This document shows positions 1 to 64,000 of a DNA stretch of 64,000 bases, piece after piece. Position 1 is the stretch's first letter. Each line of letters begins with the position of its first letter. The notes under the pieces were generated by a model. That model was not told where the DNA came from. It made no database searches and saw only the letters and a list, made by a program, of their open reading frames with translations. Both the position numbers and the translations under genes were made by a program. This DNA comes from Gemmatimonadaceae bacterium (GTDB lineage: Bacteria; Gemmatimonadota; Gemmatimonadetes; Gemmatimonadales; Gemmatimonadaceae): positions 1 to 64,000 of the forward strand of contig DATNEW010000001.1 of the NCBI GenBank assembly GCA_035606695.1, in the 5' to 3' direction.

Positions 1-519
1 ATCGCCATGGTCTTGGCGACTTCCTCTTCGGTGATGTCCATGCCCTGCGCGATCTCGGCGTGCGTGGCGTCGCGGCCCAGTTCCTGGAGCAGCGCGCTCG
101 CGCGCTTGCCGATGCGGTGTAGCGTTCCGGCACGGTTGAGCGGGACGCGCACGATGCGCGACTGTTCGGCGAGCGCCTGCAGGATCGCCTGACGGATCCA
201 CCAGACGGCGTAGGAGATGAACTTGATCCCCTTGGTTTCGTCAAATTTGTGAGCGGCGCGAATCAGGCCGAGGTTGCCCTCGTTGATCAGATCCGAGAGC
301 GACACGCCCTGATTCTGATACTTCTTCGCGACCGAGACTACGAAGCGCAGATTCGAGCGCACGAGCTTGTCGAGCGCTTCCTGATCGCCCTTCCGGATTT
401 CCTGGGCAAGGCGCACTTCTTCGTCGCGCGAGATCAGCGGATACGCGCTGATGTCACGAAGATACTGGTCGAGCGAGCCTTCTTCGTACGACGACTTCTT
501 GTTGCCGGTTGCGGCCATA
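1..519 (-). CDS. rpoD: RNA polymerase sigma factor RpoD (5' part, runs off the window)
   Basis: The first 173 codons of a sigma-70 factor read from an ATG at 519 towards the window edge; the C-terminal regions 3-4 are outside. The frame shows region 1.2 (SLDQYLRDISAYPLI), region 2 (RSNLRFVVSVAKKY, DLINEGNLGLIRAA) and the region 2.4 promoter-binding helix ending YAVWWIRQAI, then early region 3. Only about 14 residues precede region 1.2, so region 1.1 is absent, as in the short primary sigma factors of Bacteroidetes-like groups. It directs housekeeping transcription by core RNA polymerase. A group 2 sigma factor cannot be excluded because region 4 is not visible. Confidence 0.93.
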
Positions 520-619
520 CGCACAGCGGAAGGGGAGGTGGGCGCGTGCTGGGTGGGGGCGTGCGGCGTGCGGTCGTTCTACGTACTGCCGAGAGGAATT
601 GCTGATCAGCTATTCGAGC

Positions 620-1456
620 CTACTTGATTCGCTCACCCAGCCGCTGCCAGCGAATGTGCGTGAGCCAGGCAAAGCTGTGATCGGACGTGTCCGGTGCGTA
701 GCTGTAATAAATAACGAATGGCTTGCCTTTGACCAGCGAGTCCGCCACGAAGCCCCAGTATCGGCTGTCCAGCGAATTGTCTCGATTGTCGCCAAGGACG
801 AAGTAATTCCCCATTGGGACGACCAACGGTCCCCAGTTGTTTCGCGACGGATGATAGCCCCCGGCCGCGGCCGCCGCCGTCCGCACCACGTAATCCCGCT
901 GCCAGCGAAAATCTTCGGGCGCCGGATCAATATCCGGATCGGTGTGCTCGACGTAATGCTCCGTAATCACGCGGCCGTTGCGAATGAGCGTTCCTTCGCG
1001 CATCTCGACGGTATCGCCCGGCACGCCGATCAACCGCTTCACGAAGTTCTTCGTCGGATCTTCAGGGTATTCGAATACGATCACGTCGCCGCGCTGCGGC
1101 ACGCGCAAGCGGGGCAGCCGCTTGTGCGTGAACGGGACCTCCGCGCCGTAGACGAGCTTGTTCACGAGCAGGAAATCACCGACCTGGAGCGTATTCTCCA
1201 TGCTCCCGCTCGGAATCTTGAACGCTTCGACGAAGAACGTGCGAATGACGAGGAAGAGCACGACCGATACGACAAAGATCTTCGTCCACTCGGACAAAAA
1301 GTCGAAGCCGCTTCGACCGCGGTTCAGCTCGCGCAACGCCTCGACGCGCTGCTCCGGCGTGATCGCGCGCGGCGGCGCGCCCGCGCCGTCGTCCGCCTGC
1401 ACGCCCCGCACAGGCTGCTCACCCGTCGATGTGAAGTCCGGCTCGTTGATGCCCAT
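620..1456 (-). CDS. lepB: Signal peptidase I
   Basis: A 278-residue type I signal peptidase that removes signal peptides on the outer face of the cytoplasmic membrane. A cytosolic N-terminal tail of about 55 residues is followed by one membrane segment (about 60-72). Box B IPSGSM then carries the catalytic Ser85, and box D NFVKRLIGVPGD carries the general-base Lys140. Box E GDNRDNSLDSRYWG lies at 222-235. All catalytic elements are intact. The next gene downstream on the same strand is rpoD, about 100 bp away. The 131 bp upstream hold no gene that I can see. Confidence 0.95.
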   Translation of the reverse strand: MGINEPDFTSTGEQPVRGVQADDGAGAPPRAITPEQRVEALRELNRGRSGFDFLSEWTKIFVVSVVLFLVIRTFFVEAFKIPSGSMENTLQVGDFLLVNKLVYGAEVPFTHKRLPRLRVPQRGDVIVFEYPEDPTKNFVKRLIGVPGDTVEMREGTLIRNGRVITEHYVEHTDPDIDPAPEDFRWQRDYVVRTAAAAAGGYHPSRNNWGPLVVPMGNYFVLGDNRDNSLDSRYWGFVADSLVKGKPFVIYYSYAPDTSDHSFAWLTHIRWQRLGERIK

Positions 1457-1587
1457 TGCTCTCTCGCACTGCCCCGCTGGCAGGACGACTGCCCCACCGA
1501 CGAAATAACGCCCTAACGCCCTCGAGGGCTAGTTGCCCCGAAGGTCAATCTGACAAAGATCGTTCCAGTTCAGGACCGGCCATCGCG

Positions 1588-3087
1588 CTAATCCGGCGTC
1601 CCCAGGTAATTGTCGATCTGCGCCCGCTGCAGCGACCCCGAGAAATCGAGATAGCCCACCTTCGTCTCCGAGTAGAACTCGTAGACCTCCCAGCCGCCCT
1701 CGCGGTGCCCGTTCCCTGTCTGTTTTACGCCGCCGAACGGCAGATGTGCCTCGGCGCCAATCGTCGGCGCGTTGATGTACGTGATGCCCGTGTCCAGCTC
1801 GTTCATCGCGCGCATCGCCACGTTCACATTACTGGTATAGACGGACGACGACAGGCCGTACTTCACGTCGTTATTGATCGCGAACGCTTCGTCCGCCGTG
1901 CGGAACCGAACCACCGACAACACGGGACCGAAAATCTCTTCCTGCTCGAGCCGCATGCCGGCGCGCACGCGCGCAAAGATCGTTGGCTCGAAGAAGTAGC
2001 CGCTGTCCACGTCTTTTCCCGTCGGCCGCTTCCCACCACACAACAGATCCGCGCCCTCCTCCTGCCCGATGTCGACGTAGCGCTCGACCTTCTCGCGTGC
2101 ATGCTCGCTGATGAGCGGACCGACGTCCGTTCCCTTCTTGCGTCCATCGCCCAGCTTGAGCGTACGCGCACGATCGACGAGCCGGCTCAACAACGCGTCG
2201 TGAACGCCGTCCTGCACGATCAACCGGCTCGTCGCCGTGCAGCGCTGCCCGGTCGTGCCGAACGCGCCCCACAGCACCCCGTCCAGCGCAAGATCCAGAT
2301 CCGCGTCGTCGAACACGATCATCGCGTTCTTGCCGCCCATCTCCAACGACAGCCGCTTGTGCATTCGCCCGCACGTTTCGCCCACGACGCGGCCCGTGTC
2401 CGTCGATCCTGTAAATGAGATGACGGGAATCGACGGATGGTTCACAATTGCCGCGCCGACCGATTCGCCGACGCCGTGCACCAGCTGAATCACCTCGGGC
2501 GGCAGCCCCGCCTCGAGCATGATTTCCACCAGCGTGTGCCCCGTGTGCGGCACGTCTTCCGCCGGCTTGAAGATGCACGCGTTGCCGCACAACAACGCGG
2601 GAAACATCTTCCACGTGGGAATCGCCATCGGAAAGTTGAACGGCGTGATGATGCCGCACACGCCGATCGGCCGGCGAAAGCTCATCGCCCACTTGTTCCG
2701 CATCTCACTCGGCACCGTGTGTCCGAACAGACGCCGGCCTTCCGTCGCCGCGTAGTACGCCGTGTCGATCCCTTCCTGCACGTCGCCACGCGTTTCGGTA
2801 AGCGGCTTCCCCATCTCGCGGGTCATGAGATCCGCGATCTCGTCCTTCCGCTTGACCATCAGGTCGCCGATGCGCCGCAACACGTCGCCGCGCGCCGGCG
2901 CGGGCGTCGCGCGCCACACCTCGAACCCGCGCCGTGCCGACTCGACCGCCCGCTCGACGTCGGCGGCGCCGGACAGCGGAAAGCGCCCGATCGTATCCGA
3001 GAGATCCGCGGGATTCTTATTCTCGAAATACTCCCCGCCGATCGGCGGTACCCAATCGCCAGCGACAAAATTCTTGAACGTTTTCAT
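1588..3087 (-). CDS. NAD(P)-dependent aldehyde dehydrogenase
   Basis: A 499-residue member of the aldehyde dehydrogenase superfamily, oxidising an aldehyde to the acid. It shows the NAD-fold motif TPFNFPMA, FTGSTDTGR, the general base Glu249 in LEMGGKN and the nucleophile Cys283 in GQRCTA. The length is normal for the family. I start it at ATG 3087 (MKTFKNFVAGDW); the open frame continues to 3264, but only through an intergenic tandem repeat that would add an artificial DDNAGQ tail. Resemblance is to the branch with alpha-aminoadipic or ketoglutaric semialdehyde dehydrogenases, but the substrate cannot be fixed from sequence. Confidence 0.88.
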   Translation of the reverse strand: MKTFKNFVAGDWVPPIGGEYFENKNPADLSDTIGRFPLSGAADVERAVESARRGFEVWRATPAPARGDVLRRIGDLMVKRKDEIADLMTREMGKPLTETRGDVQEGIDTAYYAATEGRRLFGHTVPSEMRNKWAMSFRRPIGVCGIITPFNFPMAIPTWKMFPALLCGNACIFKPAEDVPHTGHTLVEIMLEAGLPPEVIQLVHGVGESVGAAIVNHPSIPVISFTGSTDTGRVVGETCGRMHKRLSLEMGGKNAMIVFDDADLDLALDGVLWGAFGTTGQRCTATSRLIVQDGVHDALLSRLVDRARTLKLGDGRKKGTDVGPLISEHAREKVERYVDIGQEEGADLLCGGKRPTGKDVDSGYFFEPTIFARVRAGMRLEQEEIFGPVLSVVRFRTADEAFAINNDVKYGLSSSVYTSNVNVAMRAMNELDTGITYINAPTIGAEAHLPFGGVKQTGNGHREGGWEVYEFYSETKVGYLDFSGSLQRAQIDNYLGTPD

Positions 3088-3095
3088 ATTCTTCT

Positions 3096-3182
3096 TGTCA
3101 TCCTGACCTGCGTTGTCATCCTGGCCTGCGTTGTCATCCTGGCCTGCGTTGTCATCCTGAGCGTAGCGAAGGATCTCATCCG
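3096..3182. repeat. TGTCATCCTGAGCG repeat arm with an 18-bp tandem array
   Basis: Three 18-bp units (3096-3113, 3114-3131, 3132-3149), each TGTCATCCTGRCCTGCGT, run into a full arm TGTCATCCTGAGCG...GGATCTCATCCG (3150-3182). The arm belongs to the dispersed palindromic family found in several other intergenic spaces of this window. The array lies between the aldehyde dehydrogenase start and the neighbouring gene's 3' end. Confidence 0.85.
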
Positions 3183-3694
3183 GTTGGATGAAGCGGTGCG
3201 GGTGGAACGGGCGCCTGGCACGACCAGTTACCAGGATGCCGGGCATCCGGCTTGGCGTACCCAATGCGCGGCAGCACTTCGATCGAGCCGAGCACGAGGC
3301 CCCAGAGAATCAATAACAGGGAGAGGATGTGCGCGTGGCTCGCCCGATGCCGCCACGTCCAGACCGCGCTCCAAACGCCGCTCGTGACCACGACGACCAC
3401 GGCGGCAAGATAGCCCGCGAGCCCGGCACCGCAGCGCGACGGATACGGCCACACCACCATCGCGACGCCGAGGAGCACGCTGATCGTCAGCCGCGCATAG
3501 ACCGCCCACGATTTCGTCGTCCGCTCGACCGGAGCGTTCGATGAGGCCTTCGCCGGCTTGGCCGCCTTCGCCGGTGCGGCGCCGGCTTTCGCCGGGAGTT
3601 GCGGCTGCGCCGGCCCAAGCAGGTCCTCGTCCTTCAACGAGCCGAGCTGCTTGTCGATCTTGGCGAGTTCCTTGTCCCAGTCTCTGTCAGGCAT
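3176..3694 (-). CDS. Small membrane protein of unknown function
   Basis: A 172-residue protein not recognised as a named family. A charged N-terminus (MPDRDWDKELAKIDKQLG) is followed by an Ala/Lys/Pro-rich linker at about 35-60. Three likely membrane segments then follow (about 65-82, 88-108 and 122-140) and a short Pro-rich tail. The last codons lie in the repeat arm that starts at 3150, so the C-terminus may have been changed by repeat insertion. It sits 18 bp downstream of the sigma-54 activator gene on the same strand and is probably cotranscribed with it. Confidence 0.7.
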   Translation of the reverse strand: MPDRDWDKELAKIDKQLGSLKDEDLLGPAQPQLPAKAGAAPAKAAKPAKASSNAPVERTTKSWAVYARLTISVLLGVAMVVWPYPSRCGAGLAGYLAAVVVVVTSGVWSAVWTWRHRASHAHILSLLLILWGLVLGSIEVLPRIGYAKPDARHPGNWSCQAPVPPAPLHPTG

Positions 3695-3712
3695 TTGGAC
3701 GCCGCGCTCTGT

Positions 3713-5086
3713 TCACGCCACCGTCTCCCGCGTCAACGCGTACCGTTCGATCTTCTTGTACAAGTTCGACCGCGGCATGTCGAGCGCGCGCGCGGTTTCC
3801 GATACGTTCCAGTCGAATTCGCGCAGCTTGGCGAGCAGGAACGCGCGCTCCGCGGCATGCTTGAACTCCTCGAACGTCTTGCACTCGAGCAGCGATCCCA
3901 GCCCCGCCTGCTCGGGGTCGCGCTTCCCGACCAGCCGCGCGACGTCGTCGCCCGTGATCCGCGGCCCCGACGACAGAATGAGCAAACGCTCAATAGTATT
4001 TCGTAATTCGCGGACGTTGCCGGGCCATTCGAGCTGGCTCAATCGCTCCACGGCGTCCGGTGCCACGGCGCGCGGCGCCACGCCCTCACGGCTCGTCAAC
4101 ACGTTGATGAAGTGCGCGACGAGCAGCGGAATGTCTTCGCGCCGCTCGCGGAGCGGCGGGACGTGAATCGGCACGACGTTCACACGATAGAACAGATCCT
4201 CGCGAAACCGGCCGTCGGCGATTTCCGTCTCGAGATTCTTGTTCGTCGCGGCCAACACCCGCACGTCCACCTCGATCGTCTTCGATCCGCCGATCCGCGT
4301 CACGACGCCATCCTGCAACACGCGCAGCACCTTGGCCTGGGCCGCGAGACTCATGTCGCCGATTTCGTCGAGGAACAGCGTGCCGCCGTGCGCCTGCTCG
4401 AACTTCCCCGCACGGTCGGCCACGGCCCCGGTGAACGAGCCCTTCATGTGGCCGAACAGCTCGCTCTCGATCAGCTCACTCGGAATCGCCGCGCAGTTCA
4501 CTTCGATGAACGGACCGTCGGTACGCGTCGACTGCGCGTGAATGGCGCGCGCCACCAACTCCTTGCCCGTCCCGTTCTCGCCCGTGATCAGCACGCGTGC
4601 CGGCGTTCGCGCCACCCGCTCGATCTTGTCGATCACCGCGCGAATGCCGTACGACTTGCCGACGATCTCGTACCGCGACTGAATCGTTTCGCGCAGCCGC
4701 GCATTCTCCGCGTACAGATCGAGGTGCTGTAGCGCGTTGCGCAGCGTGACGAGAATGCGATCGGTGTCGAGCGGCTTCTCGAGAATGTCGTACGCGCCAA
4801 GCTGTGTGGCTTCGACGGCGGTCTGAATGGTCGCGTGCCCGCTGATCATCACCACGATCGCGGTCGGATCGTGCTCCTTGATCCGCTTGAGCGCCTCGAC
4901 CCCGTCGATCCCCGGCAGCTTCACGTCGAGAAAGACGAGGTCGGGACGCTGCTTTTGATATTCGGTAATGCCGTCGACCGCGTTACCGACGGCGCGGACG
5001 TCATACCCCTCGAACTCGAGCAGCTGCCCGAGCGCCGCGCGAATCCCCTGCTCGTCGTCGATGATCAGAATGCGCCGCGGGCTCAT
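3713..5086 (-). CDS. Sigma-54-dependent response regulator, NtrX/NtrC-like
   Basis: A 457-residue three-domain activator. The receiver domain (1-120) carries the phosphorylation site Asp54 in VFLDVKLP. The AAA+ domain has Walker A GENGTGKE (169-176), Walker B LFLDE (237-241) and the sigma-54 contact loop written GSFTGA (216-221) instead of GAFTGA. A C-terminal Fis-type helix-turn-helix lies near 425-450 (NVSETARALDMPRSNLYKKI). It should open promoters bound by RNA polymerase with RpoN. No kinase is adjacent; the NtrY-like kinase at 30413-34192 is the only candidate partner in the window. A GGAG sits about nine bases before the start. Confidence 0.93.
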   Translation of the reverse strand: MSPRRILIIDDEQGIRAALGQLLEFEGYDVRAVGNAVDGITEYQKQRPDLVFLDVKLPGIDGVEALKRIKEHDPTAIVVMISGHATIQTAVEATQLGAYDILEKPLDTDRILVTLRNALQHLDLYAENARLRETIQSRYEIVGKSYGIRAVIDKIERVARTPARVLITGENGTGKELVARAIHAQSTRTDGPFIEVNCAAIPSELIESELFGHMKGSFTGAVADRAGKFEQAHGGTLFLDEIGDMSLAAQAKVLRVLQDGVVTRIGGSKTIEVDVRVLAATNKNLETEIADGRFREDLFYRVNVVPIHVPPLRERREDIPLLVAHFINVLTSREGVAPRAVAPDAVERLSQLEWPGNVRELRNTIERLLILSSGPRITGDDVARLVGKRDPEQAGLGSLLECKTFEEFKHAAERAFLLAKLREFDWNVSETARALDMPRSNLYKKIERYALTRETVA

Positions 5087-5144
5087 AACGTATCACTCCT
5101 CCCTGCGGCGCGGCGCACGTTCGGTCGGAGTAGTGTCATCCACA

Positions 5145-5798
5145 TTAGCGCACGTTCTTGTACAGGGTGATCCTGCCGTTCGCCACCCGAATGTCGCCTA
5201 TGTATGGGGGGAGCGGCAACGGCAACGCGTCATCGTCCACCCCGGCCGGGCGCGCGCCGTGCCCGAACCGCCCGATCAGCGTCGAGATCATGCCGCGCGG
5301 AATGCTGACGCCTCGCACCTTCACGTCCTGCATCTGAAACTCGCCCAGCCCTGGATGCACCACGCGAAGTGTACCCGTGAACTGCACTCGCTCCCGATCG
5401 CCGAGTATCCCGAGCGCGCCGAGTGCGCCGGCGCCGCCCAGGTCGGACAGTTTGACGTTCGCGCGCATCGAGAGTTGATCGCCGCTCACGAGCGCCTGAA
5501 TGCTATCCGTGGACGCCGGCAGCTGCCTCGCCAGCTCGCGAAATATGAATGAGGCAACGTCGCCCCCCGACAACGTCTGAAACACCGGTCCGCTGGGCTG
5601 GCTGAGCTTCGTCAACGCCGAACGCGTGCGATCCGCGCCGGCATCGGTGAGCGCTTCCCACGTCGGCGCGTGCGCCGCAACCGCCGGGTGCGAGCGGAAA
5701 CGCTCAGGCAACCAGCGGTCGCGCGTGAACCACCCGACCGCGGCCGCGATGACGAGCACCACGAGACATCCAAGGCGAGCAATGCAACCCATGCTCAC
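5145..5798 (-). CDS. Membrane-anchored protein of unknown function
   Basis: A 217-residue protein with a short N-terminal membrane anchor (about 7-24) and a soluble, probably periplasmic body. The body contains GDVASFIFRELARQLP, a stretch of small residues GGAGALGALGILGD, and a C-terminal part ending VANGRITLYKN. I do not recognise the family; it loosely resembles lipid-binding periplasmic proteins built from repeated beta segments. Its ATG overlaps the stop codon of thpR by four bases, so the two are translationally coupled. It lies between thpR and the response regulator on the same strand. Confidence 0.7.
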   Translation of the reverse strand: MSMGCIARLGCLVVLVIAAAVGWFTRDRWLPERFRSHPAVAAHAPTWEALTDAGADRTRSALTKLSQPSGPVFQTLSGGDVASFIFRELARQLPASTDSIQALVSGDQLSMRANVKLSDLGGAGALGALGILGDRERVQFTGTLRVVHPGLGEFQMQDVKVRGVSIPRGMISTLIGRFGHGARPAGVDDDALPLPLPPYIGDIRVANGRITLYKNVR

Positions 5799-6358
5799 GA
5801 GCTCCGGAGCGCAGCCGACATCACGGTCGTATATGTCGAGCCGCGCGGCGAAAGTTCACTGTGCATCAGATCGACCGATCGAATGATGAAGTCCGTGCGA
5901 TAGTCCGTCTGCCGAGCGGCCCGCGCCAACACCCGCAAGCGATCCTCCGACAGCGGATGCTTGATTCGCGCCAACGTCAGGTGCGGACGAAACGCTCGGC
6001 CCTCGACCTCGAAGCCGAGCTTTTCGCACGCGACTTCGACATCGTGGTGCAAGAGCTCGAGCCGCGGATCCTGCCCTACTCCCAGCCATACGACGCGAGC
6101 CTTCCGAAAGTTCGGGAACGCACCCACGCCGCTCAGGCTCATGAGCAGCTCCCGATGACGGCCCGCCACCGCGGCCAACGCCGCTTCGATATCCGGCACG
6201 CGCTCATCCTCGACCTCGCCGAGAAATTTGAGCGTCAGGTGCAGACCGGTCTCGCCGACCCATGAAAGATCGGGAGCACTTGCGCGCAGCGTCGTCGCCG
6301 CCGCGACGATCTCACGACGCACCTCGTGCGGCAGGTTGATCGCGAGAAATAACCGCAC
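5795..6358 (-). CDS. thpR: RNA 2',3'-cyclic phosphodiesterase (2'-5' RNA ligase family)
   Basis: A 187-residue protein of the two-histidine phosphoesterase superfamily. Both signature tetrapeptides are present: HLTL at 40-43 and HLTL at 126-129, spaced as expected. Family members hydrolyse 2',3'-cyclic phosphate ends of RNA; the biological substrate in bacteria is uncertain. It starts two bases after the larE stop and overlaps the next gene by four bases. This gives a compact larE-thpR-anchor protein operon on the minus strand. Confidence 0.92.
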   Translation of the reverse strand: MRLFLAINLPHEVRREIVAAATTLRASAPDLSWVGETGLHLTLKFLGEVEDERVPDIEAALAAVAGRHRELLMSLSGVGAFPNFRKARVVWLGVGQDPRLELLHHDVEVACEKLGFEVEGRAFRPHLTLARIKHPLSEDRLRVLARAARQTDYRTDFIIRSVDLMHSELSPRGSTYTTVMSAALRSS

Positions 6359-6360
6359 GC

Positions 6361-7182
6361 TCAGGCGTCGAGGACGGGCAATCCGGCGAGCCGATTCATG
6401 GCGCCGGAGCGAAAACCCTTCGGATCGATCTCGACGCGTTCATACCCCGCTGCCACGACCGCCGCCGTCAACTGGTCGCGGCGAGGCGCCACGGTCCACC
6501 AGCCCAACTCGGCGGCGGCGAGCTCGACGCGTGCGGTCGCGCCGAAATGGCGGACGCGGAGGTCGCCCGAAATTCCAAGGGCGCGCAGCGCCGCCTCCGC
6601 GCGCTCGACACGCGCCAGGCGCCCGACCGTGACGGGCGTCCCATAGGGAATCCGCGACGACAGGCATGGCGACGACGGCTGCTCCCAGGTCGGGAGTCCG
6701 CGCGCCCGCGAGGCCTCTCTGATCTCGACTTTAGAGAATCCTAATTCTGCCAGCGGCGACGCGATCCCGTTCTCGCGCGCCGCCTGCGCGCCGGGACGCC
6801 AGTCGTGCACGTCGTCCGCATTCGTCCCGTCCGCAACGACCTCGAAGCCACGCTCACGCGCCGCCGGCACGAGCCGCGTCCATAGCTCCGTTTTGCAGAA
6901 GTAGCATCGGTTCGTCGGATTCGCGGCGTAGCGCGGATCGTTGAGCTCGTCCGTATCGATCTCGAGCACGATCAGCCCAATGCGCTCGCCGATGTCGCGC
7001 GCGTTCTTCCACTGACTTTCAGGGTACGAGGCGCTGCGACCGATGATGGCCACCACGTTCTCGCGGCCGACCGCTTCGACGGCGACCGCGGCGAGATAGG
7101 CCGAGTCGACGCCGCCGCTGTAGCCGATGGCCAGGCGCTGCCGCGCCTGAAGCCACGAGATCAACCGCTGTTCCTTCGCCAT
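6361..7182 (-). CDS. larE: Sacrificial sulfur transferase LarE
   Basis: A 273-residue PP-loop protein. SGGVDS at 22-27 binds ATP. RCYFCK lies at 92-97, and PSSPCLSSRIPYG contains Cys173, which matches the cysteine that LarE gives up as dehydroalanine when it sulfurates the nickel-pincer precursor. LarE acts with LarB and LarC to build the nickel-pincer nucleotide used by lactate racemase and related LarA enzymes. No larA, larB or larC is nearby. The single cysteine (CLSSR) is the sacrificial rather than the CxxC, cluster-using type. Confidence 0.92.
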   Translation of the reverse strand: MAKEQRLISWLQARQRLAIGYSGGVDSAYLAAVAVEAVGRENVVAIIGRSASYPESQWKNARDIGERIGLIVLEIDTDELNDPRYAANPTNRCYFCKTELWTRLVPAARERGFEVVADGTNADDVHDWRPGAQAARENGIASPLAELGFSKVEIREASRARGLPTWEQPSSPCLSSRIPYGTPVTVGRLARVERAEAALRALGISGDLRVRHFGATARVELAAAELGWWTVAPRRDQLTAAVVAAGYERVEIDPKGFRSGAMNRLAGLPVLDA

Positions 7183-7295
7183 GCAACGAATTTATCATGG
7201 TGTCCGACCGCGGCGCGCGAAGGATGCGGGTGCCGGACCGGCGGCGTGTCTCTGCCGCAGGTTGTCTCAACAATGGGCCTCGACCCTCGAGCAAC

Positions 7296-9725
7296 ATGAT
7301 GCTTCAACAGGCAGCAGCAGGCATTCGTCGCGACACGGCGCTCGCGCTTCGCACGCTGCGACGCTCGCCGGGCTTCACCGTTGCCGCGGTCGCAATCCTC
7401 GCCCTCGGCATCGGCATGTCGACCGCCATGTTCACGATCTATCGGGCCGTGCTGGTCGAGCGGCTGCCGGTCACCGATCAGGCGCGTTTGCTCATCATGC
7501 ATCCGCTGGATCGCGGCGGGGCGCATCTCGACGTGCCGATGCCCTACCTCAAGGAGATGAAGCGCGACACGTCCGTCATCCGTGACGAGGCGGGCGTTTA
7601 TCACCTCGGGTCGATCCCTGTTCCGCTCCTCGATGGCGACCACACCTTCACACTCTCCGATGCGATCGTCACGTCGAACTTCTTCGATGTGCTGGGCACG
7701 CGGCCCATTCTCGGCCGAACGTTCCGCGAGACCGACCGGCCGGTCGGCGCGCCCACTGCCGTCGTCCTCAGCTACGCCGCGTGGCGGCAAGTGTTCAATC
7801 AAGATCCACTCGTCGTCGGCCGGACGTTCTTCACGCCGTATGCGCATGAGCGCGTGACCGTCGTCGGGGTCGCGCCACCGGGATTCGAGTATCCGACCGG
7901 CGTCGGCATGTGGGCGGCCGCGCACGACGATTTCCTGGCGCAGATGGATATCGTGGCGCGGCTGGCGAGCGGAGCCACGATCGCCGCTGCCCGCGCAAAT
8001 CTTTCCGCGCACATCGCGCGCTTGAACCCGTTCGTGCTCGAGGAGCCGCGAACGCCGCTGGCGATCTCGGGTGTAGAGGCTCATGCATTGTCGCAAGAAG
8101 TGTTGGGGTCGTCGCGCGCAACGATCGTCGTGCTCACGCTCGCCGTGGTGCTTCTCCTCGTCATCGCCTGCGTGAACGCCGGAAGCCTGGTCCTCGTACG
8201 AATGACGGGCAGAACGCGTGAGATCGCCGTGCGCCGCGCGATTGGCGCGAGCTTCGGCGCTATCCTGCAGCAGTTTCTTATCGAGAACGCACTCATTGGC
8301 CTCGCCGGCGGCGCCGCGGGCCTCGTCGCGGCGCAACTGCTGCTTCGCGTCCTGCTCGCCCTCGCTCCGTCGGAGCTGCCGCGCACCGACATGATTCGAA
8401 TCGGCGGCGCACCGATCGCCGAGGCCGTGCTGCTCACCGTTGCCGCGGTCATGTTGTTCGGTCTCGTGCCGAGCGTGATGGCCGCGGGCAGCGCCCCGTA
8501 CGGAGCGCTGCGCGAAGACGGCCGGTCCGGATCGGAAAGCGTCACACGCCGCCGCGCGCGACGCTGGCTCGTGTCGTCGCAGATCGCGCTCGCCCTGATC
8601 ATGCTCGCCGGCGCCGCCCTTCTCGCGCGCAGCCTCGATCACCTCCAACACATCGACCTTGGCTACCAAACCGAGCACGTTTCGATGGTCTCGGTGACTG
8701 GGCCGAAATCCTTCTTTGTTCCCGAGCGGATGAACGACGTAGTCGAAGCGTTGACGCGGCGCATCCGAGGGGTCCCCGGCGTCGTGGCCGCGACGCCCAT
8801 CGAGAGCGAGCCGTTCAAGGGGACGACGTTCTACATCATGAAAATCGCGCGCGCGGACCAGCCGCCGTCCGAGCGCGCGACCAGTCCGTTCATCCCGTTC
8901 GACTTCGCGGGCGAGGATTACTTTCGCACCTTCGAGATTCCGATTCTGCGCGGGCGCGGGTTCCTTCCGACCGAGATCGCTGATGCACGTCCGGTCGTCG
9001 TGCTCAGCGAATCGCTCGCGCGGCGGTTCTGGCCGAACGAAGACCCGATCGGCAAACAACTCGTGAACGTCTACGACTCGACGAGCACGCCACGCACGGT
9101 CATCGGCGTCGCCCGCGACACGCATTTCCGTACGCTGCGCGAAACAGCGCCCGTCATCTACGTGCCGTACACTCTGGTCCACGGGTTCAGTGGATATTTC
9201 GCGGTGCGGACGCGAGGCACATTGGAGGCGAGTCTGCCCGCCATTCGCCGCGCGCTGAGTGAAGAAAATCGCGGCGTCATCGTGTGGAAGACGACGACGA
9301 TGGATGCGCTGCTCGCCGGCCCGCTGGCGCGGCCCCGCTTGGCCGCGCTGATCCTCATGAGCTTCAGTCTCGCCGCGCTCGTGCTTGCCGCGATTGGACT
9401 GTACGGCGTCACGGCCGCGCTCGTCCGCCATCAAACTCGCGACATCGGCGTCCGGATGGCGCTCGGCGCGACGCCACGTGATGTGCGCCGGCTGGTGCTG
9501 AGCGACGCGATGCGCGTGGTCGGCCGCGGTGCCGCCGTCGGACTCGTCGGCGCGTTGCTCAGCACCCGATTGCTCGCGTCGCTGCTGTTCGGTGTCACGC
9601 CGCTCGACCCGTTGTCGTTTGGGGCGGCGTGCGCGATTCTGATCGCGATCAGCGCGTGGGCCGCGCTGGTGCCGGCACACCGCGCGACGCGCATCGACCC
9701 GGCGGAAGCACTGCGCGCGGAGTGA
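7296..9725 (+). CDS. Orphan duplicated ABC permease (ADOP/FtsX-MacB type)
   Basis: About 809 residues from ATG 7296 (MMLQQAAAGIRRD). An N-terminal LRTLRRSPGFTVAAVAILALGIG segment (split here by its motif order: amphipathic helix, then first membrane helix) opens the first MacB-like periplasmic domain, which has PxxxGRTF and VVGVAPPGFEYP. A three-helix FtsX block follows (about 270-400 and again about 690-800, with REIAVRRAIGAS and RDIGVRMALGAT). This doubled arrangement is typical of acidobacterial-type orphan permeases. No ATPase is adjacent, so its energy source and substrate are unknown. The open frame begins at 7197 but lacks protein-like sequence before 7296. Confidence 0.88.
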   Translation: MMLQQAAAGIRRDTALALRTLRRSPGFTVAAVAILALGIGMSTAMFTIYRAVLVERLPVTDQARLLIMHPLDRGGAHLDVPMPYLKEMKRDTSVIRDEAGVYHLGSIPVPLLDGDHTFTLSDAIVTSNFFDVLGTRPILGRTFRETDRPVGAPTAVVLSYAAWRQVFNQDPLVVGRTFFTPYAHERVTVVGVAPPGFEYPTGVGMWAAAHDDFLAQMDIVARLASGATIAAARANLSAHIARLNPFVLEEPRTPLAISGVEAHALSQEVLGSSRATIVVLTLAVVLLLVIACVNAGSLVLVRMTGRTREIAVRRAIGASFGAILQQFLIENALIGLAGGAAGLVAAQLLLRVLLALAPSELPRTDMIRIGGAPIAEAVLLTVAAVMLFGLVPSVMAAGSAPYGALREDGRSGSESVTRRRARRWLVSSQIALALIMLAGAALLARSLDHLQHIDLGYQTEHVSMVSVTGPKSFFVPERMNDVVEALTRRIRGVPGVVAATPIESEPFKGTTFYIMKIARADQPPSERATSPFIPFDFAGEDYFRTFEIPILRGRGFLPTEIADARPVVVLSESLARRFWPNEDPIGKQLVNVYDSTSTPRTVIGVARDTHFRTLRETAPVIYVPYTLVHGFSGYFAVRTRGTLEASLPAIRRALSEENRGVIVWKTTTMDALLAGPLARPRLAALILMSFSLAALVLAAIGLYGVTAALVRHQTRDIGVRMALGATPRDVRRLVLSDAMRVVGRGAAVGLVGALLSTRLLASLLFGVTPLDPLSFGAACAILIAISAWAALVPAHRATRIDPAEALRAE

Positions 9726-9734
9726 TCGAACTGT

Positions 9735-11849
9735 TCAGGGCGTAATTCCTTTCAACCACTGGTCCAGCCACCGCCGCTCGTTGATCATGCGATGCACGTT
9801 GTTCCACGACCCGCTGATCGAGTGCGGCATGTTGGCGTAGCGAATCATCTTCGCCGGTACGCCATTCTTCTTCAGCGCCACGTACATCTGCTCGGCCTCG
9901 GAGAACGGCACGCGCTGATCGATCTCGCCGTTGATGAACAACGTCGGCGCCTTCACGCGATCGGCATAGATGAGCGGCGACTGCTTCAACATGATCTCGC
10001 GCGCGCGCGGATCCCACGGCGAGCCGTAGAACTCCCGCTCCTTCGTGTTCGGGATGTCCGCGTTGCCGTAGTCGCTCAGCCAATCGACTATGCCGGCGCC
10101 CGGGATCGCCGCCGCGAAGCGATCGGGGTACTGCGTGATCAGCCAGTTCGTCATGAAGCCGCCGTACGAGTGGCCGATCGTGGCGACTTTCGTTCGGTCG
10201 ATGGGGTACTTGCCGAGCACGTAGTCGATACCCGCCATCACGTCCTGTCCATCTTTCGTGCCCCACGCACCCCACGTTGCCCACAGGAACTTCTCGCCGT
10301 ATCCCGTGGAGCTCCGAAAGTTGACCTCGAGAACGAAGTAGCCGTTCGCCGCCAGATACTGATTCTTGAAGTTGAATCCGTACTCGATGGCCGAGTGCGG
10401 TCCGCCGTGGTTGCTCACGACGAGCGGGTACGGTCCGCCATCGGCGCGATACCCGGACGGCAGGGTGAGCCAGCCTTCCACGGGCGTGCCGTCGCCACTG
10501 TTGAACTGGAGCCGGACGGACGGACTCAATTTCACTTCATTAATTGACGTATTGATATTAGAGATTTGTCGTTCATGCGCCCCGTCGATGTCGGCGACGA
10601 AGACCTCCGACAGGCGGTCGTCGAGGCCGACGGTGTACACGAGCTTCGTGAAGCCCTGGTCGAAGCCGATGTCGCCCAGCCGCCGCTCGCCCCTCGTGAC
10701 CTGCTCGACGTGGCCGGTCGCGGGAGAAACACGAAACAGGTGCGTCGTCCCACCGACGCCGCCGGTGAAGTACACGTATCGTCCATCCGGACTCCAGCGC
10801 GCGTTGTTCGGGATGTAGTCCCAGTCCGCCGTCAGATTCACCTGCTCTCCGCCGTTCGCCGGAATCACGATCAAGTCCACCGGCCCACCGTGGTCGAGGT
10901 GGCGAGCGATCACCATGTCGGTCGCATACTCGCGCGTCGCGAGAATCCACTTTCCATCCGGCGAATACTCCGCGCCCGTGTACGCGTAGTCGCGGTTCGG
11001 CGTCAGCCGCTCGAGCGTCCCGTCGAGCTTTGCGATCCAGATCTCATTGCGACCGTACGATCGTTCATTCCGATAGAGCGAATCCGCCGTGAACAGAACG
11101 CGCGACCCATCTCGGCTCCATTGCACGTCGAGCGGACGCAGGCCGAGCGACGTCAATGGGCGCGTCAGCGATGAATCGCCGTTCGCCGGCGACAGGATGA
11201 TCTCCTGCGGCGGAAAGAGCTGTGGATCGCGCCGGTTGGGGAGCGGAAACTGCTGCCCGTCGCGATGAAAATCCATCCAGTCGAATTCCACGCCCTTGAA
11301 ACGTTCCTCATGACGCTTCTCGAAATCCGACGCATAGGGATGCGCGATCGGCGCGGGCGCAAAATCGCGCACCGTCGCGACCCATTTTCCATCCGGCGAC
11401 GCGAGCGCCACTGAAGCGGCGCCACGCCCCCGCCCTCCGCGCCCACCTCGTCCGCCCTCGACCGCCGAGCCCGTTTGCGTCACGTTCGTGTCGGGACGAT
11501 CGACATGCGCTGGATCGATCGTGACGGTGTGCCCGCTCGTCGTGAATTGAAGTCGGTTGTCGGGGGTCCAGCGTGGCGCGCTCGCGCTTGCGGAACCGCT
11601 GACGTCGCGCGGCTGCGTCGATGCATCCGACGGGGCAAGCCACACCGCGACCGTTTGCCCGTTCGTCTGCTCGATGCGCGTCGTGACGGTGTACGAGACC
11701 CATCGCCCGTCGGGCGACAACGACGGCGAGCCGACCGTGGGGACGCGATAGTAGTCTTCGATCGCCAGTGGCCGCCCCGATTGACCATGCAACGCGCTGG
11801 AGCAAAGCACGGCGATAGTGGCGGCGGCGAGACACGGAATCGTTCGCAT
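9735..11849 (-). CDS. Secreted S9-family prolyl oligopeptidase-type peptidase
   Basis: A 704-residue exported serine peptidase. A signal peptide (MRTIPCLAAATIAVL, cleaved near 23) precedes a WD40-like beta-propeller with repeated LSPDGRWV, YSPDGKWI and WSPDGRYVYF. A C-terminal alpha/beta-hydrolase domain holds the catalytic triad: Ser561 in GHSYGG, Asp644 in GEIDQRVP and His676 in NMPHS. A Gly/Arg-rich linker GGRGGRGGRGRG sits near 135. Such enzymes cut short peptides after proline or release dipeptides or acylated residues; the specificity is not predictable. It runs convergent with the orphan permease, nine bases apart. Confidence 0.93.
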   Translation of the reverse strand: MRTIPCLAAATIAVLCSSALHGQSGRPLAIEDYYRVPTVGSPSLSPDGRWVSYTVTTRIEQTNGQTVAVWLAPSDASTQPRDVSGSASASAPRWTPDNRLQFTTSGHTVTIDPAHVDRPDTNVTQTGSAVEGGRGGRGGRGRGAASVALASPDGKWVATVRDFAPAPIAHPYASDFEKRHEERFKGVEFDWMDFHRDGQQFPLPNRRDPQLFPPQEIILSPANGDSSLTRPLTSLGLRPLDVQWSRDGSRVLFTADSLYRNERSYGRNEIWIAKLDGTLERLTPNRDYAYTGAEYSPDGKWILATREYATDMVIARHLDHGGPVDLIVIPANGGEQVNLTADWDYIPNNARWSPDGRYVYFTGGVGGTTHLFRVSPATGHVEQVTRGERRLGDIGFDQGFTKLVYTVGLDDRLSEVFVADIDGAHERQISNINTSINEVKLSPSVRLQFNSGDGTPVEGWLTLPSGYRADGGPYPLVVSNHGGPHSAIEYGFNFKNQYLAANGYFVLEVNFRSSTGYGEKFLWATWGAWGTKDGQDVMAGIDYVLGKYPIDRTKVATIGHSYGGFMTNWLITQYPDRFAAAIPGAGIVDWLSDYGNADIPNTKEREFYGSPWDPRAREIMLKQSPLIYADRVKAPTLFINGEIDQRVPFSEAEQMYVALKKNGVPAKMIRYANMPHSISGSWNNVHRMINERRWLDQWLKGITP

Positions 11850-11871
11850 GAGACGTCGTCCTGTGCGCTGA

Positions 11872-11900
11872 AGGAATTCTTTCCTTTGCTCAGGATGACA
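11872..11900 (-). repeat. Degenerate arm of the TGTCATCCTGAGCG family
   Basis: The stretch ends CTCAGGATGACA and reads, on the minus strand, as TGTCATCCTGAGCAAAGGAA. It is a decayed single arm of the palindromic family seen at 3150, 42211, 44841, 57491 and 62748. It lies just upstream of the peptidase start in the 90-bp gap before the O-mannosyltransferase gene. Confidence 0.55.
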
Positions 11901-11939
11901 AAAGACCCGGCCCTCCGCTAGAGCACCGCTCGTCGCACG

Positions 11940-13343
11940 TCAGAAATGCGGATGCAACACCCAGAACCGTGCATTCCAAGCCGCATTGCTCATCGCATAG
12001 CCGTAACTCAATGGCAGGTAATAGATGAAACCGATCAGCGCCAGGACGACGACGCCGCCATACAAGGTGCGCAGACGCATCCCACCGAGCCGCCACGGTG
12101 CCCCATCATCGTCAATGGATCGCGTCGCGACGCCAAACACATACGCGCCAAACGAGATCATGAGCGTCAGCGCGAAGAGATAGTGATACAGATACATCAA
12201 GCGCTTGATCGCCATGAACGGCACGTAGTTCAACAGGATGCCGCCGGCCAGAAACCAGAACGCAAACTCGCGCCCGCGCCACCGATCGCGCTGAAAGCGA
12301 TAGGACAACACGCCGCCGAAGAACGCAATCAATCCAGCCCACCACACCACCGGATTGCCAAGCAGGATGATCATCTGCTTGTCGCCCGGGAGACGCGGGT
12401 CGCCCCACAACGAGATCGGGTGCTTCATGATCGGCCACGTATACCACTTCGACGCGCCGGGATTGGTGAGACTCTCCAGCGCCTCGTTGCCGTAGCTCAT
12501 CGCGTGATGCATCTCCGCCAACTTCTTCCAATAGCTCAGATGCGCGTTCGGCGAATAATTCCGTGAGCCCCGCAGCGTCGCGCGAAAATCCATCGGCATG
12601 TAGACGTCGCCCGGACCGGTGTTCGTGAGCATTGCGAAATGAATCGCGAACGCGCCGCAATAGATCACGGCCGGTACGAGAACGAGCACGATTCCTTCGG
12701 CAAACGTGCGCCGCGTCGGCCGTACGGCGCGAAGAACTCCAATGCCCCACGCCGCGAGAATCATCCCGAGCGCTGACGCGCCCGTCCACTTGATGCTGAG
12801 CGACAGACCAGCGCAACACGCACTCGCGGCCAGCCAAGCCCACCGCGCGCGCCCAACTCGTGTGCGCGCGGCCAGGTACGCGGTGAGCGCCATCATCCCG
12901 AACGCGATGAGCATCACGTCGACGAGAATCAACCGCGCGATCACCAGCAGCGCGTTTTCGAGCAGCAGCATCGTTGCGCCGAGTGTCGCGACCCGTCGAT
13001 TGGCGCCGAGTTGTCGCAGCAGCAGATAGGTGAGCGGCACGAGCAACGTGCCGAATGTCGCGGGCAACACCCGCAACACCGGCTCGGCCACGGGCGTCGT
13101 CAGCTGCGCGGAGGGAATGTGGAGCAGCGCGGCCAGGACGACGTAGAGCAACCGCCCCACCGGCGGATGCACGTCGAAGAAATACGAGTGCGCGAGATAA
13201 TAGCCCGTAAATCGCTCGTAGTGCACTTCATCGAACACCACTGCGTTCGGCGTGAACAACCGCCAAAAGTGGAAGGCAGCCGACACCGCGGTAAGAATCC
13301 AGACTTCCGGGCGCGCACGAACGCGGGAGAGGAGCCTCGCCAT
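11940..13343 (-). CDS. PMT-type dolichyl-phosphate-mannose protein O-mannosyltransferase
   Basis: A 467-residue polytopic GT39 protein from ATG 13343 (MARLLSRVRARPEVW); the longer frame to 13451 would run into the divergent gene. The first periplasmic loop has FDEVHY with the catalytic-type Asp38-Glu39, followed by DVHPPVGR. A later LSIKWTGASALG and the C-terminal four-helix block with YLYHYLFAL match the PMT_4TMC region. There is no MIR domain, as in bacterial PMTs. It should move mannose from a polyprenyl-phosphate donor to Ser/Thr of exported proteins. Only 41 bp separate its start from the divergent GT-C gene. Confidence 0.88.
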   Translation of the reverse strand: MARLLSRVRARPEVWILTAVSAAFHFWRLFTPNAVVFDEVHYERFTGYYLAHSYFFDVHPPVGRLLYVVLAALLHIPSAQLTTPVAEPVLRVLPATFGTLLVPLTYLLLRQLGANRRVATLGATMLLLENALLVIARLILVDVMLIAFGMMALTAYLAARTRVGRARWAWLAASACCAGLSLSIKWTGASALGMILAAWGIGVLRAVRPTRRTFAEGIVLVLVPAVIYCGAFAIHFAMLTNTGPGDVYMPMDFRATLRGSRNYSPNAHLSYWKKLAEMHHAMSYGNEALESLTNPGASKWYTWPIMKHPISLWGDPRLPGDKQMIILLGNPVVWWAGLIAFFGGVLSYRFQRDRWRGREFAFWFLAGGILLNYVPFMAIKRLMYLYHYLFALTLMISFGAYVFGVATRSIDDDGAPWRLGGMRLRTLYGGVVVLALIGFIYYLPLSYGYAMSNAAWNARFWVLHPHF

Positions 13344-13384
13344 GCGGGGCAAGATAATGGCCGTTAAGTTGGCACTGCGAATCC

Positions 13385-15475
13385 ATGACGAAATCCAATA
13401 AGCGCGGCGCGCGGCGGGCGCGAACCACTCCGAGCACTTCGAGCGTCGCACGCGAACGACGGTGGCCGCTTCTCGTCACCGCGGTCGTCATCACACTGCT
13501 TGGGCTAGTGCCCATGGCGAATCTCGTCATGCCGGGCACGGCGCTCCCGTGGTGGAGCGAAGCGGTGCGCCGATGGCTCCTGTGGGGCGGCGCGACCGTC
13601 GCGATCATCATCGCGCTCGGTGCCGTCGCGCACGACGCGATCGAGCGCCTGCTCGAGCGCGCGACTCGGGCGCTGCTGACGCCGTCGCCGACGGTGTTCT
13701 CGATCGCCGTCGCCGCGGCGACGATCGCCCTCGCCCTTTACTTCGGCTGGCGATTGTTCGGCTTTCATCCGTCGACAGGAGACGAATTCTCGCAGCTGTT
13801 CCAGGCACGTCTGCTCGCGGGCGGCCATCTGTCCGCACGATCCGAGTCGCCGAGCGAGTTTTTTTCGACGCTCGAGATGCTCGATGCGCACGGGCAATGG
13901 TTTTCTCAATTCCCGATCGGCGGTCCGGCGCTGCTGACGATCGGCGTGTGGCTGCACGCTCCGTTTGTCGTGAATCCGATACTCGCCGGCATCGCCGCGG
14001 TGGCCGTCTATCGTTTTGTCGCGGCAACGACGGACGAACTGCTCGCGCGCGTCAGCGCGGCGTTGTTCTGTCTTTCCCCATTCGTGCTGTTCATGGCGGG
14101 CAGCGAGATGAATCACGTCGGCACGCTGACGTTCCTGTGGACTGCCGTCGCCGCGATACCATGTTGGTTGAAGCCTGACCAGGGCGCCCGCGCCGCCGGC
14201 GTCCGGGCCGCCGGCGTCATCGGCGCCGCGCTTGGCCTCGCCGCAACGATTCGGCCATACGACGCCGCGCTCGTTGGCGTCGTCGTCGTGATCTTCCAGC
14301 TTCGGGCCGCGTCGCGCGACGCGTCGCTGGCCAAATCGCTCATCGTCGAAGTCATTGCTGGCGCGATTCCCGTGGCCCTGTTGCTCGCCACGAACTGGGC
14401 GACCATCGGCGATCCGTTCACGTTCGGTTACGATGCGCTGAACGGTCCGGGCCACCGCCCCGGCTTCCACATCACGCCGATGGGATACGAGCACACGCCG
14501 ACGCGCGGCATCTATCTCATCTCCGCCTACCTGATGAAGCTCGACTTGGGCCTCTTCGGCTGGCCGGTGCCGGCGCTGTTACTGGTCGCCGCTGCGTTGG
14601 TATTGCAGCGTCGAGCGACGTCATGGGATATCCTGATGAACGGAATCCTTCTGCTGGTACTCGCGGGATACGCGGCGTACTGGTTCGAGGGCTACTTCGT
14701 CGGTCCGCGATTTCTGTATACGATCATCCCGATCGCGATCGTCTATACCGCGCGATTCCCCATCCTCGCGCGCGAGCGGTTGCGTGTTCCGGCGTTGCGC
14801 GCAGCCGTCGCATTGCTGCTGCCGATCTGCATTCTCGCCGCCTGGGCGATGCCCGCGAGCATCGAGAAGTTCTTTGGCGTTCAGGCACAGGCTGATACGT
14901 ACCATCGCGCGAGCGTAGGCGCTGCGATCGCTCGCGCGGTCGAGGCGAGCGGCGCCCGAAACGCCCTGGTCTTCATACCGGATGGATGGCACGCGCGGCT
15001 CGCGGCGCGGATTCGCGGATTGGGTCTTCGGCCGCTGGAGGCCGAGCGAGCCGCGACGTCCCTCGACGCGTGCACCCTCCAGCAAGCGCTCGACGAGGGC
15101 AACGTCAGCGCGCCGAACGACCCCGTCCGCCGTCGAGATATGCTCGCCGCCGCCATCGCTCGTGATCCCGCCGCGCGTTCCGTCGCCGGCCTTTCGACGC
15201 TCGATGCACTGGCGTTCGTTCCGGGCCGCCCGCTCCGGCCGGAATGCGAAGCCGAGCTCGCCGCGGGCTTCTCGAACGGCGCGAGCCTGGCGGAGTTACT
15301 ACCATATGAGCGCATAGCCGGTAGCGGCGAGCTCGGAGGTCCTGCGGTTTACGCGCGGGACTTCGGTCCGCGCGACGAACGGCTGCGGCCGCGGTTTGGC
15401 GACCGGGAGTGGCTCGTTGCCCGCGTGACGGGCTCCGGCGACCATGTCAGCGTGAGTCTCCAGCCTTACCGCTGA
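13385..15475 (+). CDS. Polytopic membrane glycosyltransferase-like protein (GT-C fold)
   Basis: A 696-residue protein with about ten or more membrane segments spread over 30-480 and a soluble C-terminal part of about 200 residues. The first large periplasmic loop contains STGDEFSQLFQARLL, where Asp133-Glu134 matches the acidic pair of GT39/ArnT-like GT-C enzymes, followed by FPIGGPALL. No other family signature is clear, so donor and acceptor are unknown. It is divergent from the PMT gene and ends 240 bp before the secreted pilin-like gene, so it may work in the same surface-glycosylation route. A weak hairpin (CCTTCAT/ATGAAGG, 15494-15517) follows the stop. Confidence 0.7.
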   Translation: MTKSNKRGARRARTTPSTSSVARERRWPLLVTAVVITLLGLVPMANLVMPGTALPWWSEAVRRWLLWGGATVAIIIALGAVAHDAIERLLERATRALLTPSPTVFSIAVAAATIALALYFGWRLFGFHPSTGDEFSQLFQARLLAGGHLSARSESPSEFFSTLEMLDAHGQWFSQFPIGGPALLTIGVWLHAPFVVNPILAGIAAVAVYRFVAATTDELLARVSAALFCLSPFVLFMAGSEMNHVGTLTFLWTAVAAIPCWLKPDQGARAAGVRAAGVIGAALGLAATIRPYDAALVGVVVVIFQLRAASRDASLAKSLIVEVIAGAIPVALLLATNWATIGDPFTFGYDALNGPGHRPGFHITPMGYEHTPTRGIYLISAYLMKLDLGLFGWPVPALLLVAAALVLQRRATSWDILMNGILLLVLAGYAAYWFEGYFVGPRFLYTIIPIAIVYTARFPILARERLRVPALRAAVALLLPICILAAWAMPASIEKFFGVQAQADTYHRASVGAAIARAVEASGARNALVFIPDGWHARLAARIRGLGLRPLEAERAATSLDACTLQQALDEGNVSAPNDPVRRRDMLAAAIARDPAARSVAGLSTLDALAFVPGRPLRPECEAELAAGFSNGASLAELLPYERIAGSGELGGPAVYARDFGPRDERLRPRFGDREWLVARVTGSGDHVSVSLQPYR

Positions 15476-15624
15476 CCGGCCGGAAGAGCCGCCCCTTCAT
15501 CTGAATGCAAATGAAGGTGGCCCAAGCAGTAGCGCAGGCTCGACCAGCCTTGCCTCCGCGCGACTCGAAACGCCACCAAATCACAAATCGCGCTCAAGCC
15601 GAGGCTGCGAGCGCCGATAATCAC

Positions 15625-15643
15625 CTGCAACAGATGGTTGCAG
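15625..15643. promoter_or_regulatory. 19-bp dyad CTGCAACA-GAT-GGTTGCAG upstream of the pilin-like gene
   Basis: A near-perfect inverted repeat (7-bp arms CTGCAAC/GTTGCAG, 5-base centre) about 80 bp before the ATG at 15715. Sixteen of its 19 bases match the dyad at 21274-21292, which sits in front of the paralogous gene at the other end of the cluster. This points to a shared operator or RNA hairpin. The remaining 239 bp of this gap show no gene. Confidence 0.55.
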
Positions 15644-15714
15644 TAGCACTGAGAGCGGCCAGGACGCATCCAGCGTCGAGCGTCAGCACTCACCACCTTT
15701 TTGATGGAGTTCAC

Positions 15715-16200
15715 ATGTCGCCGTGCACGAAGTTCGCCGCCGGCGCGGCGCTGATGCTCGTCGCTTTGAGCGGCGTCTCGCAGGCTCAGGCCACGCAAAC
15801 CGTCACGTTCGCGGTCCAGGAGATCAACCAGATCTCCGCGTCTGGTAGCCCGTCGCTGACGATCAGCACCGCCACGGCCGGTTCGCAGCCGACCCAGGCG
15901 ACCGCCACCGGTCATTACGCGATCACGACGAACGACTCGACGCGCAAGATCACGATCGCGCTGGATGACACGATGCCGACGGACGTCACCCTCAAGGCGA
16001 CTCTGGCTGCCCCGGCTGCGAGCGGTGCTTCCGCCGGTGCGTTGACGCTGACCAAGGTTGCGCAGGACGCGGTCACCGGCATCACGCAGGTCGCCGAAAG
16101 TAACCTGCTGATCAGCTATACACTGGATGCGCTTGTGACCGCTGGCGTGGTCAACAGCAGCACGCGCACGGTGACTCTGACGATCGTCGCGGGCCCGTGA
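15715..16200 (+). CDS. Secreted pilin-like beta protein, first paralogue
   Basis: A 161-residue exported protein from ATG 15715, chosen because GGAG sits five bases before it and a clean signal peptide follows (MSPCTKFAAGAALMLVAL, cleavage after AQA near 26). The mature part is Thr/Ser/Ala-rich and alternates beta-like segments, starting TQTVTFAVQEINQISASGSP and ending RTVTLTIVAGP. That pattern resembles an Ig-like subunit with a terminal beta strand. It is clearly related to the protein at 20738-21235 (shared TQT-F-V-INQIS-GSP block). Together with the chaperone and usher-like genes downstream, it is the best candidate for the major structural subunit. No database family was recognised. Confidence 0.72.
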   Translation: MSPCTKFAAGAALMLVALSGVSQAQATQTVTFAVQEINQISASGSPSLTISTATAGSQPTQATATGHYAITTNDSTRKITIALDDTMPTDVTLKATLAAPAASGASAGALTLTKVAQDAVTGITQVAESNLLISYTLDALVTAGVVNSSTRTVTLTIVAGP

Positions 16201-16212
16201 CTCGGTAAGGAA

Positions 16213-16240
16213 CGGCAGAGGGTGTCCAAGCCCTCTGCCG
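16213..16240 (+). other. Strong intercistronic hairpin
   Basis: CGGCAGAGGG (16213-16222) and CCCTCTGCCG (16231-16240) form a perfect 10-bp stem with an 8-base loop, 12 bp after the first subunit gene. No U-tract follows, so it is more likely an mRNA-stabilising or partial-termination hairpin than a full terminator. It could raise expression of the first subunit over the downstream genes. Confidence 0.6.
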
Positions 16241-16268
16241 CCGTACCGGCTCTCGAACGCAGCTCCTC

Positions 16269-16712
16269 ATGCGCACCGCCGCCCTCCTCGTGTTCGTTGC
16301 ACTCCTGCCAAGCGGCGGGCGACTGAGGGCGCAATCCAACAGTATTTCAATGACTGCCCCTGGGCCGCTGACGATCGTGTCGGCACCCGCGGGAAGTAAC
16401 CCGACCAGTGTCACCGATCAGTCGGCGCGATACTCGGTCACCGTAGTCAGCGGGCGGATGCGCATCACCGCTCGGCTCGACAATCCGCCTCCAGCCGGCG
16501 TGACGATGACGATCTCTCTGACGGCGCCGGCCGGCGCGGTCAGTCTGGGAACCGTCACGCTCACCAGCTCGGACCAGAACGTTGTTCGCTACATCCCAGT
16601 CGGCCAGTACCCCGGTCTGACTGTGACGCTCTCACTCGCGGCGACGGTAACAGCCGGCGCCGTGGGCTACCACGCCTCGAACGTCATCCTCACGCTGTCC
16701 GACGATCCCTGA
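16269..16712 (+). CDS. Secreted pilin-like beta protein, second subunit
   Basis: A 147-residue exported protein with a signal peptide (about 1-21, ending GGRLRA) and a mature domain of alternating beta segments: TAPGPLTIVSAP, ARYSVTVVSGRMRITA, TMTISLTAPAG and a last strand ASNVILTLSDDP. The overall plan resembles the 161-residue protein upstream (same length class, same place of LTAPAG and of the terminal strand), but identity is low. It ends three bases before the chaperone-like gene, so the two are cotranscribed. It may be a minor or tip subunit; the function is inferred from context only. Confidence 0.65.
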   Translation: MRTAALLVFVALLPSGGRLRAQSNSISMTAPGPLTIVSAPAGSNPTSVTDQSARYSVTVVSGRMRITARLDNPPPAGVTMTISLTAPAGAVSLGTVTLTSSDQNVVRYIPVGQYPGLTVTLSLAATVTAGAVGYHASNVILTLSDDP

Positions 16713-16715
16713 GTC

Positions 16716-17522
16716 ATGCGTCGCTTCTATCATCTTGCGGCCGTTGTAGTTACGGCCATTTCGTTCGCGCGGCCCGCGGCAGCGCAGGTGGCCGTTCTGG
16801 GTTCTGGGGTCTTCGAGCACGATGCGTCGCCCGGTCAGACCTATCAAGGCCGCGTGCTGGTCCGAAACGACACGAAGGAGCCGCAGGAGGCCAAGGTTTA
16901 TCAGACCGATTACAGCTTCGCCGCGGACGGGCGGACGATGTACGACGCCCCAGGCACCTCTCGCCGATCGAACGCGAAATGGGTCTCGGTCTCGTCGAAC
17001 TACCTGGTGATTCCGCCGGAAACTACGGTCCCGGTCACGTTCTCAGTCGCCGTCCCGGCTGACTCATCGCTTCGCGGCACGTACTGGAGCCTGGTGATGA
17101 TCGAGGCGATCGTCCCTGGTTCGCCGGAGTCGCGAAAAGCCAACGCGCGCGTCCAGGTCGGCTTGAACGTGACCACCCGCTACGCGACTCAAATCGCGAC
17201 CAACGTCGGGACCGGCACATCGCATCTGGCGTTCGACAGTTTGATGGTTACTGACGCACAGAACGGTGCTCGCGGACTGCGGTACGACTTCATCAATACT
17301 GGCGAGCAAGCCCATCGTTTCACGATGTCGCTCGAGCTCTACAACGAAGCCGGCGAGCTCGTCAAAACGGCAAAGCAAACTCGCGGCCTGCTGTATCCGG
17401 GCACAGCGGCGCGACAGCAGTTCGAGCTCGGTTCGGTTCCTCACGGCGCCTACACAGCGGTCCTCGTTGCCGATGGCGGCGGCGACCAAGTGTTCGGCGG
17501 TCAGTTTAAGGTGACCTACTGA
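16716..17522 (+). CDS. PapD-like periplasmic chaperone candidate
   Basis: A 268-residue exported protein: signal peptide about 1-24 (ending ARPAAAQ), then two Ig-like halves. The first has GQTYQGRVLVRNDTKEPQEAK (in outline: strand, turn, strand) and YLVIPPETTVPVTFSVAVP, the usual 'P-G-x-x-x' edge of fimbrial chaperones. The second begins near 165 with LAFDSLMVTD and GLRYDFINTGEQAHRF. The size and two-domain layout fit PapD-like chaperones, although the classical Arg/Lys anchor pair is not obvious. Its place between small subunits and the large outer-membrane protein supports a chaperone role; a surface Ig-like protein is the alternative. Confidence 0.62.
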   Translation: MRRFYHLAAVVVTAISFARPAAAQVAVLGSGVFEHDASPGQTYQGRVLVRNDTKEPQEAKVYQTDYSFAADGRTMYDAPGTSRRSNAKWVSVSSNYLVIPPETTVPVTFSVAVPADSSLRGTYWSLVMIEAIVPGSPESRKANARVQVGLNVTTRYATQIATNVGTGTSHLAFDSLMVTDAQNGARGLRYDFINTGEQAHRFTMSLELYNEAGELVKTAKQTRGLLYPGTAARQQFELGSVPHGAYTAVLVADGGGDQVFGGQFKVTY

Positions 17523-17553
17523 GCCGGGCGGTTGACCGGAACAGATCCCACGT

Positions 17554-20500
17554 ATGCCTCCGCCTCTGCGGTTTCGGACCCTTCTGGGGCTCTTCTGGGG
17601 CATGGCTTTGGCCAGCCGAGGGCTGCTTGCGCAAAATGCGGAGCGGCCTTCGCTGGCTGTTGGCGTTGATACGACCAAGCTCGCGATCGAGCCTGGGGCG
17701 GCGTTCACGATGCGGGTCACAGTCCGCGACCAGGCGTCCGCCGACCACGACGCTCTCCTAACAACAAAAATTCCAACGGGTTGGCAGCTCTTGTCGGCGC
17801 CGACCAAACTTCACGTCAAGGCCGGCGGGCGCGCCGTCCAACTCGTTCAGATCGTCGTGCCGCACGATGCGGCCGCGGGCGATTACGAGGTCTTGCATTC
17901 CGTGCGCGCCCCGGGCCTCGATACTGACCTCGTTGCTCGTTCGACCGTTTCCGTTCGTGTCCGGCGCAATCTCACCGTGACGCTGATCGACCAGCCGTAT
18001 TTCGCCGCGAGCGGGACGACGTCGCACGCGACGTTCCTCGTCTCGAACCACGGTAACATTGTCACGCGCGTGCACTTGCGAATCAGCGCGGAGCGGGAGA
18101 TTTCGGCACATGTGGACCAGATCGGTGAGCTCAAGCCCGGCGAGAGCAAGGTCAGCGATGTCGTCTTTGATGCCGGCGAGCTGTTCGGCGAGCAGGAGGC
18201 GAGCCGGCACATCAAGCTGATTGCCGAGCCGGATGGCGGCCTGAGCAGCGACAATGACACGTCGCCGCAAGCGGTCGCGGCCGTTCGCGTAGTGGCGCGG
18301 GGAAACGATGCCGGGCAGCCTTGGCATACCTTGCCGCTGTCGCTCGACCTGTCGACGATTCAAACTCAGCGGTATCAGTCGGCGACGAATACGAGCTCGC
18401 TCAACTACAAGCTCAGCGGCTTTGGCCCGATCGCCGAGGGAAGTAAGACGACGGTCGATTTCCTGGCGCGGGGTCCTCAATCGTCTTCGTCGCCGTTCGG
18501 TGAGCGTGCTGAATATCGCATCGGACTAACGGGTGAGAACTTCTTGGTACGGGCGGGCGACCAACTCTTCCGCCTGACGCCGCTCACAGAAGCGGGAGCG
18601 TTCTCGAGCGGACTGAACGGTTCGGTTTCGCACGGCAGCCTGATCGTTGGCGCCATGGCAAATCGGCAGCGCTGGTTTCACGATGGCTCGACGGAGCAGG
18701 CCGGTTTCATTGGATTCAATCCAAGTCAACTGTTGTCGATCAGTGGCAACGTTCTTCGTGGAAGCGAGTTCGATGGTACGCTTGGATCGCTGTACTTTCG
18801 GAGCGTTGTCGCGAAGCGGAACGTGTTCGAGATGGAGCGTGCGCAGGGATTATTTGGGATCGGAAGTAAGACGTCAGCGACGTTGGCGCGAGCAGCTGGT
18901 GATCATGGATGGGTCGCCTTTGATTTGCGACACTTCTGGGCGGACAGCGCATATCGAGGTGGGACGGGTGATCGCGGGCAGGATTTCGCATCGCTGGCGG
19001 TGCGACCGACGCAATGGTTCCGAGTCGCGGCTCAGATCGCGGGAAATACTTTAGATTCACCTTATAATTTAAGTATTTTCAACGATTTACGAAGTCGATC
19101 TCATGTTGAACATGATGCTTCCATCACCCTCGATATCGCCGGCCTCATCACTGCCGGCGTTCGCCGTTTCTACGCCCCAACCACCCCCACACTCGGCGAT
19201 CCAAACACCAACGGCACCGAGAATTCAGGTTGGGTGAGAATTGCTAAGTCATTTGGCAGATTGATGTTGGCTGGATCTGTCGAACAAGGCACATTAACCA
19301 AGAACGCCGAGCTCATCCCCCGCCCCTTCAGCGTCACCCGCGTCCAAACCGCCCTGCGACTCTCCTCCTCCATGACCGTCAGCGGCTTCGTCGAACGCTC
19401 AACGGGCCAACGCATCTTCGCCCCAAACGCGCAAACCGCCGTCTCCGCCGGCGCCACCGCCTCCCTCCAGATCCACTCCCTCACACTCGGCGCCTCCGCA
19501 AACGCCGCCCCGAGCTCACGTTTCCACGTCCTCCCGGACTCCAACTGGATGATCCCGGGCGCCACCGCTTCGATCGATGGGAACGCAGCACTGACGCTGT
19601 CTGGTGGCCGCCGCTTACAACTCGAGGTCCGAGTCGCCAGCAGCGGTCCGGGACGCCCCGTCGCATCCGTCGCCCGCCTGTCGTACAACGTGCCATTACG
19701 GCTGCCGATCGGACGCTCCCGCAGCACCGGTCGAGTCGTCGGGCGAGTGTACGACGGGGAGTCACACGCAGGAGTCGCCAACGCACTCGTCCGTGTCGGC
19801 GATCGAATGGGGCTCACCGATGACCAAGGCTTCGTAACCTTCGGATCAATGGCCCCCAATAAATATCCGGTCTTCGTCGACCTCGGCGAATACCAAGTCG
19901 GGGGATCCGGATTGGCGAACGACGCCCAGGAAATCTCTCCCACCCCAGGCCGCACCACCACCATCGACCTTCGCGTCACCCGAATGGGACGCGTCGTCGG
20001 CCGCATCGATCTGTACGAAAGGATCGAATCCGCCGCGCTCCACTCCGACAGTTCTGGCTACCGCCTCGCTCGCGGACTCGGTGGGATCGTGCTGAGATTC
20101 ATGAACGGAGCCGAAGAGCGACACGCCATCACCGGTCCGGATGGTACGTTCGAGCTCCACGACGCTCGACCCGGCATGTGGCAGCTGATCGTCCCGACGT
20201 CTCAGCTTCCCTCGCAGACCTTCGTCGACGGCGATTCAGTCCGCGTCATCGATGTGAGCCCGGGCGAACAAAAGGCGCTCGAGCTGAAAATCCTTCCGCG
20301 TCAGCGGAAGATTCTGCCCCTCGACGCACCGCCAGCAGCGGAGCCGGCCGGCTCGCCAAAACCGAAGATGCCGTCGCTCGCGGCGCCGATAACCTCGCGG
20401 CCGGCCATGAGTCCACTGACTGCCGACGCGATCGCGTCCACGCCGTCCGTCGCGAGGCTCCCAGCCATACGACCCGTCGCGCCGCCGGTCATCCCGCGCG

Positions 20501-20754
20501 CACCTGTGGCGAAACACGCAACGCACTCGCTGCACCGTGGCCACTCGGTGCCGACGCGGCGAATCGCTCGCCGGCCGACGCCTCGAGCCCCAACCGACTC
20601 GCCGGTTCGGAGTCCGGTTTTCGCTCCCGCCCGGTCCGGCGATCACGCGCCGGCAGACTCGAACGCGCCGGTGGCGTGGCCGTTCGCTCGGAGCACATCG
20701 ACGTTCAAATGCACGACTCGCTGGGAGAACGACGGACTTACATGCCGTCCGTGA
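17554..20754 (+). CDS. Usher-like outer-membrane protein with Ig-like and carboxypeptidase-regulatory domains
   Basis: A 1066-residue exported protein. A signal peptide (about 1-26) is followed by two Ig-like domains (about 30-130 and 135-240). A long beta-rich segment without cysteines comes next (about 250-690), with many short alternating strands of the kind found in barrels. Two carboxypeptidase-regulatory-like domains follow (about 710-790 GRVVGRVYDGESHAGVANA; about 815-920 GRVVGRID...GPDGTFEL). A Pro/Ala/Arg-rich tail (930-1040) ends in two cysteines. The order matches chaperone-usher pore proteins with C-terminal Ig plugs. Codon use turns AT-rich around 19045-19110 and 19220-19300. The last 17 bp overlap the convergent gene. 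Confidence 0.65.
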   Translation: MPPPLRFRTLLGLFWGMALASRGLLAQNAERPSLAVGVDTTKLAIEPGAAFTMRVTVRDQASADHDALLTTKIPTGWQLLSAPTKLHVKAGGRAVQLVQIVVPHDAAAGDYEVLHSVRAPGLDTDLVARSTVSVRVRRNLTVTLIDQPYFAASGTTSHATFLVSNHGNIVTRVHLRISAEREISAHVDQIGELKPGESKVSDVVFDAGELFGEQEASRHIKLIAEPDGGLSSDNDTSPQAVAAVRVVARGNDAGQPWHTLPLSLDLSTIQTQRYQSATNTSSLNYKLSGFGPIAEGSKTTVDFLARGPQSSSSPFGERAEYRIGLTGENFLVRAGDQLFRLTPLTEAGAFSSGLNGSVSHGSLIVGAMANRQRWFHDGSTEQAGFIGFNPSQLLSISGNVLRGSEFDGTLGSLYFRSVVAKRNVFEMERAQGLFGIGSKTSATLARAAGDHGWVAFDLRHFWADSAYRGGTGDRGQDFASLAVRPTQWFRVAAQIAGNTLDSPYNLSIFNDLRSRSHVEHDASITLDIAGLITAGVRRFYAPTTPTLGDPNTNGTENSGWVRIAKSFGRLMLAGSVEQGTLTKNAELIPRPFSVTRVQTALRLSSSMTVSGFVERSTGQRIFAPNAQTAVSAGATASLQIHSLTLGASANAAPSSRFHVLPDSNWMIPGATASIDGNAALTLSGGRRLQLEVRVASSGPGRPVASVARLSYNVPLRLPIGRSRSTGRVVGRVYDGESHAGVANALVRVGDRMGLTDDQGFVTFGSMAPNKYPVFVDLGEYQVGGSGLANDAQEISPTPGRTTTIDLRVTRMGRVVGRIDLYERIESAALHSDSSGYRLARGLGGIVLRFMNGAEERHAITGPDGTFELHDARPGMWQLIVPTSQLPSQTFVDGDSVRVIDVSPGEQKALELKILPRQRKILPLDAPPAAEPAGSPKPKMPSLAAPITSRPAMSPLTADAIASTPSVARLPAIRPVAPPVIPRAPVAKHATHSLHRGHSVPTRRIARRPTPRAPTDSPVRSPVFAPARSGDHAPADSNAPVAWPFARSTSTFKCTTRWENDGLTCRP

Positions 20755-21235
20755 TCGTGAAGACGATGTGACGCGTTCCCTCGACGACGACGCCCGATGT
20801 GATCGCCGCGTCCAAGCGATAACGAATCGGGAGATCCGCCGCGGCCGTTCTCGATACGTTCGCGACGACGTCGACCGGTGTCGTCCGCAACACCTGAAGT
20901 CCGGCGCTCGCCGCGCCGGTCGGGGCGCCGAGTGAGACGGAGAGCGTCAGTCCAGCGGGGAGATCCTGGTCGAGGTTCGCCGTGATTTTCGCGCCGGTCG
21001 AATTGGTCGTCACGCTCCACGTACTGCCGTCGACCGTAACGCTCGACAACGGTCCGCCGGGAATCGCGTCGCGCACGGTCAGCACGGGACTTCCCTGCAC
21101 CGAGATCTGGTTGATCGGCTCAACCCGGAACGATATCGTCTGCGTCGCGCGCTGCCCCGCCAGATAACAGGGCGACGCGATGAGAAGGGCCGCGCACACC
21201 GCGGCGGCGCGGCAGGTGATTGGGATCACGCGCAT
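20738..21235 (-). CDS. Secreted pilin-like beta protein, divergent paralogue
   Basis: A 165-residue exported protein on the opposite strand, started at ATG 21235 (MRVIPITCRAAAVCAALL, signal peptide cleaved near 30); the open frame to 21373 adds no signal-like sequence. The mature part aligns along its length with the 161-residue protein at 15715: TQTISFRVEPINQISVQGSP, then ...KITANLDQDLP and a terminal RHIVFTITDGM. It closes the cluster, tail to tail with the usher-like gene (17-bp overlap), and has its own upstream dyad. An alternative or phase-switched subunit is possible. Confidence 0.72.
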   Translation of the reverse strand: MRVIPITCRAAAVCAALLIASPCYLAGQRATQTISFRVEPINQISVQGSPVLTVRDAIPGGPLSSVTVDGSTWSVTTNSTGAKITANLDQDLPAGLTLSVSLGAPTGAASAGLQVLRTTPVDVVANVSRTAAADLPIRYRLDAAITSGVVVEGTRHIVFTITDGM

Positions 21236-21269
21236 ACGTGGAACATATCTTACCACACCCTCGACTTGA

Positions 21270-21296
21270 GTGCCTGCAACAAAGTGTTGCAGGCAC
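21270..21296. promoter_or_regulatory. Perfect dyad GTGCCTGCAACA-AAG-TGTTGCAGGCAC
   Basis: A 12-bp perfect inverted repeat with a 3-base centre, about 35 bp upstream of the minus-strand start at 21235. Its core (21274-21292) matches 16 of 19 bases of the dyad before the plus-strand paralogue at 15715. It could be a protein-binding operator or a leader hairpin. The remaining gap up to comM (to 21445) shows no gene. Confidence 0.65.
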
Positions 21297-21445
21297 CGGG
21301 CTTCGGCCAACCGTGGCGAAATCGAGCCACTAGACGGTGATCGTACCGACGCGATCACCAGGCCGCGGCGCATCCCTGGTGAGTCGTTGTGAATCGTCGC
21401 GCCGACGTCGCGATTTTCTTCGGCGTCGTAGCGGCGGTGGAAGCG

Positions 21446-22969
21446 TCAGGCCGAAAGTCGAGGGCGGTATTGCAGCGCTTCTGCCATGTGCGCCTCGTTC
21501 GCGACATCGCTCTCCGCGAGATCCGCAATCGTCCGCGCCAAGCGGAGGACCCGATGATACGCCCGCGCCGACAAGGTGAGCGACTCCGACGCGTGCACCA
21601 GAAGACGCCGCGCCCGGACATCGATCTGCCCTCGGGCCAGTATCCACCGCCCGGCTGCCTGCGCGTTGCAGGACACCCGCTCCGTCGATGCGTAGCGCCG
21701 CCGTTGTATGTCCCGCGCTCGCTCAACTCGCGCGCGAATCGCGGCGGACGACTCGGCGCAAGCATTGTCGTCAAGCGCAACGAGCGGGACTGGCGCGAGC
21801 GTCACGTGCATGTCGATGCGATCCGCCAACGGCCCGGAGAGTCTCGAGCGGTATTTAGTAATCTCTGATTCGGCGCACACGCAGGGCCTGGTGGGATGTC
21901 CCAGAAACGAGCACGGACACGGATTCATCGCCGCGATGAGCGAGAACCGCGCGGGGTAGGCAACACTCAACGCGGCACGCGCGATCACCACCCGGCCGTC
22001 CTCGATCGGCTGGCGCAACGCCTCGAGCGCCGCGCGTGGAAACTCCAACAGCTCGTCGAGAAAAAGGACACCGTGATGGGCGAGACTCACCTCGCCCGGG
22101 CGCGGATTGCTGCCGCCGCCGACGAGACCGGCCGACGAAATCGAATGATGCGGTGCGCGAAATGGACGCGACGCAACCTGCGCCGCGCTCGGCGATGCGA
22201 GCAGTCCGGCGACCGAATGCACCGCGGTGACTTCGAGCGCTTCCGCTTCGGTGAGCGACGGGAGAATCGACGGCATGCGCCGCGCGAGCATCGTCTTCCC
22301 CGCACCGGGCGGCCCAATGAGCACGCACGCATGTCCGCCCGCCGCCGCGATCTCGAGCGCGCGCTTGGCGCTCTCCTGTCCGACAACGTCGGCAAAGTCG
22401 GCGCCCTCATCAATCGGTCCGCGACAGGCGTCGGGTCGAGCGTACTCGATCGCATTCCCGCGGAGCGCCGAGACCAGTTCGCCGAGTGTGTGGGGGGCGA
22501 TGAGGGGGACGGATCGAACGAGGCCGGCTTCGTTGACGTTCGCCGGCGGCAGCACGAGTCCGCGCACATCGGCATGGCACGCCGCGAGATGGCGGGCGAC
22601 CGACAGCACGCCGCGGACGCCGCGCACCGAGGCGTCGAGTCCAAGTTCGCCGAGGAAGGTGAGGCCGGCGACGGATTCGTGCGAGAGGGCGCCCGTGGCG
22701 ACGAGCATTCCGACGGCCATCGGCAGGTCGAAGCCGCAGCCGACTTTGCGGCTGTCGCCCGGGGAGAGTGAGATGGTGATGCGCCGCGGTGGAATCTGGA
22801 AACCTGCATTCACGAGCGCGGCGGACACGCGTTCGCGACTTTCCTTTACCTCGCCGGCGGGCAGTCCGACGATCACCCATTTGGGGAGGCCGGGGGCGAC
22901 GTCGACTTCGACGCAGACGTCGTAGGCATCGATGCCGAGGACGGCGGCGGAGCGGATGGCGGCGAGCAT
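21446..22969 (-). CDS. comM: YifB/ComM-family AAA+ ATPase
   Basis: A 507-residue Mg-chelatase-like ATPase: N-terminal Lon-like fold (1-165, VGLPAGEVKESRERV), Walker A GPPGAGKT at 219-226, Walker B VLFLDELLEF, and a cysteine-rich segment NPCPCSFLGHPTRPCVC near 345. The C-terminal helical domain holds LSARAYHRVLRLARTIADL. ComM helicases aid branch migration when DNA taken up during natural transformation is integrated. It is complete and alone on its strand here, with no other competence gene in the window. Confidence 0.93.
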   Translation of the reverse strand: MLAAIRSAAVLGIDAYDVCVEVDVAPGLPKWVIVGLPAGEVKESRERVSAALVNAGFQIPPRRITISLSPGDSRKVGCGFDLPMAVGMLVATGALSHESVAGLTFLGELGLDASVRGVRGVLSVARHLAACHADVRGLVLPPANVNEAGLVRSVPLIAPHTLGELVSALRGNAIEYARPDACRGPIDEGADFADVVGQESAKRALEIAAAGGHACVLIGPPGAGKTMLARRMPSILPSLTEAEALEVTAVHSVAGLLASPSAAQVASRPFRAPHHSISSAGLVGGGSNPRPGEVSLAHHGVLFLDELLEFPRAALEALRQPIEDGRVVIARAALSVAYPARFSLIAAMNPCPCSFLGHPTRPCVCAESEITKYRSRLSGPLADRIDMHVTLAPVPLVALDDNACAESSAAIRARVERARDIQRRRYASTERVSCNAQAAGRWILARGQIDVRARRLLVHASESLTLSARAYHRVLRLARTIADLAESDVANEAHMAEALQYRPRLSA

Positions 22970-23050
22970 GGCGGGAAGGTGTGCGGCGTGATGACGCCGT
23001 GTGTCATCGAACGCACGCCGGCCGGACCAAACGGATGTAGTTTGATTGTC

Positions 23051-23082
23051 CTAACTATTTGTGTTGACAAAGCTAACTATTT
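23051..23082. promoter_or_regulatory. Direct-repeat operator in front of the MarR-type gene
   Basis: CTAACTATTT occurs at 23051-23060 and again at 23073-23082, 22 bp apart (two helical turns), with a TTGACA box between them at 23064-23069. This layout suits autoregulation by the MarR-type protein that starts at 23100. Confidence 0.55.
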
Positions 23083-23099
23083 CGCCTAGCGTGTCCCCG

Positions 23100-23591
23100 A
23101 TGCGCCTTCGCCGGGACGTCGCCCAGGTCTTTCGGGATTATCCGCGGATCTACTTCGCGTGCCACCGGACTCACGTGCGCGATCCCGAGTCCGGCGCGCT
23201 GGTGAGCGCGCGGCAGGTCAGCATCCTGGATCATCTGGACACGGCGGCGCCGACGATTCTGAGCGAGCTCGCGGGGCATCTGGGCGTGACGCCGGCAACG
23301 ATGTCGATCGCGGTGGGGCGGCTCGTGGCGCAGGGCTACGTGACGCGCGTGTTGGACGAGGGCGACCGGCGGAAGGTGCAGCTTCGGCTCACGGCGTCGG
23401 GGGCGCGGGTGTGCGCGGCCAATTCGGTGCTCGAGCCGGCGCTGGTGCAGGCGATGCTCGACCAGCTCGGCGCGGCCGATCGCGCGGCGGCGTTGCGCGG
23501 ATTGGCGCTGCTGGGCGAGGCGGCGCTGCGGGCGCAGGCGGGCCGATCGCGGGCCGGGACCGCAGGCGCGCGCGGAACGCGATCGGCATGA
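23100..23591 (+). CDS. MarR-family transcriptional regulator
   Basis: A 163-residue winged-helix regulator started at ATG 23100; the GTG at 23061 lies within the operator and TTGACA box. It shows ARQVSILDHLDTAAPTILSELA, the recognition helix region LGVTPATMSIAVGRLVAQGYV and the wing VLDEGDRRKVQLRLTASG, all typical of MarR. The tail after about 145 is Ala/Arg-rich. It probably represses itself through the paired CTAACTATTT sites and perhaps the small enzyme genes that follow the AT-rich spacer downstream. The ligand is unknown. Confidence 0.88.
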   Translation: MRLRRDVAQVFRDYPRIYFACHRTHVRDPESGALVSARQVSILDHLDTAAPTILSELAGHLGVTPATMSIAVGRLVAQGYVTRVLDEGDRRKVQLRLTASGARVCAANSVLEPALVQAMLDQLGAADRAAALRGLALLGEAALRAQAGRSRAGTAGARGTRSA

Positions 23592-23757
23592 TAAGCATAA
23601 TTGAACTATTATTCGTTAATAATTACAATAATGGAATGAGCACATTAGTATTTACGGAACGCTAATTGTCATACTATAAATTACAGTAATATATATACAG
23701 TACTGTCATTGTTCATGTGCGCATATTAGCATGCTTGCATAACTCGTGGTTCTTTCC
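23592..23757. other. AT-rich spacer with palindromic ACAGTA sites
   Basis: A 166-bp gap that is strikingly AT-rich compared with its surroundings. It holds ACAGTA at 23683-23688 and 23697-23702, the latter inside the perfect palindrome ACAGTACTGT (23697-23706), plus many TAAT/TATA words. It likely contains the promoter of the gene at 23758. No coding sequence seen. Confidence 0.6.
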
Positions 23758-24309
23758 ATGGGCTCTCGTATGAAATGGCTCCTCGTCACCGGCGGCATCG
23801 TCGTGGCCGCCATCCTCGTCGTCGTCGCGATCGGCGCGCTCCTTCCGCGCGACCACGTGGCGAGCCGAACCGCCCACATCCCTGCCCCGGCCGAGGCCGT
23901 CTGGTCCGCGATCACGGACCCGGCGGGCTTCCCGCAGTGGCGGCACGACGTCGCCCGTGTCGAGCTGCTTCCCGACGCGCCCACCGGACGATCGTGGCGC
24001 GAGTACTCGAAGAACGGCGCCATCACCATGGTCGTCGACACCGCCGATCCACCGCGCCGGCTCGTCGGGCGCATCGCCGACAAACACCTGCCCTTTGGCG
24101 GAAGCTGGGAATACCGGATCGTTCCCGACGGAGTCGCCGCGAGTCAGGTGACCATCACCGAGCGCGGGTCCGTCTACAATCCGATCTTCCGCTTTGTTTC
24201 GAGATTCATCATGGGGCACACGGCGACGATCGACGCCTATCTTCGCGACCTTGGAACGCGCTTCAACGCGAGCGTGACGCCGACGACGGTCGCCGCGGGA
24301 GACGACTGA
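23758..24309 (+). CDS. Membrane-anchored SRPBCC-family protein
   Basis: A 183-residue protein with one N-terminal membrane segment (about 5-25) and then a START/SRPBCC (polyketide-cyclase-like) fold. The fold begins RTAHIPAPAEAVWSAITDPAGFPQW, written here in outline as the usual 'PAPAEAVW...ITDP..FPQW' signature. Such folds bind hydrophobic ligands. I start it at ATG 23758; GTG 23746 and ATG 23770 are alternatives. It is followed closely by two small genes on the same strand, which suggests an operon. The ligand and role are unknown. Confidence 0.8.
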   Translation: MGSRMKWLLVTGGIVVAAILVVVAIGALLPRDHVASRTAHIPAPAEAVWSAITDPAGFPQWRHDVARVELLPDAPTGRSWREYSKNGAITMVVDTADPPRRLVGRIADKHLPFGGSWEYRIVPDGVAASQVTITERGSVYNPIFRFVSRFIMGHTATIDAYLRDLGTRFNASVTPTTVAAGDD

Positions 24310-24324
24310 GAGGAGACGACTGAC

Positions 24325-24963
24325 ATGGGATACGAAACCAAGTGCCGAGTGCGCGTGGATAACCGCGCAGGTGCGGTGCGCGAGGCGGATGCCGCGACCG
24401 TGTTGCTCGAGACGGACGAGCTCATCGTGCGCGGGGACGCGCGCGTTCGGGTGCCGCGAACCGCGATCGAACGCATCACGTCGCGCGGCGGAGTCGTCAC
24501 CATCACTGCGCCAAACGCGGTCATCTCACTCACCCTCGGCGCCGATGCCGCCGCGAAATGGCAGAAGAAGCTCGGCGAAGCACCGAAGCGGCTCATCGAC
24601 AAGCTGGATGTGAAGCCCGACGCCGCTGTGTGGCTGAGCGGGATCACCGACGCGGAGCTGATCGCCCAAGTGAAAGACCGCACGGCGCACACGTCGGCCG
24701 GGCGGACGGCAAAGGCGTGCGACGTGGTCTTCGTGCAGGTGAACGAAGGCGGCGAGCTCGATCGAATCGATCGCGCCGCGCGCGCGATCAAGCCCGACGG
24801 CGCCGTTTGGGTGGTGCATCCCAAAGGGAAAACCGGCGTGGCCGACACCACGATCTATGCACGCGCCAGCACGCTCGGGCTCACCTATACGAAGGTGGCG
24901 CGCGTCTCCGACACGCTCACGGCGGAAAAACTCGTGTGGCCGCGCGCTTCCCGAGGGAAATAG
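24325..24963 (+). CDS. Hypothetical protein with DUF3052-like C-terminal half
   Basis: A 212-residue soluble protein. The N-terminal half has alternating short strands (CRVRVDNRAGAVREADAATV, TDELIVRGDARVRVPR). The C-terminal half (about 90-205) has KLDVKPDAAVWLSGI, DVVFVQV and DGAVWVVHPKGKTGVADTTI, which resembles DUF3052 proteins. The function is unknown. It lies 15 bp after the SRPBCC gene and 9 bp before the DCC-family gene, so it is probably in one transcript with both. Confidence 0.7.
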   Translation: MGYETKCRVRVDNRAGAVREADAATVLLETDELIVRGDARVRVPRTAIERITSRGGVVTITAPNAVISLTLGADAAAKWQKKLGEAPKRLIDKLDVKPDAAVWLSGITDAELIAQVKDRTAHTSAGRTAKACDVVFVQVNEGGELDRIDRAARAIKPDGAVWVVHPKGKTGVADTTIYARASTLGLTYTKVARVSDTLTAEKLVWPRASRGK

Positions 24964-24972
24964 CTTTTCATC

Positions 24973-25431
24973 ATGGCTACCGCGCGCGATGCCCTGCTCC
25001 TGTTCGATGGAACGTGCGGCTTCTGCGCGGAGAGCGTGCAGTTCGTGTTGGCGCATGAGTCGCGCGCCCGCACGCTCAAGTTCGCGAGCCTGCAGAGCGG
25101 AGTCGGCGCTCGCGTGCGGTCCGCGCACCCGGAGCTCGACGGCGTCGATTCAGTGATCTGGTATGAGCCCGCGGCCGGTGCGCGGGGCGAAACCATCCTC
25201 GTGCGCTCCGGGGCGGTGTTGCATGTCCTGGACTACCTGGGCGGCGTCTGGCGCGTGCTCGGGTGGCTCGCGCGCATCGTGCCGCGTGTCGTGCGCGACG
25301 CCGTGTACGATCTCGTGGCGCGGCACCGCCACCGGCTCGTGCGCGGCGGGCAGGTTTGTGTGCTGCCGTCCGCGGATCAACGCCGGCGATTCATCGATCT
25401 GTCGACAGAAGAAACCGTCGCATCTCGCTGA
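24973..25431 (+). CDS. DUF393 / DCC-family thiol-disulfide oxidoreductase-like protein
   Basis: A 152-residue protein of the DCC family, with the signature DGTCGFC at about 11-17 (usually DxDCxFC, one position changed to Thr). A C-terminal VPRVVRDAVYDLVARHRHR segment is also typical. Family members are predicted thioredoxin-like redox proteins, but their partners are unknown. Its 3' end overlaps the convergent hydrolase gene by 41 bp. Confidence 0.85.
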   Translation: MATARDALLLFDGTCGFCAESVQFVLAHESRARTLKFASLQSGVGARVRSAHPELDGVDSVIWYEPAAGARGETILVRSGAVLHVLDYLGGVWRVLGWLARIVPRVVRDAVYDLVARHRHRLVRGGQVCVLPSADQRRRFIDLSTEETVASR

Positions 25432-26359
25432 GCACGCGATCGCGGTGACTCACGAAGATCCAGTGGTGCGCGCCGTGGATCTCGAGCACCTGCCCATTCA
25501 CAACCTGTGATTTGAATTGCCGGCGCAGCGGGCGATAGACGGATTCGGTCGCGCGAACGAGCCTTTGAAAGGCGTTCCGGTGCGCGGCGTCGTCCCGCTG
25601 CCAGGGCTCGAGCTGCGAGACGCTGTCCGTGACGGCATAGATGGCGAGCGCCGGCGCGCGCACGTCGCGATAATCGGGATGCTCCGACCCAATTGATGCA
25701 TAAGCGGGAGTCGCTTCCTCGTTCCAACCGTCACACGCATAGCGCACGCGGATATCGGCTTCGGGAATGTTGACGCCGCGCGTGCGATGCACGAATGCCA
25801 CGTAAGCGGCCGCTGTGGCGGTGTCGGCGGACGACGGGATCGGCGGTCCGGGAATATCAGGCGGCACCGGAAAAAGGCGATCGAATTCCTGCTGCGCCGC
25901 CACCCGGTCATACGCGGCGTCGAGATAGACGAGCTTCGCGACGCCCTGCGGATACGTCGCGGCGAAACGAGTCAACTCTTCGCCGGCGATCGAGTGGCCG
26001 GCGAGATAGACGCGCGCGAGATGCAGCGAGTCGAGGACGGCGCGCACATCGGCGACGAGCCGCTTCGTGTCGTAGCCGTCTGACGGATGGTCGGATTCGC
26101 CGAAGCCGCGCCGTGTGATGGCGTAGACGTGAAAGCGGTCGGTGAAGGCGGGCGCGAAATCGTCGAATGCGTGCGCGGTGTTGCCCAGCCCGGCGAGAAA
26201 GACGAGCGGCGGTCCGTTTCCACCGAAGTCGAGATAGTGCAGTCGAACGCCCGGCTCGACCGTCACGTAGCGCGCGACGTGCGGCGCGGTGTCGTGCCAT
26301 CCCGCCGTGTCGCTTGCCGCGAACTGACAGGCGGCGGCGAGCACCAACGCGAGCATCAT
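25391..26359 (-). CDS. Secreted or membrane-tethered alpha/beta hydrolase
   Basis: A 322-residue alpha/beta-hydrolase with a short hydrophobic export signal (MMLALVLAAACQFAA; the Cys at about 11 could be a lipoprotein site). It shows FLAGLGNTAHAFDDF (oxyanion region), RRGFGESD and the nucleophile elbow GHSIAGEE. His in GAHHWIF near the C-terminus completes the triad. The substrate is unknown; haloalkane or ester hydrolysis is typical of such folds. Its start codon lies in an 11-bp tandem repeat. It is convergent with, and overlaps, the DCC-family gene. Confidence 0.82.
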   Translation of the reverse strand: MMLALVLAAACQFAASDTAGWHDTAPHVARYVTVEPGVRLHYLDFGGNGPPLVFLAGLGNTAHAFDDFAPAFTDRFHVYAITRRGFGESDHPSDGYDTKRLVADVRAVLDSLHLARVYLAGHSIAGEELTRFAATYPQGVAKLVYLDAAYDRVAAQQEFDRLFPVPPDIPGPPIPSSADTATAAAYVAFVHRTRGVNIPEADIRVRYACDGWNEEATPAYASIGSEHPDYRDVRAPALAIYAVTDSVSQLEPWQRDDAAHRNAFQRLVRATESVYRPLRRQFKSQVVNGQVLEIHGAHHWIFVSHRDRVLSEMRRFLLSTDR

Positions 26360-26389
26360 GCGAAGGTCATACGAGCGTCATGCGAGCGT
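26357..26389. repeat. Three 11-bp tandem repeats at a start codon
   Basis: CATGCGAAGGT, CATACGAGCGT and CATGCGAGCGT follow each other from 26357 to 26389. The first contains the complement of the hydrolase start codon, so the repeat forms its 5' leader. Confidence 0.7.
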
Positions 26390-26402
26390 CGTGCTTATCT
26401 GC

Positions 26403-26711
26403 TCAGGCGCCGATCCGCTTCCGGATTTCCCGCGCGCCCGCGTTGACGCCAACGGCCACGCCGGCGCCGAACAGGATTGCCGTCGTCACGGTCACAAGCG
26501 GAAGGAGTGCGGCAACAGGCGTCGCAATCAACGCGGCGCCAAGGCCGGCGAGAATCGGCACGCCGGCGCGATGCACGGCATCGACGTAGCGCAGGCGTTT
26601 TTGCACGAACTGGCGAGCTTGCCAGTAGCCGACGAGCGTGACGGCGGCGGTAATGCCGAACTTGATGAGCAGCAGGGTGCCTGTGAACACGGGGATCCTC
26701 CGAGAGAGCAT
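26403..26711 (-). CDS. Small two-helix membrane protein
   Basis: A 102-residue protein with two likely membrane segments (about 8-27 and 55-90, with long Ala/Val/Leu runs and Gly), a basic middle (QARQFVQKRLRYVD) and a charged end REIRKRIGA. No family recognised. It lies upstream of the alpha/beta hydrolase on the same strand, 43 bp away, and may share its transcript. The 144-bp gap on its other side holds no evident gene. Confidence 0.6.
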   Translation of the reverse strand: MLSRRIPVFTGTLLLIKFGITAAVTLVGYWQARQFVQKRLRYVDAVHRAGVPILAGLGAALIATPVAALLPLVTVTTAILFGAGVAVGVNAGAREIRKRIGA

Positions 26712-26855
26712 GCGCGCGCTTGTGATGAATCTATACGGGCGCGTGACGGCCGAGTTTCGTACCGTTGTGCCGTGCGGCTGGAATCAACTGCCCGTCCCGC
26801 ATAGCTTTGGCCTACCTTCTCCGGCGTGCGATTTCCTTTGAGCCACGAGCGTTCC

Positions 26856-27167
26856 ATGGTCACCCTCCGCGTCGTTCGGCACGATCGCGACCAGGTGCTC
26901 GCCGAATGTCAGAGTCCGTGCGTTCCGGCCAGCGGCGAGGTGTTGCAGCTGGATACCGTGGACGAGAACGGCGAGAAGGTACGTCCGAGCACGATGTGGC
27001 GGGTGGTATCGGTGACGCTTGGTGTGCCGTCGCTCGCGTCGTCGCCGCCAAAGGATGGGAGCGGACTTCAGGTGCGGTTCGTCGAGGTTGCCGTGCTGCC
27101 GGACGTGGCGTTCGTACCGGAATTCGCGGCCGCCGCCGAGAAGATTCTTTCCGAATCGAAAATGTGA
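26856..27167 (+). CDS. Small hypothetical soluble protein
   Basis: A 103-residue protein from ATG 26856 (MVTLRVVRHDRD), preferred over a GTG at 26826 because the extra residues look unrelated. It consists mostly of beta-like segments (VLQLDTVDENGEK, VRFVEVAVLPDVAF) and a C-terminal helix ending EKILSESKM. No family recognised. It is 37 bp upstream of the tandem kinase gene on the same strand and may be cotranscribed with it. Confidence 0.6.
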   Translation: MVTLRVVRHDRDQVLAECQSPCVPASGEVLQLDTVDENGEKVRPSTMWRVVSVTLGVPSLASSPPKDGSGLQVRFVEVAVLPDVAFVPEFAAAAEKILSESKM

Positions 27168-27204
27168 TGATGCCCGGCGACATCCAGATTTCCTGCTCAG
27201 CCCG

Positions 27205-28986
27205 ATGTCGATGAGCGAAAGTGAACCACAGATGTACAGCGTCACCCAGGAGCTTCCCGCGCATTTGCGCGACTGGCAGCTGCCTCCAGGGTGGCGGTGG
27301 GGCGCCGAAGGTTTGAACACCCAGGACCGGCACTATCAGGAGATCATCGACGCGCTCGATCGGTCGCTGTCGCTGGTCAGCGCGCCGAACGCCATGCATC
27401 GCGGCTGGCTCGAGGCCGAGGCGCGGCATCTGGCGCATCGCAATCATCCGGCGATGCCGACGACGTATCACTACTGGGCGGCGTACGGTGAAAGCCGGCG
27501 CGGACCAGGATATCTGCGGCGGTGGATCGCGGGGGAAACGATCGCCGCGCGTCTGCGCCGCATGGGAACGGACGACACACCCGGCGTCATTCGGCTGATG
27601 CGCGAGATCGGATCGGCGCTCAGTTACCTGCACGATCTCGGCGCTGTGCACGGATGCATGTCGCCGGAAACCGTCTGGACGACGCCGATGGGTCGATTGT
27701 GGATCATCGGTTGGCAGTGGGCGATGCCTCGCGGGGAGATTCCGGAAAATCTCTCCCCGGACTTCCGCTTCATGCCGATTCCGAGCGAATGGGCCGGCGG
27801 CGTGTGGGATCCGACGCCGTATACGGATCAGTGGCAGCTGGCGGCCGTGTGCTTCAGCGCGCTCACGGGTGAATCGCCGACGCCGGACGAAGTGCCGCCG
27901 ATTCAATTGCTGCGACCGGATTGTCCGCAGGCGTTGGCGGTCTTGATCGATCGCGCGCTGCAACCCGATCCCGGTCTCCGCTATCCGACCATGGCGGCGA
28001 TGCTGCGCGCGCTCGACCGCGTGATCGGTAGCCGCACGATGGTGATGCTCGCGGGCGACGAGCCCGGCACGAATCTCACGAACGAATCTGCCGAGGCGCG
28101 GTTGCGGTGGGCGCTGGCCGATGATTATGAAGTACTCGCGTCGCTCGGCGCGGGATCCTTCGGATCGGTGTGGCGCGTGCGAGACTTGACGCTCGGCCGC
28201 GAGGTAGCGCTCAAGCTGCTGCACCCGCACGTCGCGCGCGATGAACGGATCGTGGGACGCTTTCGGCGCGAAGCGAAGCTTGCCGCGCAGCTGGCGCATC
28301 CGGCGATCGTGCCGATCTTCGACTGGGACAGTCGCGGCGACGTGGCGTGGTACACGATGGAATTGGCCGAGGGTGGTTCGGTCGCGGAGCTGGTCGCGCG
28401 GTCGGGGCCGCGCGCGTTGAGCGAGATCGCACCGCAAGTCGATTTCATTCTCAATGGCCTCGCCGCGGCGCATTCGATCGGCATCATTCATCGCGATCTC
28501 AAGCCGGAGAACGTGCTCATCGACCGCTACCGGCGGTGGCGGCTGGCCGACTTCGGCATCGCGAACGTGACGGGTGAAGAAGTCGCCGGTGCATCGGGCA
28601 CGCCGGCGTTCGCGTCGCCCGAGCAATTGCTTGGCGAGACGCAGGATGCCGCGGCGGATTGTTTTTCGATCGCGGCGATCGTTGCGTTCGCGATGACCGG
28701 CAGTCCCCCGTTCGGTGAGCGTGACAGCGCGGCGATTTTGGCGCGGGAGATGCGCGGCGATGTGGACCTCGCGTCGTATGCGCCGGAGATTGCGGAATGG
28801 CTGCGGCGCGGGTTGTCGGCGTCGCCCGACGATCGGTTCGTCGATGCGGCGGTGATGCAGTCCGCGTGGCGCACCGCGGTGTCCGCGGTGCTGGAGCGCG
28901 AACGACAGGTGCCGTGGTGGCGACGCTGGTTTGGCGGCGACGATGCCGGCGCGGCGTGGACGGGTGATTCGCTCTTTACCGCCTGA
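27205..28986 (+). CDS. Tandem pseudokinase - Ser/Thr protein kinase
   Basis: A 593-residue soluble protein with two kinase folds in series. The C-terminal one (about 305-560) is complete: glycine loop LGAGSFGSV (314-322), Lys337 in VALKLL, HRDLKPEN with Asp431, and DFG at 449-451. The N-terminal one (about 30-280) is degenerate: the HRD position reads HGC (149-151) and the DFG position reads IGW (168-170), so it should not transfer phosphate. No membrane segment is seen. Start ATG 27205; the frame upstream is not protein-like. A regulatory role for the dead domain is inferred by analogy to eukaryotic pseudokinase-kinase proteins. Confidence 0.9.
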   Translation: MSMSESEPQMYSVTQELPAHLRDWQLPPGWRWGAEGLNTQDRHYQEIIDALDRSLSLVSAPNAMHRGWLEAEARHLAHRNHPAMPTTYHYWAAYGESRRGPGYLRRWIAGETIAARLRRMGTDDTPGVIRLMREIGSALSYLHDLGAVHGCMSPETVWTTPMGRLWIIGWQWAMPRGEIPENLSPDFRFMPIPSEWAGGVWDPTPYTDQWQLAAVCFSALTGESPTPDEVPPIQLLRPDCPQALAVLIDRALQPDPGLRYPTMAAMLRALDRVIGSRTMVMLAGDEPGTNLTNESAEARLRWALADDYEVLASLGAGSFGSVWRVRDLTLGREVALKLLHPHVARDERIVGRFRREAKLAAQLAHPAIVPIFDWDSRGDVAWYTMELAEGGSVAELVARSGPRALSEIAPQVDFILNGLAAAHSIGIIHRDLKPENVLIDRYRRWRLADFGIANVTGEEVAGASGTPAFASPEQLLGETQDAAADCFSIAAIVAFAMTGSPPFGERDSAAILAREMRGDVDLASYAPEIAEWLRRGLSASPDDRFVDAAVMQSAWRTAVSAVLERERQVPWWRRWFGGDDAGAAWTGDSLFTA

Positions 28987-29006
28987 GCAAACTACACTCT
29001 CGTGCA

Positions 29007-30404
29007 ATGGCCATCGCATCGATCAATCCCGCCACGGAAGAGACGATTCAGTCGTTCGACGCGCTCTCCGACGCCGCGATCGACGAGAAATTAGACAATG
29101 CTCATCGGGCGTCGCTGACCTGGCGCACGACTCCGGTGGGCGAGCGCGCGATGATCGTGCGCCGCGCGGGCGAGCTGCTCGAGGAGCGCAAGCGCGAGTA
29201 CGGGCGCCTCATGACGCTCGAGATGGGCAAGCCGTACAAGGCCGCGATCGAAGAAGCGGCGAAGTGCGCCACGGCGTGCGCCTACTATGCCGATCATGCG
29301 GAGCAGTTCCTTGCCGACGAACCGGTGGAGGCGGCAAAGGAGCGAAGCTACGTCGCCTTTCAACCGCTGGGCGTCGTCCTGGCGGTCATGCCATGGAACT
29401 TTCCATTCTGGCAGGTGATCCGCTTCGCCGCTCCCGCGCTCGCAGCAGGAAATGTCGGACTGTTGAAGCACGCGTCGAACGTGCCGCAGTGCGCGCTGGC
29501 GCTCGAGCAGCTATTCGCCGAGGCGGGGGCACCCGGAGGAGCCTTTCAGACTTTGCTCATCGGGTCCGAGCCCGTGGGCCGCATTCTGGCGGACGATCGT
29601 GTCGCGGCGGCGACGCTGACCGGCAGCGAGGGCGCAGGCAGCAGTGTCGCGAGCGCGGCGGGCAAAGCGATCAAGAAAACGGTGCTGGAGCTGGGCGGGA
29701 GCGATCCCTTCGTGGTGATGCCGAGCGCGGATCTGGAGAGCGCGGCGAAGACCGCGGTGAACGCGCGCACGATCAACAACGGGCAATCGTGCATCGCGGC
29801 GAAGCGATTCATCGTGCATCAGTCCATCTTCGACGAGTTCACGGCCCGCTTCGTGATGCGCATGCGGTCGCTGGTGGTGGGTGATCCAATGGATAACGCG
29901 ACGAACATCGGCCCGCTGGCAACCAAACAGATTCGCGACGACCTGCACGATCAGGTGGAGCGTGCGCGCGCCGCAGGTGCGAACGTGCTGCTCGGCGGGC
30001 GGCCGCGCGACCGGCGCGGATGGTACTACGAGCCAACCGTGATGGTCGACGTCTCGCAGGAGTCACCGGTATGGCGCGAAGAGACGTTTGGTCCGCTCGC
30101 GGCGATCGTGCCGGCGCGCAGTGTCGGCCATGCCATCGAGCTGGCGAACGATTCTCGCTTCGGCCTGGGGGCGGCGGCGTGGACGCGAGACGAGCGGGAG
30201 ATCGGCGCGTTCGCGCGCGGGCTCGAGGCCGGCTGCGTTTTCATCAACGGGATGGTGGCGTCGGACCCGCGCTTTCCGTTCGGCGGCGTGAAGAAGTCGG
30301 GCTACGGCCGGGAGCTGAGCGCGTTCGGATTGAGAGAGTTCGTTAATATCAAAACTGTAAGAATCCTGCAGTCGGAAGGCGCGGACAAGAGCGCAACCGA
30401 ATAG
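29007..30404 (+). CDS. Succinate-semialdehyde dehydrogenase-like aldehyde dehydrogenase
   Basis: A 465-residue aldehyde dehydrogenase with MPWNFPFWQ (128-136), TGSEGAG, Glu228 in LELGG and the nucleophile Cys262 in [10 protein letters not shown]. The overall sequence, the short N-terminus (SINPATEE) and the end [17 protein letters not shown] match the GabD1/Sad-type group that oxidises succinate semialdehyde. It sits between the tandem kinase and the histidine kinase with no GABA pathway gene nearby, so the metabolic role is inferred from the family. Confidence 0.88.
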
Positions 30405-30412
30405 AGCCGGCG

Positions 30413-33400
30413 TCAGGGGGGCGTCAGGCGAATCGTCACGGTCGTGCCCTGCCCCGCGCCGCTCTCGATGTCGATCGAACCGCCCCACCGTTCGACGAGT
30501 TGACGGCTGATCGCCAGGCCCAAACCGCTGCCGCTCGTGCGCGTCGAGAAGTGCGGCTCGAACACGCGGGGCAAGACATCGGGGGGAATGCCCAGCCCAT
30601 CGTCGTGCACGACAATGGCAACGCCCGGCGCCGCACCGTTGCTGCTCGGCGCGACCGAGACGTCGACGTGCCTCGCCTGCGCGTGCCGCGCATTCTCGAG
30701 GACGTTCAACAACACCTCCTTCAGCTCGTCGACGCGGGCGAGCGCGGTGACCGGCGCATCGACGCCGCGTTCCGTCCACTCGACGCTCTCGTTCCCGCCC
30801 ATGCGCTCGAGCGAGACGACCTCGCGCACGATGGCCGCGACGTCCACCGAGGTCGGGGTGCCGCGTTCCTCGGGGGCGGCGCCGTAGCGGCTGAACGCTC
30901 GCGCGATCTCATCGAGGCGATCGATCTCCGTGAGGATCTGATTCACGTTGTGCTCGAGAACGCGGTCGAAGTCCACGCGCGCGTCGTTGCGCGCGCGACG
31001 CAGATGCTGCACGCCCAGGCGAATGGGCGTGAGCGGATTCTTGATTTCGTGCGCGACTTGTCGCGCCATCTCGCCCCACGCGATGACGCGCTGCGCACGC
31101 GCGAGCTCGGTGACATCGTCGAGGGTGACGACGGCACCGCCGCGCTCGAGGCGCGTGAGCGTCCCACGCAGCTGTTGCTGATCGAGCGCCGCCTCGAAGT
31201 CCTGTTCGTCGCGTGGGGACGCGAGAAACGCGTCCACGATATCGGCGATCTGCGACGGCGCACGCGCGCGAAGCGGCGTCCCGGCCGCGAGCAATCCGCC
31301 GAGCAGCGATTCGGCCCGCGGGTTGGCGAGCGAGACGCGTCCGTCGAGATCGACGGCGACGACTCCGCTCGCGACGTTGCGAAGCACGGCGGCCGTGCGG
31401 CGTTGCGCTTCCTCGAGTGCGCCGCGACTGGCGTTGAGGTCGGCCGCCATTCGTCGAAAGGCGGTGAAGACGGGATAGAACTCGACCGTCGGCTCGGCCT
31501 CGAGCCGCGGCGCGGCTCCGCCGGCGATCGAGAGCGCGGCGTCGCTCAACGTGCCGATCGGACGAGCGAGCTGCCGCGCCGCGATGCCGCTCAGCCAGAA
31601 CGCGGCGATGCCGCCAAGCACCGTGGCGAACAGCACCAACACACCGAGATCGCGCCGCTGCCGACCCAACGACATCTCGTCGGCACGCGCGGGCGCCGCG
31701 ATCACCGTCGGCGGCGAACCCGCCTCGGAGAACGAACGATATCCGAACAACGATTCGCTGCCGTCGACGGGCTCGAGATCGGTATCGGTATCTTCGTTGC
31801 GCACGGCGACCGTGATCTCGACCGGCGCGGGAAGAAACCGACCGATGGGTGCAATCAAATCGTATAGCGGATCGCTCGCGGCGCGCAGCTCGCCATTGCG
31901 GTACATGAGCAGCGGCGTGTCGAGGCGATTGCTCTCGGCGATCAGCGATGCGTCCGGCGGCGGCACCAGCGCGCGAAGCGTCTCGTTCACGAGCACACGG
32001 CGCGACTGCGTGGTACCCTGCGAAAGATTCCCGTACGACCACACAGCGAATGCCGCCGCGGGAATCACGAAGAACGCGAACAGCGCCCAGGAGAGCCGCG
32101 CGCGATAGCTGCGACCCCATGTTCGCCGCCGCGCGCGCAACCATCGTCCGCCGCCGCCGTCGGCGACGACGCTCGCGAGCCACAACAAACCGACGATCGC
32201 GAGATCGAGGAGCACCACGAGTGTGCCGCGCTGCACGAGCGCCTTGAGCGGCCAGAGCTCGACTTCGACGTGCGCGGGAACAGTGCGTGTTCCCGTGGAG
32301 ACCGCCCAGTCACCGTGAATCTGACTGCCGTCGCGCCGCCATCGAGGAACCGAGTCGACGGCGGGCGCGAGCGGGACGGTCCCTTCGCGCAGCCGAAGCG
32401 TGTACGGCGGTTCGACGTCCGCATCGACGTCGAGGCCGAGCAGAGGCGCGAACGGGTCGGTGTCGAACAAGCGGCTGCGCGGTGCGAGCACGGCCGCGGT
32501 CACGCCACCGGCCGCGGACGGTGCCGCCATCACCAACTCCACCGCCGTGTCGGTTGGCACGGCCTGGAGCATCAACGCCCCGGTCTGCCGCGCGCGCGTC
32601 ACCATCCGCGCGATGGCACTTCGCGGAATTGGAATATCAGCAGTGTGAAATTCGGCGACGGGCGCCGAGTCGGCCGGGAAGGCGAACAGCGCGATCGGGT
32701 TGCCGGCGGCGGCGATATCCGATGTTACATAATGCTGAAGAAGCGCCTGGCGTGTATTTGGCGCGGAGTCCAGCGCGAGCGAGCTGCCGAGTCGGCGCAA
32801 CAGCGTGAGCGCGACCGAATCAGTCTGGCTCAGTGATTGGAGATCGCGCTGCGCTGCTTCGACGCGTCCGCGCGCGGTGCGGCCCCAGATCAACGTCGTC
32901 GCGCCGAGCGCCGCGACGGTTGATGCGCTCAGGATCACGTACCGCGTGCGCCGGCTCAGCGCGAGCAGCGCGATCGCTACGATCCAGACGATCGTGTACC
33001 ACCACGGCCAACGACCGGGAGCCGCCCACACTTGCGGCGCGAGCACGGCGGCGATCGTCGCGGCGAGCGGTGCGACCCATGGCGGCAACCCGCGACGTGG
33101 ACCGAGCACTGACGCGCCGGCCGCGGCTCCGGCGAGAAGCACCGAGACTGCCGCAAGAAATGTTGGAATCTCCCAGATCAGCCACAGCGCCGCGTCGAGG
33201 CCGTGCGGTGGAATCTTGACGCCGCGGGCCAGCTCGCGCAGGAGGAATGGGCCGAGCACGGCGACAACGAGAATGGTGAGCGCGGCGCTCCATCCACGTA
33301 ACGGCTGAGCGCGGCGGCGGAAGATGGCGAGCACGCCGAGCAGCACGAGGGCGCTCGTCGCGGCAAGCGCGCCGGCGTTGCCCGTGAGGGGACCGCCGCG

Positions 33401-34192
33401 CGGCGTGAAGTACACCGCCGGATCGAACAGCCGCGTGAGGTTCGAATATTGGCTGAGCGGAACGAGCGCGGTACATGCGAGTCCGATCGCGAGTGCCGCG
33501 ACGCGTCGGGACGTCATGCGCGTGCCGCGCCACACGCCGATGATGAAGCACGCGAGCGCAAACACGAACGCAATGCCCGCGCGCGCGCGAACACGCTCCT
33601 GGATGCGTGCCTGGACCTCGCCCTGGATGAGCGGGGCCGCGGTCACGTCGAACATGCGGCGGCCGTCGATTGCGTAGCGAAGCACGTCCGGCGAATGCGA
33701 TGTGTCGACGGGCGGCCCGAATATGAATCCACTCAACCCTGTTTGCGATGCGACGTGATTCGCGAGCGGCGTCGATAAGCGGTCAGCCGGCGGAACGGCG
33801 CCAAGCAGCGCGACCGCGACGGCCGCGGCGTTGGACTGCCGCGAGACGAATTGCAGCGCGAGATAGAACGGGGTCGCGATGACCGCGGGTCCGGCGGTAT
33901 TCGCGTCAACGGGTGGACGAATGATGCCGCCCCACGCGAACGCGCTGTCGCCGCGATACAGTACGACGCCGCGCTCAGTGCCCGACTTGACGGCGGCATC
34001 GAGCGCATCGAACGCCGCGGTGCGGTCTCCCGAGAGCTCGAGCGCACGCGAGACGGCCGCGCGCGAACCCTGGGCGGCGGCGTCGATCTCCTGGCGCAGC
34101 GTCTCGAGTCCGCGAACCGCCGCTTCGTGCTGCCACGCATCCCAATGATGGTCAACGTTCCACAAATCACGTTGCGCCGACGAGGCAAGCAC
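30413..34192 (-). CDS. Very large NtrY-like membrane sensor histidine kinase
   Basis: 1259 residues from GTG 34192. The N-terminal half has a sensor region, several membrane helices (about 210-460) and a second sensor loop flanked by helices near 690 and 745-765. A HAMP-like segment follows at about 860-915 and a PAS domain at about 940-1030. HisKA comes next with His1048 in AHEIKNPLTPIRL, then a HATPase domain (DDGLGIPP, GSGLGLAI). The His motif with KNPLTPI is characteristic of NtrY. The frame stays open and protein-like upstream to 34393 but has no ATG, GTG or TTG there. It may signal to the NtrX-like regulator at 3713-5086. Confidence 0.9.
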   Translation of the reverse strand: MLASSAQRDLWNVDHHWDAWQHEAAVRGLETLRQEIDAAAQGSRAAVSRALELSGDRTAAFDALDAAVKSGTERGVVLYRGDSAFAWGGIIRPPVDANTAGPAVIATPFYLALQFVSRQSNAAAVAVALLGAVPPADRLSTPLANHVASQTGLSGFIFGPPVDTSHSPDVLRYAIDGRRMFDVTAAPLIQGEVQARIQERVRARAGIAFVFALACFIIGVWRGTRMTSRRVAALAIGLACTALVPLSQYSNLTRLFDPAVYFTPRGGPLTGNAGALAATSALVLLGVLAIFRRRAQPLRGWSAALTILVVAVLGPFLLRELARGVKIPPHGLDAALWLIWEIPTFLAAVSVLLAGAAAGASVLGPRRGLPPWVAPLAATIAAVLAPQVWAAPGRWPWWYTIVWIVAIALLALSRRTRYVILSASTVAALGATTLIWGRTARGRVEAAQRDLQSLSQTDSVALTLLRRLGSSLALDSAPNTRQALLQHYVTSDIAAAGNPIALFAFPADSAPVAEFHTADIPIPRSAIARMVTRARQTGALMLQAVPTDTAVELVMAAPSAAGGVTAAVLAPRSRLFDTDPFAPLLGLDVDADVEPPYTLRLREGTVPLAPAVDSVPRWRRDGSQIHGDWAVSTGTRTVPAHVEVELWPLKALVQRGTLVVLLDLAIVGLLWLASVVADGGGGRWLRARRRTWGRSYRARLSWALFAFFVIPAAAFAVWSYGNLSQGTTQSRRVLVNETLRALVPPPDASLIAESNRLDTPLLMYRNGELRAASDPLYDLIAPIGRFLPAPVEITVAVRNEDTDTDLEPVDGSESLFGYRSFSEAGSPPTVIAAPARADEMSLGRQRRDLGVLVLFATVLGGIAAFWLSGIAARQLARPIGTLSDAALSIAGGAAPRLEAEPTVEFYPVFTAFRRMAADLNASRGALEEAQRRTAAVLRNVASGVVAVDLDGRVSLANPRAESLLGGLLAAGTPLRARAPSQIADIVDAFLASPRDEQDFEAALDQQQLRGTLTRLERGGAVVTLDDVTELARAQRVIAWGEMARQVAHEIKNPLTPIRLGVQHLRRARNDARVDFDRVLEHNVNQILTEIDRLDEIARAFSRYGAAPEERGTPTSVDVAAIVREVVSLERMGGNESVEWTERGVDAPVTALARVDELKEVLLNVLENARHAQARHVDVSVAPSSNGAAPGVAIVVHDDGLGIPPDVLPRVFEPHFSTRTSGSGLGLAISRQLVERWGGSIDIESGAGQGTTVTIRLTPP

Positions 34193-34391
34193 CGCGGCGA
34201 CCGCGAGCGCCGCCGACGAGGCGAGCGCCCACCAGCGAGGGGCGTCGCGAACGGCCGTCGCGAGGACCGCGGCCGCGACCGTGGCGACGATCAGCGCGAC
34301 GAGATAGTCTACGCTCGGCCCGTGCAGCCACTGGCTCGCCGCGAGCAGCGCCGCGCCGGCCGAGATTGCCCACCACGTCCACCGGGATCGA

Positions 34392-35135
34392 ATGAGTCAG
34401 CCTCCGACCGGCGCGCCGACACCGCGCCGATTGAAACAAACGCGTCCCGCCGACGTCGCCGCGCTGATCGAGCGCGACCCGCGGCTCATCATCCCCGTCG
34501 GCACGTGCGAGCAGCACGGACCGCATCTGCCGCTGGGCTCCGACACGCTGATCGTCGAGCGACTGTCGTCGGATCTGTCATCCGAGTTCGGAGTGCTGCT
34601 CGCCCCGACAGTCGAATACGGGGTGAACGTCGTGACGGAGCGCGGTTTCGCGGGCAATGCCTCACTGCGCAAGAAGACGCTGCACCGAATGCTCAACGAC
34701 TTGCTCGACACCTGGGAGTCGACCGGTGTGCGCGAGTTCATTCTGCTCACGGCCCACGAGCATGACCCCCACCTGGAAGCGTTGTCGACGTTGATCACGT
34801 CGGTGGCGCGCGTGCGCGCCGTTGACATCTTCGGCGTGGACTTCAATGATCTCCTCGAGGGTCAGAGCGAGCCCATGCACGGCGACGAAGTGGACACTTC
34901 TCTCCTTCTGTACCTTGCACCCGAGCTCGTCGACATGAGCCTTGCGAAGGATTATATGATGTCGCGGGACGAGTTGCGACGATACCGCCGAGGCTGGCTG
35001 CGAATTCCGGCAGCGAGTCCCGGGTCGATCGGACGGCCGACGCTCGCCTCGGCGGAGAAAGGCCGCGCCATTTACGAGCGCATCTATTCGCGAATTCGCG
35101 AGCGTATCTTCGTCGCCCCGCCGGTCGAATCGTGA
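34392..35135 (+). CDS. Creatininase-family amidohydrolase
   Basis: A 247-residue protein. IPVGTCEQHGPHLPLGSD carries Glu40, His42 and Asp51 with the same spacing as the metal ligands of creatininase, and TAHEHDPH near 120-127 replaces the usual second ligand block. Family members hydrolyse cyclic amides or process peptides (for example in cofactor systems). No other creatine or mycofactocin gene is present, so the substrate is open. Its ATG at 34392 overlaps the upstream end of the histidine kinase's open frame on the other strand. Confidence 0.85.
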   Translation: MSQPPTGAPTPRRLKQTRPADVAALIERDPRLIIPVGTCEQHGPHLPLGSDTLIVERLSSDLSSEFGVLLAPTVEYGVNVVTERGFAGNASLRKKTLHRMLNDLLDTWESTGVREFILLTAHEHDPHLEALSTLITSVARVRAVDIFGVDFNDLLEGQSEPMHGDEVDTSLLLYLAPELVDMSLAKDYMMSRDELRRYRRGWLRIPAASPGSIGRPTLASAEKGRAIYERIYSRIRERIFVAPPVES

Positions 35136-35176
35136 ACGCACGGACCGCAATCGTGAACCTCGGGTACCATCGAACT

Positions 35177-35872
35177 ATGCCAAGCTTGCGATTGGTCGTC
35201 ACGTGCGCTGCCTCGTTCGTCGCTGTGCTCGCATCGACCGCGGTGCCGGCGAGCGCACAGGGCAGACCCGTGGACGAAGGGACCTTCGTGGTCACGCGTC
35301 CGGGCGCGCCACAGGAAACCGAGAGCTTCAAGATCTGGCGGCTCGAGGGTGGAGCCCTGCTCGCAACGGGCTCGCTGACATCCGGCCAGGAGCGCATCAC
35401 GTCATCGCTGCGGACCGATTCACTCGGGACGCCGCTGATGTACACCGTCACGGTTCGAGAGAAGGGGGCGGATCGCACGAAGATCACGGCGGAGACACGC
35501 GGCGGTCGATTGCAGTCGCACACGCTCGATCAGCGGGGCGACGAGTCCATGCGCGAGTATCCGGTGTCCCAGGGCAACTCGCTCGTGCTGGAAGACGATC
35601 TGGTGCATCAGCTTTTTTTCGCGGCGCTCGCGAAACGGACGGGTTCCGTGCAGGTGATCAATCCGCGCGCGGCAACGGGTGGTCGCGCGACGATGAGCGC
35701 GCTCGGTCTGGAGCCCATCGACGTCGGCGGACACTCCGTGACGGCGGCCCACTATTCGCTAATTGCGAGCTCAGGCCGACGTGATTTCTGGGTCGACTCA
35801 GCGGGTCGTTTGCTGCGTGTAGAGGCACCGTCGCAAGGGTTAAAGGCCGTTCGAGAAGAATTACCGCGGTGA
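35177..35872 (+). CDS. Secreted protein of unknown function
   Basis: A 231-residue exported protein from ATG 35177, chosen because a clear signal peptide follows (MPSLRLVVTCAASFVAVLA, cleavage after ASAQ near 27). The mature part is beta-rich: GTFVVTRPGAPQETESFKIW, then LLATGSLTSG and RDFWVDSAGRLLRVEAP. This resembles lipoprotein-like 'DUF' folds that handle hydrophobic cargo, but no family is assigned. A GTG at 35132 overlapping the creatininase stop would add an unlikely extension. It follows the creatininase gene directly. Confidence 0.7.
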   Translation: MPSLRLVVTCAASFVAVLASTAVPASAQGRPVDEGTFVVTRPGAPQETESFKIWRLEGGALLATGSLTSGQERITSSLRTDSLGTPLMYTVTVREKGADRTKITAETRGGRLQSHTLDQRGDESMREYPVSQGNSLVLEDDLVHQLFFAALAKRTGSVQVINPRAATGGRATMSALGLEPIDVGGHSVTAAHYSLIASSGRRDFWVDSAGRLLRVEAPSQGLKAVREELPR

Positions 35873-35899
35873 AGCGGTAAAAAACCCTGCTCTCTCGCT

Positions 35900-35956
35900 A
35901 GCAAACGATAGCAAACGATCGTCCGGTTTTGGGCATCCAAATCCCAAAAGCGGACG
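35900..35956. promoter_or_regulatory. Direct repeat plus 37-bp dyad upstream of the efflux operon
   Basis: AGCAAACGAT is repeated in tandem (35900-35909, 35910-35919). It is followed by a dyad, CGTCCGGTTTTGGG (35920-35933) and CCCAAAAGCGGACG (35943-35956), with one internal mismatch and a 9-base centre. No U-run follows, so an operator for a TetR-type or similar repressor of the tolC-macAB-like genes is more likely than a terminator. The 174-bp gap has no gene. Confidence 0.6.
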
Positions 35957-36046
35957 TTCGCCGTAAGCGCGCTGTAACCGCCCTGAAACCCTGGTCGTCC
36001 CCCTCCCGTACGCCCCGCAGACCCACAACACAAAGGATTTCCCACC

Positions 36047-37510
36047 ATGCGTTCGATGAGACTCGTCGCTCTCCTGGCGATTCCGGCGCAACTTGCATTT
36101 GCCCAGGCTCCGGCTCGCAGCGAACTGACTCTCGAAGATGCGATCGCCACAGCGCACCGCAACAACCCAAACTACCTGACCACGGAGAACAATCTCCGGA
36201 ATTCGGTATCGCAGGTTCGGCAGGCGTACTCCGCGCTGTTACCGAGCGCGAATACCAGCTTCTCAACGCGGTACCAGCAGGGCGGCACGCAGTTCGTGCA
36301 GGGCGTCGCCATCGGCGGCAGCGGCGACACGTATCAGTCGTCATACCAGCTCGGGCTGAGCTACAACATCAATGGCGCGGTCGCGTTTGCTCCGCGTGCC
36401 GCGCGGGCGGGCCGTGACGCGGCGGAAGCCGACATCACGAGCGCGGCGGCCTTGCTGCGCTCGCAGGTGACGACTCAATACATTCAGGCGCTCAAGTCGC
36501 AGGCGCAGGCGGATCTGACCGATTCACTGCTCTCGACCGCGACGGGCCAGCTCGATCTCGCGAACGCCAAGATGGCGGTCGGCGCGGCCACGATCGTCGA
36601 CGTGCGCAACGCGGAAGTCGGCGTCGGCCAGGCGCAGGTCAACCAGGTCATTGCGCACAACAACGCGCAGATCGACAAGGTGCGACTGTTCCAGCTCATG
36701 GGCGTGCCGGCGAACCCCGACGCGAAGCTCACCACGACGTTCTCGACGGCGCTGCCGAGCTTCTCGCTCGACTCGCTGCTCGCGCTCGCGCACAAGGTCA
36801 ATCCGGATCTCGAGGCGGACAAGTCGCGGCAGTACGCGGCGCAGATGAACGTGCGCTCGGCGCAGATGAGCTATCTGCCGTCGCTCTTCGTGAGCACCGG
36901 CTGGGGCGGCAACTCGCTCTCGTTCGCGGACGACAATTTTCTGATCAATCAGCGCGCGGCGCAGGCAGCGTCGGGGTTCGCGAGTTGTCTTTCGGCGGAC
37001 TCGCTGCGGAGCCGGGTCGGCCTGTCATCCTTCAATTGCGGATCGCCGACTCTGACGCAGGCGCAAATTGACCAGATACGTTCGGGGAACAACCAGTTTC
37101 CCTTCAAGTTCGATCGGAACCCGATCGGTATCGGCGCGACACTGTCCTTCCCCATCTTCAACAACTACCAGCGGGAAGCGCAGGTCGAGCAGGCGCGCGT
37201 ACAGCGCGATAACGCGACGTACAGCCTGAGAGCGCGAAACCTTCAGCTTACCACTGACGTAACGAACGCATACCTGACGTTGATCGCCGCGGCGAAAACC
37301 GTACAGTTGCAGGAGCAAACCGCGATGAAGGCAGCGCAGGAGCTGGCTGCGGTGCAGGAGCGGTACAAGGTGGGTGCCACGACGTTCCTCGACGTCACCA
37401 CCTCGCGCGGCCAGTACGAGCAGGCACAGATCGGCCGCGTCAACGCGATCTACGATTATCACACGGCATTCGCCAACCTCGAGCAGGCGGTTGGCAGGCC
37501 CCTCCGCTGA
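36047..37510 (+). CDS. TolC-family outer-membrane efflux channel
   Basis: A 487-residue exported protein with signal peptide (about 1-18, ending LAFAQ). It shows the two-fold helical-hairpin repeats of TolC (ELTLEDAIATAHRNNPNYL; later DLEADKSRQYAAQMNV, VERYKVGATTFLDVTTSRGQY in outline) and strands near 60-90 and 300-345. AAAGGA lies eight bases before the ATG. It should form the outer-membrane trimer for the adaptor and ATP-driven permeases encoded right after it. Confidence 0.92.
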   Translation: MRSMRLVALLAIPAQLAFAQAPARSELTLEDAIATAHRNNPNYLTTENNLRNSVSQVRQAYSALLPSANTSFSTRYQQGGTQFVQGVAIGGSGDTYQSSYQLGLSYNINGAVAFAPRAARAGRDAAEADITSAAALLRSQVTTQYIQALKSQAQADLTDSLLSTATGQLDLANAKMAVGAATIVDVRNAEVGVGQAQVNQVIAHNNAQIDKVRLFQLMGVPANPDAKLTTTFSTALPSFSLDSLLALAHKVNPDLEADKSRQYAAQMNVRSAQMSYLPSLFVSTGWGGNSLSFADDNFLINQRAAQAASGFASCLSADSLRSRVGLSSFNCGSPTLTQAQIDQIRSGNNQFPFKFDRNPIGIGATLSFPIFNNYQREAQVEQARVQRDNATYSLRARNLQLTTDVTNAYLTLIAAAKTVQLQEQTAMKAAQELAAVQERYKVGATTFLDVTTSRGQYEQAQIGRVNAIYDYHTAFANLEQAVGRPLR

Positions 37511-37524
37511 GGCTGAGCTAAGAC

Positions 37525-38817
37525 ATGGGCAAGAAAGCAAAGTGGGCGATCGGCGTCGTCGCGGTTGCGGGCGTCGCCGTTCTGATCGGCGCGAGCGCGG
37601 CCAAGCGCGGCAACAAAGCCACGGAAGTCCGCATCGAGCCGGTACAGAAGCGTGATCTCGTCGCGTCGGTCACGGCGAGCGGGCAGATCAGTCCACACAC
37701 CAAAGTCGACGTCGCCTCCGATGTCAGCGGCAAGATCACCAAGCTGGCGGTAAAGGAAGGCCAGATGGTCACGGCCGGCCAATTCCTGCTGCAGATCGAT
37801 CAGGAACAGCCGCAGGCGAACGTGCAGCACGCCGAAGCGGCCGTGGCGTCGAGCCGTGCGCAGCTGGCGCAGGCGAACGCGAATCTCGATCAGTCGAAGA
37901 AGACGTACGACCGGTCGGCCGAGATCAAGAAAAAGAACGCACAGCTCATCTCGGATGAGTCGCTCGAGCAGCTCCGGACGGCGGTCGACGTGAACGTGGC
38001 GGTGGTCGACGCGGCCAAGCACGCGGTCGATCAGGCCGTTGCGTCGCTCAACGACGCGAAGAGCGCGCTGTCCAAGACGACGATTTATGCGCCGATGTCG
38101 GGTCGCGTGACCCGTCTCGTCGTGGAGCAGGGCGAGACCGCGGTTCCGGGCACCTTCAACAAGGACGCGGCGACGCTGCTGACGATCAGCGACATGTCCA
38201 TGCTCGAGACGCGCGTCAAGGTCGATGAGACGGACGTGGCGCGCATCAAGATCGGCGATTCGGCGCAGGTGCAGGTCGACGCCTTTCCCGACACCACGTT
38301 CATCGGCAAGGTCACCAAGATCTCGAACAGCTCGGTGAAGAACGCCGCCTCGACGTCGACCGATCAGGCGGTCGACTACGAAGTGACGATTCAGCTCCTC
38401 AACGCGCCGCCCGACACGCGGCCCGACTTCTCGGCCACGGCCAAGGTGATCACGGACCAGCGCAAGAACGTGCTGTCGGTGCCGATCATCGCCCTGACGG
38501 TGCGCGAGAACGAGACGCTCAACAAGGGTGATACCGCGGTGGGTCTTGGCAAGGCCAAGCCCGCCAAGGACATCGGCAAGAAGGACGTGGAGGGGGTCTT
38601 CGTGGTGGGGGCTGACAACAAAGTGACCTTCCGGCCCGTAAAAGTAGGGATCGCCGGCGAGAAGCACTTTGAGATCCTGAGCGGCCTCAAGGACGGCGAG
38701 AAGATCGTCGCCGGCACCTACCAGGCGATTCGCGAACTGAAGGACGGCGCGCTCGTGCGCGAACAGAAGGTCGACGCGAAGAAGCCCACCAGCGGTACCA
38801 CGGGGAGCAAGTCGTGA
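37525..38817 (+). CDS. Efflux periplasmic adaptor (MacA/HlyD type)
   Basis: A 430-residue membrane-fusion protein: N-terminal membrane anchor (about 8-24), beta-barrel and lipoyl halves ([23 protein letters not shown] in outline and [18 protein letters not shown]), a long coiled-coil hairpin (about 95-175, many Ala/Gln/Lys heptads) and a C-terminal membrane-proximal domain. It links the inner-membrane ABC permeases with the TolC-like channel. It lies 14 bp after the channel gene, and its stop overlaps the ATPase start by four bases. Confidence 0.92.
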
Positions 38818-39608
38818 GTCATGACACTGTAGAAGCTCCGCTCGGCATGACCGCCGAGCGGCAGGTGGTAGTGAGTCAGCCGGGCGCCGCGCCTGATCCC
38901 AAGTGGGTCATCGTGACGCGCGGCATCAAGCGTGAGTACGACATGGGCGGCGAAATCGTGCGCGCGTTGCGCGGCGTCGATCTCGCGATCGCCCGAAACG
39001 AATACGTCGCGATCATGGGCCCGTCCGGCTCGGGCAAGTCGACGCTGATGAACATCGTCGGCTGTCTCGATACGCCAAACGCGGGCGAGTACTGGCTGAA
39101 CGGCCAGGAAGTATCGAAGATGTCCGACGACGCGCTGGCGCGCGTGCGAAACAAGGAGATCGGATTCGTCTTCCAGACGTTCAACCTCCTGCCCCGCGCC
39201 ACCGCCCTGCATAACGTGGAGCTTCCACTGGTGTATGCCGGCGTCAGTTCCGACGAGCGGAAGCGCCGCGCCAAGGAAGCATTGGCCAAGGTACAACTCG
39301 ACAATCGCATGGATCACCGGCCGAATGAGTTGTCGGGCGGCCAGCGCCAGCGTGTCGCGATCGCCCGCGCGCTGGTCAACAATCCCTCGATGCTGCTTGC
39401 CGACGAACCGACCGGTAACCTCGACTCGCAGACATCCGAGGAAATCATGCGCGTGTTCGAGACCCTCGCGAGCTCCGGTCAGACGGTCGTCATGGTGACG
39501 CACGAACCCGACATCGCCGCGCATGCGCGGCGAATCGTCGTGTTGCGCGACGGTCTCATCTCGACCGACGAGCGGCGCGAAGCGTTCACGAGCCGACTCG
39601 CGCTGTAA
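38814..39608 (+). CDS. ABC transporter ATPase (MacB/LolD type)
   Basis: A 264-residue ATPase with Walker [10 protein letters not shown] (about 69-77), Q-loop [10 protein letters not shown], the ABC signature [15 protein letters not shown] and Walker [13 protein letters not shown]. The group motif matches LolD/MacB ATPases that drive FtsX-like permeases. The GTG start overlaps the adaptor stop (GTGA). It is the only ATPase for the four permeases downstream. The N-terminal 25 residues are unusual for the family, so an internal ATG (MTAERQ, residue 12) is an alternative start. Confidence 0.94.
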
Positions 39609-39628
39609 CTTCTCGGGGCTTTGGGCGT

Positions 39629-39672
39629 ATGGGCGTGTGAGCGGATGAATCGCCACACGCCCATCCGCTTTT
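39629..39672 (+). promoter_or_regulatory. Two mutually exclusive hairpins, attenuator-like
   Basis: Stem A pairs ATGGGCGTGTG (39629-39639) with CACACGCCCAT (39654-39664). Stem B pairs AGCGGATG (39640-39647) with CATCCGCT (39662-39669), and the sequence runs directly into TTTT (39669-39672). The stems share 39662-39664 and cannot both form. Stem B looks like a terminator and stem A like an antiterminator, between the ATPase and the first permease. Confidence 0.55.
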
Positions 39673-39708
39673 AAGGCCATACGTCCCGACGCCACGACGC
39701 CCCACCCG

Positions 39709-40950
39709 ATGTCCCTCTTCCAAGCCCTCGCCATCGCCTGGCAAACCATCCGCGTGCAGAAGCTCAAGAGCTTCTTCACGGTCGTCGGCGTGGTGATCAG
39801 CGTGATGTTTCTAATCGGCGTCGTGTCGATCGTGCAGGGGATGAGCAAGTACGTCGAGGACGACTTCGCCGGAAAATTTCTTGGCGTGAACACGTTCAAT
39901 CTGCGGCGCTATCCCGACATCAACACCGATGTCACCGCGGATGAATGGCGTGCCTGGCAGCGCCGTCCAAAGATCACGATCGAAGACGGCTATGCGGTGC
40001 GCGACGCGCTGCCGCCTGACGCGCGCTGGGCAATGCACGATCTCGTGTGGGCGCAGGCCAGTTCGGCGTTCTTCGTTGGCGGTCCGCAAGTCCTTGCCGA
40101 AGCGGCCACCGCGGAATTCTTCAAGATCAAGGATCTGGGAATCACCAAGGGCCGAGCGTTCACCGAGCAGGACGACGTCGCGCAATCGCCGGTGATCGTG
40201 ATCGGCGACGAAGTGGCGTCGCGGTATTTCCCCAATCTGGATCCGATCGGGCGGGAGATTCGCATCAACCACTTCCCGTTCACCGTGATCGGTGTGCTGG
40301 AGAAGCAGGGGACGGTGTTCGGCCTCTCGCTCGACCGTCAGGTGATCGCGCCGTTCCACTCCGAGATGTCGCGGCTGACGCATGCGAGGAACAGTCTCTA
40401 CGGCGTCGTGATCCAGTCGCCGACGCCGGATGCATACAAGCCGCTCGAGGAGTCGGTGCGCGAAGTGATGCGCCGCCGCCACCACCTGCATCCCAGCGAA
40501 GCGGACGATTTCGTATTCGAGAGCTCCGAGACCGCGCTCTCGCAGTGGTTCACGATTCGTAAATACCTCGTGCTCGCCGGCATGGTATTGCCCGCGGTGG
40601 GATTGATCGTGAGCGCGATCGTGATCATGAACATCATGCTGGTCGCAGTGGCGCAGCGGACGCGCGAGATCGGCATTCGGAAGTCACTCGGCGCGCGGCG
40701 GCGCGACATCCTCGCGCAATTCCTGATCGAGTCGGCGACGCTGAGCTGCTTCGGCGCGTTGATCGGCATCGGCGCGGGCATCGGCCTGGCGAAGCTGATC
40801 TCCGCCGTGTCGCCACTGCCGGCCGCGGTCGCACCGTGGTCGATCGTACTCGGCGTCGCCATCGGCGCGGGCGTCGGCATCGTATCGGGTGCGTATCCCG
40901 CGAGCATCGCGGCGCGGCTCGATCCCATTCTCGCCATGCGGCAGGAGTAG
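39709..40950 (+). CDS. MacB-type ABC permease, pair 1 member A
   Basis: A 413-residue permease: first membrane helix after KLKSFFTVVGVVISVMF, a periplasmic MacB domain (about 45-280, PIGREIRINHFPFTVIGVL in outline), then three helices (about 285-400) with RTREIGIRKSLGARRRDI. It is closely similar to the permease at 42308 in both the start (RVQKLKSFFT) and end, which shows duplication. Start at ATG 39709. It should form a dimer, with its homologue or with the next permease, on the shared ATPase. Confidence 0.92.
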   Translation: MSLFQALAIAWQTIRVQKLKSFFTVVGVVISVMFLIGVVSIVQGMSKYVEDDFAGKFLGVNTFNLRRYPDINTDVTADEWRAWQRRPKITIEDGYAVRDALPPDARWAMHDLVWAQASSAFFVGGPQVLAEAATAEFFKIKDLGITKGRAFTEQDDVAQSPVIVIGDEVASRYFPNLDPIGREIRINHFPFTVIGVLEKQGTVFGLSLDRQVIAPFHSEMSRLTHARNSLYGVVIQSPTPDAYKPLEESVREVMRRRHHLHPSEADDFVFESSETALSQWFTIRKYLVLAGMVLPAVGLIVSAIVIMNIMLVAVAQRTREIGIRKSLGARRRDILAQFLIESATLSCFGALIGIGAGIGLAKLISAVSPLPAAVAPWSIVLGVAIGAGVGIVSGAYPASIAARLDPILAMRQE

Positions 40951-40954
40951 GACG

Positions 40955-42208
40955 ATGCGCATCGGCGCCAAGCTCTATTCGCTCCTCGAGGGGGTGCTCA
41001 TCGCGTTCGACGCCATGCGCGTCAACAAGGTGCGCACCGGTCTCACCGTCCTTGGCATCGCCGTGGGCGTGTTCGTCGTGACCGTGATGTCGGCCGCGGT
41101 GCACGGCATCAACGAAGGGGTGAGCCGAAGCATTGCGGCGGCGGGGCCGACGACGTTCTTCCTCACGCGCTGGCCCGTTGACCTCAACGGCGGCTGCAAC
41201 GGCTCGGCCGACAGCTGTCCGTGGCGCAACAATCGGCCGCTTACCGTCGAGCAGGCGAAGGCGATCGCCGAGCTCCCTTCGATTCAGGGTGTCACGACGC
41301 ACATCAGCAGCAACTCGTCGATCAAGTATGCGGATCGCGAGCTGCCATCCGTCTCGATCGACGCCTATTCGCCCGGCTGGATCGACGTGGACGGCGGCGA
41401 CGTGACCTCGGGCCGAGATTTTACGCCGACCGAAAACGACGCGGGCGCCAACGTGCTTCTCGTCAATCCGAAAATCGTCGAGAAGCTTTTCCTCGGCGAA
41501 GATCCCGTCGGCAAGCCGGTGCGCCTCAACGGCAAAGAGTTCGTCGTGATCGGCGTGTATCAACCGCTCGTGAACGCGTTCGACAACGGCAGCAAGGGCA
41601 AGCTGTACATGCCGTTCGAGTCGGCCAAGCGTCGCATGGCGGTGAGCACCTGGTGGTTGGACGTGACCGTCAAACCGCGCGACGGGTACCCGCGCGACCA
41701 GGCGATGGACGACGTCCTGACCACGCTGCGCAGCATGCGGCATCTGCGTCCGACGCAGCAGAATGACTTCTTCACGTCGACGCCTGAAAAGATCATGCAG
41801 ATCTACGACCGGGTCGTTGGCGTGTTCTTCCTCGTCATGATCACGCTCTCGGCAATCGGCCTGCTGGTCGGCGGCGTTGGCGTCGTGGCGATCATGATGA
41901 TCTCCGTCACCGAACGCACGAGCGAGATCGGCGTACGGAAGGCGCTCGGAGCAACGCGCGCGTTGATTTTGTGGCAGTTCCTCGTCGAGGCGGTGACGCT
42001 CACGGCCATTGGCGCCTCACTGGGGCTGATTCTCGGCTCGAGCGTGGCGTATTTGATTCGCAGCACCACGCCGATCGCCGCGCAGGTGCCGCCGATGGCG
42101 ATCGTCGCCGCACTCGGGGCCAGCGCATTCACCGGTGTGTTGTTCGGCATGATCCCGGCGGTGCGCGCCGCGCGGCTCAATCCCGTGGACGCGTTACGGT
42201 ATGAATAG
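40955..42208 (+). CDS. MacB-type ABC permease, pair 1 member B
   Basis: A 417-residue permease from ATG 40955, four bases after the previous stop. It has the MacB layout: first helix (VRTGLTVLGIAVGVFVV), a periplasmic domain with a Cys pair NGGCNGSADSC near 80-90, and three C-terminal helices with TSEIGVRKALGATRALI. It is most similar to the permease at 43557, which has the same early motif AAAGPT and a Cys pair in the same place. The Cys pair may form a disulfide in the periplasm. Confidence 0.92.
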   Translation: MRIGAKLYSLLEGVLIAFDAMRVNKVRTGLTVLGIAVGVFVVTVMSAAVHGINEGVSRSIAAAGPTTFFLTRWPVDLNGGCNGSADSCPWRNNRPLTVEQAKAIAELPSIQGVTTHISSNSSIKYADRELPSVSIDAYSPGWIDVDGGDVTSGRDFTPTENDAGANVLLVNPKIVEKLFLGEDPVGKPVRLNGKEFVVIGVYQPLVNAFDNGSKGKLYMPFESAKRRMAVSTWWLDVTVKPRDGYPRDQAMDDVLTTLRSMRHLRPTQQNDFFTSTPEKIMQIYDRVVGVFFLVMITLSAIGLLVGGVGVVAIMMISVTERTSEIGVRKALGATRALILWQFLVEAVTLTAIGASLGLILGSSVAYLIRSTTPIAAQVPPMAIVAALGASAFTGVLFGMIPAVRAARLNPVDALRYE

Positions 42209-42210
42209 CC

Positions 42211-42305
42211 TGTCGTTCCGAGCCGCAGGCGAGGAATCTGGCGTCCCGATAGATAGACGTCCTTCTGACCGTGAAAGCAGATCCCTCGCTTCGCTCGGGA
42301 TGACA
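42211..42305. repeat. Inverted pair of TGTCATCC-family arms between permease pairs
   Basis: A left arm (42211-42239, TGTCGTTCCGAGCC...GAGGAATCT) and a right arm (42279-42305, AGATCCCTCGCTTCGCTCGG then GATGACA) face each other 39 bp apart. The right arm ends two bases before the ATG at 42308 and supplies the GGGA that is the only Shine-Dalgarno-like sequence of that gene. Confidence 0.75.
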
Positions 42306-42307
42306 CG

Positions 42308-43549
42308 ATGCCGATAATCGAAGCGGTTCGCCTGGCGCTGGCGCAGATTCGCGTGCAGAAGCTCAAAAGCTTCTTCACGCTCACGGGCGTGATGATCGGC
42401 GTGATGTTCCTGATCGCCGTCGTGTCGATCGTGGAAGGCATGGGGCGCTACATGGAGGACGATTTCGCGGGCCGCCTTCTGGGCGCGAACACGTTCACGC
42501 TGCGCCGCTATCCGTGGTTCGGCAACAACACCACGCGCGAACAATGGATGGAATGGCAGCGCCGTCCGCGCGTGTACACCGCGGACGTGGCGTTCGTGCG
42601 CTCCGTGCTGCCGGGTGGTACGCGCTGGGCGGTGGAGAGCCAGGAGCGCGTCACGGCGTCGAGCGCGTACATGCGGCCGCGGTCCGTCGACGCGCATGCG
42701 GTCGACGGCGACTACTTCTTCATCAAGAAGTATGACATGTCGTCGGGCCGGGCCATCGCACCGCAGGAGTACGAGCTCGGCTCGACGGTGGTCGTGATCG
42801 GCGACGAAGCCGCCAAGTTCTTTTTCCCGAATTTGAACCCGGTCGGCCGCGAGCTGCGCATGGCCGGAATTCCGTATCAGGTCATCGGCGTCATCGCGCA
42901 TCAGGGTACCTTGTTCGGGCAATCGCTCGATCAGATGGTGATCGCGCCGTTCAATTCCCCGCTCCATCGCGTCACGAATCCGCGCGGCGACATCGACGGG
43001 CTGCTGGTCCAGTCGTCGAGTACGATCATGATGAACGACGTCATGGAGAGCGTTCGCGAAGCGCTGCGCGCGCATCGCCACCTGCGCCCCGCGCAACCGG
43101 ACAACTTCGTCATGGAGACGTCGGAGTCGGCGCTGGCGTTCTTCGAACGCATTCGCGGCATCATGACCATCGTCGGCGCGGCGTTGCCGGGGGTGAGCCT
43201 CATCGTGGGCGGCATGGTCATCATGAACATCATGCTGGTGTCCGTCGCAGAGCGCACGCACGAAATCGGCATCCGCAAATCGCTCGGCGCGCGGCGGAAG
43301 GACATTCTCCGGCAGTTCCTCATCGAGTCGGCGACACTGAGCACGGTCGGCGCGATGATCGGCATCGTCTTCGGCATCGCCGCCGCGAAGCTCATCGCGT
43401 ACAAGACACCGCTGCCCGCGGCGGTGGCGCCCTGGTCGATCGTGGTCGCGACGCTGCTTGGGACGGTCGTCGGCATCGTGTCGGGCGTCTACCCCGCACG
43501 GCGCGCGTCGCTGCTCGATCCCATCGAAGCACTCCGGCAAGAGACCTGA
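42308..43549 (+). CDS. MacB-type ABC permease, pair 2 member A
   Basis: A 413-residue permease, same length and plan as the one at 39709: RVQKLKSFFTLTGVMIGVMF at the start, a periplasmic domain, and three C-terminal helices with RTHEIGIRKSLGARRKDI. Its ribosome site appears to come from the palindromic repeat directly upstream. It is the duplicate of pair 1 member A and uses the same ATPase. Confidence 0.92.
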   Translation: MPIIEAVRLALAQIRVQKLKSFFTLTGVMIGVMFLIAVVSIVEGMGRYMEDDFAGRLLGANTFTLRRYPWFGNNTTREQWMEWQRRPRVYTADVAFVRSVLPGGTRWAVESQERVTASSAYMRPRSVDAHAVDGDYFFIKKYDMSSGRAIAPQEYELGSTVVVIGDEAAKFFFPNLNPVGRELRMAGIPYQVIGVIAHQGTLFGQSLDQMVIAPFNSPLHRVTNPRGDIDGLLVQSSSTIMMNDVMESVREALRAHRHLRPAQPDNFVMETSESALAFFERIRGIMTIVGAALPGVSLIVGGMVIMNIMLVSVAERTHEIGIRKSLGARRKDILRQFLIESATLSTVGAMIGIVFGIAAAKLIAYKTPLPAAVAPWSIVVATLLGTVVGIVSGVYPARRASLLDPIEALRQET

Positions 43550-43556
43550 CGCGGCC

Positions 43557-44831
43557 ATGAGACTGTTCGCCAGATTCACCAACGCGCTCGAGGGCGTGGC
43601 GATCGCGATCGAGGCGATTCGCTCGAACAAAGGCCGCGCGGCGCTCACGATCATGGGCGTGGCGGTCGGCGTGTTCGTCGTCGTGGCGCTGTCGTCGGTC
43701 GTGCGCGGCGTGAACGAATCGTTCGCCCGCGACGTCGCGGCGGCGGGACCGACGTCATTCTTCGTCTATCGCCGCCCGATCAGCGCATTCCGCAACTGCG
43801 ATCCCAGCGATCCGAATTCGTGCCCCGACCGCCGCAACCCGGCGATCACGGACGGCGAAGCGATCGGCATCAACGCGCTCGAGTCGATCTACGCCGTCAC
43901 GCAGCACGTGGCCGGCAACGGCGCGTTCAAGTACAAAGATCGCGAACTCAACGCCGGCATCGAGTACTACACGGCGAATTGGACGGACGTGGACGGCGGA
44001 GACATCTACCCCGGCCGCAGCTTCACGCAGATGGAGAACACGAATGCGTCCAACGTCGTTGTCGTGAACGACAAGCTCGCCCAGACACTGTTCGGGGACT
44101 CCGACCCGCTCGACAAGGTCATCTCGATCGACGGGCATCAGTTCACCGTCATCGGTCTGTATCACTACACGGCGAGCCCGATGGGAACGCCCACGTCCGC
44201 GGGCGGCGGTGACTCGCCGAAGGCGATCGTCCCGCTCGAGACCGGTCGCCGGAAAATGAATCTCTGGGTGCGCGGCAACAATCTCATCGTGAAGCCCCGC
44301 GACGGAGTCGCCGTCAACGATGCCGTGGACGACGTGACGGCGTACCTGCGCGGACGGCGCGGCCTTCGTCCGGCCGACATGACGAACTTCGCGATCGTGA
44401 CGCAGGACAAGCTGATGGACACCTACAATCAGCTCTTCGGCACGTTCTTCGTCGTCGGCATCGCACTCTCGTCGGTGGGATTGCTCGTCGGCGGCGTGGG
44501 TGTCATCGCGATCATGATGATCTCGGTCACGGAGCGCACGCGCGAGATCGGCGTTCGCAAAGCGCTCGGCGCGACGCGCGGAACGATCCTCTGGCAGTTT
44601 CTCGTCGAGGCGGTGACGCTCACCGGCTTCGGCGCGGCACTCGGCCTCGTGCTGGGAGTGCTCACGACCCTCCTGGTGCGCACCGCATGGCCGTCGATTC
44701 CCGCTTCGACACCGATGTCGTCGGTCGTGTCGTCGCTCGCCGCAAGCGCGGTGACGGGCGTCTTGTTCGGGATGTTGCCCGCGATACGAGCCGCGCGCCT
44801 CGATCCGGTGGCCGCACTCAGGCACGAATAG
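43557..44831 (+). CDS. MacB-type ABC permease, pair 2 member B
   Basis: A 424-residue permease from ATG 43557, seven bases after the previous stop; the longer frame from 43458 overlaps that gene. Motifs match pair 1 member B: GRAALTIMGVAVGVFVV, AAAGPTSFF, a Cys pair NCDPSDPNSC, and RTREIGVRKALGATRGTI at the C-terminus. It ends just before a large palindromic repeat that may stop transcription of the operon. Confidence 0.92.
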   Translation: MRLFARFTNALEGVAIAIEAIRSNKGRAALTIMGVAVGVFVVVALSSVVRGVNESFARDVAAAGPTSFFVYRRPISAFRNCDPSDPNSCPDRRNPAITDGEAIGINALESIYAVTQHVAGNGAFKYKDRELNAGIEYYTANWTDVDGGDIYPGRSFTQMENTNASNVVVVNDKLAQTLFGDSDPLDKVISIDGHQFTVIGLYHYTASPMGTPTSAGGGDSPKAIVPLETGRRKMNLWVRGNNLIVKPRDGVAVNDAVDDVTAYLRGRRGLRPADMTNFAIVTQDKLMDTYNQLFGTFFVVGIALSSVGLLVGGVGVIAIMMISVTERTREIGVRKALGATRGTILWQFLVEAVTLTGFGAALGLVLGVLTTLLVRTAWPSIPASTPMSSVVSSLAASAVTGVLFGMLPAIRAARLDPVAALRHE

Positions 44832-44840
44832 CATTCGTGC

Positions 44841-44936
44841 TGTCATCCTGAGCGCGCAGCGCGAAAGGATCTCATCCCCTTCCTGACATCGGGTGCATCC
44901 GAGCGGATGAGATCCTTCGCTTCGCTCAGGATGACA
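44841..44936. repeat. Long inverted repeat (TGTCATCCTGAGCG family) at the operon end
   Basis: The left arm TGTCATCCTGAGCGCGCAGC... (44841-44877) and the right arm GGATGAGATCCTTCGCTTCG...GATGACA (44905-44936) are nearly perfect complements around a 27-bp centre. It is the best-preserved member in the window and could act as a factor-independent stop or mRNA end for the efflux operon. Confidence 0.85.
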
Positions 44937-44976
44937 AACGTCGTTCTCCACCTCGGACGACGTTAGATTTGCGCCC

Positions 44977-45693
44977 ATGACCGTCGATCTGTTGGCGATC
45001 TTCGCGCACCGCGACGACGCAGAATTGAATTGCGGCGGCACGCTCGCCAAGGCCGCACGGCAGGGACATCGCACCGGCATTCTCGACTTGACGCAAGGCG
45101 AGATGGGCACACGCGGCACCGCGGAGATTCGCGCCGCCGAAGCCGGCCAGGCGGCTCGAACGCTTGGCGTGAGTGTGCGCGAGAATCTGGAGCTGCCCGA
45201 CGCCGGCATCCTGAACGACCCGCGCACACGCGAGACGCTGGCGCGCGTCATTCGCCGGCTCGCGCCACGTGTCGTGATTGCGCCCGCGCTCGAAGGACGG
45301 CATCCCGATCATCGCGTCACGGCGCAGCTCGTCCGCGACGCATGCTTCGTATCCGGTCTGGCGAAAGTTGCGCCGGACGTGCCGAAGCATCGCCCGGTGA
45401 AGATTCTGCACTGCCTCACGTATCGCCAGGATTTCATCCGCCCGAGCTTCGTGGTGGACATTTCCGCCGACTTCGACGCCAAGCTGGCCGCGATCCGCTG
45501 CTACGCATCCCAGTTCGAGGGCGCGATCCAGGCCGGCGAGGTCTACCCGAACGGCGAGCCGCTCGAGGACATCGTGCGCCATCACGCGGCCTATTACGGA
45601 ACGCTCATTAGAAAACAATATGGCGAGCCGTTCTACACCACCGAGCTGGTGGAGGTGGACGACGTCGTCGCCATGGAGGTCGCGACCTTTTGA
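44977..45693 (+). CDS. bshB1: Bacillithiol-type GlcNAc-malate deacetylase BshB1
   Basis: A 238-residue LmbE/PIG-L-type deacetylase. AHRDDAE carries zinc ligands His11 and Asp14, and RHPDHR carries His112. The motif LTQGEMGTRGT and the overall length match BshB1, which removes acetate from GlcNAc-malate in bacillithiol synthesis. Arg replaces the usual Pro in AHPDD, as in many BshB1 proteins. No bshA or bshC is in the window. The next gene starts by overlap with its stop codon. Confidence 0.9.
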   Translation: MTVDLLAIFAHRDDAELNCGGTLAKAARQGHRTGILDLTQGEMGTRGTAEIRAAEAGQAARTLGVSVRENLELPDAGILNDPRTRETLARVIRRLAPRVVIAPALEGRHPDHRVTAQLVRDACFVSGLAKVAPDVPKHRPVKILHCLTYRQDFIRPSFVVDISADFDAKLAAIRCYASQFEGAIQAGEVYPNGEPLEDIVRHHAAYYGTLIRKQYGEPFYTTELVEVDDVVAMEVATF

Positions 45694-46445
45694 GCGGCGA
45701 GACAAACGACATCACCTACGGGTCATATCTCGCGCTCGATGAGCTGCTGTCGTTGCAGCGGCCGCAGTCCGAGCCGGAGCATCCCGACGAGCTGCTGTTC
45801 ATCGTCGTGCATCAGGCCAGCGAGCTGTGGTTCAAGGCGATCCTTCACGACCTGGAGGGACTCGTCGCATCGCTCGAGCGCAACGATGCCGGGCAAGCGC
45901 TGTGGCGGCTGCAGCGCATCAACGCGCTCATGCGCATCGTGTCATCGCAACTCTCGTCCCTCGAGACGCTGCCGCCCCAGCACTTCGCGCAATTCCGCAC
46001 CTACCTCGGCAGCTCGAGCGGATCGCAAAGCGTGCAATTCCGCGCGATCGAAGCGGCGTCCGGCTTGCGCGACGAGCACTTCATGCGCGCGCTCGAGGAA
46101 CATGGCGACATTCCGGAATTGGTGCGCCGCTGGCTCGACCGACCGACGCTCCAGGATCTCTTTCTGCGCCTGCTGAGCTCAGCGAACGTGAAGATGGAGG
46201 ACCTCTATCTCGGTCCCGGACCGAGCCTCCTCTTCTTCGTCGCCGAGCAATTGCTCGAGTACGAGCAGCAGTTCGGGCAGTGGCGATTCAAGCACGTGCA
46301 GCTCGTGGAGCGGGTGATCGGACCGCAGACGGGGGGCACCGGCGGAACGCTCGGATCGCGCTACCTCATGCGAACCATCGACCAGAAGTTCTTTCCCACG
46401 CTCTGGGAGGTCAGGAGCAAGTTCTTCGGGCACAAGCGCGCGTAG
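45690..46445 (+). CDS. kynA: Tryptophan 2,3-dioxygenase
   Basis: A 251-residue haem dioxygenase that opens the indole ring of tryptophan to N-formylkynurenine. ITYGSYLALDELLSLQ and LLFIVVHQASELWFK are hallmark blocks. His202 in RFKHVQLVERVIG fits the proximal haem ligand, and TGGTGGTLGSRYL is the substrate/cofactor loop. It is shorter than eukaryotic enzymes, as usual in bacteria. The start is TTG 45690, overlapping the bshB1 stop (TTGA). No other kynurenine gene is present. Confidence 0.93.
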   Translation: MSGETNDITYGSYLALDELLSLQRPQSEPEHPDELLFIVVHQASELWFKAILHDLEGLVASLERNDAGQALWRLQRINALMRIVSSQLSSLETLPPQHFAQFRTYLGSSSGSQSVQFRAIEAASGLRDEHFMRALEEHGDIPELVRRWLDRPTLQDLFLRLLSSANVKMEDLYLGPGPSLLFFVAEQLLEYEQQFGQWRFKHVQLVERVIGPQTGGTGGTLGSRYLMRTIDQKFFPTLWEVRSKFFGHKRA

Positions 46446-46462
46446 ACCTTATATTTCACGCT

Positions 46463-47644
46463 ATGTCCAGCGCCCCCATCTACTTGGATCACGCCGCCAC
46501 GACGCCGGTGCGACCCGAGGTCCTCGAGGCGATGATGCCGTTCTTCGGGCCGCGCTTCGGGAACCCGTCCAGCATGCACCGCTGGGGCCGCGACGCTCGG
46601 ACGGCGCTCGACGAGGCCCGCGAGCGCGTGGCCCACTGCTTTGGCGCCACGGCAGACGAGATCTGCTTCACATCCGGCGGGACCGAAGCCGATAACATCG
46701 CCATTCTCGGCGCCTGGCGTGCGCTGCGCCGGCCCGGACGCGAAGCCGTCGTCACTTCGCCGATCGAACACAAGGCCGTGCTCGCCTCCGCTCATCAGGT
46801 CGCGCACGAAGGCGGCGTCGAGCGCGTTGCCCCCGTGACACGCGACGGCGTCGTGGACGTCGATGTATTCCGCGACGCGCTTCGCGATGACACGGTGATC
46901 GCATCCGTGATGTGGGTGAACAACGAGATCGGGACCATTCAGCCGATCGCCGAGCTCGCGGCCCACGCGAAGAGCGCCGGTGCCCTGTTTCACACCGACG
47001 CCGTGCAGGCGTTCGGGAAAATCGCCATCGACGTCAAGAAGGCCCCTGTCGACGTGCTCTCGGTCTCCGGCCACAAGATTGGCGCGCCCAAGGGCGTCGG
47101 CGCCGTCTTCATTCGGCGCGGTACCGTAATCGAGCCGCTGTTCCATGGTGGCGCACAGGATCGCGGTCGTCGTCCGGGCACCGAGAATGTCGCGTTCGTG
47201 ATCGGATTCGCGCGCGCCGCGGAGCTCGCGGTGGCCGAGCGTGAAGAGGAATGGAAAAAGCTCGAGTCCATGCGCACGACGCTCGAGCAGGCGATCCTCG
47301 CGCGTGTTCCCGACGCCGTGATTCACGGTCGCGGCGCACCGCACCGTGCGCCGCATATCCTGAACGTGTCGGTACCAGGCACGGACAGCGAGTCGATGCT
47401 CATGGCCCTCGACCTGCGCGGCATCGGCTGCTCGGCGGGTTCAGCCTGTCAGAGCGGGAGCGTATCGCCGTCGCACGTGCTGAGCGCGATCGGCGTCGCC
47501 CCAGAGCTCGCGTCGTCGGCGATTCGCATGAGCATCGGCTGTCTGACGACCAACGGCTGCATCGAGCGCGTGGCAGAGGTATTTCCCGCGCTCGTGCAGA
47601 AGGCGCGCGGCATGACGAACGCCAACGCGCACGCCGCGGACTGA
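46463..47644 (+). CDS. Cysteine desulfurase (NifS/IscS family)
   Basis: A 393-residue PLP enzyme that takes sulfur from cysteine as persulfide. The PLP lysine is Lys205 in SGHKIGAPKG, and the sulfur-carrying cysteine is Cys329 in GSACQSGSVSPSHVL. Start at ATG 46463 (MSSAPIYLDHAATTP). It lies 11 bp ahead of mnmA, so it probably feeds sulfur to tRNA 2-thiouridine synthesis as in other dedicated desulfurase-MnmA pairs. The longer open frame from 45827 overlaps kynA and is not coding. Confidence 0.94.
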   Translation: MSSAPIYLDHAATTPVRPEVLEAMMPFFGPRFGNPSSMHRWGRDARTALDEARERVAHCFGATADEICFTSGGTEADNIAILGAWRALRRPGREAVVTSPIEHKAVLASAHQVAHEGGVERVAPVTRDGVVDVDVFRDALRDDTVIASVMWVNNEIGTIQPIAELAAHAKSAGALFHTDAVQAFGKIAIDVKKAPVDVLSVSGHKIGAPKGVGAVFIRRGTVIEPLFHGGAQDRGRRPGTENVAFVIGFARAAELAVAEREEEWKKLESMRTTLEQAILARVPDAVIHGRGAPHRAPHILNVSVPGTDSESMLMALDLRGIGCSAGSACQSGSVSPSHVLSAIGVAPELASSAIRMSIGCLTTNGCIERVAEVFPALVQKARGMTNANAHAAD

Positions 47645-47654
47645 GCACGGCGAG

Positions 47655-48764
47655 ATGAGCGGCACGAAGGAGCGGGTGCTCGTCGCGATGTCCGGCGGCG
47701 TCGACTCATCGGTCGCCGCGGCGATGCTCGTCGAGCAGGGGTACGACGTCGTCGGCGCGACGATGAAGCTCTTCTGCCACGACGGCGATCTGCCCGATCG
47801 GCCCTGCTGCTCCCTCGACTCGGTGAACGACGCGCGCCGCGTGTGCCAGCAGCTCGGCGTTCCGCACTACGTGCTGAATCTCGAGAGCGCTTTCGGCCGC
47901 GACGTCGTCGACAATTTCGTGCAGGAGTACGCGAGCGGCCGCACGCCCATCCCCTGCGTCCGCTGCAACACCTTCACGAAGTTTAGAGATCTCTTACTGA
48001 AGGCGGATGCAATCGACGCGCCATGGATCGCCACCGGCCATTACGCGCGCACGATCGACGGCGAGCTGTATCGCGGCGTCGATCACGGAAAGGATCAGAC
48101 GTACTTCCTGTGGGGCATCGACCGCGGCGTGCTGCGCCGCATGCTGCTGCCGGTCGGCGCGCAGACCAAGGCCGAGACGCGCGCTGTGGCGCACCGGCTC
48201 GGGCTCGAAGTGATCGCCGAGAAGGCGGAGAGCCAGGACATTTGCTTCGTGCCGGATGGTGATCACACCAAGATCATTCGCCAGCGGCTCGGCGCGGATG
48301 CGCCGGCGCTCGCGCCAGGCACATTCGTGCTCGCGAACGGCACAATCGTCGGCGAACACCAGGGTTACGCGCGCTTCACGATCGGCCAGCGGCGCGGCCT
48401 GCCCGGTGGGTTCCGCGAACCGATGTTCGTGGTCGCCATTCGCCCCGACGACCGCGCCGTCGTCATCGGCCCGCGCGAGGAGTTGCTCGGGCGCGGTGTC
48501 GTGGCGCGCGAGGTCAACTGGCTCGTCGACACACCTCCGGTCGGCGCGCACGTCGAGATCCAGGTGCGGCATCGCGCCCCGCCGGCGCGCGCCGAGGTCA
48601 TTCGTTTAGAGAATGATGAAATCGAGCTGGCGCTCGACGAGCCGGTCGCCGCGATCACGCCCGGCCAGTCGCTCGTGATCTACGACGGGGAGCGCGTGCT
48701 GGGCGGCGGATTCATCGAGCGCGCCAGCGGCCAGCGGTCGCCGCTGCCGGTGCGCGCGGCGTAA
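47655..48764 (+). CDS. mnmA: tRNA-specific 2-thiouridylase MnmA
   Basis: A 369-residue enzyme that places the 2-thio group on wobble uridine 34. It has PP-loop SGGVDSSVA near 14-22, the catalytic cysteines in PIPCVRCN and in ESQDICFV, and a C-terminal barrel. The sulfur donor is likely the cysteine desulfurase encoded just before it. Short AT-rich codon runs occur at about 47980-48000 and 48598-48622. The stop codon lies in the first unit of a 10-bp repeat array. Confidence 0.95.
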   Translation: MSGTKERVLVAMSGGVDSSVAAAMLVEQGYDVVGATMKLFCHDGDLPDRPCCSLDSVNDARRVCQQLGVPHYVLNLESAFGRDVVDNFVQEYASGRTPIPCVRCNTFTKFRDLLLKADAIDAPWIATGHYARTIDGELYRGVDHGKDQTYFLWGIDRGVLRRMLLPVGAQTKAETRAVAHRLGLEVIAEKAESQDICFVPDGDHTKIIRQRLGADAPALAPGTFVLANGTIVGEHQGYARFTIGQRRGLPGGFREPMFVVAIRPDDRAVVIGPREELLGRGVVAREVNWLVDTPPVGAHVEIQVRHRAPPARAEVIRLENDEIELALDEPVAAITPGQSLVIYDGERVLGGGFIERASGQRSPLPVRAA

Positions 48765-48820
48765 CACGAGGTAACGCGACGCAATGCGGCGTAACGCGGC
48801 GTAACGCCGCGCGACGCTAT
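48761..48820. repeat. 10-bp tandem repeat array at the mnmA stop
   Basis: Six units of GTAACGCGGC type: GTAACACGAG, GTAACGCGAC, GCAATGCGGC, GTAACGCGGC, GTAACGCCGC, GCGACGCTAT. The TAA stop of mnmA is inside the first unit and the stop of the convergent gene lies in the last. A related 9-bp array sits at 63861-63905. Confidence 0.8.
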
Positions 48821-50187
48821 CGCGGCTGTACTCGATCGGCCGCCACACGCGACTTGCGCGCCGCGACGAGCGAGTCGAACTCGGCCTGTTCGAGATAGGT
48901 GACGTCGATCCAGTTGTGCGCCATCTCGTCGACGGTACGATCACCCCACCCCACCCACTGATTCGGGTCGGGGTTATTGGGGTTGCTCGCCGTGTTGTCG
49001 TGCCACGCCGTGAACGCGAGGGTCGTTCCCTTCGGCAGCAGCGGCGCCGCGTCGTCGGCGTAGATGTAGTTGACGTGCCAATTCCATTGAAAGTTCTTCA
49101 CCGCGCTCAGGACTTCCTTCCGGCCGTCCGGGTAGATGGCCTCGAGCGACATCGCGGTGCCGCGCATGTGCATGTGCGGCTGGAAGTTCTCGAGCCGCGC
49201 GGGGGCCTGCAGCACGTAGAAGTTCTGCGTTACAGTTTTCTCATTGGGCGGAATGTCGAGCTCGGACTCGCGCGCGACGTTGAACATCGTGAGCACGGTG
49301 CGATGCTTCGGCACGAAGCCTTTGGGGTAGAAGTACACGGCCAGCTCGACCTGGCTGTCCTTGAATTCCTGACCGTTCGCGTGATAGTGGACCTCCCAAC
49401 GAATACGCGAGCCCGGGAGCATCAACTTCCCAGCGTCCGGTGCGTAGACCTGCCCCGTTTTGCCGACAGCCCATTCCATGAACAGCCCGGCGTTCGCCTG
49501 ATGGTCGTGCGCCGTGCTGGCGAGGCCGGTCACCTGCGGCTCGTCCTGGAGCAGGTAGGCGAGCACGTGATGGACGACCTTGCGATCCTGCGGATGAACG
49601 GGCTTGACCTCGATCGCCCGCACCCAGCGCGGTTCGGTAACGCCGGTTTCGACGGTCGGGCGATACCACTTGTCCTGGGTGTGCGCGGCGAGCGTGTACG
49701 GGGTGGAGCGGATGACCAGATCGGGCTGGGTGCCGAGGCGGTCGGCCAGTTGCCAGCGATTGGGATCGGCGAAGTGCCGCGGCGGCGGCTCGTCGGCCGG
49801 GTTGCCGCGCGGCATGCTGTCGTCCACCCAGTTCACGATCGTCGCGATCTGGTCGTCGGTCAGGCTGCGGTCGTTTTTGAATTCTTGAATACCAACACTC
49901 TTATCGATGTGCCAGGGCGGCATCAAGCGGTTGGCCACCTTCTGCCTGATCTGCGGCCCGTATTCGGCCGCATCGTCGTACGTCAGGAGCGGCATCGGCG
50001 CGATCGACCCGGGCTGATGACATTCCTGGCACTTCTGCTGGAGGATCGGGGCCACGTCCTTGGCGTAGGTGACGACCCGGTGCGTGCGCGCCGCGGCCGG
50101 CGTCGGACGATACACCGCCAACGGAACGACTATCGCGACGACCGCGATGCCGGCGACACTCGTGACGAAGCGTACGTAGCGTTTCAT
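48817..50187 (-). CDS. Cytochrome c - copper monooxygenase-like fusion protein
   Basis: A 456-residue exported protein from ATG 50187 (signal/anchor about 5-25). A c-type haem site CQECH at 53-57 and an MPLLTYDDA segment form the N-terminal cytochrome. The C-terminal part keeps all copper ligands of peptidylglycine-type type II copper monooxygenases: His206-His207, His267, His338-x-His340 (PHMHMRG) and Met422 in DEMAH. It could hydroxylate or oxidise a substrate while taking electrons through the haem. Its start overlaps the previous gene's stop by four bases. Confidence 0.8.
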   Translation of the reverse strand: MKRYVRFVTSVAGIAVVAIVVPLAVYRPTPAAARTHRVVTYAKDVAPILQQKCQECHQPGSIAPMPLLTYDDAAEYGPQIRQKVANRLMPPWHIDKSVGIQEFKNDRSLTDDQIATIVNWVDDSMPRGNPADEPPPRHFADPNRWQLADRLGTQPDLVIRSTPYTLAAHTQDKWYRPTVETGVTEPRWVRAIEVKPVHPQDRKVVHHVLAYLLQDEPQVTGLASTAHDHQANAGLFMEWAVGKTGQVYAPDAGKLMLPGSRIRWEVHYHANGQEFKDSQVELAVYFYPKGFVPKHRTVLTMFNVARESELDIPPNEKTVTQNFYVLQAPARLENFQPHMHMRGTAMSLEAIYPDGRKEVLSAVKNFQWNWHVNYIYADDAAPLLPKGTTLAFTAWHDNTASNPNNPDPNQWVGWGDRTVDEMAHNWIDVTYLEQAEFDSLVAARKSRVAADRVQPR

Positions 50188-50999
50188 GGAGTCACCCTCA
50201 CGTTGACGAACGCGTTCGTCCAGCAACACTGCGCGTGCCCCGCCGTCGCGACGTCGGAGTCATTGGCGCGCACGCGGATGATATAGTCGCCCGGCCGGCT
50301 GAACGTGGCCGTGGTACTCGTGGTACCGCCCTTCGGCGTCAGACGCGCCACGGGCGTTCCGAATGTCACCGCGGCCGGACCCTGATGCGTGAACCAGGTG
50401 AGCACGACGGGCGAACCGCCGCGCGCCGTCGTGCCGGCGCCGTCATCCTTCGCGACGACGCCGATCGAAATCGGCTTCCCCACGCTCGCCGTTCGCTCCG
50501 CCGTGCTGCCGCCAGGCCCGCGCGCCTCGGCGCCACCTTCGCCGAACGTCAACACCGGCGGCGTGTTGTTGGAGCCAGCCTCGCCTTCGAGGGCGTCGAT
50601 CTGCCACTCTTCTCGCAAGCTGCCGGGAATCGAGAACGTCTTGCCGCGCACCTTCAACGTCCACACCACTTTTTGCTTGTCGCCGAAGTCCGCCGGGACA
50701 CGCACCGCGAACACACCCCAGTGACGCCGCGGATAGAAGTACGTCGGCTGTCCCTGATTCGCCTCGCCCGGCGAGATGAAGTTCTCCGGACCCACCGGGA
50801 TGTTCAGCACCTCGTTCGTATTGCGGTTGAAGTAGCCGAACGAAAGGCTGTAGGTGCCGTCAGCGTTGCGATACCAACCCTCGAAGGCCGGCGTCGCCGT
50901 TTGCCCGGACGGCGCGACCGGCGCGAGGGGTGTCTGCGCGGCGAGCGCGGCGGTGCAAGAGACGGTGAACGCGAAGGACAGGACCGCGGCAAAACGCAT
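50184..50999 (-). CDS. Secreted beta-rich protein of unknown function
   Basis: A 271-residue exported protein with a signal peptide (about 1-22, ending ALAAQ), preceded by GGAGG. The mature part contains GWYRNADGTYSLSFGYFNRN, NNTPPVLTFGEGG, and a C-terminal Ig-like domain that includes GDYIIRVRANDSDVA and a Cys pair QCCW. No family recognised. It is translationally coupled (ATGA) to the cytochrome-copper fusion and may be its periplasmic partner. It is divergent from the PQQ dehydrogenase with 142 bp between the starts. Confidence 0.7.
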   Translation of the reverse strand: MRFAAVLSFAFTVSCTAALAAQTPLAPVAPSGQTATPAFEGWYRNADGTYSLSFGYFNRNTNEVLNIPVGPENFISPGEANQGQPTYFYPRRHWGVFAVRVPADFGDKQKVVWTLKVRGKTFSIPGSLREEWQIDALEGEAGSNNTPPVLTFGEGGAEARGPGGSTAERTASVGKPISIGVVAKDDGAGTTARGGSPVVLTWFTHQGPAAVTFGTPVARLTPKGGTTSTTATFSRPGDYIIRVRANDSDVATAGHAQCCWTNAFVNVRVTP

Positions 51000-51141
51000 C
51001 CAACCTCCGAACAGGCGTCGGGTTGACCAAGAACTTGCGCCGTTCGCGTCTCCGGGGGCAAGGGCGCCCGTGGCCGCCGATCTTCCCGAGGACGCGGCGG
51101 GAGGCCATCATATCGCGCCCGCTTTTCGGAGACTCTCCTCG

Positions 51142-53124
51142 GTGCGCAAGTCGGTTCTGTTTCTCGCGACGATCGCCAGTGCGTCTGGCGCGCAAGCGTC
51201 GCACGCTCCATTCACCACCGCGCACGGCGATTGGCCGAGCTATGCCGGCGACACGCGTGGAACGCGATATTCGCCGCTCGATCAAATCTCCGAGGCGAAC
51301 TTCGGATCGCTCGAGATCGCGTGGCGGTTCAAGACCGATTCCCTCGGCACGCGTCCCGAGTACAAGCTCGAAGGGACACCGCTGGTAATCGGTGGGGTGC
51401 TGTACGCGACAGGCGGGACGGGCCGTGCGGTGGTGTCGCTCGACGCGGCGACCGGGGCCGTGAAATGGATCCATCGCGAAGACGAAGGCGCACGCGGCGC
51501 CGCCGCGCCGCGCCAGCTGTCCGGCCGCGGGCTCGCGTACTGGACCGACGGACGCGCCGAGCGAATTCTCTACGTCACGCCCGGCTATCGGTTGATCGCC
51601 CTCGACGCGAAAACCGGAGCCGTGATTCGGGGATTTGGCGACAACGGCGCCGTGGATCTCAAGACGGACGCCGACCAGACGATCATGCCAGATCTCATCA
51701 CGGGGGAGATCGGGTTTCAGGGGGCGCCCGTGGTCGGCGGCGACGTCGTCGTGATCGGGGCGGCCTTCAGGGAAGGCACCGCGCCCAGGAGTTTCAAGAA
51801 CAATAAAGGCTACATTCGCGGCTTCGACGTGCGCACCGGCAAGCGGCTCTGGACCTTTCACACGATTCCGCAAAAGGGCGAGCCGGGGTACGACACGTGG
51901 CTGAACGGGTCCGCCGAGTACACCGGCAATACCGGCGTCTGGTCGCAGGTGACCGTCGACGAGGAGCTCGGCCTGGTCTACCTGCCGGTCGAGTCGCCGA
52001 CCGGCGACTACTACGGCGGGCATCGTCCGGGAAACAACCTGTATGGCGAGAGCCTCGTCTGCCTCGATCTTCGCACGGGTTTAAAGAAGTGGCATTATCA
52101 AATTGTGCATCATCCGATCTGGGACTTCGATCTGCCCGCCGCGCCCATTCTCGCCGACATTCGCGTCGGCGGGCGCCTGGTGAAAGCGGTGGCCGAGCCA
52201 ACCAAGCAAGGCATTCTCTACGTCTTCGATCGCGTCACGGGCAAACCCGTCTGGCCGATCGGGGAGAAACCGGTCGAGAAGGGCGACGTGCCCGGCGAAT
52301 GGTACTCGCCCACCCAGCCCATTCCGACCAAGCCCGCCGCGTATGCCAGAAACGGCACGTCCGTCGACGATCTGATCGACTTCACACCCGAGTTGCGCGC
52401 GCAGGCCACCGCGATCGCGTCGCACTACAAGCTCGGGCCCATCTTCACGCCGCCCGTCGCGAGCAAAGCCGACGGCCCGTTCGGCACGCTCGCGCGCGGA
52501 CCGACGAATGGCGGATCGAACTGGCCAGGCGGCGCCTTCGATCCCGAGACGCACACGTTCTACGTCGCGTCGTCGAACGCCGCGGCCGTGGTGCTCGGAC
52601 TCGTGCAGCCAATGAAGGATCGTTCGGACATGGACTGGATCGCGGGGAGCGCCGCACCAGGCGGTCGCGCGCTCGGCGGTGGCTTGTCCGTGCAGGGATT
52701 ACCACTGTTCAAGCCGCCGTACGGAACGATGACGGCTATCGATCTCGATCGCGGCGACATCAAATGGCAAGTGCCGCACGGCGAGACGCCGGATGCCGTT
52801 CGCAATAGCGACGCGCTCAAAGGCCTCGCCATTCCGCGCACCGGCCAAGCGGGTTTCACGGTGGGCACGCTCGTGACCAAGACGCTGGTCATCGCGGGCG
52901 ATGCGCAGGTGACCGCGCCGCCGGGCCGGACGCGCGGAGCCATGCTGCGCGCGTACGACAAGGCGACGGGCGCGGAAGTCGGATCGGTGCTCCTGCCCGC
53001 ACCCGTGAGCGCGTCACCGATGACGTATGCCGTCGGCGGAACGCAATACATCGTCGTCGCGGTGAGCGGCGGACCCTTTTCCGGCGAGTATGTCGCGCTG
53101 CGTCTGCCGGCGGGACCACGCTGA
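51142..53124 (+). CDS. PQQ-dependent dehydrogenase
   Basis: A 660-residue exported beta-propeller enzyme from GTG 51142 (VRKSVLFLATIASAS, signal near 1-20); GGAG lies 11 bases upstream. The propeller repeats and W-type motifs are visible (WPSYAGDTRGTRYSPLDQI, GAVKWIHRE, GKRLWTFHTI, GLKKWHYQIVHHPIWDFD). The HHPIWDFD segment is characteristic of PQQ sugar/alcohol dehydrogenases. It has no haem domain of its own; electrons probably pass to the cytochrome c encoded next. The substrate is unknown. The frame upstream to 50854 is noncoding. Confidence 0.9.
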   Translation: MRKSVLFLATIASASGAQASHAPFTTAHGDWPSYAGDTRGTRYSPLDQISEANFGSLEIAWRFKTDSLGTRPEYKLEGTPLVIGGVLYATGGTGRAVVSLDAATGAVKWIHREDEGARGAAAPRQLSGRGLAYWTDGRAERILYVTPGYRLIALDAKTGAVIRGFGDNGAVDLKTDADQTIMPDLITGEIGFQGAPVVGGDVVVIGAAFREGTAPRSFKNNKGYIRGFDVRTGKRLWTFHTIPQKGEPGYDTWLNGSAEYTGNTGVWSQVTVDEELGLVYLPVESPTGDYYGGHRPGNNLYGESLVCLDLRTGLKKWHYQIVHHPIWDFDLPAAPILADIRVGGRLVKAVAEPTKQGILYVFDRVTGKPVWPIGEKPVEKGDVPGEWYSPTQPIPTKPAAYARNGTSVDDLIDFTPELRAQATAIASHYKLGPIFTPPVASKADGPFGTLARGPTNGGSNWPGGAFDPETHTFYVASSNAAAVVLGLVQPMKDRSDMDWIAGSAAPGGRALGGGLSVQGLPLFKPPYGTMTAIDLDRGDIKWQVPHGETPDAVRNSDALKGLAIPRTGQAGFTVGTLVTKTLVIAGDAQVTAPPGRTRGAMLRAYDKATGAEVGSVLLPAPVSASPMTYAVGGTQYIVVAVSGGPFSGEYVALRLPAGPR

Positions 53125-53564
53125 TGCCGCGACTGCGTTTCGTGATGCCGCTTGCGATCCTTCCAATGGCCGCGGCGCTCGCCGCGTCGCATTCGCGCTC
53201 GCCACATTCGACGACGCGCACCGTGTGGGACAGCGTGTACACGATGAATCAGGCGGCGCGCGGCGAGACGGCGTACGCCAGGTCATGCGCCCGCTGCCAC
53301 GGCGCGTCGTTGAGCGGCGGCGATCAGTCGCCGCCGCTGTCCGGCGGCGCGTTTTTAGGAAACTGGAATGGAACGCCGTTGAGCGATCTCCAGACGCGCA
53401 TCCTGACGACGATGCCCTCCGACAGCATCGGCATCTACAAGCGCGAGCTGGTTACCGACGTCATCGCGTATCTACTAAAGTCAAACGGCTTCCCCGCCGG
53501 CGCCGCCGAGCTGTCGCCGTTGCCGGATTCGCTCAAGGACATCACGCTTCGAACGAGCCGCTGA
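53124..53564 (+). CDS. Small periplasmic cytochrome c
   Basis: A 146-residue exported class I cytochrome with signal peptide (about 1-21), haem site CARCH at 55-59 and a distal Met in TTMPSDS near 110. Its ATG overlaps the stop of the PQQ dehydrogenase (TGATG), so it is the likely electron acceptor of that enzyme. A 7-bp repeat array follows its stop. Confidence 0.9.
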   Translation: MPRLRFVMPLAILPMAAALAASHSRSPHSTTRTVWDSVYTMNQAARGETAYARSCARCHGASLSGGDQSPPLSGGAFLGNWNGTPLSDLQTRILTTMPSDSIGIYKRELVTDVIAYLLKSNGFPAGAAELSPLPDSLKDITLRTSR

Positions 53565-53594
53565 CGCCCAGCGCCCAGCGCCCAACGCCCATCG
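53565..53594. repeat. 7-bp tandem repeat between convergent genes
   Basis: CGCCCAG, CGCCCAG, CGCCCAA and CGCCCAT fill the whole space between the cytochrome c stop and the dnaJ stop. The same unit on the other strand (GGGCGAT) is repeated at 60071-60096 near ybaB. Confidence 0.75.
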
Positions 53595-54746
53595 CTAATA
53601 CTTCAGCCCACTCGCCTCCGCGAACTCGCGCATCGCCTTTTCCTGCTCTTCCGTGAGCTTGTCCGGCACGTCGACCTGTACTTCGACGATCAAATCGCCG
53701 GTGCGATCGTCTTTCTTGATTCCCTGCCCGGGAACGCGAAGCCGCTTTCCACTCGGCGTACCGGGCGGAATTCGAATCGTGACTTTCTTTCCGTCGAGCG
53801 TCTTCACGCTGATCTTCGAGCCCAACGTCGCCTGCGCGATGTTGATCTTCACCGGCGCGACGACGTCGAGCCCTTCGCGCCGGAAGAACCGATCCGTCTC
53901 GACCTGAAACGTGATCAGCAGATCGCCCGCCGGCCCGTTGTGCGTGCCGCGTCCGCCCTGTCCTTTCAGCCGAATCTTCGTACCGGTGTCCACGCCCGCC
54001 GGAACCGTGATCATCATCTTTTTGCGAACACGAACTTCGCCCGCGCCGCCGCACGACGGACACTTCTCGCTCGGAATCGTCCCTTTGCCCAGACACATCG
54101 GGCACGGGCGCTGTACGGCGAATCCGCCCTGACCAAACGAAATCGTGCCGCGGCCCTGACACTCGGGGCACGTCTGAATCTTCGCGCCGGCGGCCGCGCC
54201 GCTGCCATGACACGTCGCGCATTCCTCGTTGACCTCGAGCTCGATCGGCACCTTGCCGCCCATCGCCGCCACGCGAAACGGCACCTGAAGCTGCGCTTCG
54301 ACGTCGGCGCCGCGTTCGGGACCGCGCGCACGCGCGCCACCGCGCCCACCGCCGCCGAACATCGAGCTGAATAGGTCGCCCAATCCACCCAGTCCGACAT
54401 CGCCAAGATCCTCGAAGTGGAAACTGGCGCCGCCGGGTCCACCCGGCGCGCCGCCGAACGGCGCGCCAGCGGGGCCACCCTGCGGACGACGAGCGCCGGC
54501 GCCACCACCGAAGCCACCGAACGCACCGAGTTGGCGCATCTGGTCGTATTGTTTGCGCTTGTCAGCATCGCCCAGGACCTGATACGCCTCCGAGATCTCC
54601 TTGAAGCGCTCGGCGGCCTTGGGATCGTTCGGGTTTTTGTCCGGGTGATGCTTCGCGGCGAGCTTCCGATACGCCTTCTTGATCTCGTCCTGCGTCGCCG
54701 ACGCCGGAACTCCGATGACGGTGTAGTAATCCTTCGTCTGGGCCAT
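53595..54746 (-). CDS. dnaJ: Chaperone protein DnaJ
   Basis: A 383-residue class A J-protein: J domain with HPD at 34-36, Gly/Phe-rich region (about 75-140), four CxxCxGxG zinc motifs ([32 protein letters not shown]) and two substrate-binding C-terminal domains. It stimulates DnaK ATPase together with GrpE encoded just upstream on the same strand. The 79-bp gap to grpE contains one copy of a 46-bp repeat. No dnaK is in the window. Confidence 0.96.
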
Positions 54747-54757
54747 ATCGTGGCTAA

Positions 54758-54803
54758 AGATTGTTCCTCGCTCCGGCGCTGCGCACGTGCGCTCGGAATT
54801 TCG
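54758..54803. repeat. 46-bp dispersed repeat, copy 1 (dnaJ leader)
   Basis: The stretch starting AGATTGTTCCTCGCTCCGG and ending CGGAATTTCG matches 56792-56837 at about 40 of 46 positions. It lies 11 bp upstream of the dnaJ start in the grpE-dnaJ gap. Confidence 0.75.
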
Positions 54804-54825
54804 AATTCACCCCCTCACTACGTGG

Positions 54826-55404
54826 TCAGCCGTTCCACTGCTTCACGACGACGCGTGCGGGACGAAGGAGCTGCCCGTTGAATCGGTAGCCGACCTGGTA
54901 CACGCGAGAGACGACGTGGTCGTCCTCGGGTGAGAGCGCGGGCTCCGTCGCCACCGCCTCCGAAGTCTGTGGATCGAACGATTGGTTGACTGGGTCAACC
55001 AATTCCATCCCCGCGCTCGTGAGTGCCTTCTGCAGCTTCTTCTCGACCATGTCGACACCCTGATGCAGCGTCGTCGCATCGGTCGTCGCCGGATCGATGT
55101 GCGCGAAGCGCGCGAGATCGTCGAGCCCATCGAGCAGCTGGCGTACGAGATCGGCCTGTGCACGGGCCGACAAATCCGCCCGCTCGCGCGCCGTGCGCTT
55201 GCGGAAGTTGTCGTACTCGGCGGCGAGCCGGAGATACTTGTCCTGCATCTCGGCGAAGCGCCGATCGGCCGACGACGAGCCAATGCCGAGGTCGTCCTCG
55301 GCGTTGACGCCGCTGCTGCCCGCCCCGCGCTCGAAGGTGTCTTCGCTACTCGGGCCGCCGTCGGCGGCGCCTGGATCGAAATCGTCGTTTTCGCGTGGTT
55401 CCAT
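54826..55404 (-). CDS. grpE: Nucleotide exchange factor GrpE
   Basis: A 192-residue protein: an acidic, disordered N-terminus (about 1-48), a long helix (RRFAEMQDKYLRLAAEYDNFRKR in outline, 48-80) and a C-terminal beta domain with GMELVDPVNQSFDPQ and the end VYQVGYRFNGQLLRPARVVV. It exchanges ADP for ATP on DnaK. It is upstream of dnaJ on the same strand. No CIRCE element is visible in the 131-bp gap upstream, so HrcA control is not supported. Confidence 0.94.
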   Translation of the reverse strand: MEPRENDDFDPGAADGGPSSEDTFERGAGSSGVNAEDDLGIGSSSADRRFAEMQDKYLRLAAEYDNFRKRTARERADLSARAQADLVRQLLDGLDDLARFAHIDPATTDATTLHQGVDMVEKKLQKALTSAGMELVDPVNQSFDPQTSEAVATEPALSPEDDHVVSRVYQVGYRFNGQLLRPARVVVKQWNG

Positions 55405-55535
55405 AGGGATAGAAAGGTTGCCGCTACGGCCTTACGGTGCAACGGCTAGACCACCCGATCTCTGCCTGAACGGCAGCGCCGTTTTCAACGCGCCCGCAAC
55501 TGAAAGAGCCGGGCGGCAAGCGCCGGGATCGCCGC

Positions 55536-56789
55536 TCACGGCGCCAATTGCCGCCGCAGCAGTTCCATGGTCCACTGCGCCGAGCGCTGGCGAATCTCAT
55601 CGCGATCGCCCCAAAGGTTCAATTGCTTCGCCGTCACGGTGCCCTCGACGTCCGCGCCGATCCACACGGTGCCGACGGGCTTCTCCGGCGTGCCGCCACC
55701 CGGACCGGCGACGCCGGTGATACCCAAACCGACGTTCGCCTTCGCCACGGCGCGCGCGGCCGTCGCCATGTGTCGCACGACTTCTTCACTCACGGCGCCG
55801 TGCTCGCGCAGTACCGAGTCTTCGACACCGAGCAGGTCGCGCTTGATGTCGTTGTGATACGCGATCACGCCACCGCGGACGACGTCGCTCGAGCCGGGAA
55901 TCGCCGTCAACCGCGCGCCGAGCAGGCCGCCCGTGCAACTCTCGGCGACAGCGAGCGTGAGGCCTCGGCGTCGGAGCATCTCGAGCACGATGGCCGCGAG
56001 ATCGGCGTCGTCTTCGCCGTAGATCGCGTCGCCGACGTGGGACCGAAGTCGTGAGGCCGCGGTCTCGAGGGTTGCATCCGCGCGGTCGGCGGGCAGATCG
56101 CGCACCGTCAGACGAAGGTCGACGCCGGCGATCGACGGCAGATACGCGAGCGAGACGCCCGCGAGCGGTCCGCCGTCCATGGCCTCGATGCGATCGGCGA
56201 GCAGCGATTCACCGATGCCGGTCGTGCGCAGGGTGAGGGACCGAACGACGGTACCGGTCGTGTATCGCTCGCGCAGGCGCGGGACGATCGTGTCGGCGAG
56301 CATGCCGCGCATCTCACGCGGCACGCCGGGCAGCATGGCGACCCACCGGCCGCGATCGTCCTCGAGCCAAATGCCAGGCGCGGAGCCGTGATTGTTGGTG
56401 AGCTTCACGGCGCCGTCGGGGATCATCGCCTGATTTCGATTCGACGCCGGCAGCGGCGCGTTGAAGCGTTTGCGCCAGCGCTCTTCCATCCACGCAACGT
56501 GCGCTTCGTCGAGATGCATGGCGCGGCCGAAGATCGCGGCGATCGACGGCTTGGTGAGATCGTCGGACGTGGGCCCGAGGCCGCCCGTCGTGATCACGGC
56601 GCCGGTGCGATCGAGCGCGTCGCGAACGGCGCGCGCGATGTCGGCGGCATCGTCGCCGACTGAGGTACGCTGTGCGATGCGCAATCCAATGGTTGCCAGC
56701 TCGCGGGCCGCATGCGCGCCGTTGGTGTCTACGGTGAAGCCGAGCAGCAATTCGTCACCGATTGTTACTAATTCAACGGCCGTTATCAC
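55536..56789 (-). CDS. cinA: CinA-family protein (NMN deamidase / competence-damage inducible)
   Basis: A 417-residue two-domain protein. The N-terminal MoaB-like COG1058 domain has TIGDELLLGFTVDTNGAH and TTGGLGPTSDDLTK. The C-terminal deamidase domain has AVAESCTGGLLGARLTAIPG and GVIAYHNDIKRDLLGV. The deamidase half salvages nicotinamide mononucleotide. The start is GTG 56789, with AGGA from the upstream repeat nine bases before it. Length and domain order are normal. Confidence 0.93.
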   Translation of the reverse strand: MITAVELVTIGDELLLGFTVDTNGAHAARELATIGLRIAQRTSVGDDAADIARAVRDALDRTGAVITTGGLGPTSDDLTKPSIAAIFGRAMHLDEAHVAWMEERWRKRFNAPLPASNRNQAMIPDGAVKLTNNHGSAPGIWLEDDRGRWVAMLPGVPREMRGMLADTIVPRLRERYTTGTVVRSLTLRTTGIGESLLADRIEAMDGGPLAGVSLAYLPSIAGVDLRLTVRDLPADRADATLETAASRLRSHVGDAIYGEDDADLAAIVLEMLRRRGLTLAVAESCTGGLLGARLTAIPGSSDVVRGGVIAYHNDIKRDLLGVEDSVLREHGAVSEEVVRHMATAARAVAKANVGLGITGVAGPGGGTPEKPVGTVWIGADVEGTVTAKQLNLWGDRDEIRQRSAQWTMELLRRQLAP

Positions 56790-56791
56790 CG

Positions 56792-56837
56792 AGATTGTTC
56801 CTCACTGCGGCGCTTCGCACCTCCGCTCGGAATTCCG
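56792..56837. repeat. 46-bp dispersed repeat, copy 2 (cinA leader)
   Basis: AGATTGTTCCTCACTGCGG...CGGAATTCCG matches the copy before dnaJ (54758-54803). It ends two bases from the cinA start codon and, read on the minus strand, supplies the GAGGA that looks like its ribosome site. It also lies close to the pgsA stop. Confidence 0.75.
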
Positions 56838-56841
56838 CGGT

Positions 56842-57480
56842 TCACGATCTGTGATTTCCCGTCGCGAACACACCACGGAAATCACGCAGATAGATCACGA
56901 GCGAGTAGATCGTGAGGAACACCGCGCCGCACATCACGAGTGTGCCGACGGTCCCGTTGAACATCGCGAACGCGCGCCATGCCGACTGATTCTCCCAGTG
57001 CCGCTCCGCGGCCAGCGTCGTCGCCCAGAACCAGCAGTACGCCGAGCCTTGCCAGAAGAGCTGGAGACCGGTCTTCCATTTGGCGGGACCGATCGCGGAG
57101 ATCACCACGCCGCGCCGCGCCGCCGCCTGGCGATACACGGTCATGAATACCTCGCGGCCCAGCACCACGATCACGATCCAGAGGGGCAGCGCGATCGGCC
57201 CGATCGGTGTGATGAAGGGAAAGCGCGGCGCGAGCAGGTACATCGCGATCAACGTCCCGACGAGCAGCGCCTTGTCGGCGAACGGATCGAGCAGCCGGCC
57301 GAGGTCCGTTTCTTCCTTGCGCGAGCGAGCGAGATAGCCGTCGATGTAATCGGTGATCGCCGCGAGCACGAACAACACGAACGCGCACAGCCTGAGCCCC
57401 GATGAGTTGGAGAACGGCAGAATCGCGATAGCCGGCGTCGCGACGATGCGGGCGATTGTCAGTGCGTTCGGAAGATTCAT
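56842..57480 (-). CDS. pgsA: CDP-diacylglycerol--glycerol-3-phosphate 3-phosphatidyltransferase
   Basis: A 212-residue membrane CDP-alcohol phosphatidyltransferase with the full signature: Asp44, Asp47, Gly48, Ala51, Arg52, Gly61, Asp65 and Asp69 (DYIDGYLARS...GRLLDPFADK). About five to six membrane segments. It makes phosphatidylglycerol phosphate, the first step to PG and cardiolipin. PgsA is preferred over other family members because of the N-terminus MNLPNALTIARI. Confidence 0.9.
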   Translation of the reverse strand: MNLPNALTIARIVATPAIAILPFSNSSGLRLCAFVLFVLAAITDYIDGYLARSRKEETDLGRLLDPFADKALLVGTLIAMYLLAPRFPFITPIGPIALPLWIVIVVLGREVFMTVYRQAAARRGVVISAIGPAKWKTGLQLFWQGSAYCWFWATTLAAERHWENQSAWRAFAMFNGTVGTLVMCGAVFLTIYSLVIYLRDFRGVFATGNHRS

Positions 57481-57490
57481 CCGCCGGCCG

Positions 57491-57541
57491 TAGGGATTCT
57501 TCGATTCCCTGTGCGTTGCTCAGGGTCGCTCAGGGTGACAA
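57491..57541 (-). repeat. Degenerate arm of the TGTCATCC family
   Basis: GGGATTCTTCGATTCCCTGT...CGCTCAGGGTGACA lies in the gap between pgsA and mglA and reads on the minus strand as a decayed TGTCACCCTGAGCG arm with an internal duplication of the CTCAGGGT part. Confidence 0.55.
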
Positions 57542-57547
57542 GCTACC

Positions 57548-58225
<678 letters not shown>

Positions 58226-58237
58226 GGCTGTGATCCT

Positions 58238-58720
58238 CTACTGAAACAGCTTGTCGATCTCGTCGTCCGCGCCGGCGAGAACATTGGGATGGGTGTCCGT
58301 CTTCGCGCGCGCGAACACCTTGTCGAAGAGCTGCGTCAGCTCCGTGACGATGGCCTTCATCTTGAGACGGACGAGTCCGAGCGTCGTGCGATTGTCGAAC
58401 AGCACGACGAGAATCACGCGCCGCGCGATGTCGGCGAGGTACATCGACTCCTTTTCGCCCTGGTGAAAGAGCGATTGGAAATCATTCTCGCCGATGAGTT
58501 TCGCCAGCTGGTCGTTGGCGCTGAAGTCGGCGGCGGTCAGCGTGGCGAATGCCGTGGGGTCGAAGTTCGGCCGCTCCCCGACCGTCGCGACGAGCTGCCC
58601 GGTGCGATCGACGAGCAACGCCGAGCGCGCGTTGGAGTCGGCGAGAAATCGCTCCAACGCGCTCGTGATCGCGCCAAAATCATCTTCGGTGAACGACCAA
58701 CTTGCTGCACCAACCGGCAT
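58238..58720 (-). CDS. mglB: Roadblock/LC7 protein MglB (MglA GTPase-activating protein)
   Basis: A 160-residue Roadblock/LC7-fold protein: helix ALERFLADSNARSALLVDRTGQLVA in outline, then TLTAADFSANDQLAKLI and strand RVILVVLFDNRTTLGLVRLKM. MglB dimers activate MglA GTP hydrolysis at the opposite pole. It lies directly upstream of mglA on the minus strand. No gliding motor gene is in the window. Confidence 0.93.
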   Translation of the reverse strand: MPVGAASWSFTEDDFGAITSALERFLADSNARSALLVDRTGQLVATVGERPNFDPTAFATLTAADFSANDQLAKLIGENDFQSLFHQGEKESMYLADIARRVILVVLFDNRTTLGLVRLKMKAIVTELTQLFDKVFARAKTDTHPNVLAGADDEIDKLFQ

Positions 58721-58765
58721 CGCGTGTCCTTGTGCCCGAAGTTCTCGCTGACGTGCTACTGGCTG

Positions 58766-59062
58766 CTACAGGCCGTGAGCGTCCAACCTCGCCTGCATCC
58801 GGCGCAGGAGGCGCTCGGCCCGGCGTCTCAACGCGGGCTCGCGTTCCCAGCCGAGATAGTCCGTGAGTATACGCGCGCTGTCGAGCCCCGGTTGACCCGC
58901 CAGGTGGCCGAGTGCGGCCAGACGCTTGAGCGGACGAGGACTGAACAGTTCACGACGGGAGCGGCGAATCTGTGTGCTCCAGACCACGGCCCCTAATACT
59001 AGACCGCCAAGGAAGCCGGCGGTCACGGCGGCAGACGCCGTGGCTACGCGGCGGCCGCTCAC
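58766..59062 (-). CDS. Small single-helix membrane protein
   Basis: A 98-residue protein with one membrane segment (about 10-30, GFLGGLVLGAVVW) and a basic cytosolic tail (RLLRRMQARLDAHGL). It overlaps the recR stop by four bases, so it is translationally coupled to recR, and it precedes mglB. No family recognised. A link to polarity or to recombination is only positional. Confidence 0.65.
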   Translation of the reverse strand: MSGRRVATASAAVTAGFLGGLVLGAVVWSTQIRRSRRELFSPRPLKRLAALGHLAGQPGLDSARILTDYLGWEREPALRRRAERLLRRMQARLDAHGL

Positions 59063-59646
59063 ATTGCCCTCCGTGCCGCCAGCGCCTGGGCGATCGTGAC
59101 GCCGTCGGCATACTCGAGGTCACCGCCGACCGGCAGACCGCGGGCGATGCGCGACACGGTCACGCCGCGCGGCGCGAGTTGCCCCTGAACGAAAAGCGCT
59201 GTGGCCTCGCCTTCGAGGCTTGGATTGGTCGCGATGATCACCTCACGAACGTCGCCGGAATTCACGCGCTCGAGCAATGCGTTCACCGTGAGGTCGTCGG
59301 GCCCGACGCCGTCGAGCGGCGAAAGCCGTCCGCCCAGCACGTGGTATGAACCACGGAACTCGCCGGCCCGTTCGATGGCGCCGATGTCGGATGCCTGCTC
59401 GACGACGCAGATGGTCGTGTCGTCGCGGCGCGGATCGCGGCAGATCGCGCACAGCTCGTCTTCGGTGAGATTGAAGCAACGCGTGCACGGCCGAATGCGT
59501 TCGCCGAGTGTGAGGAGCGCCTGCGCGAGTCGCTTGCTCTGGTCCGTCGGCTGGCGCAGCAAGTGATACGTGAGTCGAAGCGCCGTCTTCCGGCCGATGC
59601 CCGGTAGCCGCGACAACTCGGTGGCGAGATCATCGATCGCGGACAT
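59059..59646 (-). CDS. recR: Recombination mediator RecR
   Basis: A 195-residue protein: helix-hairpin-helix LSRLPGIGRKTALRL, a four-cysteine zinc module CTRCFNL...CAICRD (near 55-75) and a Toprim domain with VVEQASDIGAIER and TNPSLEGEATALF. With RecF/RecO it loads RecA at gaps. I start at ATG 59646; a TTG at 59649 is adjacent. It lies downstream of ybaB, as in the common dnaX-ybaB-recR order. Confidence 0.95.
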   Translation of the reverse strand: MSAIDDLATELSRLPGIGRKTALRLTYHLLRQPTDQSKRLAQALLTLGERIRPCTRCFNLTEDELCAICRDPRRDDTTICVVEQASDIGAIERAGEFRGSYHVLGGRLSPLDGVGPDDLTVNALLERVNSGDVREVIIATNPSLEGEATALFVQGQLAPRGVTVSRIARGLPVGGDLEYADGVTIAQALAARRAM

Positions 59647-59737
59647 CAACTGCGCCGTGACATGCCGAATTGCGAGCGAAGGCGCGAGCGAAGGCGCGAG
59701 CGATGCGCAGCGCCGCGGCGAGCAACCATGGTCAAGA

Positions 59738-60055
59738 TCAAAACGGCAGTTTGAATGGGAGATTCAACCCGCCGGTGAGTTTGCCCATCTGCTCCTGCGC
59801 GGCGGTCTGGGCCTTCTGCTGCGCGTCGGACACGGCGACGACCAGCAGGTCCTCGAGCATCTCGATGTCGGCCGGATTCACGACGCTCGCATCGAGCTTG
59901 ATCTTCTTGATCTTGCCCGTGCCGGTGACGTCGGCGGTGACCATGCCGCCGCCGGCCGATCCGCTCACGGTGATCTGCTCGAGCTCTTCCTGAATCTTCT
60001 GGAACTTGCCCTGCATCTCCTGCGCTTGTTGCAGGATTTTCATGAAATCTGGCAT
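59738..60055 (-). CDS. YbaB/EbfC-family nucleoid-associated protein
   Basis: A 105-residue protein of the YbaB/EbfC family: MPDFMKILQQAQEMQGKFQK, VSGSAGGGMVTADVTGTGKI and VVAVSDAQQKAQ give the usual helix-strand-helix tweezer. Family proteins bind DNA as dimers. The dnaX-ybaB-recR gene order is conserved in many bacteria and is kept here. A 7-bp GGGCGAT repeat lies in the gap to dnaX, and a 12-bp GCGAGCGAAGGC repeat in the gap to recR. Confidence 0.93.
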   Translation of the reverse strand: MPDFMKILQQAQEMQGKFQKIQEELEQITVSGSAGGGMVTADVTGTGKIKKIKLDASVVNPADIEMLEDLLVVAVSDAQQKAQTAAQEQMGKLTGGLNLPFKLPF

Positions 60056-60070
60056 GCGGGAAAGTTAGTT

Positions 60071-60096
60071 GGGCGATGGGCGGTGGGCGATGGGCG
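60071..60096. repeat. 7-bp tandem repeat GGGCGAT
   Basis: GGGCGAT, GGGCGGT, GGGCGAT and a partial GGGCG lie in the ybaB-dnaX gap. The unit is the complement of the CGCCCAT/CGCCCAG units at 53565-53594. Confidence 0.7.
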
Positions 60097-60126
60097 TGAA
60101 GCAACGCACCGCCGCTCCGCGCAGCG

Positions 60127-61959
60127 CTAATCGGCGACGTCCAGATCCAGCGCGTCGATCGCGGCGCTCAACACCGGATCGCGCTTCCTCAAGGCGGCGA
60201 TGCGCTGAGCCCGCAGGTCTTCGTCGGTCAGGCGCTTCGGCGGCGCGGCGGGCGCACTTTCGTCTCGCCGAAGCTCGACGCGGTCTACGCCGGCAAACCA
60301 CTCGCGGAGAATGCCGGCCAGCTCGGTGCGCGCCGACGTGATCGAGTGAGCGAAGATGTCATTCGCCTCGTCGAGCTCGATCGTGACCAGACCGTTCGCT
60401 GTCACGGCGACGGGCGACGCGTGCTCGAGCGCGCTGGCGAGCATCGGCTTGCCGGCCTCGCGAACGCGTTCGACGAGCGCGTCCCAGCGTCCGACGACCT
60501 GGCTCAGATCGAGTGACGCGCCTGATGCCTGCGTCGGTTCGCGACTGGGCGTCGCGACGATCGCGGGTGCAGCAGCGGACGTTGCGCGAGGGATTGGGCG
60601 CGATTCCGAACGTGGTTCAGCGCGCGGCTCGGCGCGCATCGCGGGTGCGGCGCTTCGTGCGCCAACGTTTCCGGCGCCTGCTCCACCAGTTGTAGCGCTG
60701 CCTCCGCCGCCGCCGCCTCCGCGGCCGCCGCCGCCAAGGCTGCGCAACACGTCCTCGAGATCGACCGAGCGATCGAGGAGCGCGAAGCGCACGAGCAACG
60801 TCTCGATGAGCAATTGCTGCTGGCCGCTCTTCCGAAAGCGAGGCTCGAGCTCACCGATCGCTTGCAGCATGCGGAGCAAATCGGCCGCGGCGAATCGATC
60901 CTTGCGCGAATCGAGCGCTTCGCGCGCGCGCTCGGACACGTCCGGCGGCTGGCCGCCGAGCACGATCGCGAGCTGCGCGCGAAGCATGTCGGCCAATCCG
61001 GTGAGAAAGCCGCCGAAATCAATTCCTGCTTCGGCGAGCCGCGACACGGCGGGAAAGACGTCCGCCGCGCGACGCTCAGCGACGAGATCGAGAATCGCGA
61101 TGAACTCGTCCTCGGCCACGAGCCCCAGCGCCTCGCGCACCCGGTCGGCGGTGACGTCGCCCTCGCCCATCGACAGGACCTGATCGGTGAGACTGAGCGC
61201 GTCGCGCATCGATCCGTCGGCCGCCCGGGCGATGGCCGCAAGGGCTTCCGGCTCCGCACCGACGCCCTCGCTCGTGAGCACGTGTGACAGGCGCTCGCGA
61301 ATCTCGCCCGGGCCAATGCGCTTGAGATCGAATCGCTGCACCCGGCTCAATACCGGCGCCGCGGCCTGCATGATCTTTTGCGGTTCGGTCGTCGCGAACA
61401 CGAAGACGACGCGCGGCGGCGGTTCCTCGAGGATCTTGAGCAGCGCGTTCCACGCTTCGCGCGTGAGCATGTGCGCTTCGTCGACGATGTAGACCTTGTA
61501 CCCCTGTTCCGCCGACGGCGCGTACATCGCGCGCTCGCGCAGCTCGCGCGCATCGTCCACGCCGCGATTGGACGCCGCGTCGATCTCTACGACGTCGAGG
61601 CTCGCCGCGCCGCTCCAGATGCGGCGGCAGGATGCGCACTCTCCGCAGGGCTCACTCGCTTCGCTCATGAGCCGCGCTTTATTCAAATCGGCGTCGCCGT
61701 TGGCGACGCCTCCTGCTGCCTTCCCTTTTTCCAGTTCCTCGAGGCGCCGAGCGGCATCCACGCGGCGTTCGCAGTTGAGCGCCATCGCGAGCACGCGGGC
61801 GAGCGTCGTCTTGCCCGTACCGCGCGGACCGCAGAGCAGGTAGCCGTGTGCAACGCGTCCCCGCGCTATTGCGCCCTTGAGCGTGGATGAAACGTGCGAC
61901 TGTACGGCGACGTCGGCGAAGCGCTTCGGGCGATACTTGCGGGCGAGGGCGATGGACAT
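60127..61959 (-). CDS. dnaX: DNA polymerase III subunit gamma/tau
   Basis: A 610-residue clamp-loader ATPase: Walker A GPRGTGKT at 44-51, DEAHML Walker B, SRC-like motif region and a C-terminal tau-like part after a glycine-rich linker (GGGGRGGGGGGG near 395). The zinc module is present (Cys63, Cys105, Cys108, Cys111), but the first and second cysteines are 42 residues apart instead of about nine, owing to a charged insert EELEKGKAAGG...NKARLMSE. Gene order with ybaB and recR is normal. Confidence 0.95.
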   Translation of the reverse strand: MSIALARKYRPKRFADVAVQSHVSSTLKGAIARGRVAHGYLLCGPRGTGKTTLARVLAMALNCERRVDAARRLEELEKGKAAGGVANGDADLNKARLMSEASEPCGECASCRRIWSGAASLDVVEIDAASNRGVDDARELRERAMYAPSAEQGYKVYIVDEAHMLTREAWNALLKILEEPPPRVVFVFATTEPQKIMQAAAPVLSRVQRFDLKRIGPGEIRERLSHVLTSEGVGAEPEALAAIARAADGSMRDALSLTDQVLSMGEGDVTADRVREALGLVAEDEFIAILDLVAERRAADVFPAVSRLAEAGIDFGGFLTGLADMLRAQLAIVLGGQPPDVSERAREALDSRKDRFAAADLLRMLQAIGELEPRFRKSGQQQLLIETLLVRFALLDRSVDLEDVLRSLGGGGRGGGGGGGSATTGGAGAGNVGARSAAPAMRAEPRAEPRSESRPIPRATSAAAPAIVATPSREPTQASGASLDLSQVVGRWDALVERVREAGKPMLASALEHASPVAVTANGLVTIELDEANDIFAHSITSARTELAGILREWFAGVDRVELRRDESAPAAPPKRLTDEDLRAQRIAALRKRDPVLSAAIDALDLDVAD

Positions 61960-62040
61960 GGCGGGAATCGCAATCTACCGCGCGCTTCCGCGCGGGACAA
62001 AGCATTGACAAATGCTTCGCGCGCGACGCCGGAGAAAATG

Positions 62041-62081
62041 AAAAACGCGGGGATGCCGCTCGCATGAGCGCATCTCCCGCG
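62041..62081 (-). terminator. Rho-independent terminator of the SRP RNA gene
   Basis: On the minus strand CGCGGGAGATGC (from 62081) pairs with GCATCCCCGCG (to 62046) with one bulge, followed by UUUUU (62045-62041). It lies six bases after the end of the SRP RNA. Confidence 0.88.
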
Positions 62082-62086
62082 TAATA

Positions 62087-62186
62087 CCCCAGGTCTGACG
62101 AAGCGACGTCAGACACCTCGTACCGCTGCTACCTTCGGGGTCCTGACGGAGTTGGAAGGCTGACGCCCTCCGGGACCTGGGGCACC
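62087..62186 (-). ncRNA. ffs: Signal recognition particle RNA (4.5S type)
   Basis: About 100 nt on the minus strand. The ends pair (CCCCAGGUC with GACCUGGGG). The apical domain holds GUCAGGACCCCGAAGGUAGC followed by AGCGGUA, the conserved bulge, tetraloop and A-rich loop bound by Ffh. The short form without an Alu domain is typical of most non-Firmicute bacteria. It sits upstream of dnaX on the same strand and has its own terminator and a plausible promoter. Ends are estimated. Confidence 0.93.
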
Positions 62187-62190
62187 GAGT

Positions 62191-62218
62191 AATGTAAGCG
62201 CGGTACCGCGTGATTCAA
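62191..62218 (-). promoter_or_regulatory. Probable sigma-70 promoter of the SRP RNA
   Basis: On the minus strand TTGAAT (62218-62213) and TACATT (62196-62191) are spaced by 16 bases and end four bases before the first base of the SRP RNA. The remaining 62219-62325 shows no gene. Confidence 0.45.
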
Positions 62219-62325
62219 GCACGCTCGACGTTGCGATGGACGGTGGGTTCGATGTTGCGCTCATGTTGCGCTCGGGGCGCGAGCGGTGACAGTTTTATGG
62301 ACCGAACATTCCCCGAATACCTACT

Positions 62326-62748
62326 ATGGCGGCGAAGAAGAAATCTGCAAAAAAGAAAACGCCGGTGCGCAAACCCGCGAAGAAGCGCGACGCTCCCATC
62401 ACTCGGCTGCGTGAGATCTGTCTCGCGCTGCCCGAAACCGCGGAAGTCGAAGCGTGGGGCGAGCCGACGTTTCGCGTGAAAGGAAAGATCTTCGCGATGC
62501 ATGCGTCCGACGGCAATCATCACGGCGCCGGGCGACCCGCGGTGTGGATTCTTTCCGTTGGCCTGGAGCAGGATCTCGTGCTACGCGCGCGGCCCGATCG
62601 CTACTTCAAACCGCCGTACGTTGGACCGAGCGGGTGGATTGGCGCGTGGCTCGATCGTAATCCGCCGTGGAGCGAGATCGCCGAGTTGATTCGCGACGGC
62701 TGGCGGAGGCGTGCGCCGAAAAAAGTCGCGGCCCTCCTCGGCGAGTGA
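62326..62748 (+). CDS. MmcQ/YjbR-family DNA-binding protein
   Basis: A 140-residue protein with a Lys/Arg-rich N-terminal tail (MAAKKKSAKKKTPVRKPAKK) and a YjbR fold: LREICLALPETAEVEAWGEP, FRVKGKIFAM, RYFKPPYVGPSGWIGAWLD. YjbR folds bind DNA in a CyaY-like way; the role is unknown. The basic tail resembles those of histone-like proteins and would add DNA affinity. It is convergent with the threonine dehydratase gene. Confidence 0.88.
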   Translation: MAAKKKSAKKKTPVRKPAKKRDAPITRLREICLALPETAEVEAWGEPTFRVKGKIFAMHASDGNHHGAGRPAVWILSVGLEQDLVLRARPDRYFKPPYVGPSGWIGAWLDRNPPWSEIAELIRDGWRRRAPKKVAALLGE

Positions 62749-62797
62749 GAGATCCGTCACTTCGCTCAGGATGACATGCGCGGCGCCAACGCCGCGC
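62748..62797. repeat. Repeat arm and GC hairpin between convergent genes
   Basis: A TGTCATCCTGAGCG-family arm on the minus strand (GAGATCCGTCACTTCGCTCAGG...GACA, about 62748-62776) is followed by the perfect hairpin GCGCGGCG-CCAA-CGCCGCGC (62778-62797). The hairpin fits a two-way termination signal without U-tract. Confidence 0.7.
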
Positions 62798-62800
62798 CTG

Positions 62801-63763
62801 TCAATTCCACTTCAGTCCGCGCAGCTGATCGAGATTCACGTTGCCGCCGGAAAGCACGGCAACGACCTTCGAGCCTTTCGGCAGCGGCACGAGGCCGTGA
62901 AGCAGCGCACCGACGGGTGCGGCCGCGGCGCCCTCGAGCACCAGCTTGCAGCGCTCCATCACCCAGATCATCGCCTCGAAGATCTCCTTGTCGGGCAGCG
63001 TCACGATGTCGTCGACGAAGCGTTGCACCACGGAGAAGTTGAGCTCTCCGGCGCGGCGCACGCGGAGGCCGTCGATGATCGTGTTGCACTCGATCGTCTC
63101 GAGCTTGCCCGCGTCGAGACTGCGGCGCATCGCCGGACCGTCGGACGACTCGACGCCGATCACCTTGATCTTCGGGTTGTGACTCTTGACCGCCATCGAG
63201 ACCCCGGAGATCAATCCCCCGCCGCCGATGGGCACAACGACGGCATCGACGTCGGGCCAATCCTGAATGATCTCGAGACCGAGCGTCCCCTGCCCCGCGA
63301 TGAGCTGTTCGTCGTCGAACGGATGCACGTACGTCAGTCCCTGCGTGCGCACCAGTTCCTTCGCCTTCTCATTTGCTTCGTCCCAGATCGTCCCGTGCAG
63401 CACGACTTCGGCGCCGTAGCCCTTGGTGGCGGCGATCTTCGCCGGCGTGGCGTTTTCCGCCATGCAAACGACAGCGCGAATACCGTGAATCTTCGCCGCG
63501 AGCGCGACCCCCTGCGCGTGGTTCCCGGCTGACGAGCAGACGACGCCGCGGCGTTTCTGCTCCTCGGGCATGAGGGCGAACTTGTTGAGCGGGCCGCGAA
63601 TCTTGTACGAGCCGACGCGCTGGAACATCTCGGCCTTCAGGCGAACGTCGTATCCCGTTGCTTCGCTCAATTGCCGGGACGTGAGCAGCGGCGTGTGCTT
63701 GATGTGCGGCGCGATACGCGCGCGCGTTTCCTCGAAGTCGCGAAGCGTCAGCGTGAACGGCAT
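62801..63763 (-). CDS. Threonine/serine dehydratase (PLP fold II)
   Basis: A 320-residue PLP enzyme. Lys54 in GSYKIRG forms the internal aldimine, SSAGNHAQG binds substrate and GGGGLISG binds the phosphate. There is no ACT regulatory domain, so it is of the short catabolic type (TdcB-like) or a serine/threonine dehydratase rather than feedback-regulated IlvA. It turns threonine to 2-oxobutyrate and ammonia. A threonine aldolase-type gene lies just upstream on the same strand, suggesting a threonine-degradation pair. Confidence 0.9.
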   Translation of the reverse strand: MPFTLTLRDFEETRARIAPHIKHTPLLTSRQLSEATGYDVRLKAEMFQRVGSYKIRGPLNKFALMPEEQKRRGVVCSSAGNHAQGVALAAKIHGIRAVVCMAENATPAKIAATKGYGAEVVLHGTIWDEANEKAKELVRTQGLTYVHPFDDEQLIAGQGTLGLEIIQDWPDVDAVVVPIGGGGLISGVSMAVKSHNPKIKVIGVESSDGPAMRRSLDAGKLETIECNTIIDGLRVRRAGELNFSVVQRFVDDIVTLPDKEIFEAMIWVMERCKLVLEGAAAAPVGALLHGLVPLPKGSKVVAVLSGGNVNLDQLRGLKWN

Positions 63764-63860
63764 GTCGTCGGGTCCAGGAGGGTCAAAGGCTCGGGAGAGA
63801 GCGGAAAGTAACGACGTGTTCAGCGCGCCGGCCAGTCACGGGCTGCTCGCACCATGCGCG

Positions 63861-63905
63861 TGTTACGCGTGTTCCGCGCGCTACGCGCGTTACGCGCGTT
63901 ACGCG
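63861..63905. repeat. 9-bp tandem repeat array at a stop codon
   Basis: Five units (TGTTACGCG, TGTTCCGCG, CGCTACGCG, CGTTACGCG, CGTTACGCG). The last unit contains the TAA stop of the minus-strand aldolase. The unit's complement CGCGTAACG matches the core of the array at 48761-48820. Confidence 0.8.
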
Positions 63906-64000
63906 CGCTCCAGCAGGTCACGCAGCGTCTCGCCGGCGCGCCGGCAGTCCTCGGCGCTCACGTCGAGGTGCGTGACGAGCCGCAGCCGCGTCGGCGACCA
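63899..64000 (-). CDS. C-terminus of a threonine aldolase-type PLP enzyme (partial)
   Basis: The last 33 codons enter from the window edge and stop at TAA (63901-63899). The residues PTRLRLVTHLDVSAEDC match the end of low-specificity L-threonine aldolases, where R-x-VTHLDVS is conserved. The catalytic part is outside the window. It lies upstream of the threonine dehydratase on the same strand. Confidence 0.75.
   Translation of the reverse strand, partial: WSPTRLRLVTHLDVSAEDCRRAGETLRDLLERA

Follow-up and report, generated by a model that had tools for sequence, protein, structure and literature searches.

The window analysed here, a stretch of 64,000 nucleotides from a Gemmatimonadaceae bacterium (assembly GCA_035606695.1, contig DATNEW010000001.1), carries a cluster of five neighbouring ORFs within 5.7 kb. 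All of them encode proteins with signal-peptide-like N-termini. Three are small beta-rich proteins, referred to as S1, S2, and S3, and the other two are a candidate chaperone and a large usher-like protein. Position 15625, upstream of S1, does not correspond to a gene boundary. The genes and features of the cluster are as follows.

15715..16200, forward strand: S1, secreted beta-rich subunit with a donor-strand-like N-terminal extension; proposed main fibre subunit
15790..15825, forward strand: N-terminal extension of S1, mature residues 1-12 (ATQTVTFAVQEI); proposed donor strand
16196..16255, forward strand: strong RNA hairpin between S1 and S2, main stem 16213-16240 (folding energy)
16269..16712, forward strand: S2, S1 homologue without the N-terminal extension; proposed tip or initiator subunit
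16716..17522, forward strand: chaperone, periplasmic, two Ig domains, 268 aa, distant PapD relative of type A
17554..20754, forward strand: usher-like outer-membrane protein, 1066 aa
17653..18294, forward strand: N-terminal Ig-like pair of the usher (NEW3 type and ASH/HYDIN type), residues ~34-247 (Pfam, model)
18322..19716, forward strand: beta barrel of the usher, residues ~257-721, 26 DSSP strands (model)
19786..20298, forward strand: two C-terminal carboxypeptidase-regulatory-like (prealbumin-type) domains of the usher, residues ~745-915 (Pfam, model)
20299..20751, forward strand: Pro-rich C-terminal tail of the usher (sequence)
20738..21373, reverse strand: ORF of S3, likely start 21235; additional subunit of the S1 type, extension present; its gene converges with that of the usher

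S1, S2, and S3 are members of one family, as a single profile matches them at E 1e-50, 1e-47, and 9e-55, respectively, and their alignment agrees. Cysteine is absent from the mature form of each. Scans of the single window proteins against Pfam and NCBIfam returned only generic domain names and no chaperone, usher, or pilin name. NCBIfam gave no name for any of the five proteins, the Pfam chaperone, usher, and pilin models were passed by no protein of the cluster, and sequence searches of the PDB yielded no pilin or PapD relatives. A preliminary description of this DNA had already found the families unfamiliar, and this is confirmed. It had also listed three secreted beta-rich proteins, two of them clearly related; the secretion signals are present in all three, and the relatedness extends to the whole set. 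The same description assigned Ig-like, barrel-like, and carboxypeptidase-regulatory parts to the 1066-residue protein, and Pfam recovers two of its domains (NPCBM_assoc/NEW3, E 4.5e-7; CarboxypepD_reg, E 3.8e-6), the Ig-like parts and the barrel being present in the structural model described below.

The Subunits

The model of S1, built with 60 homologues, has a pLDDT of 96.5. The core strands occupy residues 13-134, and residues 1-12 are extended and unpaired and form no strand. The best PDB structures for this model are chaperone-usher pilins, namely, the CfaE pilin domain (Z 8.4), CS17 (8.3), CfaB (8.2), and CooA (8.1), followed at lower rank by FimA, PapA, FimG, and the Csu pilins (Z ~6 for Csu). 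The pilin alignments start at S1 residue 12-13, skipping the extension, and stop at the last residues of the pilins, from which it follows that S1 has no strand beyond theirs. Within the extension, residues 5, 7, and 9 are hydrophobic in 100% of the 60 homologues, against 3-10% for residues 6, 8, and 10. This perfect V-x-F-x-V alternation reads as a donor-strand pattern. S1 is predicted to be an incomplete Ig fold with an N-terminal donor extension. The initial proposal had made a strand missing from the small proteins a central point, and in the model S1 adopts a pilin fold that ends at the last strand of the pilins and leaves its N-terminal extension free. At the level of sequence profiles, S1 has no similarity to known pilins (P <5%), and its profile found nothing among FimA, EcpA, and spore-coat subunits.

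The extension distinguishes two kinds of subunit. The median number of residues between the predicted cleavage site and the core is 1 in S2 proteins versus 15 in S1-type proteins. If known systems are a guide, a subunit that has no extension can receive a strand but cannot donate one, and S2 would be best placed at the tip or at the start of a fibre.

The Chaperone

The window chaperone belongs to a family, designated type A, in which none of the 86 members matches Pfam PapD_N. Its link to known chaperones runs through type B, a sister family from the same class that has its own usher-like partner and subunits with cysteine. Type B members pass Pfam PapD_N with 28.8 and 23.1 bits (cut-off 23). 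A profile comparison of type A with type B gives P 99.7% (E 4e-26), one of type B with known chaperones P 98% (E 2e-13), and the direct comparison of type A with known chaperones P 75.5% (E 2.4e-5). Judged by these profile comparisons, the type-A chaperone joins the PapD superfamily via type B, and the earlier suggestion of a PapD-type chaperone with two Ig domains is supported.

The anchor residues set type A apart. In the profile alignment, the invariant Lys160 of type B falls on Lys112 of FimC/PapD. At the equivalent position, type A has Ala or Gly in 86/86 members, and an invariant Arg155 lies two residues earlier. The carboxylate anchor of the classical clades, of the Arg8/Lys112 type, is absent from type A. 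The observation that neither the classical basic anchor nor subunit disulphides are evident, made at the outset, is therefore correct, the mature subunits being free of Cys. Archaic and alternative chaperones have a conserved Arg89 in strand F1, and a proline in strand D1 is invariant across the chaperone superfamily (PMC4654587). Arg89 is absent from type A, Trp124-Ser125 standing there in 86/86 members, with the position assigned by motif and profile alignment. At the likely D1 position, Pro is found in 57/86 homologues and Ser94 in the window chaperone. Arg84, Trp89, Trp124, Ser125, and Gln159 are invariant or nearly so among the 86 members. It is a fair guess that type A uses a third arrangement for anchoring the subunit carboxylate.

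The type-A profile (86 members) was also compared with the PDB, where the best solved relative is EfmWxLIP1, a WxL-interacting protein of Enterococcus (E 2e-4). Pfam WxLIP_PGBD is matched weakly by 25/86 type-A members, at best with 3.6e-4. This match could reflect common descent or merely similar Ig folds. The C-terminus of the window chaperone, which ends in ...FGGQFKVTY, contains no transmembrane helix, and the window subunits contain no WxL motif.

The Usher-Like Barrel Protein

The AlphaFold2 model of the 1066-residue protein, made with 17 homologues, has a mean pLDDT of 82.9 over residues 28-930; in it, a large barrel is preceded by two Ig-like domains and followed by two beta domains at the C-terminal side. 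The barrel has 26 strands; counting the short pair at residues 320-337 as an extra hairpin reduces the number to 24. In a Foldseek search against all PDB chains, FimD occupies ranks 1-5 (E 4.5e-15 to 6.9e-14) and PapC follows soon after (E 1.6e-11), with whole-chain TM-scores that are low (0.29). A barrel of 20-24 strands had been named as a requirement for this protein, and the model predicts one of 24-26 strands, for which Foldseek ranks FimD and PapC highest. When the barrel is compared with VIA-align, MtrB comes first (Z 19.1 over 406 residues) and is followed by the FimD barrel (Z 15.6, 347 residues) and PapC (Z 15.2); since MtrB stands above FimD, the shape of the barrel alone is not decisive.

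Profile comparison is more specific. The usher profile, built from 65 homologues, matches ten known ushers at P 87.5% (E 3.6e-6), and the alignment spans the latter half of the barrel plus the first of the two C-terminal domains, including a TD-x-x-G motif. Control profiles of FepA, BtuB, and LptD and reversed profiles reach P <=2%. Against archaic and alpha ushers, the profile scores poorly (P 15.5% and 2.7%, respectively). No plug domain was found, the longest inter-strand segment being 18 residues in the window usher and 33 in any of the 65 homologues. PapC_N has no match in the protein, and NEW3 and ASH-type Ig domains occupy the N-terminus instead. The C-terminal regulatory-like domains hold the position of usher CTD1 and CTD2. 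In some homologues, the C-terminal tail is exchanged for peptidoglycan-binding SPOR (E 1.5e-30) or LysM-like domains, which suggests a periplasmic location of the C-terminus, like that in ushers.

Expression Layout

The hairpin after S1 (16196-16255) has a folding energy of -41.6 kcal/mol and a z of -4.8. Segments with z < -2 were found in 46/92 cases after S1 genes, in 18/90 after chaperones, and in 1/49 after S2, a comparison whose control is imperfect because the post-chaperone and post-S2 segments are mostly coding. The hairpin is possibly an attenuator or a stabiliser that raises S1 above the downstream genes, and hairpins after S1 fit an excess of S1 as the main subunit. Scans for promoters and terminators gave results at chance level. 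Glycosylation by a nearby mannosyltransferase was considered as a part of the system but set aside, as the sister cluster (locus L008) does not have this gene next to it.

Distribution and Conservation

The block of S1, S2, chaperone, and usher has a second copy in the same genome (locus L004) and returns in about 100 loci elsewhere, well above what chance would give. The usher is present in 4/6 genomes of the genus, and the chaperone profile matches 32/246 genomes of the class. This profile is the effective probe for the system; a search with the window usher alone found no match in genome contigs. A scan of GTDB with the chaperone profile identified 351 related places, 80 of which were retrieved. 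Among the chaperone ORFs, some of their loci being counted twice, an usher-like gene lies <=700 bp downstream in 97/101 and a subunit gene lies upstream in 88/101. Two of the 4 chaperone ORFs without a downstream usher sit at contig ends. A survey of gene order in Gemmatimonadota had been advised in the preliminary description. The order proves strongly conserved; the gene set is no speciality of Gemmatimonadota, as the retrieved loci span more than a dozen phyla, in which chaperone-usher machines are little known.

To judge by record titles, the retrieved loci come from, among others, Gemmatimonadota, Bacteroidota (Ignavibacteria and Rhodothermales included), several groups of deltaproteobacteria, Gammaproteobacteria of the Chromatiaceae, Verrucomicrobiota, Planctomycetota, Spirochaetota, Riflebacteria, Zixibacteria, Krumholzibacteriota, KSB1, Armatimonadota, Aminicenantes, and a single Bacillota bin. 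Plasmids of Deinococcus also bear the gene set, and cultured carriers include Deinococcus deserti VCD115, with genes DEIDE_RS15110 to RS15120, Thiocapsa marina, and Thiococcus pfennigii. The chaperone tree is strongly grouped by phylum, and Gemmatimonadota form a single clade with a support of 100/100. This grouping indicates that the system is old and mostly vertically inherited. PF00345 (PapD_N) and PF00577 (Usher) have no match across the nearly complete genome to which the window belongs; thus, no canonical chaperone-usher system is hidden nearby.

Comparison with Known Systems and Other Explanations

Chaperone-usher machines are found in Gram-negative bacteria, where they build adhesive surface fibres. 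With the classical FimC/FimD and PapD/PapC pathway, the cluster shares the order of subunit, chaperone, and usher, a chaperone of two Ig domains, and a barrel followed by two beta domains. In addition, Foldseek places FimD and PapC at the head of the usher's matches, and the Lys112-type anchor is retained in sister type B. It differs from this pathway in the Ala/Gly of type A at Lys112, with the invariant Arg two residues before, and in having no plug, no PapC_N, and no Pfam match. An unrecognised membership of the archaic (sigma) or alternative (alpha) clade has some appeal, given that the nearest pilin folds, CfaB, CooA, and CfaE, belong to alpha pili of the CS1/CFA-I type, which also have an N-terminal extension of about 12 residues and a disulphide-free subunit. 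The archaic systems (Csu, spore coat U) are likewise widely distributed, assemble fibres with the aid of a chaperone, and have Csu pilins among the S1 matches; they have been reported from Deinococcus-Thermus (PMC4654587), and the gene family studied here is also present in Deinococcus. Nevertheless, the Arg89 of both clades is replaced by the invariant Trp124-Ser125, the usher profile agrees poorly with those of either clade, and the window usher has Ig-like N-domains and no plug. Moreover, no subunit has an SCPU domain, the usher architecture is other than the archaic one, and the sequence profiles of the cluster do not match E. coli EcpA, EcpB, or EcpC. Membership of either clade is the least likely of the explanations considered here.

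Two further explanations dispense with a fibre. The barrel might be a secretion conduit, similar to MtrB or to a porin, through which beta-rich proteins leave as monomers, aided by a periplasmic chaperone. MtrB is a 26-strand outer-membrane conduit; as a large barrel it is the best VIA-align match, and the absence of a plug would suit such a role. However, MtrB has no chaperone or subunit genes, is part of an electron-transfer complex, and has no C-terminal prealbumin-type domains, whereas the whole-chain Foldseek search and the controlled profile comparison favour ushers, including the domain that follows the barrel, and the subunits are pilin-like. We consider a conduit of this kind very improbable. 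A surface complex resembling WxL/WxLIP, in which the two-Ig protein would remain attached to the small proteins and hold them at the envelope and the barrel would be an anchor or an exporter, with no polymer being formed, is also improbable, if somewhat less so. The WxLIP proteins (DUF916-DUF3324) of Gram-positive bacteria possess two Ig domains, occur beside small secreted WxL proteins, and have a hairpin strand predicted to insert into WxL (PMC10599100). The distant sequence match of the chaperone to EfmWxLIP1 and WxLIP_PGBD and the SPOR or LysM-like tails of some barrel-protein homologues point in the same direction. Conversely, WxLIP is membrane-anchored, belongs to monoderm bacteria, and works without an usher, while the type-A chaperone has no transmembrane helix and is almost always linked to the usher-like barrel. 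A donor-strand-type extension on S1 would be needless for a monomeric ligand, and the tie of the chaperone to PapD through type B is stronger.

Proposed Mechanism

The cluster very probably represents a divergent chaperone-usher-type pathway that assembles Cys-free, and hence disulphide-free, fibres through donor-strand exchange. The linkage of the genes, the secretion signals, the fold matches, the distant homology of chaperone and usher, and the pilin fold with a donor extension are computational observations. From them we infer secretion, polymerisation, fibres, and donor-strand exchange for a system that is known here from genes and predicted structures. The system is outside every recognised chaperone-usher clade, because a search for the plug, for the usual N-domain of ushers, and for either of the known chaperone anchors found none of them.

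In the proposed pathway, S1, S2, and S3 would pass the inner membrane, and the two-Ig chaperone would cap their incomplete Ig folds. The usher-like barrel would receive the chaperone-subunit complexes at its N-terminal Ig domains, its C-terminal domains, or both and would export the growing chain. The 12-residue extension of each S1 would enter the groove of the preceding subunit by donor-strand exchange. S2, which is free of the extension and would only accept a strand, may start or cap the fibre. S1 would be the repeating subunit, probably overproduced, in keeping with the hairpin after its gene, and S3 may be an alternative or terminal subunit. The preliminary description had offered a fibre or a surface layer assembled by a divergent usher route; the divergent route is supported and a fibre is the probable product, whereas the surface layer finds no support.

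Novelty and Significance

According to published surveys, classical and alternative systems are confined to beta- and gamma-proteobacteria, and archaic systems occur in proteobacteria, Cyanobacteria, and Deinococcus-Thermus (PMC4654587, PMC9452303). A search of the open-access literature found no description of the present gene family, which is apparently undescribed. In RefSeq, the Deinococcus usher is named "carboxypeptidase regulatory-like domain-containing protein", by its regulatory-like domain only.

A broader view, on balance doubtful and advanced tentatively, is that these genes form a separate plug-less chaperone-usher lineage, spread over more than a dozen phyla by largely vertical descent, whose age may equal or exceed that of the archaic clade. 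The chaperones of this lineage would connect PapD-type proteins to the Gram-positive WxLIP, and bacteria with one membrane and with two would then share a single origin of donor-strand-type subunit handling. A link to WxLIP, if real, would by itself join two surface-protein systems considered unrelated.

An usher without a plug raises the direct question of how the pore is gated, and the cultured carriers make the system testable. If the proposed pathway is correct, fibre-building would extend to Gemmatimonadota, Bacteroidota, Verrucomicrobiota, Planctomycetota, Spirochaetota, and many candidate phyla, and the genes behind these fibres would be ones that are now annotated as hypothetical or under the regulatory-like domain name.

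Related Clusters and Variant Components

A full second cluster, comprising the small secreted subunits S1 and S2, the chaperone, and the usher, is present on contig C26 of the source genome, and its usher shares 29% identity with that of the window. An OmpR-type response regulator gene adjoins this cluster, as it does the clusters in L010 and L029. In the window, a protein O-mannosyltransferase (PMT) gene (E 2e-40) lies two genes away from the cluster; it is not conserved beside the sister clusters.

L004:5794-10283, second cluster
window:11940-13451 (-), PMT gene
L032-L036, L038, L039, type B clusters
L042:6526-11049, type C cluster
L132:5492-5947, L124:4308-4790, L153:5408-5869, S2-position proteins
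L133:6763-10065; L079, L080, ushers with SPOR or LysM-like domains
L030:5174-9391 (-), usher ORF continuous with an isocitrate dehydrogenase ORF
L166:5983-6753, chaperone homologue, Deinococcus deserti plasmid 2

Type B is a sister system in which the subunits contain cysteine, the chaperone is PapD_N-positive and the usher-like protein is a related one; its clusters frequently also encode a small additional secreted protein that ends in SFRAVR. Type C pairs an usher-like protein, whose N-domain is unlike the others', with a distant PapD relative as chaperone (P 94%). In proteobacterial loci, the S2 position is occupied by another small secreted family with the motif W-x-E-T-I-D...GAGSD which, like S2, has no N-terminal extension.

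At the C-terminus, some usher homologues carry a SPOR domain (E 1.5e-30) or LysM-like domains, which suggests attachment to peptidoglycan. The L030 usher ORF continues in frame into an isocitrate dehydrogenase ORF, possibly as a genuine fusion, read-through, or assembly error.

Chaperone Relationships

The Deinococcus deserti chaperone homologue is annotated as "FimB/Mfa2 family fimbrial subunit," a likely misannotation that apparently arose from a marginal Mfa2 match (E 1.7e-4). The chaperone family (alignment A11) matches the Gram-positive WxL-interacting protein (E 2e-4), and this sequence similarity hints that the two systems share an origin.
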